Source: an uncultured Bacteroidota bacterium
GTDB taxonomy: Bacteria > Bacteroidota > Bacteroidia > Chitinophagales > Chitinophagaceae
Direction of reading: 5' to 3'
DNA length: 35,120 nt
Assembly (NCBI GenBank): GCA_903929195.1
Contig: CAIYTT010000063.1
Span: forward strand, 1 to 35,120
Positions 1 through 35,120 of the stretch are shown piece by piece. Each line of letters starts with the position of its first letter. Position 1 is the first letter of the stretch. A program made the position numbers and the translations under genes. The notes under the pieces were generated by a model. It saw only the letters and a list, made by a program, of their open reading frames with translations. It did not search any database and was not told where the DNA came from.

Positions 1-179
1 AAAGTAATTAGATTGCTAAAAGTTATTGAGAGAAATTAGCAGATTAAATTTGTAATATATTACGCATTTAATATTTATTATATTAATACACTATTCAAAA
101 TATATATACATAATATTGTTATCTGTAAATAATGTAAATTATTTCATGGCTAATATAACATTACCTATTCTTGTGTTCG

Positions 180-187
180 TAATTTTG
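180..187 (+). promoter_or_regulatory. Possible -7 box upstream of the decarboxylase gene
   Basis: TAATTTTG fits the Bacteroidota -7 consensus TAnnTTTG. No TTG sits at the expected 17-23 bp upstream, so this is only half a promoter. The rest of the first 243 bases is very AT-rich and I see nothing else in it. Confidence 0.3.
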
Positions 188-243
188 TAAACTATACATA
201 AGTTGTTTTGAGGCTTAATAATGGGAATTAAAACATAAATAAT

Positions 244-1389
244 ATGAATGTAAATAAAAAATATCATCCAATTGTTGAGGAATTAGTTAAAATGATTGCT
301 GAAAATAATTGGGCAGATAAATTTGAAAAGGCAATTAAAAAAGCAAACACTAAAAATTTGCCATTTTTAGAACACGTTAAAAACCTGAATCAGTATCTTG
401 ATTGGATTAATGACTTTCTATATTGGATACCTTTGGAAAACTCTACAGGGCAAAACGTTGATGACCACCTAAGTGCTTTTTATTTTATTGCAGACCAAGA
501 ACCTGTTTTGTCGCTCCAAAATAAAATAGTTCCATATAACGAAATGCCACCCCTGACACCGTTTTCGCAGTGGCTGGTAAATTATGCCAATGCAATGGGT
601 TTGTTTTTAGATACGCCTGAATCGTGGACTACCAAATCGGAAGAGACATTTTACAATTCTTCAGCCTATAATATGAAAGAATACCTGGAACCTCGTGGTG
701 GTTGGAAATCTTTTAATCAGTTTTTTGCGAGGAACTTTAAACCCGGCTATCGTCCTATTGCTGCAATAGCAGACCAAACAATAATTGTTTCTCCGGCAGA
801 TGCAACTTTTGGTGGTGTATGGGAGATAAGAAAAGATGCTAATGTAACAGTAAAAAACCTTAATTGGAAAATAAGTGAATTGTTGGAAGGAAGCCCTTAT
901 AAAGATAGTTTTGATGGTGGTCTGTTCATGCACACATATCTTGGCCCTACCGATTATCACCGACAACATGCACCGGTAGGAGGCAAGGTTTTAGAAGCAA
1001 GGGTCATTCAAGGGCAAGTATATTTAGAAGTAACTGCAAAAACATTGGTTGATGATACCGGAAAACATACACTTCTTCATAAAAGAATTTACGATTCTCA
1101 AGACAACACCGGTTATCAATTTGCACAAACAAGAGGATTAATCGTATTGGATACCCCAATAGGGTTGGTTGCAGTTTTACCAATTGGTATGTGTCAGGTT
1201 TCATCAGTTATGGTTACAGCCGAAGTTGGGGTTACATTACGAAAGGGCGAAGAAATTTCTTATTTTCAATTCGGTGGTTCCGATTGTATTGTGATATTCC
1301 AATCATCAGCTAATATTTGTTTTTCAGCCCAAACAGGTACACATTATAAAGTGGGCAACAAAATAGCTCAGGCATATTGCGTAATTTAG
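244..1389 (+). CDS. Phosphatidylserine decarboxylase-like protein
   Basis: Predicted pyruvoyl-dependent decarboxylase of the phosphatidylserine decarboxylase family (381 aa), which in its best known members makes phosphatidylethanolamine from phosphatidylserine. Residues about 40-115 resemble the extra N-terminal domain of the fungal/bacterial PSD-like subgroup; the catalytic domain covers about 150-375. It shows FNQFFARNFKPGYRPI (157-172), SPADA (183-187, Asp185) and the YHRQHAP block (239-245). The self-cleavage site is FGGSD with Ser346, where classical PSD has LGST; in the family the serine becomes the pyruvoyl group. There is no membrane segment or signal peptide. The next gene follows 14 bp later, suggesting an operon. 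The substrate may not be phosphatidylserine, because this subgroup also includes decarboxylases acting on other molecules. Confidence 0.85.
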   Translation: MNVNKKYHPIVEELVKMIAENNWADKFEKAIKKANTKNLPFLEHVKNLNQYLDWINDFLYWIPLENSTGQNVDDHLSAFYFIADQEPVLSLQNKIVPYNEMPPLTPFSQWLVNYANAMGLFLDTPESWTTKSEETFYNSSAYNMKEYLEPRGGWKSFNQFFARNFKPGYRPIAAIADQTIIVSPADATFGGVWEIRKDANVTVKNLNWKISELLEGSPYKDSFDGGLFMHTYLGPTDYHRQHAPVGGKVLEARVIQGQVYLEVTAKTLVDDTGKHTLLHKRIYDSQDNTGYQFAQTRGLIVLDTPIGLVAVLPIGMCQVSSVMVTAEVGVTLRKGEEISYFQFGGSDCIVIFQSSANICFSAQTGTHYKVGNKIAQAYCVI

Positions 1390-1403
1390 CCATTTTAAAT
1401 TGA

Positions 1404-2216
1404 ATGAGTATGCATAAACCAAAGATTAAATTAGTTGCTTATCTATTGGGTGAAAAAATTCAGCTTAAAAATTTTAAAGCAGATTACCAAGGTATTCTTC
1501 ATTATAGTTCTTCTTACGAAGTATTTATTAAAAAAAGTGAATATACCTATATCTATATTCAAAATTCCGGTGAGGTTGCTTTTTCTGATTGTGATGAAAC
1601 AACAATAAACGAATTTATTACATCCATAAGGCCTTTTGTGGATGCACTGGTGTTGCATGGTAAGGAATATAAAGAGGACTGCTATATAGAAGTAGATCCG
1701 GAACAAAAGCTCAATTTTGATTATAATTCTTTTATTGTGCCTGAGATAAACGCAGATGTAATTAAAATAGCCTTACTGAATGTTTGCCAATCGGTTGCAT
1801 TAGATTATTTTACTGAATTATCGCAAAGTTTTTTGCACGAAACGGTCAAGTTTACAAGCGAACTTGAAATAAATGGCAAACTTTCCATATCAAATACTCA
1901 GGTAATGAAGTTTATTGGCAAAACAATGAATATACAGAACCGTATAACCGATAATCTTTATTTTATGGATGCTCCGGATACCGTTTGGGATAACGAATAT
2001 CTGTCGCATATAAACAATGGACTATCTAAAATATTTAATCTCAAAACCCGGTTCAGAGAAGTAGAATATACATTGAAAATTATTGACAATAATTTGCGAA
2101 CGTTTGCTCAATTGGTTCAGAATAGGGATAACAAAAAACTAGAATTAATAATTATTTTTCTCATTTTTTTCGAGTTATTGAATACTTTATTCGGGAAATT
2201 TTTCTTACGGTTCTAA
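1404..2216 (+). CDS. RMD1/YagE family (DUF155) membrane protein
   Basis: Membrane-anchored protein of the RMD1/DUF155 family (270 aa). The family signature is clear: KFIGKTMNIQNRITDNLYFM (169-188), then DAPDTVWDNEYL (189-200), and a helical stretch at about 205-245 rich in charged residues. A single hydrophobic helix at 247-267 with a short tail ends the protein, as is usual in this family. Bacterial members have no defined biochemical role; yeast Rmd1/Rmd8 and the human homologue RMND1 are linked to sporulation or mitochondrial translation. It lies 14 bp after the PSD-like gene and is probably co-transcribed with it. The start could also be Met3, 6 bp downstream. Confidence 0.82.
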   Translation: MSMHKPKIKLVAYLLGEKIQLKNFKADYQGILHYSSSYEVFIKKSEYTYIYIQNSGEVAFSDCDETTINEFITSIRPFVDALVLHGKEYKEDCYIEVDPEQKLNFDYNSFIVPEINADVIKIALLNVCQSVALDYFTELSQSFLHETVKFTSELEINGKLSISNTQVMKFIGKTMNIQNRITDNLYFMDAPDTVWDNEYLSHINNGLSKIFNLKTRFREVEYTLKIIDNNLRTFAQLVQNRDNKKLELIIIFLIFFELLNTLFGKFFLRF

Positions 2217-2513
2217 AGTATTCCACTGTGCTCTCTTATTCTGATTTTTGCATTTGACGTGCAGGGTGTTATAGGTGTAATTCATACCCTCAAAACAATA
2301 TCAGTGTGTAAGACACGATTTATATCATAACTCCCCTAAACCAGAGTTCACTCTGCCCAATATCCACTATAACTTCGCAAAATCTAATAATATAAAAAAG
2401 GCATACCATCTCTGCTGAAATGGTCGAAGACAATATATGAAATTAAGCTACTCCTTTACAGGAAAGCATTAAGGTAACTTAATATAAAACTTTAAAGTCT
2501 ATTTGCTATAATA
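2217..2513. other. Gap between convergent genes, no gene seen
   Basis: About 300 bp between two convergent genes. Base composition at 2230-2440 is less AT-rich than in neighbouring gaps, and no frame stays open. I found no tRNA-like fold and no clear hairpin with a T-run. It may be old decayed sequence. Confidence 0.4.
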
Positions 2514-3662
2514 TTAAATACTAGAAAAATTTATTATTTCATCTGTAATATTATCTAAATCAGCATCTGTTAATTCATAAAATAGAGGCAACCTAAGTAA
2601 ACAATCAGTATAAATATCAGCATTAATTAGTTCTCTACCATCGTGTTTAGATGCATAAAAATCACTTTTATGCAAACTTAAATAATGAAATACGGAATAT
2701 ATATTATTAGCCTTTAAGTGTTTTATAAGTTCATTCCTATGGTTTATATCTTTACAAACTACATAAAACATGTGTGCATTATTTGTTGCAAAATCCGGAA
2801 TAACAGGTAATTTCAGTTTATTTTCCGTTTCAAGATGTTTTAATTTTTCGTAATAAAAATTCCATATTTTTTTACGCTTCAATTGTATATCATTTAGATT
2901 TTCCAATTGTGCATATAAAAATGCTGCAATAATATCAGAAGGTAAAAAAGAACTTCCTAAATCTACCCATCCATATTTATCAACTTCACCTCTAAAAAAT
3001 TTACTTCTATTTGTTCCTTTTTCTCTTATTATTTCAGCTCTTTCAAAAAATTGTTCATCATTTATAACAATCATTCCCCCCTCGCCAGACATTATGTTTT
3101 TTGTTTCATGAAACGAAAAAGCTGCCAAATTACCAATAGAGCCTAATGGCTTTTTTATTCCGTCTCTACCAATATAAAAACTATCAATTGCTTGTGCAGC
3201 GTCTTCAATAATAAATAAATTATATTTTTTTGCAATATCCATAATCTTATCCATATTGCAAGCAATACCGGCATAATGTACCGGTACAATTGCTTTTGTT
3301 CTATTTGTAATTAAAGATTCAATTAAATCTTCATCCATACCGGGACGGTCTTTATGGCTATCACAAAATACAATTTTTGCTCCCCTTAATACAAATGCGT
3401 TTGATGTGGATACAAAGGTATAGGTAGGCATAATTACTTCATCACCCGGTTGTATATTTATTAGCAGTGCAGCCATTTCCAATGCATCGGTACACGAAGT
3501 TGTTAAAAGACATTTTTTAAAACCATATAATTTCTCAAAAAAGTCGTGACAATTTTTTGTAAAAATACCATCTCCTGATATTTTACCTGATAATACTGCT
3601 TGATAAATATAATGTCCTTCTTTTCCGGTTAGGTATGGTTTGTTAAATGGAATATTTTGCAT
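2514..3662 (-). CDS. wecE: dTDP-4-amino-4,6-dideoxygalactose transaminase
   Basis: PLP-dependent sugar aminotransferase of the DegT/DnrJ/EryC1/StrS family, closest in appearance to WecE/RffA (382 aa). WecE transfers an amino group from glutamate to dTDP-4-keto-6-deoxyglucose. The N-terminus (IPFNKPYLTGKE, then SGKISGDG at 25-32) is WecE-like; IEDAAQA (152-158) carries the PLP-ring aspartate Asp154, and SFHETKN (183-189) carries the Schiff-base Lys188. The length is normal. It stands alone: no dTDP-sugar synthesis, flippase or glycosyltransferase gene adjoins it, so its sugar product probably feeds a pathway encoded elsewhere. A full consensus promoter lies about 80 bp upstream. The exact sugar substrate is inferred. 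Confidence 0.85.
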   Translation of the reverse strand: MQNIPFNKPYLTGKEGHYIYQAVLSGKISGDGIFTKNCHDFFEKLYGFKKCLLTTSCTDALEMAALLINIQPGDEVIMPTYTFVSTSNAFVLRGAKIVFCDSHKDRPGMDEDLIESLITNRTKAIVPVHYAGIACNMDKIMDIAKKYNLFIIEDAAQAIDSFYIGRDGIKKPLGSIGNLAAFSFHETKNIMSGEGGMIVINDEQFFERAEIIREKGTNRSKFFRGEVDKYGWVDLGSSFLPSDIIAAFLYAQLENLNDIQLKRKKIWNFYYEKLKHLETENKLKLPVIPDFATNNAHMFYVVCKDINHRNELIKHLKANNIYSVFHYLSLHKSDFYASKHDGRELINADIYTDCLLRLPLFYELTDADLDNITDEIINFSSI

Positions 3663-3741
3663 TATGATATTTTTATTATTATATATTTTCAGGGAAGCAA
3701 TTTATAGCACCAAAAAATTTTTTAGTTTTTATTTAATATTA

Positions 3742-3772
3742 CAAAGCTAAATAAAATCTCTTACTATCCAAA
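3742..3772 (-). promoter_or_regulatory. Bacteroidota-type promoter for wecE
   Basis: On the minus strand, TTTG (3769-3772), then 19 bp, then TAGCTTTG (3742-3749). This matches the Bacteroidota -33/-7 consensus exactly. It implies a transcript start near 3735 and a 5' leader of about 70 nt. Confidence 0.65.
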
Positions 3773-3883
3773 TTCTTTGAATAAATACAAAAATATAACA
3801 ATGTATTTTATGGGTTGTATAATTTAATTGCACTATACCTAATTTTACTTACCTTAATCAGTTAATAATTCTTATTTTAATTG

Positions 3884-3891
3884 CACCTTTG
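3884..3891 (+). promoter_or_regulatory. Probable -7 box of the VIT1-type gene
   Basis: CACCTTTG, one base off TAnnTTTG, lies 18 bp before the chosen ATG. An in-frame TTG at 3889 overlaps this box and would lengthen the protein by seven residues, so I treat it as promoter rather than start codon. No -33 TTG is visible. Confidence 0.35.
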
Positions 3892-3909
3892 CTATCAATT
3901 TTTAATTTT

Positions 3910-4608
3910 ATGGGCAGTACACATACAGAAACGCACTTTAAAAGCACCGACTTAGTAACTGATATTGTGATAGGTATGAGTGACGGTTTAACAGTACCCT
4001 TTGCACTTGCTGCGGGTTTAGCAGGCGCTCCCGGTATTACAACTGCTATTGTGGTTACTGCCGGTATTGCAGAAATAGCAGCAGGTTCTATTGCAATGGG
4101 TTTAGGTGGCTTTTTGGCAGGTAAAACAGAGGTGGACCATTATAATGCTGAGGTTAAAAGAGAACAATATGAAGTAGATAATTTACCGGAAAAAGAAAAA
4201 GAAGAAGTTAGAGAGATATTTGAAGAAATGGGGCTTAGCAGCAATTCACAACATATTATTGTAGAAGAATTAGCAAAGGACAAAAATAAATGGGTAGAAT
4301 TTATGATGCGTTTTGAATTGGGACTTGAAAAACCCGACCCAAAAAGAGCCCGCAAAAGTGCTATGAATATTGGATTATCTTATATTGCAGGTGGTATTGT
4401 GCCATTATCTCCTTATTTATTTGCTACATCACCTACAGATGGACTGAAATATTCTTGTGCAATAACAATAGTATGTTTATTTATATTTGGTTTTTTTAAA
4501 GCAAAAGTAACCGGACAAAATGTATGGAAAGGTGCAATACAGGTAACATTAATTGGTTCGGTAGCTGCTGCCGCTGCCTTTTTAATTGCAGGATTATTTA
4601 AGCATTGA
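3910..4608 (+). CDS. VIT1/CCC1-type transporter
   Basis: Integral membrane protein of the VIT1/CCC1 family (232 aa from this ATG); characterised members move Fe2+ or Mn2+. The first helix contains DIVIGMSDGLTVPFALAAG, the family's opening motif. The second helix is followed by a glutamate-rich cytoplasmic segment (NLPEKEKEEVREIFEEMG), which in plant VIT1 binds metal. Three further hydrophobic segments follow, the last being Ala-rich, giving the usual five helices. I chose the ATG at 3910 because the TTG further upstream overlaps a promoter-like element. No iron-regulatory gene is adjacent. Metal specificity cannot be read from the sequence. Confidence 0.85.
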   Translation: MGSTHTETHFKSTDLVTDIVIGMSDGLTVPFALAAGLAGAPGITTAIVVTAGIAEIAAGSIAMGLGGFLAGKTEVDHYNAEVKREQYEVDNLPEKEKEEVREIFEEMGLSSNSQHIIVEELAKDKNKWVEFMMRFELGLEKPDPKRARKSAMNIGLSYIAGGIVPLSPYLFATSPTDGLKYSCAITIVCLFIFGFFKAKVTGQNVWKGAIQVTLIGSVAAAAAFLIAGLFKH

Positions 4609-4641
4609 TATTTAATAATAGAGTAATGGCAGTAAGGAATC

Positions 4642-4709
4642 AAGAATAGATACTTTTAGCATATCTATTCTTAGTAATTAAGAGTATATGCTTTATGAAA
4701 AAGCATATA
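4642..4709. terminator. Paired hairpins between convergent genes
   Basis: Two perfect inverted repeats lie side by side. AAGAATAGATA (4642-4652) pairs with TATCTATTCTT (4662-4672) across a 9-nt loop. TATATGCTTT (4685-4694) pairs with AAAGCATATA (4700-4709) across a 5-nt loop. They separate the plus-strand transporter gene from the minus-strand signalling operon, which fits a two-way terminator, although neither has a long T-run. Confidence 0.55.
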
Positions 4710-4716
4710 ACACTAT

Positions 4717-5106
4717 TTATACAATATTAGCAGCAATTAATTCTCGCATCAAATTTATAGAAACAGGTTTTAGCAAATAATCTTTAACACTCTTAAAACT
4801 GAGTGCTTTAGTTCGCTCCCGTTCTTCTAATGAGCTACTAAACATATAGATATTACTTAACGTTTTTAAATTTGGATACCTACTCTCAAACTCCGAAATA
4901 AATTGCCATCCATCCATAATAGGCATGTTAATGTCTAAAAGTAATAGTTTTGGTAATGGGTTATTTTTATTTATATTAAAATATTCTAAGGCTTTTTCTC
5001 CATTCCAAAAAGTTTCAACTACTATTTCAGGGTCTATTTTTTTTATTATTTTACTTAATACCATCTGATACATCTCATCATCGTCAATTATAAATACCTT
5101 TTTCAT
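4717..5106 (-). CDS. Single-domain response regulator (CheY-like)
   Basis: A stand-alone receiver domain (129 aa) with no output domain. The acidic pocket is IIDDDE (Asp8-Asp10), the predicted phospho-acceptor is Asp58 in LLLLDINMPIMDGW, a serine pair (90-91) fills the T/S position, and Lys113 in LLKPV is the conserved lysine. It is the last gene of the four-gene operon, 5 bp after the histidine kinase, so it is almost certainly that kinase's partner. With no DNA-binding or enzymatic domain, the signal must be passed on by protein contact or through a phosphorelay encoded elsewhere. Confidence 0.9.
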   Translation of the reverse strand: MKKVFIIDDDEMYQMVLSKIIKKIDPEIVVETFWNGEKALEYFNINKNNPLPKLLLLDINMPIMDGWQFISEFESRYPNLKTLSNIYMFSSSLEERERTKALSFKSVKDYLLKPVSINLMRELIAANIV

Positions 5107-5111
5107 ACTGT

Positions 5112-7130
5112 CTATTTTATATGTATTTTAAATGTAGTTCCTTTATTTAATTCACTAAATACCTCAATACTGCCTCCTAATGCCTCTACCTGATATTTTG
5201 TTAAAAATAATCCTATTCCTTTGGCATCTTTATTGCCATTAAATGTTTTATACATACCAAATAGTTTTTCACTATTTTTCTTCATGTCTATACCTATACC
5301 ATTATCAGCAATTTCTAATACCCAATTTGTATTGTCGCGGTAGTTTTTATCTTTATAACAGTCTATAGTTACAATTGGCTGCCTATCCGGGTGGCTGTAT
5401 TTTATAGCATTAGATATAAAATTGAGTACTATGCTATCTATATATGCAGGATTGTAATTTATAATAATATCCTTATTCACATTATTTATAATTTTAGCAT
5501 TTTTAGTAGCTATTTGCGTTTTTAAAATATCAATTGCATGGTTTATGCTATTACAAAGTTCAATAGGAATAATATCTACACTTACCGGATTTTGCATCGC
5601 TACCACATCATTTAAATGATACATTGTTTCATCGAGCAATTTAGATGCTTTGTGCAATAATTCAATAACTTCCTTTCTTTCAGTGTCATCTTCAGCTTCG
5701 TCGTATATGCTTAATAAGCTATGTATATTTACAGCATGCATTCTTAAATTATGAGACACAATGTAAGAAAAGTTGAGTAATCTTTTATTTTGGTCGGTAG
5801 CAATTTTATAAGAGTTATTTAAATCTATCTCTAATGTTTTACTTTCTGTAATATCTTGCACCGTGCCAAACATTGTTATTGGCATACCGTTCTCATCAAC
5901 TTTAAATTCGCCTATTACACTTACCCATCTTTCTTGTCCGTCATTATGTCTTTTTACTATGTATGTTTCGGTAAATCGTTCTTTATTTTTAATAGATTGT
6001 AGTCCATTTTCGGCTAAAGTATCTTTAAATTCAGGTAATATTAATGATTTCCAACCTAAGTTTGTTTTCAAATAATTGCTATCAATACCAAGTATTTCAT
6101 CGAGTGTGGCAGAGCTATGGAAAACTGCATTTTTAATGTCGTAAAAATAATTACCAAATCTAGCAAGCTTTTGTGCATCTATCAACCTTTTATCTTGCTC
6201 TATTAATGCTTCGTTTGTGCGTTTAAGGTCGTCTCGCATTCTTAATAATGCTTTACCGAATTTATCTTTTTCAGATAATAAATTAAAATTTGCATTATAG
6301 TTCCCTTTCCCAATCTGTTCCGAAAAATTTATTTTTTGAATTAGGCTTTCTATCATTTTGCTTATAGCATTATGTATTTCCCCTATTTCATCTGTTCTCT
6401 TTATTTCATTCAATGCTACAACATTACCTAAAGACATATCCGAAATAATTTCGTTTAAATTTAATATAGGTTTTACAACAAAAAATTTGGAATACCGCAT
6501 AGAAAAATAACTTACGAGTATTATAATTATTAATGTTATAAACAAACTTATATATACATAATTATAAGATGCTGCAATTAAGTTTTGTTCCTTTTCTATA
6601 CTTGAGTTTTTTATCTCTATTATTTTTGTATATAGTTTATCATTATCATTAATTTGTTTTTTTATTATTTCATTTAAATCACTTGCTATATTTACCGTTT
6701 CATCATTTAAATAGGTTTCCGAATTGTTTAGTAATTGTGTTATTTTATTTATTGTATCAATAATCTCTGTATTGTTTGTATTTATTTTATCTATTAATTC
6801 TAATTCTGCATCATTATGCCATTTTTTTTTGTGTTGCAGTATGTTACTGTCTAATTGAGGATAATCATTTTGTAATATATGCTGCAATCTGTCTTTATCT
6901 TTATTATTTGTAACATATACCCATGTTTCCGTAAGCTTTTTAATTTCTTGCATTAATTGCTTCATATCTTTAAGGTTCTGTATAGAAGGCAAATTAATAG
7001 TTCGCATTTCTGTATTAGACCTACTGTTCATGTTTAGCACATACAAACAATACGAACCACTTATTATTGTAGAAATAATAATAATAAAGTAGGTTGTACT
7101 CAATTTCTTTGCTAAACCTGATTTTTCCAT
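5112..7130 (-). CDS. Membrane histidine kinase with HAMP and PAS domains
   Basis: Sensor histidine kinase (672 aa). Helix 1 is at about 12-33, then a largely helical periplasmic region (34-189) and helix 2 at about 190-213. A HAMP domain (214-267) is followed by a second HAMP-like segment (about 272-305, IGKGNYNANF then FGKALLRMRDDL). A PAS domain with its PAC tail covers about 320-430, ending FGTVQDITES. The H-box is NFSYIVSHNLRMH (453-465) with His460. The ATPase domain has LNFISNAIKYS (569-579), DNGIGI (609-614) and GIGLFLTKYQVEALGG (638-653). The residue after the histidine is Asn rather than Glu/Asp, as in many Bacteroidota PAS kinases. It starts 1 bp after the receptor stop codon. The topology parallels YfiN, whose HAMP domain feeds a diguanylate cyclase instead of a kinase. 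Confidence 0.9.
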   Translation of the reverse strand: MEKSGLAKKLSTTYFIIIISTIISGSYCLYVLNMNSRSNTEMRTINLPSIQNLKDMKQLMQEIKKLTETWVYVTNNKDKDRLQHILQNDYPQLDSNILQHKKKWHNDAELELIDKINTNNTEIIDTINKITQLLNNSETYLNDETVNIASDLNEIIKKQINDNDKLYTKIIEIKNSSIEKEQNLIAASYNYVYISLFITLIIIILVSYFSMRYSKFFVVKPILNLNEIISDMSLGNVVALNEIKRTDEIGEIHNAISKMIESLIQKINFSEQIGKGNYNANFNLLSEKDKFGKALLRMRDDLKRTNEALIEQDKRLIDAQKLARFGNYFYDIKNAVFHSSATLDEILGIDSNYLKTNLGWKSLILPEFKDTLAENGLQSIKNKERFTETYIVKRHNDGQERWVSVIGEFKVDENGMPITMFGTVQDITESKTLEIDLNNSYKIATDQNKRLLNFSYIVSHNLRMHAVNIHSLLSIYDEAEDDTERKEVIELLHKASKLLDETMYHLNDVVAMQNPVSVDIIPIELCNSINHAIDILKTQIATKNAKIINNVNKDIIINYNPAYIDSIVLNFISNAIKYSHPDRQPIVTIDCYKDKNYRDNTNWVLEIADNGIGIDMKKNSEKLFGMYKTFNGNKDAKGIGLFLTKYQVEALGGSIEVFSELNKGTTFKIHIK

Positions 7131-7131
7131 T

Positions 7132-9213
7132 TTATTTTTTTCCGGTATATTGTATTTTGTAATTTAGTTTCAAAAAGAACTCCCTCCCTAAACCGGGTAA
7201 CGGGGCGTGCAAACTATTATATGCTTGCAGATATTGCTTTCTTTCATTGGTGATGTTATTAATACCTACCCCAAAAAATAAATTTTTCGCTATATTAGTA
7301 CACCCAATATATAGATTAAATACGGCTTGCGGTTTTATCATTTCCAATAATTTTTCTTTTCCACTTGAGTCGGTAGAAACGTCAGCATATCGCTTATCTA
7401 AGTAATTAATAGATGACGTTACAAAAAAGTGTTTCCCAATATTGATACTACCCATTACGGTAAGTTTATTTTGTGCGTTACCTAATGTTACAGTTCTATC
7501 ATTTATTACAATATTAGCACTATCTACATTTTTATTGCCAATTGTAAAATAAGAATATATAACTTTTATAAAGCCTAATTTTGTTTTATAGTTATACTCT
7601 ATTTCTGCACCCTGGCTACCAATAATTTTATTTGTATTTCTGTATCCGTCCGGGTCTCCATTTATTACCGAGTCTGTTTTTACAAAATAACGAATTGCAT
7701 TTTGTGTGGTTATATCAAATAGATTTACAGATAAAAACATGTTTTTACTTAATTTAAAACCGGTTTCAAATTCTATTGTTTTAGATTGTTCCGGTTTTAA
7801 TTGTATTTTATCTATTTCATATTGAATATTTTCGATAGATGGTGCCCTGAATGAAGATGCATATAAAAGTTTAAAATTTACAATGCCTACTTTTTTAGTA
7901 ATACCTAAACGAGGATTAAATGCACTGCCAAAAGCTGAACTAAAGTCGTATCTGGCACCTAACGTAATATTTGCAAAACGTGTATTTATTAGCACCTGTG
8001 CAAATGGTGCATAATTAATATAGCTAACATATTTAGAATTATCAGTAATAAACAGATTGCCATTTGTATTAAAACCTTCATCATAATTGCCCTCAAAACC
8101 AAATTGTGCATTTACCCAATAAGTAGGCTCCCATATTGTGGTTATATTTAATCGGTATCTATTTATATTTACTTTATAATAACCATAGCTGGAGTCAATA
8201 GGTGCCGGGTAACCATCAAACACATAAGGGGAGGAGAATTTATAATTAAACTTTGTTTGAAATTCAAATTTTTTATTAATTTTTTTTGTATATTTAATTT
8301 CAGTCATATAACTCAAAAAATCGCATGGGTAAGGCTGTGATAATGAACTTATATACCCATCTCTGGTAGTTGTTCTGTAATTGTCGTATATAAATGTAAA
8401 TGAAAAATGTTTATACCCAATATTGAAATTAAAAAATTGAGGATTCAAATTCGAGTTATTAGTCATATTAAAAGACTTGCCATAAACATCTGTATAGTCA
8501 AAATTACTTCTCTGTCCTCTACCTATAAATCCGGACATTGCATAATTAAAATCATTTATTTTATTGCCTATTGTTAAAGTAAGGTCTTGCCGGGAATAAC
8601 TATTAGCTGTTTGTGCAAGCAACCCTTCTACTGAAATTCCTTTTATTTCATCTCCTTTTTTTGTAATAATGTTTATAACAGCATATTCAGCACAACCACC
8701 ATAAATAGCTGAGCCGGGACCTCTTATTACTTCAATCTTTTTTATATTGCTAATTGGGTAATGATTGCCTAATTGTAACGATGAGTATGCATTTTCGTTC
8801 ATTTCCTGCCCATCAAACTGCAATAATAAATTACCTTCATTGGCCCACATACCCCTAAAAGAAATACCTACAACACCTTCTACATCTACATTAAAATCAA
8901 AGCCCGGTATTAGTTTAAATACATCCATTAATTCTCTTGCTCCGCTTTTTATTATATCGTCTTCTGTAATTACAGATATTATTGAAGGTGTTTTTCTTAA
9001 AGGTAATGCCTTATGCGAAGCCGCTTCTATTGCTTGGCTTATATTTTTTTCTATATCTGTAGCTGCATACCTTGATTTTAATTTTGATAATTCTTCTAAT
9101 GAATAATCAGACAAGTCTGTACTATCGGTAATAGTAATAGTATTTGCATTTTTTTGACAAAAAGCGTTTTCAGCAAACAATAAAACAATAAAAATAAATA
9201 CGATTCTAATCAT
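7132..9213 (-). CDS. TonB-dependent receptor
   Basis: Outer-membrane TonB-dependent receptor (693 aa). The signal peptide is residues 1-19 or 1-20 (ending AENAFCQ). The plug domain covers about 70-188, with RKTPSIISVITEDDI, then LIPGFDFNVDVEG, IRGPGSAIYGG (163-173) and NIITKKG. A beta-barrel with many aromatic strands follows to the C-terminus. There is no N-terminal carboxypeptidase-like domain and no SusD partner, so it is not a SusC-type glycan importer. The stretch SLEELSKLKSRYA before the plug recalls the SLEELMNIEV motif of a TonB receptor subgroup. It sits between the yfiR-like gene (3 bp) and the kinase gene (1 bp), which suggests a signalling rather than a purely transport role. The ligand is unknown. 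Confidence 0.88.
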   Translation of the reverse strand: MIRIVFIFIVLLFAENAFCQKNANTITITDSTDLSDYSLEELSKLKSRYAATDIEKNISQAIEAASHKALPLRKTPSIISVITEDDIIKSGARELMDVFKLIPGFDFNVDVEGVVGISFRGMWANEGNLLLQFDGQEMNENAYSSLQLGNHYPISNIKKIEVIRGPGSAIYGGCAEYAVINIITKKGDEIKGISVEGLLAQTANSYSRQDLTLTIGNKINDFNYAMSGFIGRGQRSNFDYTDVYGKSFNMTNNSNLNPQFFNFNIGYKHFSFTFIYDNYRTTTRDGYISSLSQPYPCDFLSYMTEIKYTKKINKKFEFQTKFNYKFSSPYVFDGYPAPIDSSYGYYKVNINRYRLNITTIWEPTYWVNAQFGFEGNYDEGFNTNGNLFITDNSKYVSYINYAPFAQVLINTRFANITLGARYDFSSAFGSAFNPRLGITKKVGIVNFKLLYASSFRAPSIENIQYEIDKIQLKPEQSKTIEFETGFKLSKNMFLSVNLFDITTQNAIRYFVKTDSVINGDPDGYRNTNKIIGSQGAEIEYNYKTKLGFIKVIYSYFTIGNKNVDSANIVINDRTVTLGNAQNKLTVMGSINIGKHFFVTSSINYLDKRYADVSTDSSGKEKLLEMIKPQAVFNLYIGCTNIAKNLFFGVGINNITNERKQYLQAYNSLHAPLPGLGREFFLKLNYKIQYTGKK

Positions 9214-9216
9214 GCT

Positions 9217-9741
9217 TTACCTAATTAATACTGCATTATTTAAAATTTGTTCACTTAATACCAAGCCTCTCAACCTACAATTGCGAATGCTTAATTGATA
9301 TTCTGTTTTGTAATCTTTATCCTCATCAATAAAAAAGGAAATGCATGCACCTAAGTGGCTCATGTTTTGTTTTTCTGTAATTATTAATACGGGTAAATTT
9401 GTAGTTAGTTTATCTACTTTTTTTAATTCATCGCTTGCCGATTTGGCAATTATTACTACATCGCATTCCTTAGACTCTAAAATGGAAATTTGTTTAATGT
9501 TATAGGTGATACTACTATTTTTCTTTTTAGCTATCAGTGTTTTTAATTCGTCTTCAACCGGTGTATTTCCAATAATACCTATTTGCAGATTCGATTTTTT
9601 TTGAGACCAATTGGTGTATTTTATAAAGTTGTATATATAGACGGAATTTTCTTTATAATCAAAATTTTGGCAAAAACTTTTAGTGGCAAAAAGATTTGTG
9701 AAAATAATTATAGTAAGATATAGTATTCTGCCTTTTTTCAT
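9217..9741 (-). CDS. YfiR-like periplasmic protein (DUF4154)
   Basis: Small exported protein (174 aa) of the YfiR/DUF4154 family. A signal peptide ends near SFC-Q25. The mature part has the family features: YIYNFIKYTNW near the start, IGIIGNTPV, the block CDVVIIAKSAS, then LPVLIITE, and a C-terminal LGACISFFIDED...SIRNCRLRGLVLSEQILNNA. Mature cysteines are Cys93, Cys133 and Cys155. In Pseudomonas YfiR is a periplasmic inhibitor that binds the membrane cyclase YfiN and is titrated by the outer-membrane protein YfiB. Here it heads an operon with a TonB receptor and a histidine kinase, so by analogy it may restrain the kinase. That role is inferred. Confidence 0.8.
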   Translation of the reverse strand: MKKGRILYLTIIIFTNLFATKSFCQNFDYKENSVYIYNFIKYTNWSQKKSNLQIGIIGNTPVEDELKTLIAKKKNSSITYNIKQISILESKECDVVIIAKSASDELKKVDKLTTNLPVLIITEKQNMSHLGACISFFIDEDKDYKTEYQLSIRNCRLRGLVLSEQILNNAVLIR

Positions 9742-9971
9742 TTTTAAAGGAGTACAAATATTTTTTAGTGTAGTTGGTATCTAAAATAAATATTTGTAAA
9801 TTATTATTTGCAATGATACATTTTTTTATTGATAGATACTATTGTATTTACAAAAAATATATTGTTTTTTATTTGCAAATATTTTAATAAAAATTATTTA
9901 CGTTATCTAATTATGTAATCTTTAAAATAATCAAATTATTAATACTAAAAGAATAACGATTGCAAATTATT
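9742..9971. other. AT-rich gap upstream of the yfiR operon
   Basis: 230 bp of extremely AT-rich DNA that must hold the operon promoter. On the minus strand AATATTTG, one base off the -7 consensus, lies about 25 bp before the yfiR-like ATG, but no matching -33 TTG is clear. I saw no hairpin with a T-run for the esterase gene on the other side. Confidence 0.3.
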
Positions 9972-10688
9972 TTAATTTCTCAACCAGTTAATCAAGTCGT
10001 TCAATTCTTTATTGTTTATATTGTGTCCTTCTTCATATTCTTTATAGGTGGCTTTAATCCCTTTGCTTAAAAGATATGCATTGGCATCTTTTGCATATTT
10101 AATGTTTAATACCTCATCGTTAGTGCCGTGAGCTATAAAAACGTTTAAATGTTTTAGTTGTGCATTAGTTACTGCAACCGGTTTTACCTCATCAAGCAGC
10201 CTTCCGCTAAGTATGGCTATGCCTTTCACAATGTCCGGTTTTGTTAAGCCAACACTGTAACTCATAATAGCACCTTGGCTAAAACCGCATAAATAGACCT
10301 GATTAGCATCAAAAGATTCTAAATCTTTAAGTTGTGATATAAACTTAATAATTGCTTTTCTACTTTCTTCTGCTTGTTCTTTATTAATTACAGGCTTACC
10401 GGTAGCAAAATCTACCTGATACCAAGCGTAGCTGCCTGCACTTAAAGTTATAGGTGCTCGTGCAGAAATAACAAGAAAATTATCTGGTAATTTATCAGCA
10501 AACGAAAACAAATCGTTTTCGTTACTGCCCACACCGTGCAATAATAGTATTAGTGGCGGCTTAGCAATTTTAATTTTAGGTACTCTGGTTATATAGTGCA
10601 ACACAGGCTCAGTAGCTTTATTATAAAAAGTTTTCGCATTGTTAGTTATAGTAATAAATAAGAATAACAATACTAATAATTGTTTCAT
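9972..10688 (-). CDS. Exported phospholipase/carboxylesterase-type hydrolase
   Basis: Alpha/beta hydrolase of the phospholipase/carboxylesterase (dienelactone-hydrolase-like) type, 238 aa from the chosen ATG. A hydrophobic signal peptide begins MKQLLVLLFLF. Key elements are the oxyanion-hole region LILLLHGVGSNENDL (46-60), the nucleophile Ser137 in CGFSQGA, Asp191 in HGTNDEV and His222 in EEGHN. A longer frame begins at 10754, but that start would overlap the upstream gene's end and put a basic extension before the signal peptide, so I reject it. It lies 49 bp after the ndpA-like gene and may be co-transcribed. The substrate is unknown; the catalytic triad is complete. Confidence 0.82.
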   Translation of the reverse strand: MKQLLVLLFLFITITNNAKTFYNKATEPVLHYITRVPKIKIAKPPLILLLHGVGSNENDLFSFADKLPDNFLVISARAPITLSAGSYAWYQVDFATGKPVINKEQAEESRKAIIKFISQLKDLESFDANQVYLCGFSQGAIMSYSVGLTKPDIVKGIAILSGRLLDEVKPVAVTNAQLKHLNVFIAHGTNDEVLNIKYAKDANAYLLSKGIKATYKEYEEGHNINNKELNDLINWLRN

Positions 10689-10737
10689 TTTTAATATTTT
10701 ATACATATATAAAATAGACTGTATTAAAATTAAAGGC

Positions 10738-11784
10738 TTATTCTTCTTCCTCATAATAGAGTTTATAAAATTTTCTACCGTCTTTGTCTATGCCTTGTTC
10801 TATTAAATCTTTATTACCATGTATATATACATGAAAATTTTTATCTAATTTAAGTACACTTTTGAAAACCCTTGTTTGTTTTTTTACAGCACTTGTAGAT
10901 ATTTCAAAACTATCTGCTATTTCAAAATTATTTTCAGTCTTATACTGTTCATCAAAACTTCTAAATGATTCTATAAGTCCCTTATCTTGAAAAACAGTTT
11001 CTTCAAAATCCTTTTTATCAAAATTATCATTGTTTTTAAAATATTCCAAAGACTTATTTAAATAGTCAATTTTGTCTGCTTTTGATACCTCATATTCTTC
11101 GGCTAATTTATTGGCTACAAAATCTTTTGCTATACTTAAAAATTGCTTTGTTTGTAAAAAATCATTACTGATAGGTTTTAGTTTCAAAAAATCATCTTTC
11201 CAATACTGTGCTTCTTCCGCCTTGCGAGTAGTATCTATAAGAAGAATTTTATATCCGCATTCTTGCTCTGTATTAAAAATGACACAACCTTTATCCGGGC
11301 TTTTTATCTCATAACCAAAATCGTGATTAATTTCATAGCTTGCTTTTCGGCTGTTCATTTTTATAAACGGCACATTCGTTTCCGATTTAAAAATACCTAT
11401 TGCATCCACAACCTCATTATCCAGCATTACATTGGTGAAGTAAACAATATTTAATTCCCCTTCTTTTATTTTAGGGTGCATGGAATGGTCGTATAGTAAT
11501 TTAGCAATGTTTTGAGATACTGCAATAAAATCACCCATATCTGCAAATAAGCCGGCAACTAATTTATACACATCGTTAAATTCCAAACCTATAGGATGGG
11601 TGAAGCTATAAAACTCTTCGGGTTTTAAGGGTGTTAGGAACAATTTTAATAAATAAGAACAAGTAATACTATCTAAAATAGATTCTTCGTTTGAAAGATG
11701 ATATTTTTCATCATTTAGTTTATTCCCTACATGGTGTGTAATAATAGTATCAAGTTCTACTTCCGTAGTATCTAAAATGGTCAT
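10738..11784 (-). CDS. Nucleoid-associated protein, NdpA/YejK type
   Basis: Cytoplasmic protein of the 37-kDa nucleoid-associated family (NdpA/YejK), 348 aa, about the usual length. Family-like features include the early block ITHHVGNKLNDEKYHLS, the TYLL-like segment around SYLLKLFLTPLKPEEFY, and the VYFTNVMLDNEVVDAIGIFK strand region, where the family is best conserved. The middle part is rich in Lys/Asp/Glu and helical. E. coli YejK associates with the nucleoid and interacts with topoisomerase subunits; the role in Bacteroidota is not established. It carries no helix-turn-helix. It borders the accessory stretch that begins just upstream. Confidence 0.8.
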   Translation of the reverse strand: MTILDTTEVELDTIITHHVGNKLNDEKYHLSNEESILDSITCSYLLKLFLTPLKPEEFYSFTHPIGLEFNDVYKLVAGLFADMGDFIAVSQNIAKLLYDHSMHPKIKEGELNIVYFTNVMLDNEVVDAIGIFKSETNVPFIKMNSRKASYEINHDFGYEIKSPDKGCVIFNTEQECGYKILLIDTTRKAEEAQYWKDDFLKLKPISNDFLQTKQFLSIAKDFVANKLAEEYEVSKADKIDYLNKSLEYFKNNDNFDKKDFEETVFQDKGLIESFRSFDEQYKTENNFEIADSFEISTSAVKKQTRVFKSVLKLDKNFHVYIHGNKDLIEQGIDKDGRKFYKLYYEEEE

Positions 11785-11883
11785 TGTGTGGTTTTTGAAT
11801 TTAGTAGTATTTTGGTAGCAAAATTGCGATTATTTTTAAGATAAATAATGATATATCTCTAAAAAATATTAACTTTGATGACT

Positions 11884-12109
11884 ATGAAAACGGTTGATAT
11901 ATATACGAAACTTATAGATAGCTATTTGCAATTATTAAGCAATTTGAGTGCAGTAAATAAGCTTGAACTAATATCGAAATTAACCTTATCCTAAAATTTG
12001 ACATTAAAGACAAAAAAAGTCGTTTGAAAAATCTTTCGGAGCTTTTGAAACCAAAGAAATCGCAGAACCGATTATAGTTGAAATAAAGGAAGGCAGGAAT
12101 TTTAATTAG
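11884..12109 (+). pseudogene. Decayed antitoxin gene (frameshifted)
   Basis: Three consecutive reading frames together read as one small antitoxin-like protein. Frame one gives MKTVDIYTKLIDSY then LSNLSAVNKLELISKL and stops at 11992. The next frame picks up with KFDIKDKKSRLKN, and the third gives KSFGAFETKEIAEPII then EIKEGRNFN, stopping at 12107. This order (helix, LELISKL, basic linker, FGAFET, EI-x-RNF) is what I recall for short antitoxins encoded before PIN-domain toxins in Bacteroidota. At least two frameshifts separate the pieces, so no full product is made. An in-frame ATG also occurs at 11878. The family assignment is from memory of the pattern. Confidence 0.6.
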
Positions 12110-12195
12110 AAGAACGTAGAGAAGAGTACAGGTATAATAAAAGGACTTTCGGCAGCAGAATCAATATATTTAATTAATAGTGCAATTAAAAAAGC
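12110..12195 (+). other. Possible remnant of a second antitoxin 3' end
   Basis: The frame reading TGIIKGLSAAESIYLINSAI ends with a TGA that overlaps the ATG of the following toxin remnant (ATGA at 12196-12199). This is the usual antitoxin-toxin junction. It is too short and unfamiliar to name. Confidence 0.3.
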
Positions 12196-12494
12196 ATGAT
12201 TTATAACTTAATAGTGTTACCTCATGCTGCTAATGACGTAATTAAAGCATATCTGTATTATTTTGGAATCAGAAAATTATTATCCGATGAATTTTTAGAA
12301 GAAGTGAAAAATATTTATAAAAAGTTAGAAATAAATCCACAATTCTACTGTTTTATTAATTCAAAGAAAAAAAGCAATTTCAGATATAGAATTAAATAAA
12401 TTTCCTCATGTAGCTATTTTTTGAGATTCGTAATAGTGATATAATTCTATATACAATAAATACACTTATCTTAAACCGGAAATTTTTTGATTAA
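12196..12494 (+). pseudogene. Decayed RelE/ParE-family toxin gene
   Basis: The first frame encodes 67 aa beginning MIYNLIVLPHAANDVIKAYL, the typical start of a RelE/ParE-family toxin, and stops at 12397. The missing C-terminal half is present in the two other frames: IELNKFPHVAIF (about 12386-12421, then TGA) and FEIRNSDIILYTINT continuing to a TAA at 12492-12494. Joined, they give a toxin of about 98 aa with the family's usual final strands. Two frameshifts inactivate it. It starts within the end of a preceding frame, as in a translationally coupled antitoxin-toxin pair. The promoter for the intact module downstream lies partly inside this remnant. Confidence 0.7.
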
Positions 12495-12520
12495 TCCTAA
12501 CTCCTAATTTGCTATATTTG
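12487..12520 (+). promoter_or_regulatory. Bacteroidota-type promoter of the vapBC-like module
   Basis: TTG (12487-12489), 23 bp, then TATATTTG (12513-12520), a perfect -7 box at the long end of the allowed spacing. The start codon is 19 bp after the box. The -33 element falls inside the dead toxin gene. Confidence 0.55.
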
Positions 12521-12539
12521 TGTAAGTAAAAATTCAATA

Positions 12540-12740
12540 ATGAGCAATACTGAATTATTAGCACAATTTTCAACCTTGCCCGATCATTTAAAAAATGAAG
12601 TGGCTGATTTTATAGCATTCTTACAACAAAAAAACAAGCCTAATATACCAAAAGAACGAAAATTTGGAGGTTTGAAAGGTATGTTCATAATGTCTTCGGA
12701 TTTTGACGAACAGCTGGACGATTTTAAAGAATATATGTAA
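12540..12740 (+). CDS. DUF2281-type antitoxin (VapB role)
   Basis: Small acidic protein (66 aa) of the DUF2281 type, a group of antitoxins found before PIN-domain toxins. It has the helical N-terminus LAQFSTLPDHLKNEVADFIA, a basic linker, and the characteristic FGGLKGMFIMSSDFDEQLDD tail, which in this kind of antitoxin is thought to occupy the toxin active site. Its TAA overlaps the toxin ATG by one base (TAATG), so the two are translationally coupled. It has no recognisable DNA-binding domain, so autoregulation is uncertain. The frame is intact, unlike the neighbouring toxin-antitoxin remnant. Confidence 0.85.
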   Translation: MSNTELLAQFSTLPDHLKNEVADFIAFLQQKNKPNIPKERKFGGLKGMFIMSSDFDEQLDDFKEYM

Positions 12741-13123
12741 TGAACTATTTATTAGATACCCATACCATTATTTGGTTTATGAATGGAGATAAAAGCCTGC
12801 CATCGTCTGTAAAAAGTAAAATACAGAATATTAATAATGGTTGTTTTTTAAGCATAGCAAGTATTTGGGAGATTGCAATAAAAACCAATCTTGGTAAATT
12901 AATCTTAAATGGCCCATTCAAAGAAATTATTCCCTTTCTCCTTGAAAATAATATTGAGCTATTGCCGATAAATTTTGAGCATTTACAAAAATTACTTATA
13001 CTAGAATTAATACATAGAGACCCTTTTGATAGAATAATTATAGCCCAAGCAATTGAACAGCATCTTACAATACTTACAAAAGATGACAATTTTATAAAAT
13101 ATCCTGTCAACTGTTTTTGGTGA
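12740..13123 (+). CDS. PIN-domain toxin, VapC family
   Basis: VapC-type ribonuclease toxin (127 aa), full length. The PIN-domain acidic residues are in place: Asp6 in YLLDTHTIIWF, Glu44 in SIWEIAIKTNLGKL, Asp94 and Asp97 in HRDPFDRIIIAQA, and Asp115 in TKDDNF. VapC toxins cleave specific tRNAs or rRNA; the target of this one cannot be read from sequence. The subgroup with HRDPFDR and a DUF2281 partner is common in Bacteroidota and Cyanobacteria. It is coupled to the antitoxin gene by TAATG. A strong hairpin terminator follows about 110 bp later. Confidence 0.9.
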   Translation: MNYLLDTHTIIWFMNGDKSLPSSVKSKIQNINNGCFLSIASIWEIAIKTNLGKLILNGPFKEIIPFLLENNIELLPINFEHLQKLLILELIHRDPFDRIIIAQAIEQHLTILTKDDNFIKYPVNCFW

Positions 13124-13234
13124 TGTAATATTAAAATATATTATCAGCTATTTTAGAAGCACATTTTTAACCACTCAACAATTTATTACCTGCTATAAGC
13201 TTTCTTGCTGCAATATTTATTAATGTAGAAGCAT

Positions 13235-13292
13235 AAAAAACCGTATAGTTTTAAAATATGATATAGCATATTTTAAAACTATACGGTTTTTT
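13235..13292. terminator. Perfect 26-bp hairpin, two-way terminator
   Basis: The left arm 13235-13260 (starting AAAAAACCGTATAG) is an exact reverse complement of the right arm 13267-13292 (ending CTATACGGTTTTTT), with the 6-nt loop ATATAG. The A-run and T-run at the two ends make it work in both directions. It lies between the plus-strand toxin gene and the minus-strand membrane protein gene. Confidence 0.9.
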
Positions 13293-13338
13293 TTATTGTA
13301 TTTAAAAATACAAATAAGTTATATTTACAATTTATGTC

Positions 13339-13959
13339 TTATTCCACATTATGTCTTTTTGTATTATTTGCAATTGCTGCAAATGCCTTGCTTGTCTCTG
13401 CCAAAAATCTGGCAAATACAACAATTAAAAAACCTTTTACAGGTATTACAATTAATGAGAGCAGTAGGTTATCGCCACCAAAAAAACCACTTAATAAAAT
13501 ATTATCTCCCATACCGCGTCCAAAGCCACCCATGTTTCCCATCATATTACCTTGGTCGAATAACTTTCCTATCAGTGCTACACCAATACCTACTATTGTA
13601 AGCCAAGTGCCTAACCATTCGCCAAGAGTTTGTATAAAATTTGCAAAAACCGGTGTAGCTACAAATTCTGCATTTTCGGCAGAGGTTTCATTTATTTTTG
13701 ATTTCCTGTCCCACCAAAGTTGAAAACTTATCCAACTGGCAAATGTAATTATCAACCATAGCATAATGAAGGCTAAAATATACTTACCATCTGTTTTAAA
13801 AATATTTTCTTTAATGGCAAAGTAGAGTAAAAACAAGGGCAATATTAAATTTAGTATTGCTATAATTGCATAAAGCCAAGCAAATGGTTTACGGAAGAAA
13901 TTGCCACTATCAATGAAATTAAGAAATGGCTTGCTGAATGTGAAAAATTTGTTGCTCAT
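13339..13959 (-). CDS. Four-helix membrane protein of unknown function
   Basis: I do not recognise a family. The protein (206 aa) has about four hydrophobic helices: about 28-49, 60-82 (with the aromatic SWISFQLWW end), 113-133 and 164-188. Between helices three and four is an unusual glycine/methionine-rich loop, GNMMGNMGGFGRGMGDN (136-152). There is no signal peptide. The gene is divergent from the XRE regulator at 14224, with repeats in the shared upstream region, so the regulator may control it. A perfect -7 box, TATATTTG, lies on the minus strand at 13993-14000. Confidence 0.7.
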   Translation of the reverse strand: MSNKFFTFSKPFLNFIDSGNFFRKPFAWLYAIIAILNLILPLFLLYFAIKENIFKTDGKYILAFIMLWLIITFASWISFQLWWDRKSKINETSAENAEFVATPVFANFIQTLGEWLGTWLTIVGIGVALIGKLFDQGNMMGNMGGFGRGMGDNILLSGFFGGDNLLLSLIVIPVKGFLIVVFARFLAETSKAFAAIANNTKRHNVE

Positions 13960-13992
13960 AAATTTGTGTGTTTTAAAATGTTTTAGTTATCA

Positions 13993-14000
13993 CAAATATA
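13993..14000 (-). promoter_or_regulatory. -7 box upstream of the membrane protein gene
   Basis: TATATTTG on the minus strand fits TAnnTTTG and is 33 bp before the ATG. No TTG is seen at the proper distance upstream; the direct repeats at 14035-14086 occupy that side instead. Confidence 0.4.
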
Positions 14001-14034
14001 ATTTTGTTATAAATGCATAGTTAATTATTTTTGA

Positions 14035-14100
14035 TGTGTTTTACATTAATTTCAAATGTATTTTACTTGATATTTATGTATTTTACATTGTTTAATGTAA
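14035..14100. repeat. Three phased TGTRTTTTAC repeats plus a palindrome
   Basis: TGTGTTTTAC (14035-14044), TGTATTTTAC (14057-14066) and TGTATTTTAC (14077-14086) are direct repeats spaced 22 and 20 bp, about two helical turns. The last runs into the inverted repeat TTACATT-GTTT-AATGTAA (14083-14100). They lie between divergent genes for a membrane protein and an XRE regulator, so an operator is the natural reading. Confidence 0.5.
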
Positions 14101-14223
14101 TGTAAGCTATTTTTTTTATATTATTTTTACTCAAAATATTGAAATTATTAATTCTTAATGCTTATTTTTGTTTGTATAATACAGTAAATTATATTTAATT
14201 CGTTATGCATAATATTTTATTCT

Positions 14224-14634
14224 ATGTCTAAGTCTGTTAAAAATACTGCAACAAATATTGGGAATAAAATAAGGCTTATAAGAGAACTTAGAGGGCTAAA
14301 GCAATGCAACTTAGCAACTCTAATAAACGAAAAACAACAAATAATTTCTAAGATAGAATTAAGCGATGATATTGATTATGATAAGTTAGTGAAAATAGCA
14401 AACGCTTTAGATGTAAAAGTAGAAACAATAATGAATTTTGATGAAAATGACTTGCTCAGCTATTCCTGCATAGAAAAAGTAACCGATGTTAAAACTAAGA
14501 GCATTACAATAGATAATAATACGCTTAATCCTTTAGAAAAGATTATTGAATTATATGAAAGATTGCTAAATGCCGAACGCAAAAAAAATGAAATTTTAGA
14601 GTCTATTCTCAGAGAAAAAGGATTAATAAAATAA
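14224..14634 (+). CDS. XRE-family transcriptional regulator
   Basis: DNA-binding regulator (136 aa). The N-terminal helix-turn-helix of the XRE/Cro type covers about 13-70: NKIRLIRELRGLKQCNLATL, then KQQIISKIELSDDIDYDKL, then LVKIANALDVKVETIMNF. The C-terminal part (about 100-132, LNPLEKIIELYERLLNAERK) is a predicted coiled coil, likely for dimer formation. Such HTH-plus-coiled-coil proteins are common in Bacteroidota. No toxin gene adjoins it directly. It is divergent from the membrane protein gene, with phased repeats between them that are candidate binding sites. Confidence 0.85.
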   Translation: MSKSVKNTATNIGNKIRLIRELRGLKQCNLATLINEKQQIISKIELSDDIDYDKLVKIANALDVKVETIMNFDENDLLSYSCIEKVTDVKTKSITIDNNTLNPLEKIIELYERLLNAERKKNEILESILREKGLIK

Positions 14635-15052
14635 ACATTTATTATTATTGATACTAATTTGGGCAAACTCAATAAGTATAGATAACAAAAATAACAACTA
14701 AGAGTGCATCTAAGTGAAGGGAACATTCTGCGACCTTTTAAGGTTTTCGGTACAATTGACCAAAAGCTGAATCCTATTTATATGTATTCTATCTCGGACA
14801 TCAGGCTAAAATGATAATATTTGCTCGAAAGATAGTATATACCCAGTAATGGACTACACCCTTGTTCAAAACCATTCCTAAACCAACAAGCAGGAAAAAG
14901 CAAAGTAAAACGAAGATGCATACCCTATTATATGCAAATACGAAAATGCCTTCCTATATCAAATTTAACACCTTAGATTCTGATTCAAAATTATTTTTGA
15001 CAAAAAATGATTTTGAATCAACTATATTTCATTCTAAAGAAAAAAATAGATT
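14635..15052. other. 418-bp stretch without a convincing gene
   Basis: No frame here looks like a protein gene. A short open frame from a TTG at 14862 (70 codons) runs into the next gene's start and looks non-coding. The segment 14700-14870 is less AT-rich than its surroundings and is broken in all frames. No tRNA fold was seen. An 11-bp inverted repeat at 14981-15020 is listed separately. Confidence 0.4.
14981..15020. repeat. Inverted repeat upstream of the Rieske gene
   Basis: TGATTCAAAAT (14981-14991) and ATTTTGAATCA (15010-15020) are perfect complements around an 18-nt spacer. The repeat ends 32 bp before the Rieske gene ATG, so it could be an operator or an RNA hairpin; it lacks a T-run for termination. 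Confidence 0.4.
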
Positions 15053-15376
15053 ATGTACGTTTGGCATAAAATAGAACCAGAACTATTATTGAGTATAGGT
15101 GAAAATAAAATGATAGAGATAACGATTGCCGATAAACGTATTGTTTTATTGCATAAAAACAATAATTACTATGCTTTTACTTCTCTTTGCCCACATGCAG
15201 GTGCGCCAATGTGCGAGGGTTGGCTTGATGTGCAAGGTAGGGTTGTTTGCCCAATGCACAAATATCGTTTCGACCCAAAAAATGGACGAAATACAAGTGG
15301 TGAGGGATATAAATTATTTACCTATCCGTTAGAGGAAAAAGACAGTGAGTTATATATTGGTTTTCTGATTGTTTGA
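15053..15376 (+). CDS. Rieske [2Fe-2S] ferredoxin-like protein
   Basis: Small soluble Rieske-type protein (107 aa). Both cluster-binding boxes are complete: CPHAGA with Cys46 and His48, and CPMHKYRFDP with Cys66 and His69, so a 2Cys-2His [2Fe-2S] cluster is expected. It resembles NirD-like and dioxygenase-ferredoxin-type Rieske proteins, with the usual GxGYKLFTYPL strand after the second box. No oxygenase or nitrite reductase gene is adjacent. The following gene (107 bp on) encodes a peroxiredoxin, so a general redox role is possible. The start is the first ATG of the frame; an inverted repeat lies just upstream. Confidence 0.85.
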   Translation: MYVWHKIEPELLLSIGENKMIEITIADKRIVLLHKNNNYYAFTSLCPHAGAPMCEGWLDVQGRVVCPMHKYRFDPKNGRNTSGEGYKLFTYPLEEKDSELYIGFLIV

Positions 15377-15483
15377 GTTCATAAATAGAATTGAAAAAAG
15401 CAAAATATTTTATTGTTAAAATATAAATCTTTATTTGGAAATAAAACTTATTATAATAATTTTACACAAACAAAATACTTTAA

Positions 15484-15954
15484 ATGGCAATTGAAATAGG
15501 GCAAAAAGCTCCGGATTTTACATTACGTGATAATGAAAAAAATAAAGTTACGCTAAGCGAACAAAAAGGTAAGAACGTTGTTTTATTATTCTTTCCTTTG
15601 GCATTTACAGGCACATGTACCAAAGAATTATGTACAATTAGAGACACATTTAATATTTATGACAGATTAAATGCTCAGGTGTATGGTATTTCGGTAGATT
15701 CACTGTTTTCATTAGATAAATTTAAAAAAGAACAAAATTTAAATTTTCCTTTATTAAGCGATTTTAATAAAGAAGCGTCTAAGGCTTATGAGTCCATCTA
15801 TGAAACTTTTTTTAATGACATGAATGGTGTCTCTAAGCGTTCTGCATTTGTTATAGATAAGGAAGGGGTTGTACGTTATGCCGAAGTGCTGGAAAATGCT
15901 TTGGATATACCCAATTTTGATGCTATACAGAATTGCTTACAAATATTAAATTAA
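15484..15954 (+). CDS. Peroxiredoxin (AhpC/TSA, BCP/AhpE-like)
   Basis: Thioredoxin-fold peroxidase (156 aa) that reduces peroxides. The N-terminus IGQKAPDFTLRD is typical. The active site is PLAFTGTCTKELC (38-50): Cys45 is the predicted peroxidatic cysteine after Thr42, and Cys50, five residues on, is placed like the resolving cysteine of E. coli BCP. The PLAFTG form also recalls AhpE. No signal peptide, so cytoplasmic. The electron donor is not encoded nearby. It follows the Rieske ferredoxin gene and precedes a secreted protein gene by 26 bp, but the latter looks unrelated. Confidence 0.9.
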   Translation: MAIEIGQKAPDFTLRDNEKNKVTLSEQKGKNVVLLFFPLAFTGTCTKELCTIRDTFNIYDRLNAQVYGISVDSLFSLDKFKKEQNLNFPLLSDFNKEASKAYESIYETFFNDMNGVSKRSAFVIDKEGVVRYAEVLENALDIPNFDAIQNCLQILN

Positions 15955-15980
15955 TTTCTTAAAATAAAAAATAATATATA

Positions 15981-16997
15981 ATGAAGAAAATACTTTTATC
16001 AATTGCTATTCTTGTAGCATCAGTATGTGCTAATGCACAATTTGTAGTTGACCCTGGCATGGAAACTTGGCGTACGAATACATCGGGCAGCACTGCTATA
16101 AAAACAATTCATGCTCCCTTTGGTTGGTATAGTTTCGACTCTTTGGCAATTGCAGACGGCGAATCTTTAGCTACCCTTATTGGGGCAGGCTCTAATTGGC
16201 ATGCACAACTTTTCCCTGATACTACCATTGTACATTCAGGTACATATTCTGCCAAAATGATTACTTTGAAACAAGATACATTAGGCTATTTTGCCGGTTC
16301 AATGTCTAACACTAAAGCTGCAGTAAATCTATCTGTTTTATTAAGTGGTGGGTCTTTAGCTAGTGCTACATCATTTAGTGGAGGTACACCGGTTGCAGGA
16401 AAAATTGTTTCGGTAAGTGCATGGGTAAAATACATGCCGGGTATTGACTCTTTAGGCAATCCGGGTGCTGATACCGGAATTTTAACAGTTCAGGCTATAA
16501 ATGGGGCAAATTTTGGCGGTTATGATTCGGTTGTAGGAACAGGTACTGTTAAAATAGATTCTACAATGACTACAGGTTCTGCCGGTGCATGGAAAAAAGT
16601 TACAGCAACTATCGTATATGTAGATAGTGTGAATATACCTGATACTATCAGAATTAATTTTGCAAGCAGTGGAGGGCGTGGTAGTCTTGATAGTAGTACA
16701 CTTTGGGTTGATGATGTAACAACAATTGATAAAGTAGGTGTAGAAACCGTAATTATGGGTAGCAATGCTATCAATATTTACCCAAATCCCGCATCAAATC
16801 AATTAAATATTGCTATAAATGATGCTAAAACCTACAATTGTTCTATATTTTCAATAAAAGGTAATACAGTACTTACAAAAGCAATATGCGGTAAAGAATC
16901 TCTTGATATTTCAGCTTTACCAACAGGCATTTACTTATATACAATAAGTAATGAAAATACAATTGTAAAAAATGGAAAAATAAATATAGTTAGATAA
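15981..16997 (+). CDS. Secreted protein with type IX sorting domain
   Basis: Exported protein (338 aa). A Sec signal peptide ends at about residue 19 (CANA-QF). The body (about 20-250) is rich in Gly, Ser, Thr and Asp and probably forms a beta-sandwich; it reads like the carbohydrate-related exported proteins of Bacteroidota (GMETWRT near the start, SAWVKYMPG and WVDDVTTID later). From 264 to the end is a type A sorting domain for the type IX secretion system, beginning INIYPNPASNQL and ending with GIYLYTISNENT and a short basic tail. It is therefore expected to be secreted or anchored at the cell surface. The function of the body is not known to me. Confidence 0.85.
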   Translation: MKKILLSIAILVASVCANAQFVVDPGMETWRTNTSGSTAIKTIHAPFGWYSFDSLAIADGESLATLIGAGSNWHAQLFPDTTIVHSGTYSAKMITLKQDTLGYFAGSMSNTKAAVNLSVLLSGGSLASATSFSGGTPVAGKIVSVSAWVKYMPGIDSLGNPGADTGILTVQAINGANFGGYDSVVGTGTVKIDSTMTTGSAGAWKKVTATIVYVDSVNIPDTIRINFASSGGRGSLDSSTLWVDDVTTIDKVGVETVIMGSNAINIYPNPASNQLNIAINDAKTYNCSIFSIKGNTVLTKAICGKESLDISALPTGIYLYTISNENTIVKNGKINIVR

Positions 16998-17020
16998 GAA
17001 AGTACAGTTACCTAGTTTTT

Positions 17021-17065
17021 ATAATTCCTGAGTAGATGTTTTTATAGCATATATTCAGGAATTAT
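17021..17065 (+). terminator. Hairpin terminator after the type IX cargo gene
   Basis: ATAATTCCTGA (17021-17031) pairs with TCAGGAATTAT (17055-17065) across a 23-nt loop and is followed at once by a T-run. It lies 24 bp after the stop codon of the upstream gene. Confidence 0.75.
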
Positions 17066-17180
17066 TTTTTGCCTATTTTTTAATACTATCGAAAAATAAA
17101 TTCGATTCTTTATTTCTGATATAAGAACCGTTTGCAGCTATTTATTTCAACAAATATACCAACAAGCATAATTTTGTTAC

Positions 17181-17188
17181 TAAATTTG
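17181..17188 (+). promoter_or_regulatory. -7-like box directly before the E1 gene
   Basis: TAAATTTG matches the -7 consensus but ends only 4 bp before the ATG. If used, the mRNA would have almost no leader. No -33 TTG is at the right distance. Confidence 0.3.
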
Positions 17189-17192
17189 CAAC

Positions 17193-19175
17193 ATGCATTT
17201 CGATTTATACTCTACATATTCTAACGAAGTATTAATACAACTATATACCGAAGTATTGCGGGCACGGATGATTGAAGAAAAAATGCTTGTATTGTTAAGG
17301 CAAGGCAGAATAAGTAAATGGTTTAGCGGTATTGGGCAAGAAGCAATAGCAATTGGTGCAACTTTGGCTTTAGATGCCGATGAATATATAATGCCTTTAC
17401 ATAGAAATCTAGGTGTATTTACAGCTCGTAAAATGCCTTTTGATAAATTATTTATGCAATGGCAAGGCAGAAAAGAGGGTTTTAGTAAGGGTAGAGAACG
17501 ATCGTTTCATTTTGGTTCTACAGAATACCATATTTGTGGCATGATTTCGCATTTAGGCCCCCAAATGGCAATTGCAGATGGGGTTGCATTGGCACATAAA
17601 TTAAAAAAAGAAAATAAGGTTTCTCTGGCATTTTGTGGTGATGGTGGAACAAGTGAGGGTGATTTTCATGAGGCTCTTAATGTAGCTGCCGTATGGGGTT
17701 TGCCTGTTATTTTTTTAATAGAAAATAATGGCTACGGTTTGAGTACACCTATTAGCGAACAATTTGCATGCAAACAATTAGCAGACCGTGCAATTGGTTA
17801 TGGTATGAAAGGGGTTACCATAGATGGTAATAATGTATTAGAGGTTTATAATACAATTGCTGCAATGAGGCAATATTGCATAAACGAACAAAAGCCGGTG
17901 TTTGTGGAATGTATGACATTTAGAATGCGTGGACATGAAGAGGCAAGCGGAGTAAAATATGTGCCCAAAGAACTGTTTGAAGAGTGGGGAAAAAAAGACC
18001 CATTAAGTAATTTTGAATCTTATTTATTGCTTGAAGAAGTGCTAAATGAAGCAATAATTGCAGCATTAAGAGAAACAATTCAAAGGGAAATTGAAGATGG
18101 CTTAGCTAAGGGATTTGACACAAAACCAATTGTGCCTGACACAAACGAGGAAATTGCAGATGTATATGCTGTACATGAAAATAAAGTTATACATGCCAAA
18201 AGCAATAAGAGTACAGAAATGAAATTTATTAATGCCATAACAGAAGGATTGAAGCAAAGTATGCAACAACATTCTAATTTGGTATTAATGGGACAAGATA
18301 TTGCCGAGTATGGCGGTGCTTTTAAAGTAACAGATGGCTTTGTGGCTCTTTTTGGAAAAGAAAGGGTGCGAAATACCCCAATATGCGAAAGTGCAATTGT
18401 TGGTACTGCATTAGGTCTTAGCTTAAAAGGGTTTAAAGCAATGATGGAAATGCAATTTGCTGATTTCGTTACTGTGGGTTTTAATCAAATTATAAATAAT
18501 TTGGCAAAAATACATTACAGGTGGGGGCAAAATGCAGATGTGGTTATTAGAATGCCTACCGGTGCTGGTGTTGGGGCAGGGCCGTTTCATTCGCAAAGTA
18601 ATGAGGCTTGGTTTGTGCATACTCCGGGGCTAAAAGTGGTATATCCAAGTACACCTGAGGATGCCAAGGGGCTGCTGATAGCAGCAATAGAAGACCCGAA
18701 TCCGGTATTATTTTTTGAACACAAAGCACTTTATCGCAGCATTACCGGCTTAGTACCTAACGACTATTACAGTATAGAAATTGGTAAGGCAAAGCAAGTA
18801 AGAACCGGAACTGATATAAGTATTATTACTTATGGCATGGGTGTGCATTGGGCATTAGATTATGCAAATACAAATACTGATATTTCTATAGATATTCTTG
18901 ATTTACGTACTTTATTGCCCTTAGACTACAATGCCATAAAAGCAACCGTAATGCAAACGGGTAAAGTTTTGTTACTGCATGAAGATACGCTTACCGGTGG
19001 TATTGGTGGTGAATTGGCCGCATGGATTGCAGAGCATTGTTTCCAATATCTGGATGCACCTGTTTTGCGTTGTGCCAGTTTAGACACACCCATACCGTTT
19101 GCAATAGAACTGGAAAAAAACTTTTTGGCAAATTCCCGTTTAAACGAAGCAATACAAAAATTAATGTCTTTTTAG
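17193..19175 (+). CDS. Fused E1 alpha/beta 2-oxoacid dehydrogenase
   Basis: Thiamin-diphosphate-dependent E1 of a 2-oxoacid dehydrogenase complex with alpha and beta subunits fused (660 aa). The alpha part (about 1-330) has RNLGVFTARK and the ThDP motif GDGGTSEGDFHEALN (149-163) with ENN at 177-179. After a short linker (about 331-342) the beta part starts EMKFINAITEGLKQSM and shows MGQDIAEYGGAFKVT (366-380) and TPICESAIVGTALGLS (395-410). The fused form is common in Bacteroidota, where it is usually annotated as branched-chain or pyruvate dehydrogenase E1; which acid it uses cannot be decided here. No E2 or E3 gene is in the window. It would work in the cytoplasm with those partners. Confidence 0.9.
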   Translation: MHFDLYSTYSNEVLIQLYTEVLRARMIEEKMLVLLRQGRISKWFSGIGQEAIAIGATLALDADEYIMPLHRNLGVFTARKMPFDKLFMQWQGRKEGFSKGRERSFHFGSTEYHICGMISHLGPQMAIADGVALAHKLKKENKVSLAFCGDGGTSEGDFHEALNVAAVWGLPVIFLIENNGYGLSTPISEQFACKQLADRAIGYGMKGVTIDGNNVLEVYNTIAAMRQYCINEQKPVFVECMTFRMRGHEEASGVKYVPKELFEEWGKKDPLSNFESYLLLEEVLNEAIIAALRETIQREIEDGLAKGFDTKPIVPDTNEEIADVYAVHENKVIHAKSNKSTEMKFINAITEGLKQSMQQHSNLVLMGQDIAEYGGAFKVTDGFVALFGKERVRNTPICESAIVGTALGLSLKGFKAMMEMQFADFVTVGFNQIINNLAKIHYRWGQNADVVIRMPTGAGVGAGPFHSQSNEAWFVHTPGLKVVYPSTPEDAKGLLIAAIEDPNPVLFFEHKALYRSITGLVPNDYYSIEIGKAKQVRTGTDISIITYGMGVHWALDYANTNTDISIDILDLRTLLPLDYNAIKATVMQTGKVLLLHEDTLTGGIGGELAAWIAEHCFQYLDAPVLRCASLDTPIPFAIELEKNFLANSRLNEAIQKLMSF

Positions 19176-19213
19176 ATTAATCATTATTTATTACTTACTT
19201 TCGTATGTGAATT

Positions 19214-20080
19214 ATGAAATTTATGAATTTCCATTTCCCAAAAAGTGTTTGGCTTTTATGCTTTACCATTCTATGTTTTTCTTGTAATAATAATAGTAAC
19301 AAGGCTATTAATCATGGTGCAATTGTACTTGGTGATTCTGCAACTATCGTAACAGAACGAGACCCAAAAAAGTTATTAGACTTAGTTACCGATTTAAAGC
19401 CCGAAATTCCTCCGGCTATTAAAACAGATACAGTCGTTAATACGCCTGTTGCTGTAAAAGATACTATTAAGAAAACCGCTACCACTGTTACCCCTGTATC
19501 TCCGGCAGCTACTCCTGTACCCAATGTTCCGGGTTTAAAAGCTGAATTCAAAGAAGTAATGATTATTATTCCTAATCTGAATGCCAAGCTTGCCGGCAAA
19601 CCCAATCTAAGCGGTGCGAATGGTGCCGTATATACATGGCTTAACGGACCAATTGATGGTGCAATATTAAGAACTAGAACAAAAGGAACAATTACTAAGG
19701 TATCCCAAAGATACCAGTCTGTAGTAGGCATTAAAAATAAAATAGGTACATTGCCGTTAGAATCTTTAACTGTTACTACCAACTGGGAGGCTATAAAGGG
19801 TGGCGGCAACAGTTTTCCTATAAAGGGATTAGACCCTGAATCGCTTGAATACCCTAAAACAAGTAATGCATCTATTAAAAATGCAGTATCAAGAGCAGCG
19901 GCACAACGCAGAATGAATCATAAAAAGGTTCAAGAATGGGTTAATAGTGTTGGCAATGCTCGCACCCCAACCCAAAAGCCTTTAACTGTAATGTTGCGTT
20001 CAGTAATGTGGAAAATAGACGGCAAAGATGAAAATGGTAAAATATTTTCAAAACAAATAAGAGTAGATATACCTATGTAA
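19214..20080 (+). CDS. Probable lipoprotein of unknown function
   Basis: I do not recognise a family. The 288-aa protein starts with a hydrophobic leader and a cysteine at residue 24 (LCFSCNNNS), a Bacteroidota-style lipoprotein signal though not a textbook lipobox. Residues about 60-105 are a low-complexity linker rich in Pro, Thr, Val and Lys. The remaining 180 residues look folded, with repeated basic segments (SRAAAQRRMNHKKVQEW near 228-244) and a final strand pattern KQIRVDIPM. It follows the E1 gene by 38 bp but has no evident link to it. Envelope location is the only inference I would defend. Confidence 0.65.
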   Translation: MKFMNFHFPKSVWLLCFTILCFSCNNNSNKAINHGAIVLGDSATIVTERDPKKLLDLVTDLKPEIPPAIKTDTVVNTPVAVKDTIKKTATTVTPVSPAATPVPNVPGLKAEFKEVMIIIPNLNAKLAGKPNLSGANGAVYTWLNGPIDGAILRTRTKGTITKVSQRYQSVVGIKNKIGTLPLESLTVTTNWEAIKGGGNSFPIKGLDPESLEYPKTSNASIKNAVSRAAAQRRMNHKKVQEWVNSVGNARTPTQKPLTVMLRSVMWKIDGKDENGKIFSKQIRVDIPM

Positions 20081-20090
20081 AAATAATAAA

Positions 20091-20190
20091 AATATCATTT
20101 CTATAAAAATGATATTACAAGGTGCTTTTTCTTTAGAGGTATATAATAAAATAAAAGCTGCCCAAAATTTTGAGCAGCTTTTATTTTATT
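20091..20190. terminator. Two hairpins, two-way terminator
   Basis: First, AATATCATTT (20091-20100) pairs with AAATGATATT (20107-20116). Second and stronger, a 17-bp perfect stem: 20145-20161 (ending AAAAGCTGC) with 20174-20190 (starting GCAGCTTTT), loop 12 nt. A/T runs at both ends allow termination of the lipoprotein gene and of the oppositely oriented rplI operon. Confidence 0.85.
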
Positions 20191-20203
20191 ATATTAATTT
20201 TAA

Positions 20204-20650
20204 TTACTCCGCAATTACTTCAAAGTCAATTTCAACAATATTGTCTTTACCAAAGTCAATATTTGCTTTATAAGTACCGGCTTCTTTTACATCATCTGCA
20301 ATAGTAATACGGCGGCGGTCTATTTCGTAACCTTTTTGTTCGCGAATAGCTCTAGCTATTTGAATAGCAGTAACAGAACCGAAAATCTTGCCACTGATAC
20401 CTATTTTAGCACCTACTTTAATAGTGCCTTCTTTAAGTACATCAATAACATGATTAATTTCAGCCATTAATTTATCTTCTTTCTTTTGTTTTTGTTTGCG
20501 GCGTTCTTCCATTATTTTGGTATTGGAATAACTGGCTTCAATAGCCATTTTGCCGGGTATTAGGTAATTGCGGGCATAACCAGGCTTTACCTCTACTAAT
20601 TCATGGGCAGAACCCAAATTATCAACGTCTTTTATAAGAATTATTTGCAT
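20204..20650 (-). CDS. rplI: 50S ribosomal protein L9
   Basis: Ribosomal protein L9 (148 aa), normal length, binding 23S rRNA in the L1 stalk region. The N-terminal domain has MQIILIKDVDNLGSAHELVE then VKPGYARNYLIPGKMA, which is diagnostic. The long connecting helix is at about 42-76 (MEERRKQKQKKEDKLMAE), and the C-terminal domain contains KIGISGKIFGSVTA. Last gene of the rpsF-rpsR-rplI operon, 7 bp after rpsR. Confidence 0.97.
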   Translation of the reverse strand: MQIILIKDVDNLGSAHELVEVKPGYARNYLIPGKMAIEASYSNTKIMEERRKQKQKKEDKLMAEINHVIDVLKEGTIKVGAKIGISGKIFGSVTAIQIARAIREQKGYEIDRRRITIADDVKEAGTYKANIDFGKDNIVEIDFEVIAE

Positions 20651-20657
20651 GATTATT

Positions 20658-20924
20658 TTACTTTAAAAGGTCAGTAACATAAGGTAATAAAGCCATTTGG
20701 CGGGCTTTTTTAATTGCCTGCGCTACTTTACGCTGATATTTCAGCGAGTTTCCGGTTATACGTCTTGGTAACATTTTACCTTGTTCATTCAGAAATTTCT
20801 TCAGGAACTCTCCGTCTTTATAATCAATATAACGGATACCCATTTTTTTGAAACGACAGTATTTTTTCTGACGGTTTTCAATACGGGAAGCGGTTAAAAA
20901 TTTTATTTCGTTTTGCTTAGCCAT
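20658..20924 (-). CDS. rpsR: 30S ribosomal protein S18
   Basis: Ribosomal protein S18 (88 aa). The conserved core is visible: [18 protein letters not shown], then [15 protein letters not shown], then [20 protein letters not shown]. It binds the platform of the 30S subunit as a pair with S6, encoded 11 bp upstream. There is no ssb gene between them, unlike Firmicutes; this is the usual arrangement in Bacteroidota. Confidence 0.97.
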
Positions 20925-20935
20925 TGTTTATTGTT

Positions 20936-21301
20936 TTAAGATGCGTTTTCGTGATTAGCTTTTTTATTACGTTTGCGTAGATTATATGCCAATGCATCTT
21001 TATCTATACGGGTAATCATGTGGCGTATTATTTGCTCATCACGGTTCATTTGTATTTCTAATTTCGCATTGGTTGTAGGTAGTGCTTTATACTCCAATAC
21101 ATAATAAATGCCCGTAGTCTTTTTCTCTATCGGGTATGCTAATGAACGAAGACCCCATGGGTCTTGGTGTACAATTTCTCCACCTGCATTAACAATAAAG
21201 TCTGTGTACTTTTTTTGAGCATTTTTATAATCATCGTCAGACAAAATAGGTGTGAAGATAATCATCAGCTCGTAATTCTGAAGTGTGCTTTCTGTTGCCA
21301 T
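20936..21301 (-). CDS. rpsF: 30S ribosomal protein S6
   Basis: Ribosomal protein S6 (121 aa). It shows NYELMIIFTPILSDDDY, GGEIVHQDPWGLRSLAYPI and the strand YYVLEYKALPTTNAKLEIQ, ending in a basic Lys/Asn-rich tail (RNKKANHENAS). It pairs with S18 on the 30S platform. It is the first gene of the operon. Upstream are a full consensus promoter and a hairpin leader that may bind the S6:S18 pair for feedback control. Confidence 0.97.
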   Translation of the reverse strand: MATESTLQNYELMIIFTPILSDDDYKNAQKKYTDFIVNAGGEIVHQDPWGLRSLAYPIEKKTTGIYYVLEYKALPTTNAKLEIQMNRDEQIIRHMITRIDKDALAYNLRKRNKKANHENAS

Positions 21302-21318
21302 AAATAATTTTTAGCCAA

Positions 21319-21367
21319 TTGTCCGGCAACAACTTAGGGTATTCTATTAATTAGAATAGCCGGACAA
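21319..21367 (-). ncRNA. Structured rpsF leader, candidate S6:S18-binding motif
   Basis: In the minus-strand RNA, UUGUCCGGC (from 21367) pairs with GCCGGACAA (to 21319), nine perfect pairs. Stacked on it is a second stem, UAUUCUA/UAGAAUA, with a 5-nt loop. The two stems join directly on the 5' side but are separated by a 12-nt bulge (CCCUAAGUUGUU) on the 3' side. A stem with one large bulge before rpsF, rich in CCG/CCC bases, is the form of the known S6:S18-responsive leader. The transcript is predicted to start just before it. Binding is inferred. Confidence 0.6.
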
Positions 21368-21378
21368 ATTTGGGATTG

Positions 21379-21409
21379 CAAAAGTAGGAAAGAAATTTAG
21401 ATATTCCAA
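21379..21409 (-). promoter_or_regulatory. Bacteroidota-type promoter of the rpsF operon
   Basis: On the minus strand TTG (21407-21409), 20 bp, then TACTTTTG (21379-21386): a perfect -33/-7 pair. It predicts a start near 21371 and a leader of about 70 nt that begins with the hairpin. Confidence 0.75.
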
Positions 21410-21524
21410 AAAAATAGTTTGCCAAATAAAAAATAGAGTAGTATAAAATTAGATAATCTAAAAATAGCAAGGAGGGTCAAGAATAAAAAATACAAAATTG
21501 TATTCAGAAAAAGTAATATTAACG

Positions 21525-21564
21525 GCAAAATGCCCGCCGGATAGCAGGCATTGCCTAAGCAATG
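21525..21564. repeat. Overlapping small inverted repeats
   Basis: AATGCC (21529-21534) can pair with GGCATT (21547-21552), while CATTGC (21549-21554) can pair with GCAATG (21559-21564). The two stems share bases, so they are alternatives. They lie in the gap after the Lys/Thr-rich gene and could end its transcript; no T-run supports this strongly. Confidence 0.3.
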
Positions 21565-21602
21565 TTCGTTTTTACAAAGATATTACTTCATAATAGAAAA
21601 GC

Positions 21603-21893
21603 TTATTTTGTTGTTTTTACAACATTTGTTGTTTTAGGCTCTTTAGCAACTTTAGTTTTAGTTGTTTTGGTTGTTTTAGGTGCTTTAGTAGCTTTGTCTT
21701 TTGTTACCTTTGGTTCCGGTGCACCCTGATGTTTTGTTTCAGTTTTTACATCGGTTTTAGGGTTTGCCTTAACTTGCTCTGTTTGAGCTTTTTGTGCAGC
21801 CGGAGTTTTTGTCGGTGCAGCTTTTTGTGCGTTTGCAAATGAGGCCATAAATAATGCGCCTGTAATGGTTACTGCAAAAATGATACTTTTCAT
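21603..21893 (-). CDS. Small exported Lys/Thr-rich protein
   Basis: Exported protein (96 aa) with a clear signal peptide (MKSIIFAVTITGALFMASFA then NA-Q). The mature part is low-complexity, made of Ala, Pro, Thr and Lys with imperfect repeats of K-x-x-K-T-T such as TKAPKTTKTTKTKVAKEPKT. It is strongly basic and probably unstructured. Short proteins of this kind are frequent in Bacteroidota but have no assigned role. A sigma-54-like promoter element precedes it. I would not name a function. Confidence 0.7.
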   Translation of the reverse strand: MKSIIFAVTITGALFMASFANAQKAAPTKTPAAQKAQTEQVKANPKTDVKTETKHQGAPEPKVTKDKATKAPKTTKTTKTKVAKEPKTTNVVKTTK

Positions 21894-21926
21894 AAACTAT
21901 GTTTTTTAGTTGTTCATTATACTCTA

Positions 21927-21943
21927 TTCATAATTCGTGCCAG
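21927..21943 (-). promoter_or_regulatory. Sigma-54-like promoter element
   Basis: On the minus strand CTGGCACGAATTATGAA resembles the sigma-54 consensus YTGGCACGRNNNTTGCW. The -24 half is perfect; the -12 half has ATGA instead of TTGC. The predicted start is about 20-25 bp before the ATG of the Lys/Thr-rich gene. Confidence 0.4.
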
Positions 21944-22020
21944 AATTTTTTTTAAAAGTTAAAGAAAAATAAAATCGTGTAATCTATATGTTTGTAGCAT
22001 TTTTATTCTAAACAGAACGT

Positions 22021-22077
22021 TGGCATAAAATGCCATAAAAAAAGTAACCACTCCTAAATACGAATGGTTACTTTTTT
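22021..22077 (-). terminator. Terminator of the PGI/PMI gene
   Basis: AAAAAAGTAACCA (22038-22050) and TGGTTACTTTTTT (22065-22077) form a 13-bp perfect stem with a 14-nt loop; read on the minus strand it ends in a U-run. It lies about 70 bp after the stop codon. A smaller hairpin, TGGCAT/ATGCCA (22021-22035), follows. Confidence 0.75.
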
Positions 22078-22147
22078 ATTGTAATATTATTTATTAATTT
22101 AGCTTGCTTTCTACAATCTAAACAGTAGAGTAAAAAGTCATTGGATA

Positions 22148-23152
22148 CTATTTTTTCGTCTTTTCTGTACCTTCTTTAGCTAATGAACCTTTTAGAAAAT
22201 CTATTACATTTACTTCAGTTGCATCTACTTTTCTTATGTCGGCAAGAAAAACAGAAATCCAATCGGTAAGATGTATTAAGTAAAATACTTTTTCCCAATA
22301 AGATGCACCTTCCGAATAGATTTCAATAATATCTGATTTGCACTTTTTTATAATCTTTTTATTTATTTCCATGCGGGTTTGTATTCTACTGTAATCATCA
22401 ACATTACGCAAAATCATTACAGCAATTTCCTTAGCCTCATCTCGCCATCCTACCAATTCATTATGGTTCATTTCGGGTATTGCACCATGCCAAGCAAGTA
22501 CTTTACTATTTTCATTTAACTGTTGCCTGAAACGGATTGCAACCCCTTCGTGTGTGCTTGATGAATAGACAACAGGAATTTTACCTTTTAATTTTTTAGC
22601 TACTTTATGTGCTTTATTCTGTATGTCTTCTTCATTTGCATTTAATAAAGCTATTGCAGCATTAATTTCATTTTCAAATGTATTATTAATTAATCCAAAA
22701 TGATATAAAACAAATAAAATTTGTACTAATGAATACCCTAAGCAAGACCTTGGTGGCATACCCGGAGGCACAATTATACAATTATAGCCTTTTTCTTTAG
22801 CAATTTCTGCTACTTTACCACCAGATGTAATGCAACAAATGGTTGCACCCGATTTAATAGCTTCATTTAACGCTTCCAATGTTTCTTCGGTATTACCCGA
22901 ATAAGAACATACAATAACCAATGATTGATTATTGATAAAAGAAGGCATGAAATAATCTTTATTTACAATAAATGGGATTTTCAATTTATCGAAAACAAAA
23001 TTTTGCACAATGGATGCACCAATGCCACTACCACCTAAACCAGTTACAACAATATTTTTAAAATCTGATTGTGTAGATGTAAATTGGTAATTTTGTCCTA
23101 TTATTAATGCTTCTTTTAGTTGGTTCGGAAAGTTAAGTACTAATTTTTTCAT
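22148..23152 (-). CDS. Bifunctional phosphoglucose/phosphomannose isomerase
   Basis: SIS-fold sugar-phosphate isomerase (334 aa) of the bifunctional PGI/PMI type, interconverting fructose 6-phosphate with glucose 6-phosphate or mannose 6-phosphate. Family motifs are present: VVTGLGGSGIGASIV (35-49), VCSYSGNTEET (81-91), PPGMPPRSCLGY (129-140, Arg135), and WHGAIPEMNHNELVGW, which carries the catalytic Glu and His. The length matches archaeal and Bacteroidota members. It is divergent from yraN with only 17 bp between the start codons, and its promoter lies inside the yraN coding sequence. Confidence 0.9.
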   Translation of the reverse strand: MKKLVLNFPNQLKEALIIGQNYQFTSTQSDFKNIVVTGLGGSGIGASIVQNFVFDKLKIPFIVNKDYFMPSFINNQSLVIVCSYSGNTEETLEALNEAIKSGATICCITSGGKVAEIAKEKGYNCIIVPPGMPPRSCLGYSLVQILFVLYHFGLINNTFENEINAAIALLNANEEDIQNKAHKVAKKLKGKIPVVYSSSTHEGVAIRFRQQLNENSKVLAWHGAIPEMNHNELVGWRDEAKEIAVMILRNVDDYSRIQTRMEINKKIIKKCKSDIIEIYSEGASYWEKVFYLIHLTDWISVFLADIRKVDATEVNVIDFLKGSLAKEGTEKTKK

Positions 23153-23169
23153 GTTATATTTTTTAAATA

Positions 23170-23526
23170 ATGTTCAAACATAATAAACTTGGTACAAAAG
23201 GAGAACAAATTGCAAATAATTATTTGCTAAATAAAGGTTATAAAATTTTAAATAGAAATTGGAGAGCCGGAAAAAAGGAAATAGATATTATTGCAGAAAA
23301 AAACCTACTTCTTGTTTTCTTTGAGATAAAAACTCGTTCGGGATACGATTTTGGTTTTCCGGAAGAATCAGTTACTAAAAAGAAACAAAATTTTATTAAA
23401 GCTGCTGCTGAAATATTTATTTTTCAAAATCCTACCTATAACATAATACAATTTGACATTATAAGTATAATATTGGAAGGCGATAATGTAAAAGAACTCA
23501 TACATTTTGAAGAAGCATTTTATTAA
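23170..23526 (+). CDS. YraN/UPF0102 nuclease-fold protein
   Basis: Small protein (118 aa) of the YraN/UPF0102 family, with the PD-(D/E)XK nuclease fold seen in restriction and Holliday-junction enzymes. The N-terminus LGTKGEQIANNYLLNKGYKI is typical, with Glu12; the catalytic-type residues are Glu37, Asp39, Glu52 and Lys54 in KKEIDIIAEKNLLLVFFEIK. The QFDIISI strand near the end is also conserved. Its cellular role is not settled. It starts 17 bp from the divergent isomerase gene, and DUF3810 follows 42 bp later. Confidence 0.88.
   Translation: MFKHNKLGTKGEQIANNYLLNKGYKILNRNWRAGKKEIDIIAEKNLLLVFFEIKTRSGYDFGFPEESVTKKKQNFIKAAAEIFIFQNPTYNIIQFDIISIILEGDNVKELIHFEEAFY
23175..23208 (-). promoter_or_regulatory. 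Promoter of the PGI/PMI gene inside yraN
   Basis: On the minus strand TATGTTTG (23175-23182) is a perfect -7 box, and a TTG lies 23 bp upstream of it (about 23206-23208). The whole element lies within the first 13 codons of yraN. Confidence 0.5.
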
Positions 23527-23568
23527 TACATATTCAATTATACCTTTAGCATTTATAAAATAGTACAA

Positions 23569-24714
23569 ATGAGCAATACATTTACTGTTAGAAAAATTAA
23601 GGTTGTCAGCCTCAAAAATAAATTTAAATATAAATTTATTAGTTTGTTAATATTAGTAGTGCTAATAATAGCTATACAGTATTTTTTGCCCGAAAACACC
23701 GAACTTATCAGCCTTTATAATCAATATATATATTATCCTATTCAATCTTTTAGAATGTTATTTTTAGGCTTTATACCTATTAGTATGGGTGATATAATTT
23801 ATTTTCTATGGGGGATAAGCATTTTAGTAACTATAATAAGATGGGTGTATTACATAAGTAACTTTACTACAAAAAAAATAAAATTAGCCTATTCTTTTCT
23901 TAGTGTTCTAACATCGCTTGCAGCTATTTATTTTACATTTCTATTGGGTTGGGGCATTAATTATTACAAAGAGCCCTTAGCAAAAAACTGGGGACTGCAA
24001 CTAAAAAATAATAAACCGTTAGATTCTACCGCACTTATAAGCTTTAATAAGTTTCTTACTGATAAATTAAATACTACTGCCGAAAATTATAAGCCATTTA
24101 CCTTATCAGAAATAAATAATTTTTCAAAATATTATTATGCAAAACTGAGTGACTGTAAAATTAGAACTTCCGGTTTAGATGTTAAACCTACTCTTTATGG
24201 CTATTTTATGGAAAGGGTTGGTATAGAAGGTTATTATAATCCTTTTACTGGTGAAGGACAAATTAATGGCAATTTGCCTGCTTTTTTATTGCCATTTACT
24301 CTATGCCACGAAATGGCACATCAGGCAGGAATAGCTGCCGAGGGCGATGCCAATTTAATGTCTTATGCAATCTGTACCGCATGCGAAAACACCACGTTTA
24401 AATATTCTGCCTATCTAAATATATGGATATATGCCAATCACAGATTAGCCCGACGAGACTCTAATCTTGCTAAAGGATTTGAGTTACAATTAAACAGCCT
24501 TACACGTAAACATTTAGATACTATAGAATTATTAAGTATAAAATATCAAAATATTGCAGCCCATTATAGTTCGGACGCGTATGATAATTACCTAAAAATG
24601 AATAAACAGAAAGACGGCATAAAAAGTTATGGTTCTGTAACCGGTAATGCTTATCGTTTAGAACAAAAAAGGAATAAAAACAGTAAAACAACAATTCATA
24701 TACCTGATTATTAA
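23569..24714 (+). CDS. DUF3810 membrane protein, zinc-peptidase-like
   Basis: Membrane protein of the Bacteroidota family DUF3810 (381 aa). Three hydrophobic helices are at about 22-40, 72-92 and 106-130, the last ending in the conserved LLGWGINYYKEPLAKNWGL. The soluble C-terminal domain carries a gluzincin-like site: CHEMAHQAG (His247, Glu248, His251), followed by Glu258 in AAEGDANL. This suggests a zinc metallopeptidase, although activity has not been shown for the family as far as I know. Its position after yraN is probably incidental. A box one base off the -7 consensus, TACCTTTA, lies at 23541-23548. Confidence 0.85.
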   Translation: MSNTFTVRKIKVVSLKNKFKYKFISLLILVVLIIAIQYFLPENTELISLYNQYIYYPIQSFRMLFLGFIPISMGDIIYFLWGISILVTIIRWVYYISNFTTKKIKLAYSFLSVLTSLAAIYFTFLLGWGINYYKEPLAKNWGLQLKNNKPLDSTALISFNKFLTDKLNTTAENYKPFTLSEINNFSKYYYAKLSDCKIRTSGLDVKPTLYGYFMERVGIEGYYNPFTGEGQINGNLPAFLLPFTLCHEMAHQAGIAAEGDANLMSYAICTACENTTFKYSAYLNIWIYANHRLARRDSNLAKGFELQLNSLTRKHLDTIELLSIKYQNIAAHYSSDAYDNYLKMNKQKDGIKSYGSVTGNAYRLEQKRNKNSKTTIHIPDY

Positions 24715-24741
24715 ATTACATATTACAAAAAGTAGAATGTA

Positions 24742-27051
24742 CTATTTCGTAAAATGGAAATCAGGAAAATATTTCTTCGCAAGTACCTCGTATTTTGCTG
24801 CCAATTCTAAATTGCCGAGGGCTTTACAACATACTGCCATATTCGGAATATGAGTATAGGCTCCCGGTGCTAATTCTATCTCTTTTTTAAATGCTTCGAA
24901 TGCTAATGCATATTGTCCGGTGGAATAATATGCCATGCCTAAATTAGAATAAGCACTTACATATTTAGGATTTACCGATAGTGACTTTTTGAACCATTCG
25001 ATTGACTCAGCATATTTTTTTGAATTTAAATAGGAGGCACCAATATTATTACTTGCATCAGCATTATTAGGATTCAATTTATATACAATATTGAAATTTA
25101 TAATGGCAGAATCATAACTTTGTTTATAGAAATAACACATGCCGATACGTTCACTAATATTAGCATTTTGTGGGTCTTTGGCATCAATAACTTGTCCCGA
25201 ATTCATAACAATTCTAAATTTCCGGATAGCCAAGTCGTATTGTTGCATTTGCATATATGCAAGAGCCATATTAAAATAAGCCATTACCGACATTGCTGTA
25301 TCTTTTCTTAAATCTACTACCTTTTGAAACATGCCAATAGCTTGTGCATATCTTTTTGTGCCTAAATAAACATTGCCCAAATTATTAATAGCTTTTACAT
25401 GTGTAGAATCTAATTCCAAAGCATGTTTTACATAACCTTCAGCCAAATCAAATTTTTGCTCTCTAATATATACTCTTCCAATCTCAGCATTCGCATCTGT
25501 AAAATCAGGATATATTTCTATTGATTTACTTAAATGTTCAATACTTTCTTTATCTATATTATGTTTATTTACAGTATCTTGTTCGCTTTCATACACTCCT
25601 TCGGCAAGCGATGTGCCATAGTAATAATGTAATCTGCTGTCATCGGGCGATTTTTCGCAATCTACTTTATATAAGTTACTACTTGTTTTCCAATCTGTAT
25701 TTCGGGCTACAGTCATACCTAAAAAAACAACACATAAAGGCAATATAGTAAAGAAAACGGTTGGCTTTTTTAGGTCTTTAAATGTAACCGCATTTTTGGT
25801 AATCCATTCGTTTATTGCTAAAGCCATTAAAATACAAATGCCGGCAGAAGCAAAAAATGCAAAACGCTCTGCAAGTGCTGCACCACCTAAGAAAACGAAA
25901 TTTGAAAATAAAGAAATAGTCATTAGATAAAACCAAATACCAAATGCCCATGGGTCTTTTTTGTGCTTTATGAGCCTAATTATACCAAAATAGAGCATTG
26001 CACCATAGACTACAATCGTTAATAGAACACCAATATTGGCAAATGTTACAAATGGAATACTGTTATAAGAGTAGTTTAATAATAGTGGATAGGGTATAAA
26101 ATGTAGCTTTAAATAATAGCCCATAATTAGTATTTCGGTTGCTATACGATGTATTGCAGATGGCGGATTGGTTAATGCATTATCTATAAAAGCTATTGGT
26201 GTATTATGATTATCTGCATTGTAAATCTTTAAAATATAAGCACGAACCAGTAAATAACAAACGGTAATGCCAATAGTACCCAAAGTAATGTAAATGGCAC
26301 GTTTTCTATTTTCATTAATATAAAAGAAAAACAACAAGGGTATAACCCCTAAAAAAGTTACAACAGTTTCTTTTGATAAATAAGATAGATATAAAGTAAA
26401 TAAACTCAATATCAGTTTAAATATATTGCCTTTATTCATATAGCCAATCATTAAATTTAAAGTTAGAAAAGCAAAAAAGAAGCAAAGCAGTTCATCTCTA
26501 CTTTTTATATTTGCAACAACTTCGGTATGCAACGGATGTAAGGCGAACAGTAAAGCTGCAAAAAATGCAACCATTGTTTTTTTTCTGTAAAAAAACTTAT
26601 CTAAAAATACAAAAAATAAAAGTACACAGCCTGCAAAGGTTATAATATTAAAAAAGTGATGTGCAAAAGTTGCATTTTCACCAAAAAACTGATATTCAAC
26701 AGCAAACATTGCTAATGATAGGGGTCGATACATATCATTAGGTATTATTAAATAGCCACGCATGTGTGGGGTAGCAAAAATTTCTGGGATTGCAGCAATT
26801 CCTTGTTTTACATAAACATTGTCTTTTAATACCATTACATCGTCTAATACAAAACCATTAAACAAGGTATTGAAATAGGCAATAACAGTAACTAATGTTA
26901 ATATTATTAAAGCTAAGTTGAAAAAAGAAATTTTGCTTTTTGAAGTAGTAGGTGTAATACTTATAGGCTCCGACTTAGTAACCTTACTAACAGATGGCGT
27001 CTTTGCTTCTATTGCATTACCTTGTATTTTTTTATTTGGTGTCTTTGCCAT
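24742..27051 (-). CDS. TMTC-like membrane protein with TPR repeats
   Basis: Large two-part protein (769 aa). After a Lys/Thr-rich cytoplasmic tail (1-40), a hydrophobic half (about 43-435) with many helices resembles GT-C glycosyltransferases. Its first loop contains NGFVLDDVMVLKDN with Asp70 and Asp71, the usual GT-C acidic pair, followed by YRPLSLAMF, as in TMTC O-mannosyltransferases. The C-terminal half (about 460-765) is a run of TPR repeats, for example AINNLGNVYLGTKRYAQAIG and ASNNIGASYLNSKKYAESIE. The architecture matches eukaryotic TMTC1-4. A protein O-glycosyltransferase role is plausible but not proven. Convergent with DUF3810, 27 bp apart. Confidence 0.8.
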   Translation of the reverse strand: MAKTPNKKIQGNAIEAKTPSVSKVTKSEPISITPTTSKSKISFFNLALIILTLVTVIAYFNTLFNGFVLDDVMVLKDNVYVKQGIAAIPEIFATPHMRGYLIIPNDMYRPLSLAMFAVEYQFFGENATFAHHFFNIITFAGCVLLFFVFLDKFFYRKKTMVAFFAALLFALHPLHTEVVANIKSRDELLCFFFAFLTLNLMIGYMNKGNIFKLILSLFTLYLSYLSKETVVTFLGVIPLLFFFYINENRKRAIYITLGTIGITVCYLLVRAYILKIYNADNHNTPIAFIDNALTNPPSAIHRIATEILIMGYYLKLHFIPYPLLLNYSYNSIPFVTFANIGVLLTIVVYGAMLYFGIIRLIKHKKDPWAFGIWFYLMTISLFSNFVFLGGAALAERFAFFASAGICILMALAINEWITKNAVTFKDLKKPTVFFTILPLCVVFLGMTVARNTDWKTSSNLYKVDCEKSPDDSRLHYYYGTSLAEGVYESEQDTVNKHNIDKESIEHLSKSIEIYPDFTDANAEIGRVYIREQKFDLAEGYVKHALELDSTHVKAINNLGNVYLGTKRYAQAIGMFQKVVDLRKDTAMSVMAYFNMALAYMQMQQYDLAIRKFRIVMNSGQVIDAKDPQNANISERIGMCYFYKQSYDSAIINFNIVYKLNPNNADASNNIGASYLNSKKYAESIEWFKKSLSVNPKYVSAYSNLGMAYYSTGQYALAFEAFKKEIELAPGAYTHIPNMAVCCKALGNLELAAKYEVLAKKYFPDFHFTK

Positions 27052-27136
27052 TTAATATTGAAAAATTAAAAGCTAAAAGTAAAAAGTAAAAATCTAATAA
27101 TTTTAAAATTTTATTACAAAGGCAAAATATATAAAA

Positions 27137-27679
27137 CTAACTGTTTAATTCTAATATTACTGCTTGCCAAGCATTTAAATAAGCCATCAATTCTTTTTCT
27201 ACTCGCATTGAAATTTCATTCATGTTCGTTTCAAATATTGTGTTTATGAATGGGTTATCTAAATCACTAGTTTGGTTAGAGAAACAGAAACATGACCATG
27301 CAAACCAACCAAACTTTGCTTCAATCTGCGATAAATCGTAATTTATATTTAATTGTGATTTTAATTTATCCTGCATTTTTTGTACTATAATATTAGTTTC
27401 TTTAATTAAATTAGGGTCTATTGCCACATTACCGGCTAAATTAAAAATTTGTAAGCCCCAATAAAGCGGATGCCAACCCTCTCTTTTTATATGATAATGT
27501 TCTAATGTTACTATTATTTTATAATCGCTTTTAAATAAAGTAAGCCGGGTATCTACAAATTTTAGATTTCCATGTTTAAAACTTCTAAAATCGGGTTCAG
27601 TATTGAATAAAAATTTTGAACTTACTATTTTGTCATATAGTTTATTTAAAAATTCAGTCCTTAAGTTTTGGTCAATCAT
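27137..27679 (-). CDS. Hypothetical protein
   Basis: I do not recognise a family. The protein (180 aa) has no signal peptide or membrane helix. It is rich in aromatic residues: HIKREGWHPLYWGLQIFNL near 83-101 and KFGWFAWSCFCF near 123-134. These give it the look of a compact cytoplasmic alpha/beta protein. It lies 39 bp after the 27719 gene on the same strand and is probably co-transcribed with it. Codon use looks like that of its neighbours. Confidence 0.65.
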   Translation of the reverse strand: MIDQNLRTEFLNKLYDKIVSSKFLFNTEPDFRSFKHGNLKFVDTRLTLFKSDYKIIVTLEHYHIKREGWHPLYWGLQIFNLAGNVAIDPNLIKETNIIVQKMQDKLKSQLNINYDLSQIEAKFGWFAWSCFCFSNQTSDLDNPFINTIFETNMNEISMRVEKELMAYLNAWQAVILELNS

Positions 27680-27718
27680 TGCAAGATATTTTAGATAATT
27701 AATATTATCGAATGCTTT

Positions 27719-28279
27719 TTAACCTAAGGTATTTTTATGAATTTTACTAATTACATTGCTTGCTTTTTCAAATAAGCCGAGCAATAATGATGAATTATCA
27801 TTAATGTAATTCATGTTTTCTTTAGCTATATATTTGCCTTTATTGGTTAAAAAATAGAAATTTACAAAACCATGTTCAGGCAAAACAGGTATTTTAATTA
27901 GTTGTGCTGTTTCTAAAAATCCTTGTGCTTCTGTAACAAATTCTACTGCACTTTCTGCAACCTCAACATTTTTACCACCTTCCGATATTCTGCCGCCCGA
28001 ACTAAAGTATAGAGCGGCAGCACCTGTAATGTAACAAGCTAAAGTCATAAATCCTCCCTCTATTTCCATGTCTATTACCATACCGTAAACAAGGGTTTCA
28101 TCATCAGGTATTGTTAATTTAAGCTGTGCCGGGCTTACATTAAGGGCTATGTTTCTTTGTCTGTCAAACGGATTAATTATAGAAACAGACTCCGGTTTAG
28201 GATGTAAGCGGTTACGCCATGCAAAAAAAACAATTAAACCCACTTGAAACAATACCAAGCAAATATAAATAAGTATCAT
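27719..28279 (-). CDS. Hypothetical single-helix membrane protein
   Basis: I do not recognise a family. From the chosen ATG it has 186 aa: one N-terminal membrane helix (about 2-22, MILIYICLVLFQVGLIVFF) followed by a soluble domain with IPDDETLVYGMVIDMEIEGG and a C-terminal helical part. The longer frame begins at a TTG (28306) that is part of a perfect -7 box, so I prefer the ATG at 28279. It probably forms a short operon with the gene at 27137. Confidence 0.65.
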   Translation of the reverse strand: MILIYICLVLFQVGLIVFFAWRNRLHPKPESVSIINPFDRQRNIALNVSPAQLKLTIPDDETLVYGMVIDMEIEGGFMTLACYITGAAALYFSSGGRISEGGKNVEVAESAVEFVTEAQGFLETAQLIKIPVLPEHGFVNFYFLTNKGKYIAKENMNYINDNSSLLLGLFEKASNVISKIHKNTLG

Positions 28280-28303
28280 AAAAATAAATAGTATTAAAAA
28301 CTG

Positions 28304-28311
28304 CAAATGTA
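28304..28311 (-). promoter_or_regulatory. -7 box upstream of the single-helix protein gene
   Basis: TACATTTG on the minus strand fits TAnnTTTG exactly and sits 24 bp before the chosen ATG. No TTG is visible at -33. It overlaps the alternative TTG start. Confidence 0.5.
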
Positions 28312-28476
28312 AGCATGCAATTCATCTTTTTAGTATAATAAAAAAAGTAAAAGGGAAAGCAAAAACATTTAGAAATTTTGCTATAGTATGGCAAAATAAT
28401 AACTCTAAAAAAATAGAATGTACAATTATTGTTTTCTTACACAGATGAACTTATAGATAATAATATCATAATCTAA

Positions 28477-28521
28477 TAAGAGTGATATTATTTAGCAGGT
28501 GCTAAAATAGTATCACTCTTA
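28477..28521. terminator. Large imperfect hairpin, probable terminator
   Basis: TAAGAGTGATA (28477-28487) pairs with TATCACTCTTA (28511-28521). Inside, TTTAGC (28491-28496) pairs with GCTAAA (28501-28506) around an AGGT loop. It lies 118 bp after the outer-membrane protein gene. It lacks a good T-run on either side, so an RNA-stability or regulatory role is also possible. Confidence 0.45.
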
Positions 28522-28638
28522 CAGGGATTATTTAATATTTGCATTCAATTTTACAATAATATCCTATTTATAGAACTTGTAATGATAAATATGCAAAAGC
28601 ATATTTATTTTAATATTTTGATGAAATTATTATCTATT

Positions 28639-29607
28639 TCATTTCCACCACTCTCTTTTTCTACCATTTATTTTATAATAAAAAGTAACTGTAATTGTTG
28701 AATAAGCATCATTATTTGTAGGAGTACCTCTTAAATTACCAACTTGATTGGTATAACCTGATGGTTGCCCATTATTAAAATGACCAGTTTTGTCAGAAAT
28801 TTCGTATGCAAGCAAAGCATTTTTAGGCGATAAATGTTTTCTGAATTGCGAAGAATCAATATATTGATTGCTTACACCATCCAAATAATCAAAAAAGGTA
28901 AAACGATACATATATTCTATGCCAATGTTTGTATGTTTGCTAATATCCCAACGCCAGCCTATTACTAAAGGTACACACGGCTGCCAAAGAGAATATTGTT
29001 TTGGGTATCCGGTTCCCCAGCCTTGTCCTTCTAAATGTAGGTCGTAAATTTGCTCCCAATGATTGCTTGTACCCACTGTGCTATAAGGAGTAAAATAAAA
29101 ACCACCAATACCCGCTCCAATAAATAATTGTCGTTTTCTATGTGCTGCGTGGCTTTCGGGGTTCATACGAAAAGGCATAAACTCAAACATAAAAAGCCCT
29201 TCGAACATATAGTCTTTAATATCTTGATTCCTTAGGTATCTTTGATAAGCATCGTTACCAATTGCAAATGAGGAACTGCCTTTTACTAAATCATTGTTCC
29301 AATTATCATTGGCATACAATGCACCCCAATTTAATTGTAAACGCAAGTCTAAACAAGGATGAATAACATATCTGCCGAAAAGCCCACCCATAAAGCATAC
29401 TTTCTCGAAACCATTACCGGCTATATAGCGCGTTATTGGCGATTTTGTGCCTACATCGCCCCACAAATCAGTCATACCAAAATTTGTACCTATCGAAAAT
29501 CCGGTAGGTTCAACATATATTCTTGAGGCATCTTGTGCAGAAACAGTTGAAGCTGTAGCCACAATAATAGATAATACCAATAAGTTACGGATAAATTTTG
29601 CCCGCAT
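28639..29607 (-). CDS. Outer-membrane beta-barrel-type protein
   Basis: Exported protein (322 aa). The signal peptide is residues 1-24 (ending STVSA-QD). The mature part has alternating aromatic/polar strands such as FSIGTNFGMTDLWGDVG (17 residues) and ends with STITVTFYYKI before a short basic tail, which fits an outer-membrane beta-barrel of the type common in Bacteroidota. No specific family is clear to me. It lies 30 bp after the enoyl-CoA hydratase gene on the same strand and may share its transcript, though a functional link is doubtful. Confidence 0.7.
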   Translation of the reverse strand: MRAKFIRNLLVLSIIVATASTVSAQDASRIYVEPTGFSIGTNFGMTDLWGDVGTKSPITRYIAGNGFEKVCFMGGLFGRYVIHPCLDLRLQLNWGALYANDNWNNDLVKGSSSFAIGNDAYQRYLRNQDIKDYMFEGLFMFEFMPFRMNPESHAAHRKRQLFIGAGIGGFYFTPYSTVGTSNHWEQIYDLHLEGQGWGTGYPKQYSLWQPCVPLVIGWRWDISKHTNIGIEYMYRFTFFDYLDGVSNQYIDSSQFRKHLSPKNALLAYEISDKTGHFNNGQPSGYTNQVGNLRGTPTNNDAYSTITVTFYYKINGRKREWWK

Positions 29608-29637
29608 GAAATAATAAATTTTGGTTGAAGATATAAA

Positions 29638-30417
29638 TTATTTTCCTTTAAAAACAGGTTTTCTTTTTTCTACAAAAGCTTTTGTTCCTTCTACCATATC
29701 TTCTGTAGTAAAACAAGCTCCAAAACGGTTAATTTCATTCTCAAATCCATTAGGATTATTAGTTGCAGCATCGTTTACACATGCTATAACCATAGAAACT
29801 GCATAGCCGGCTTTGGTTTGTATTTTTTGTAAAATTTCTTTTGCTTTTGCAACAACGGTGCCGGCAGCTACTACATGATTTACTAAACCAAGAGATTTAG
29901 CTTCATCGGCAGTTATCATATCGGCAGTCATTATCATTTCCATTGCCTTACCCTTACCTATTAAGTTTGTTAGTCTTTGTGTGCCACCATAGCCGGGTAT
30001 AATTCCTAAATTTACTTCCGGTTGTCCGAATTTTGCATTTTCACTTGCTATTCTAAAATGACAAGCCATTGCTAATTCGCAACCACCACCTAATGCAAAT
30101 CCATTAACTGCTGCAACTATAGGTTTAGGGCAATTTTCTATTTTATCAAAAACAGCTATTTTTGCTTTCCTTGCCATAGCACTGCCACCATTGGCATCTA
30201 AGCCAATAAATTCACTAATATCAGCACCCGCAACAAACGATTTTTCTCCTGAACCGGTGATAACTACAGATTTAATTTCTTGATTTGAATATACCTCATC
30301 CATAACTTTACTTAAATCATCAATAACATTGACATTAAGTGCATTCATTTTGTCGGGGCGATTAATTGTAATTGTGAAAATGCCCTCTTGTAATTCGGTT
30401 AATAAAGTTGTGTACAT
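29638..30417 (-). CDS. Enoyl-CoA hydratase/crotonase
   Basis: Crotonase-fold enzyme (259 aa) of the short-chain enoyl-CoA hydratase type, adding water to 2-enoyl-CoA in fatty-acid or amino-acid breakdown. The oxyanion-hole strand FVAGADISEF (61-70) and the motif NGFALGGGCELAMACHFRIA (105-124) are intact. Both catalytic glutamates are present: Glu114 and Glu134 (GQPEVNLGIIPGYGG). The length is typical. It lies 50 bp after a cobalamin-binding mutase subunit gene, which suggests they share a pathway of branched-chain or propionyl-type acyl-CoA metabolism. Confidence 0.9.
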   Translation of the reverse strand: MYTTLLTELQEGIFTITINRPDKMNALNVNVIDDLSKVMDEVYSNQEIKSVVITGSGEKSFVAGADISEFIGLDANGGSAMARKAKIAVFDKIENCPKPIVAAVNGFALGGGCELAMACHFRIASENAKFGQPEVNLGIIPGYGGTQRLTNLIGKGKAMEMIMTADMITADEAKSLGLVNHVVAAGTVVAKAKEILQKIQTKAGYAVSMVIACVNDAATNNPNGFENEINRFGACFTTEDMVEGTKAFVEKRKPVFKGK

Positions 30418-30467
30418 TTTTTACGATTTTTTAAAATAAAAGATTTGTTTATATATGAAAATAATTT

Positions 30468-30893
30468 TTAAATTAGATTTTGTCTGTTTTCCAAAACCCA
30501 GTTTTGTATATAGGTTATGATAACTGTTGTAGGTGTGCTTGGCCCAAACAATTTACCTACTCCCAATTCATTCAGTTTGTTCATATCTTCTTCGGGTATT
30601 ATGCCGCCACCGGTAAGTAATACCTTATCAAGACCTTTTTCTTGCATTATTTGGGCTATTTTAGGAAATACGGTCATGTGTGCACCACTAAGAATACTTA
30701 CACCTATTGCATCTACATCTTCTTGCAGAGCTGCATTTACAACCATTTCGGGTGTCTGCCTTAAACCAGTGTATATTACCTCCATTCCGGCATCGCGCAA
30801 GGCGGTAGCAATTACTTTAGCACCCCTGTCGTGCCCGTCTAAGCCTACTTTGGCAACGAGTACCCTAATAGGTCTTTGCAAATTATCTTTCAT
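30468..30893 (-). CDS. Cobalamin-binding acyl-CoA mutase small subunit
   Basis: Stand-alone B12-binding domain (141 aa from the chosen ATG) of the methylmalonyl-CoA-mutase type. It starts [26 protein letters not shown] (19-24) contains His21, the residue that replaces the lower ligand of adenosylcobalamin. SILSGAHM (66-73) and LLTGGGIIP (92-100) complete the motif set. It matches the small subunit of two-part acyl-CoA mutases such as isobutyryl-CoA or 2-hydroxyacyl-CoA mutase, or an archaeal-type methylmalonyl-CoA mutase. No large subunit gene is in the window. A TTG at 30917 is part of the -7 box, so I start at the ATG at 30893. Confidence 0.85.
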
Positions 30894-30914
30894 CTTGCAT
30901 TCAGTAAGTCTATG

Positions 30915-30922
30915 CAAAAGTA
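30915..30922 (-). promoter_or_regulatory. -7 box of the mutase-subunit gene
   Basis: TACTTTTG on the minus strand is a perfect -7 box, 21 bp before the chosen ATG. A TTG at the correct -33 distance is not visible. Confidence 0.5.
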
Positions 30923-31128
30923 GTTATTTATAACGCGTATTCATATAGTTTGCCAATATTTTACCAATAACTTTGTTTCAACACTGTTTATTTTATATTA
31001 CATATTGATTATCAGTACCTTATATTTTCTGCCATATAAAGAATAAACACAGATTTTTGCAACATTTAAAGAAATAATACGTTTAATGATTTTTCAATTA
31101 TCTTTATTGGTTATAACAAAAAAATAAA

Positions 31129-32256
31129 ATGAAAATTGCAATTTTAGGTGCCGGCATGGTAGGTAGAACAATAGCTATAGACCTTTGTAGTAAGTATGAT
31201 GTAACCTCATTTGATGCTAACGAAACAGCTCTAACTCTTTTAAATGCCAAACAACCATCTATAAAAACCATACTTACAAACCTAAGTATTTATGATGCTT
31301 ACAATACAATGTTGGCAGATTTTGATTTTGTAATAACTGCGGTGCCGGGTTTTATGGGCTATAAAACATTGGAAGCTGTTATAAAAGCTAAGAAAAATGT
31401 TGCCGATATTTCCTTTTTTCCTGAAGATGCTATGACGCTTAACTTACTTGCTAAAGAAAATAAGGTTACAGCTATTGTTGATTGTGGTGTAGCACCCGGT
31501 ATGAGCAATTATATTTTGGGTTATCATAACGAACTAATGCATATTACTGATTTTGAATTTATGGTGGGCGGATTACCAAAAATTCGTATAAAACCATTTG
31601 AATATAAAGCTCCTTTTTCTCCAATAGATGTAATTGAAGAATATACTAGACCGGCACGAATGATGGAAAATGGACAAATAGTTACAAAACCGGCTTTAAG
31701 CGAACAAGAATTAATAGACTTTGAAGCATTAGGTACTTTAGAATCGTTTAATACCGATGGTTTAAGGTCTATATTATATACTATGGCACAAATACCTAAC
31801 ATGAAAGAAAAAACACTTAGGTATCCCGGTCATATTGATTTAATAAAAGCACTAATAAAAGGTGGCTTTTTTAATACGGAGAAACTAAATATTGGCGGGT
31901 TAGAAATTTCGCCTTTAGACTTTTCTTCAAAAATATTGATGAACCAATGGAAGTCTGAGCCTACTGAAGATGAGTTTACAATAATGAGAATTATTATGAA
32001 GGGAATTTTAAACGGATTGCCCAAAACAATTGAATACAATCTTTTTGATAGCTACGACCCTATTACACAATTATCGTCTATGAGCAGAACTACAGGCTAC
32101 ACCTGTACTGCAACATTGCATTTAATAATGAATGGATTATTTACAGAAAAAGGCGTTTACCCACCGGAGTTGGTAGGCAAAAATGAAATTTGCTTTCAAT
32201 TTGTAATTAACTATTTAAAGGAGCGTAATGTGAACTATAATGTAAAAGAATATTGA
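31129..32256 (+). CDS. Saccharopine dehydrogenase-like oxidoreductase
   Basis: NAD(P)-dependent enzyme (375 aa) of the saccharopine dehydrogenase family, related in form to lysine 6-dehydrogenase. The Rossmann start is MKIAILGAGMVGRTIAIDL with GxGxxG at 7-12. Further family blocks are FDFVITAVPGFMGYKTLEA, then VADISFFPEDA, then IVDCGVAPGMSNYILGYH (114-131 region). The C-terminal part carries YTCTATLHLIMNG, as in that family. The substrate is not certain: saccharopine, lysine semialdehyde or a related amino acid are all possible. It is divergent from the cobalamin-binding subunit gene and may share regulation through the 235-bp gap. Confidence 0.8.
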   Translation: MKIAILGAGMVGRTIAIDLCSKYDVTSFDANETALTLLNAKQPSIKTILTNLSIYDAYNTMLADFDFVITAVPGFMGYKTLEAVIKAKKNVADISFFPEDAMTLNLLAKENKVTAIVDCGVAPGMSNYILGYHNELMHITDFEFMVGGLPKIRIKPFEYKAPFSPIDVIEEYTRPARMMENGQIVTKPALSEQELIDFEALGTLESFNTDGLRSILYTMAQIPNMKEKTLRYPGHIDLIKALIKGGFFNTEKLNIGGLEISPLDFSSKILMNQWKSEPTEDEFTIMRIIMKGILNGLPKTIEYNLFDSYDPITQLSSMSRTTGYTCTATLHLIMNGLFTEKGVYPPELVGKNEICFQFVINYLKERNVNYNVKEY

Positions 32257-32286
32257 TATTTGTAACTATTTTAATGAAATAAAAAA

Positions 32287-32982
32287 ATGATGCAGAAATA
32301 TGTAAGTTCAAAACTAAGTATATACCTTATTTTTTGCATTGTATTACAAATAGCAGTGCCTCAGTTTTTGAAAGGGCAAATAAGAACAGACGATAAAGAG
32401 ATTTCGGTAAGTTGTGGCAATTATTCTTTTACAGATAGGATTTGTATAGGGCTTAATTTAGATAATGATCATGGAGAGATGCGGGCAATAGAGGCCTCCT
32501 TTACTTATCTTTATTTTGTAAGTTTTAAAATGTATTTGGGTGATGACTGTATATTAGGTTTAACAGGCGGAACACAAAGCTTTTCTTTTCAATATTATAG
32601 AGAAGATGTGGAGCACCTTTATGACTTTAGCTGCCAAGTAAGCACTTTGGCTATTGAATTGAAACGTTTATATATTAATAACAAATATGTAAACTTGTAT
32701 GGTTTTATAGGTATATGAGGCAGGTATTATACCGAAAAAATAAGTGTACCGGATTATAAAAATGCCCTTAAACCCTATTCTATTAATACCCAGTGGACAC
32801 CAATTGGTATAAGTGTAGGTAATACTATTTCCGCCTTTTTTGAATTAGGTATTGGATATAAGGGCTTTATAAATGGTGGGCTTAATTATAAAATTCATGC
32901 AAAAGGAAAAAAAAGAGAATTTCTGGAAAGCTTAGGTTTCCCGAAATTTGACGGTGGAGGGCTATTCAACAATATGCTATAA
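32287..32982 (+). pseudogene. Outer-membrane protein gene with one in-frame TGA
   Basis: One frame of 232 codons is interrupted only by a TGA at 32716-32718 (codon 144). Before it are a signal-like N-terminus and aromatic strands (ASFTYLYFVSFKMYLG); after it the same frame continues for 87 codons with equally barrel-like strands (GRYYTEKISVPDYK, GISVGNTISAFFELGIGYKG) to a TAA. The halves look like one outer-membrane beta-barrel protein of about 231 aa. Other genes here end in TGA, so it is a true stop; a GGA-to-TGA change at a Gly-Gly would explain it. It could also be a sequencing error or a very recent mutation. I do not recognise the family. Confidence 0.7.
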
Positions 32983-33262
32983 ATGCATTCGGTTTCTGAA
33001 ATGAATAGATATTAACCCTTACTTTATTAAAATATTATACAGTATTTTTGAAATGAGAAATGCCCACTGCATGTCGTCATTCCGCTTTTCGTGGAATCTC
33101 GCAATGTATAGCCTTTTTACTAAAAGAAAAGTAGTATGCAATAAATGAACGAAGATTGTATAACATTTTTAGTAAATAGTAAAGGGTGAATTTGAATAAA
33201 ATTATTAAACGTACTAAAACTACAAACAAAACAAGTAAATTAGCGGTCAAATTTCGAAATTA
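32983..33262. other. Gap with a REP-like palindrome
   Basis: 280 bp between the broken outer-membrane gene and the CoA-transferase genes. It contains one short palindromic element (33075-33102). The bases from 33150 on are AT-rich and must hold the CoA-transferase promoter, but no consensus -7 box is clear. Confidence 0.4.
33075..33102. repeat. REP-like palindromic element
   Basis: CGTCATTCCGCTTTTCGTGG followed by AATCTCGC contains ATTCC (33079-33083) and GGAAT (33093-33097) as inverted arms. CGTCATTCC...GGAATCT is the core of interspersed palindromic repeats known from many bacteria. The inner stem has decayed. One copy only is visible here. Confidence 0.45.
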
Positions 33263-33964
33263 ATGAAAAAAGTTGTATCAGGGGCAGACGAAGCAATACA
33301 AGACATACCATCGGGTGCGATACTTATGTTGGGTGGTTTTGGATTATGTGGAATACCCGAAAATTGTATTGCTGCATTAGTTAAAAAAGGTATAAATAAT
33401 CTTACCTGTATTTCTAATAATGCAGGTGTAGATGACTTTGGCATAGGATTGATGCTGCAAAAAAAACAAGTAAAAAAAATGATTTCATCGTATGTAGGTG
33501 AAAATGCAGAGTTTGAAAGACAAATGCTAAGTGGTGAACTTGAGGTTGAATTAGTACCGCAAGGCACATTAGCTACCCGTTGCATGGCTACTGCTTATGG
33601 TATGCCTGCAGTATATTTGCTGGCAGGTTATGGTACCGAAGTTGCTGACGGAAAAGAAGTAAGAAATTTTAACGGAAAAAATTATTTACTTGAAAATGCA
33701 TTTAACTCGGATTTCGCAATTGTAAAAGCTTGGAAAGGTGATACACAAGGAAATTTGATATTTAAGGATACAGCACGAAATTTTAATCCTTTAATGGCAA
33801 TGGCAGGTAAAATTACAATTGCAGAGGTTGAAGAACTTGTTGAACCCGGTATTTTAGACCCCAATTTTATACATGTTCCCGGTATTTATGTTCATCGTAT
33901 TTTTCAAGGTTTGCATTATGAAAAAAGAATAGAACAACGAACCGTTAGAAAAGTAAGTAAGTAG
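33263..33964 (+). CDS. scoA: 3-oxoacid CoA-transferase, subunit A
   Basis: Alpha subunit of a family I CoA-transferase (233 aa), most like succinyl-CoA:3-ketoacid CoA-transferase, which activates acetoacetate with CoA from succinyl-CoA. Typical blocks are [16 protein letters not shown] (21-36), the CoA-site region [31 protein letters not shown] and [12 protein letters not shown]. The end [15 protein letters not shown] is also usual. The partner subunit gene follows after 115 bp. The gene name follows the usual naming of this pair; use of other 3-oxoacids is possible. Confidence 0.9.
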
Positions 33965-34079
33965 AATATGTATTTATAGAAATAAAGTATATCATATTTA
34001 GGTATTTTTAAATAAATTAATTCCTAAATAGTTTTGAAAATTGTATTACAATTTGTATCAAAAAAAACTACAACAATTT

Positions 34080-34733
34080 ATGCTTAATAAAGAACAAATT
34101 GCTAAAAGAATAGCTCAAGAATTACAAGATGGCTTTTATGTAAATTTAGGAATAGGAATACCAACATTAGTAGCAAACTATATACCGGATGGTCTTGATG
34201 TAGTGCTACAAAGTGAAAATGGATTATTAGGTATGGGACCATTTCCTTATGAGGGTGAAGAAGACCCTGATTTGATAAATGCAGGTAAACAAACAATAAC
34301 AACAATACCGGGTTCTGCTTTTTTTGATAGTGCAATGAGTTTCGGTATGATTAGAGCCGGCAAAGTACACCTTACTGTTTTAGGAGCTATGGAAGTTGCA
34401 GACAATGGTGATATTGCTAACTGGAAAATTCCGGGCAAAATGGTTAAAGGTATGGGAGGAGCTATGGACTTAGTTGCTGCAGCACAAAATATTATTGTAG
34501 CCATGCAACATACAAACCCCAAAGGTGAAAGTAAACTGCTGTCTAAATGCACTTTACCGCTAACAGGGGTAGGTTGTGTAAAAAAAGTAGTAACAGACCT
34601 TGGCGTTTTTAATATTACAGAAAATGGATTTGAATGTATTGAATATGCACCTGGAGTAACTATAGACGAAATTATTGCAAAAACAGCCGGCAGGATAACT
34701 ATTGCACCAACAGTAAAAGAAATTGCAATTTAA
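34080..34733 (+). CDS. scoB: 3-oxoacid CoA-transferase, subunit B
   Basis: Beta subunit of the same CoA-transferase (217 aa from this ATG). The start MLNKEQIAKRIAQEL and VNLGIGIPTLVANY are typical. The catalytic glutamate is Glu46 in LQSENGLLGMGP, which forms the enzyme-CoA thioester. A later block, NWKIPGKMVKGMGGAMDL, is also conserved. A longer frame opens at a TTG at 34041, but its 13 extra residues do not resemble the family, so I use the ATG at 34080. The pair is expected to work in the cytoplasm in ketone-body or butyrate-type metabolism. Confidence 0.9.
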   Translation: MLNKEQIAKRIAQELQDGFYVNLGIGIPTLVANYIPDGLDVVLQSENGLLGMGPFPYEGEEDPDLINAGKQTITTIPGSAFFDSAMSFGMIRAGKVHLTVLGAMEVADNGDIANWKIPGKMVKGMGGAMDLVAAAQNIIVAMQHTNPKGESKLLSKCTLPLTGVGCVKKVVTDLGVFNITENGFECIEYAPGVTIDEIIAKTAGRITIAPTVKEIAI

Positions 34734-34784
34734 ATAATTTCATATAAAAATTAAACTTAATTTTGCTTTATTAAATTTTCGTTT

Positions 34785-35014
34785 ACGGCAGAACTAAGAA
34801 TAACTATTCCGGATAGCAAACTTCCTATCTTCTTTTTATTGGCAAAAGAACTTGATTTTGTTGTTGTTGATAAAAAAACGGCTACGAATCTAACGGCTAA
34901 ACAAAAAAATGGGTTGATGATTTTAAAACTTCTTTAAATGAGGTTGAAATGCATTTAGAAGGAAAAGGAAAAATAAAACTAAAATCAGCAGAACAATTAT
35001 TGGATGAACTATAA
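34785..35014 (+). pseudogene. Decayed antitoxin gene (start lost, frameshift)
   Basis: From an ACG at 34785 one frame reads AELRITIPDSKLPIFFLLAK, then ELDFVVVDKKTATNLTAKQ, and stops at 34935. The expected continuation is in another frame: KWVDDFKTSLNEVEMHLEGK, then KIKLKSAEQLLDEL, stopping at 35012-35014. The switch falls at a run of seven A (34903-34909). Joined, they give an antitoxin-like protein of about 77 aa ending in the LLDEL type of tail, with its ATG apparently changed to ACG. The family is not named; antitoxin is inferred from size, tail and the coupled frame that follows. Confidence 0.55.
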
Positions 35015-35063
35015 AATTCTAACATCTACTACATTTGAAAAAGGTATCTATTCAGCTTCATAA
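35004..35063 (+). pseudogene. Truncated toxin gene fragment
   Basis: An ATG inside the end of the antitoxin remnant opens MNYKILTSTTFEKGIYSAS and stops at 35061-35063. The first 12 residues look like the start of a RelE/ParE-type toxin (MNYKI...FEK). A shifted frame continues KKVSIQLHKMNPVGIL toward the window end, but it also crosses a palindrome, so the gene is broken or replaced there. Confidence 0.45.
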
Positions 35064-35067
35064 AATG

Positions 35068-35082
35068 AATCCCGTCGGGATT
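35068..35082. repeat. Perfect palindrome AATCCCGTCGGGATT
   Basis: Seven-base arms around a single T, placed within what should be the toxin coding sequence. It is much more GC-rich than its surroundings and looks like a small inserted repeat. Only one copy is seen in the window. Confidence 0.45.
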
Positions 35083-35120
35083 TTGAAAATGGAATATTTA
35101 CTTTTTATTTTGCAAGCCTG

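Follow-up and report, generated by a model that had tools for sequence, protein, structure and literature searches.

A YfiR-like protein encoded beside a TonB-dependent receptor and a sensor kinase in Bacteroidota: a candidate trans-envelope relay

Signalling from outer-membrane receptors to the cytoplasm is known mainly from sigma/anti-sigma systems and SusCD. An operon in an uncultured Chitinophagaceae bacterium raises the question of whether a YfiR-like periplasmic protein could provide another route, by connecting a TonB-dependent receptor with a histidine kinase of the inner membrane. The operon lies at 4717-9741 on the minus strand of the stretch analysed here (35,120 nucleotides of contig CAIYTT010000063.1, hereafter the window) and, by ORF coordinates and Pfam matches, encodes a DUF4154/YfiR protein, a TonB-dependent receptor, a histidine kinase and a lone receiver. 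An earlier interpretation made without database searches (the sequence-only reading) had described four close-set genes, and the ORF coordinates agree with its intergenic gaps of 3, 1 and 5 bp. The features of the operon are as follows.

9217..9741, minus strand: YfiR-like periplasmic protein, 174 aa (DUF4154, E = 5.5e-21; predicted model; matches to YfiR structures)
7132..9213, minus strand: TonB-dependent receptor, 693 aa (Plug, E = 8.4e-17; NCBIfam receptor families matched far below their cut-offs)
8953..9111, minus strand: N-terminal extension of the receptor with a SLEEL stretch, ending at the start of the plug; a possible contact region
5112..7130, minus strand: membrane histidine kinase with a PAS domain, 672 aa (HATPase_c, PAS_3; two predicted TM helices)
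6558..7034, minus strand: putative periplasmic four-helix-bundle sensor of the kinase, approximately residues 33-191 (predicted model, fold matches)
4717..5106, minus strand: lone receiver (response regulator without an output domain), 129 aa (Response_reg, E = 1.6e-16)

The receptor gene is in frame with the upstream yfiR across the 3 bp gap. A sigma-70 promoter scan returned 29 matches, fewer than the 40.2 found in shuffled sequence; Bacteroidota promoters differ from the sigma-70 type.

The DUF4154 match of the small protein scored 75.6 bits against a Pfam cut-off of 24.9, and its predicted model (pLDDT 85.0, pTM 0.79) was matched by YfiR crystal structures with a Foldseek E-value of 2.9e-9 and VIA-align Z-scores of 16.8-17.6. 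On the basis of this model, the protein has the YfiR fold. For the kinase, the sequence-only reading had proposed a HAMP/PAS histidine kinase with a long periplasmic region. Pfam found PAS_3 (8.3e-8) and HATPase_c (1.5e-15), while HAMP and HisKA were not reported in the window kinase at E ≤ 0.01 and rest on its relatives, each domain being present in 33 of 37 sensors encoded beside YfiR; His460 of the window kinase sits in a nearly invariant alignment column. The long periplasmic region was recovered as approximately residues 33-191, between TM helices predicted at 14-32 and 192-210, and is all helical in a model of residues 1-290 (pLDDT 85.7; helices 6-72, 76-101, 107-133 and 143-233). Pfam detected no CHASE8 in this kinase, and 4HB_MCP_1 (1.6e-4) fell below its cut-off. 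Domain matches and model together indicate a conserved kinase core with a predicted four-helix-bundle periplasmic sensor. Response_reg spans nearly the whole receiver, in which the acidic triad at 8-10, Asp58 and Lys113 are all present.

The sequence-only reading had called for a survey of conserved adjacency in Bacteroidota, and had named lack of conservation of the gene order in relatives as one half of what would speak against it. Among 59 mapped Bacteroidota YfiR neighbourhoods, a receptor was present in 41, a kinase-type sensor in 47 and both in 33, compared with 2, 10 and 1, respectively, of 195 control neighbourhoods. The YfiR gene itself was excluded from the neighbour counts, and kinases were scored alike in YfiR and control neighbourhoods. 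Two loci outside the 59 counted (L048 and L103) were both found by inspection to encode receptor-YfiR-CHASE8 kinase. At the level of distinct loci, 20 of 90 had the order YfiR-receptor-4HB kinase, and the full order including the receiver occurred in 6 of the 90; the order receptor-YfiR-CHASE8 was present in 20 of 90, and crossed combinations of order and sensor in none. In the environmental strain Flavipsychrobacter stenotrophus RB1R16 (L128), Pfam matches bear out all four genes. Linkage is thus conserved, and on the side of conservation the earlier interpretation stands. The four genes form a tight, recurrent unit and are not chance neighbours, with the window belonging to a sister lineage marked by the order YfiR-receptor-kinase and by a sensor that is a four-helix bundle rather than CHASE8. 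That the genes are adjacent without any common function is very hard to credit: 4 of the 59 neighbourhoods had neither receptor nor kinase, so YfiR-like proteins can stand elsewhere, but the enrichment over control neighbourhoods, the two fixed gene orders and the existence of YfiR-kinase fusions (see below) contradict this explanation.

In a tree of YfiR proteins the three sensor types required 2 changes, the minimum possible, compared with a mean of 28.3 after shuffling; the 4HB-type YfiR group was weakly supported (76/0). Neither gene order nor tree is proof of binding, because operon mates are co-inherited anyway. A protein of ~305 aa encoded between YfiR and the 4HB sensor at five loci was considered as a second outer-membrane protein and rejected, the two that were scanned having only weak TPR-type matches.

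How might the products of these genes act together? The window resembles YfiBNR of Pseudomonas aeruginosa and YfiR-DgcN-YfiB of Escherichia coli in the fold and family of its YfiR, in its two-TM inner-membrane sensor and in having an outer-membrane protein in the operon; moreover, many relatives (24 of 37 YfiR-neighbour sensors) carry CHASE8, known as the periplasmic domain of YfiN/DgcN, on which YfiR acts. It differs from YfiBNR in having a TonB-dependent receptor and no OmpA/PAL-like lipoprotein YfiB, a kinase (HATPase_c, PAS_3) with a receiver as output rather than a GGDEF diguanylate cyclase, and a predicted four-helix bundle rather than the PAS-like CHASE8. The sequence-only reading had placed the kinase in the position of YfiN and the receptor in that of YfiB. 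The first assignment is borne out by the sensors carrying CHASE8 together with six loci at which YfiR and kinase are fused. The second is clearest in a Helicobacteraceae MAG, where the order is receptor-YfiR-CHASE8-GGDEF-EAL. The part of the analogy that did not hold concerns the contact itself: since the window kinase has a predicted four-helix bundle where YfiN has CHASE8, the YfiN contact is not simply transferable, and we count the absence of this known interface against a relay in the window. In CHASE8 alignment segments of relatives, the Phe of the AAVVF stretch, the residue proposed to bind YfiR, was kept in 36 of 36 as judged by eye.

The YfiR-kinase half of this arrangement is not new. 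Control of kinases by YfiR was proposed in 2012, and YfiN-type proteins with sensor-kinase outputs have been described in YfiR-YfiN[PAS] modules (PMC3375315). As in those modules, the window has YfiR beside a kinase in the frame of YfiN, although its kinase is without a PAS-like/CHASE8 periplasmic domain, and that text makes no mention of TonB (PMC3375315). In the open-licence literature, searched mostly at the level of titles and the openings of abstracts, we found no paper describing the receptor-YfiR-kinase set or a TonB receptor as the outer-membrane partner of YfiR.

On balance, we favour the interpretation that the four genes constitute one trans-envelope relay, with the kinase under the control of YfiR and YfiR in turn under that of the receptor. 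YfiR would bind the periplasmic sensor of the kinase and regulate it, probably by keeping it inactive; this sign is borrowed from the action of YfiR on YfiN in Pseudomonas. Upon ligand binding, or when worked by TonB, the part of the receptor that faces the periplasm, perhaps its N-terminal extension, would draw away or alter YfiR, and the receptor would thereby take the position that YfiB holds in Pseudomonas. The freed kinase would then phosphorylate the lone receiver, which would act via proteins encoded elsewhere. By our analysis, this mode of action, in which the kinase is inhibited and then released, is one of two that could work.

Alternatively, the receptor might import a ligand that is bound by YfiR, with loaded YfiR docking on the four-helix bundle to switch the kinase, much as TorT acts on TorS or XylFII on LytS; YfiR would then not have to be captured at the outer membrane. 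We regard this course as possible, if rather unlikely. The best folds matched by the window YfiR model after YfiR itself are substrate-binding proteins (VIA-align; 3lkv, Z 13.2; 3lft with L-Trp, Z 12.8), and the modelled kinase bundle resembles LytS of the XylFII-LytS complex (5xsd, Z 14.8) and TorS of the TorS-TorT complex (3o1h, Z 13.3), although bundle matches near Z 13 may reflect common architecture. In TorT-TorS and XylFII-LytS, too, a kinase whose sensor is a four-helix bundle is accompanied by a periplasmic protein, but YfiR is neither TorT nor XylFII, and neither system is known to have a receptor partner. YfiR-kinase fusions fit import and docking but are not needed by it. In P. aeruginosa YfiR, vitamin B6 and L-Trp occupy the pocket that takes Phe57 of YfiB, but it takes concentrations of 35 and 77 mmol/L for these compounds to bind (PMC4887326).

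A further alternative leaves the receptor outside the signal chain: YfiR and the kinase would cooperate, and the receptor would simply be a transporter expressed with them or a target of their pathway. Consistent with this, the receptor was missing from 18 of the 59 YfiR neighbourhoods (which we also count against the relay), ten loci consist of YfiR-CHASE8 kinase alone, and YfiR can sense redox state in the absence of YfiB (PMC4887326). The receptor frequencies given above (41 of 59 against 2 of 195) nevertheless make such a bystander role improbable. Receptors occur in both gene orders, directly before five of the six YfiR-kinase fusions and beside YfiR in MAGs of other phyla, and one locus (L157) has three receptor-YfiR pairs ahead of a single kinase.

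Within the proposed relay, the N-terminal extension of the receptor was a candidate for a YfiR-specific docking motif. A loose regular expression for SLEEL matched 62 of 69 YfiR-adjacent receptors versus 7 of 28 other receptors, two of these seven (L048 and L081) lying in YfiR loci. By eye, among the matches listed, at least 32 of 395 genomes had an extension profile match starting at profile position 5 or lower, and DUF4154 was present in 24 of these 32 compared with 15 of the 363 others (Fisher p 1.2e-21, likewise among the matches listed); the extension and DUF4154 genome sets were taken as one draw, going by their handles. One of the eight extension-positive genomes without DUF4154 (G332) had YfiR by profile. 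The extension profile missed the window's own receptor. In 18 extra extension-receptor regions, picked mostly for having no YfiR known there, a profile search found YfiR absent near the receptor in 14, which we count against the relay. Docking specific to YfiR was rejected, the same extension being carried by receptors with no YfiR nearby; these 14 regions and the missed window receptor suggest that SLEEL marks a receptor group rather than a strict partnership.

Fec-type and SusCD-hybrid systems also tie a TonB-dependent receptor to gene control, and the sequence-only reading had set the operon apart from both. This distinction held among the proteins scanned. The window receptor matched Plug alone in Pfam, with no STN domain and no barrel model reported, and no sigma/anti-sigma factor was present among ten proteins scanned around the operon; SusD and a DNA-binding hybrid kinase were likewise absent from the scanned neighbours, and the receiver is a separate protein without an output domain. 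Looking across loci, we lean towards the view that YfiR-like proteins serve generally as adaptors in the periplasm, linking TonB-dependent receptors with sensor enzymes of the inner membrane. This would be a TonB-linked route not of the Fec type, in which the outputs (kinase, GGDEF-EAL, fusion) swap around a constant receptor-YfiR-sensor core; in the window lineage the exchange would extend to the sensor domain itself (CHASE8 against four-helix bundle), with YfiR following. If so, two-component and c-di-GMP control would be reached by one more route. YfiR, so far a subject of work on envelope stress and redox control, could then receive input from a nutrient or ligand, and deletion of one small gene would open the signals of many Bacteroidota kinases to test.

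A lead to the ligand comes from the NCBIfam families TOL_0243 (YfiR-like) and TOL_0244 (TonB-dependent receptor), the names of which carry adjacent locus tags. The window proteins match them at 1.1e-15 and 1.8e-18, but at 57.9 of 125 and 66.5 of 645 bits lie far below the curated cut-offs, with the TOL_0244 match limited to receptor residues 61-203. Alkane may serve as a lead only and is not assigned as the ligand of the window receptor. According to PMC6304351, growth on n-C28 alkane raised TOL_0244 sevenfold, and alkane detection is ascribed there to OmpS, a relative of TOL_0244.

The operon comprises four minus-strand genes (Pfam assignments) that are separated by 3, 1 and 5 bp in ORF coordinates:
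9217-9741, minus strand, DUF4154/YfiR protein gene
7132-9213, minus strand, TonB-dependent receptor gene
5112-7130, minus strand, histidine kinase gene
4717-5106, minus strand, lone receiver gene

An esterase gene lies upstream across a 230 bp gap, and a VIT-family gene lies downstream in convergent orientation. The genome (4.19 Mb, 244 contigs) contains one DUF4154 match and 20 plug matches genome-wide. Elsewhere in the window, an NA37 nucleoid-associated protein gene (10738-11784, minus strand) shares the 17 bp at its end with the beginning of the esterase gene (9972-10754); a 127 aa ORF (12740-13123, plus strand) resembles by eye a PIN-domain (VapC-type) toxin; and a DUF155 (RMND1/Sif2-type) protein gene (1404-2216, plus strand) adjoins an ORF (244-1389) judged by eye to resemble phosphatidylserine decarboxylase.

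DUF4154 was detected in 15 of 147 genomes in the family and 39 of 395 in the phylum. Sixty regions, representing 62 of the 72 listed places outside the window, were fetched and mapped using a simple ORF caller with profiles that were seeded by the window proteins and then extended. Nine of the ten places left out scored under 29 bits, and one of the ten (genome G209), later retrieved, carries receptor-YfiR-CHASE8 kinase (CHASE8 being the periplasmic domain of YfiN/DgcN). Discounting the YfiR gene itself, the 59 regions with a detected YfiR held a receptor in 41 cases, a kinase-type sensor in 47, both in 33 and neither in 4. Among controls matched for region and composition (genes at least five away, drawn within the surveyed regions rather than genome-wide), the frequencies were 2/195 for a receptor, 10/195 for a kinase-type sensor and 1/195 for both. 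Two regions dropped through ORF choice were each receptor-YfiR-CHASE8 kinase.

YfiR with sensor-kinase outputs has already been published (PMC3375315, section 12); the main text of that paper makes no mention of TonB. In NCBIfam, a YfiR-like family is called TOL_0243 and a TonB-dependent receptor family TOL_0244, adjacent tags from which it appears that the curators had noticed the pair, and PMC6304351 reports TOL_0244 to be up sevenfold on a long-chain alkane. The window receptor fell far below the cut-off of every NCBIfam receptor family listed. No description of the receptor-YfiR-kinase set was found in the open literature searched. This analysis adds the breadth and statistics of this set across Bacteroidota, the YfiR-kinase fusions and GGDEF-EAL bridge, and a lineage in which a four-helix bundle (4HB) replaces CHASE8.

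Gene order tracked sensor type: among 90 distinct loci, 20 were YfiR-receptor-4HB, 20 were receptor-YfiR-CHASE8 and none were crossed. On a YfiR tree of 73 rows (excluding 19 without a classed sensor and three with other kinases), the CHASE8, 4HB and fused types required two changes, the minimum, with a shuffled mean of 28.3; support for 4HB-type YfiR as a single clade was weak (76/0). Because the window's family contains both CHASE8-type and 4HB-type YfiR, YfiR goes with the type of sensor more than with the host. Read from gene order and phylogeny, this pattern shows inheritance of the operon as a unit, and such co-inheritance by itself is no proof of contact. In YfiR, the residue that aligns with E. 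coli Phe144, taken on the alignments to be the Phe162 of PMC3375315, is always hydrophobic, with residue identity differing between types (raw counts, kin included: CHASE8-type F 22, I 8, L 4, Y 1; fused type F 6; 4HB-type L 16, Y 10, F 4, V 1).

The YfiR-linked sensors numbered 44 (39 separate, five fused). Scanning 37 of the separate ones (omitting one truncated and one of 2017 aa) with Pfam identified CHASE8 in 24, HATPase_c in 34, and HAMP and HisKA in 33 each. E. coli DgcN/YfiN matches CHASE8 at 1.3e-33; the Phe of its AAVVF stretch, the YfiR-binding site proposed in PMC3375315, is kept in 36/36 relatives' segments (CHASE8 alignment, by eye). The window kinase and its kin carry a helical sensor of another kind, without CHASE8, and in the window kinase neither HAMP nor HisKA was reported at E<=0.01. 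YfiR-kinase fusions were found by Pfam at six loci, in which YfiR is joined to the kinase through a long segment where no domain was recognised and then a single transmembrane helix; a receptor gene stands directly ahead in five. A Helicobacteraceae MAG contig (L162) encodes receptor-YfiR-CHASE8-HAMP-GGDEF-EAL (HAMP below its cut-off), an arrangement that, on this one contig, connects the receptor with the architecture of classical YfiN. An Opitutales MAG contig (L157:2175-13200) has three consecutive receptor-YfiR pairs ahead of a single CHASE8 hybrid kinase, a layout that would fit several receptors feeding into it.

Other layouts were also seen. Five loci (L084, L155, L156, L158, L161) have, in order, YfiR, a secreted protein of ~300 aa and a 4HB-HAMP sensor, in a cluster without a receptor; in the two scanned (L084, L158), the secreted protein gave weak TPR-type matches and the C-terminal domain of the sensor is a SpoIIE phosphatase. 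At L137:4878-9690, the kinase's place after receptor-YfiR is taken by a protein that looks secreted and combines TPR repeats with a SpoIIE phosphatase domain.

The window receptor bears a short N-terminal extension ahead of its plug, with a SLEEL stretch that none of the other plug-protein N-termini of the genome (20 in all) shows. Most of its other receptors begin, by eye, with a carboxypeptidase-regulatory-like stretch, although a strict pattern for this flags just 7/28 non-adjacent receptors. A loose regular expression found a SLEEL-like extension in 62 of 69 YfiR-adjacent receptors versus 7 of 28 others. A profile of the extension, which missed the window's own receptor, gave near full-length matches in at least 32 of 395 genomes among the matches listed, 24 of them with DUF4154. 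Fourteen of 18 extra regions, picked mostly for having no known YfiR, held SLEEL-type receptors without YfiR nearby by profile. On this correlative evidence, the extension may be a contact region. Near-identical SLEEL-type receptors with no YfiR nearby by profile occur at five loci in genomes of one family (L195, L196, L198, L199 and L200; f29).

In Pseudomonas YfiR keeps YfiN off and YfiB removes YfiR (PMC3375315 and PMC4887326), and in Yersinia HmsC is described as acting similarly on HmsD, redox-dependently (review PMC8846402). The conserved gene set makes it quite probable that YfiR acts on the kinase, and somewhat favours action of the receptor on YfiR. Signalling would then run from receptor to YfiR to kinase, either by capture of YfiR or by ligand hand-over. 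Hand-over is a plausible alternative to capture, with which the predicted structures are consistent: the window YfiR fold is substrate-binding-like and the kinase bundle is TorS/LytS-like. The YfiR model (20-row alignment, pLDDT 85.0) matches YfiR crystal structures best (Foldseek E 2.9e-9; VIA-align Z 16.8-17.6), followed by substrate-binding proteins (Z 13.2 and below). The model of the kinase N-terminus (18-row alignment, pLDDT 85.7, pTM 0.61) shows a bundle of helices flanked by the two membrane helices; it resembles chemoreceptor, NarQ, LytS and TorS sensors, where Z near 13 may reflect common bundle architecture, and matches 4k0d at Z 15.7 (1.7 A across 145 residues). At the end of the proposed receptor-YfiR-kinase chain, the window receiver retains the acidic residues, Asp58 and Lys113 and has no output domain; five CHASE8 loci contain a lone receiver followed by another gene with kinase or receiver domains.
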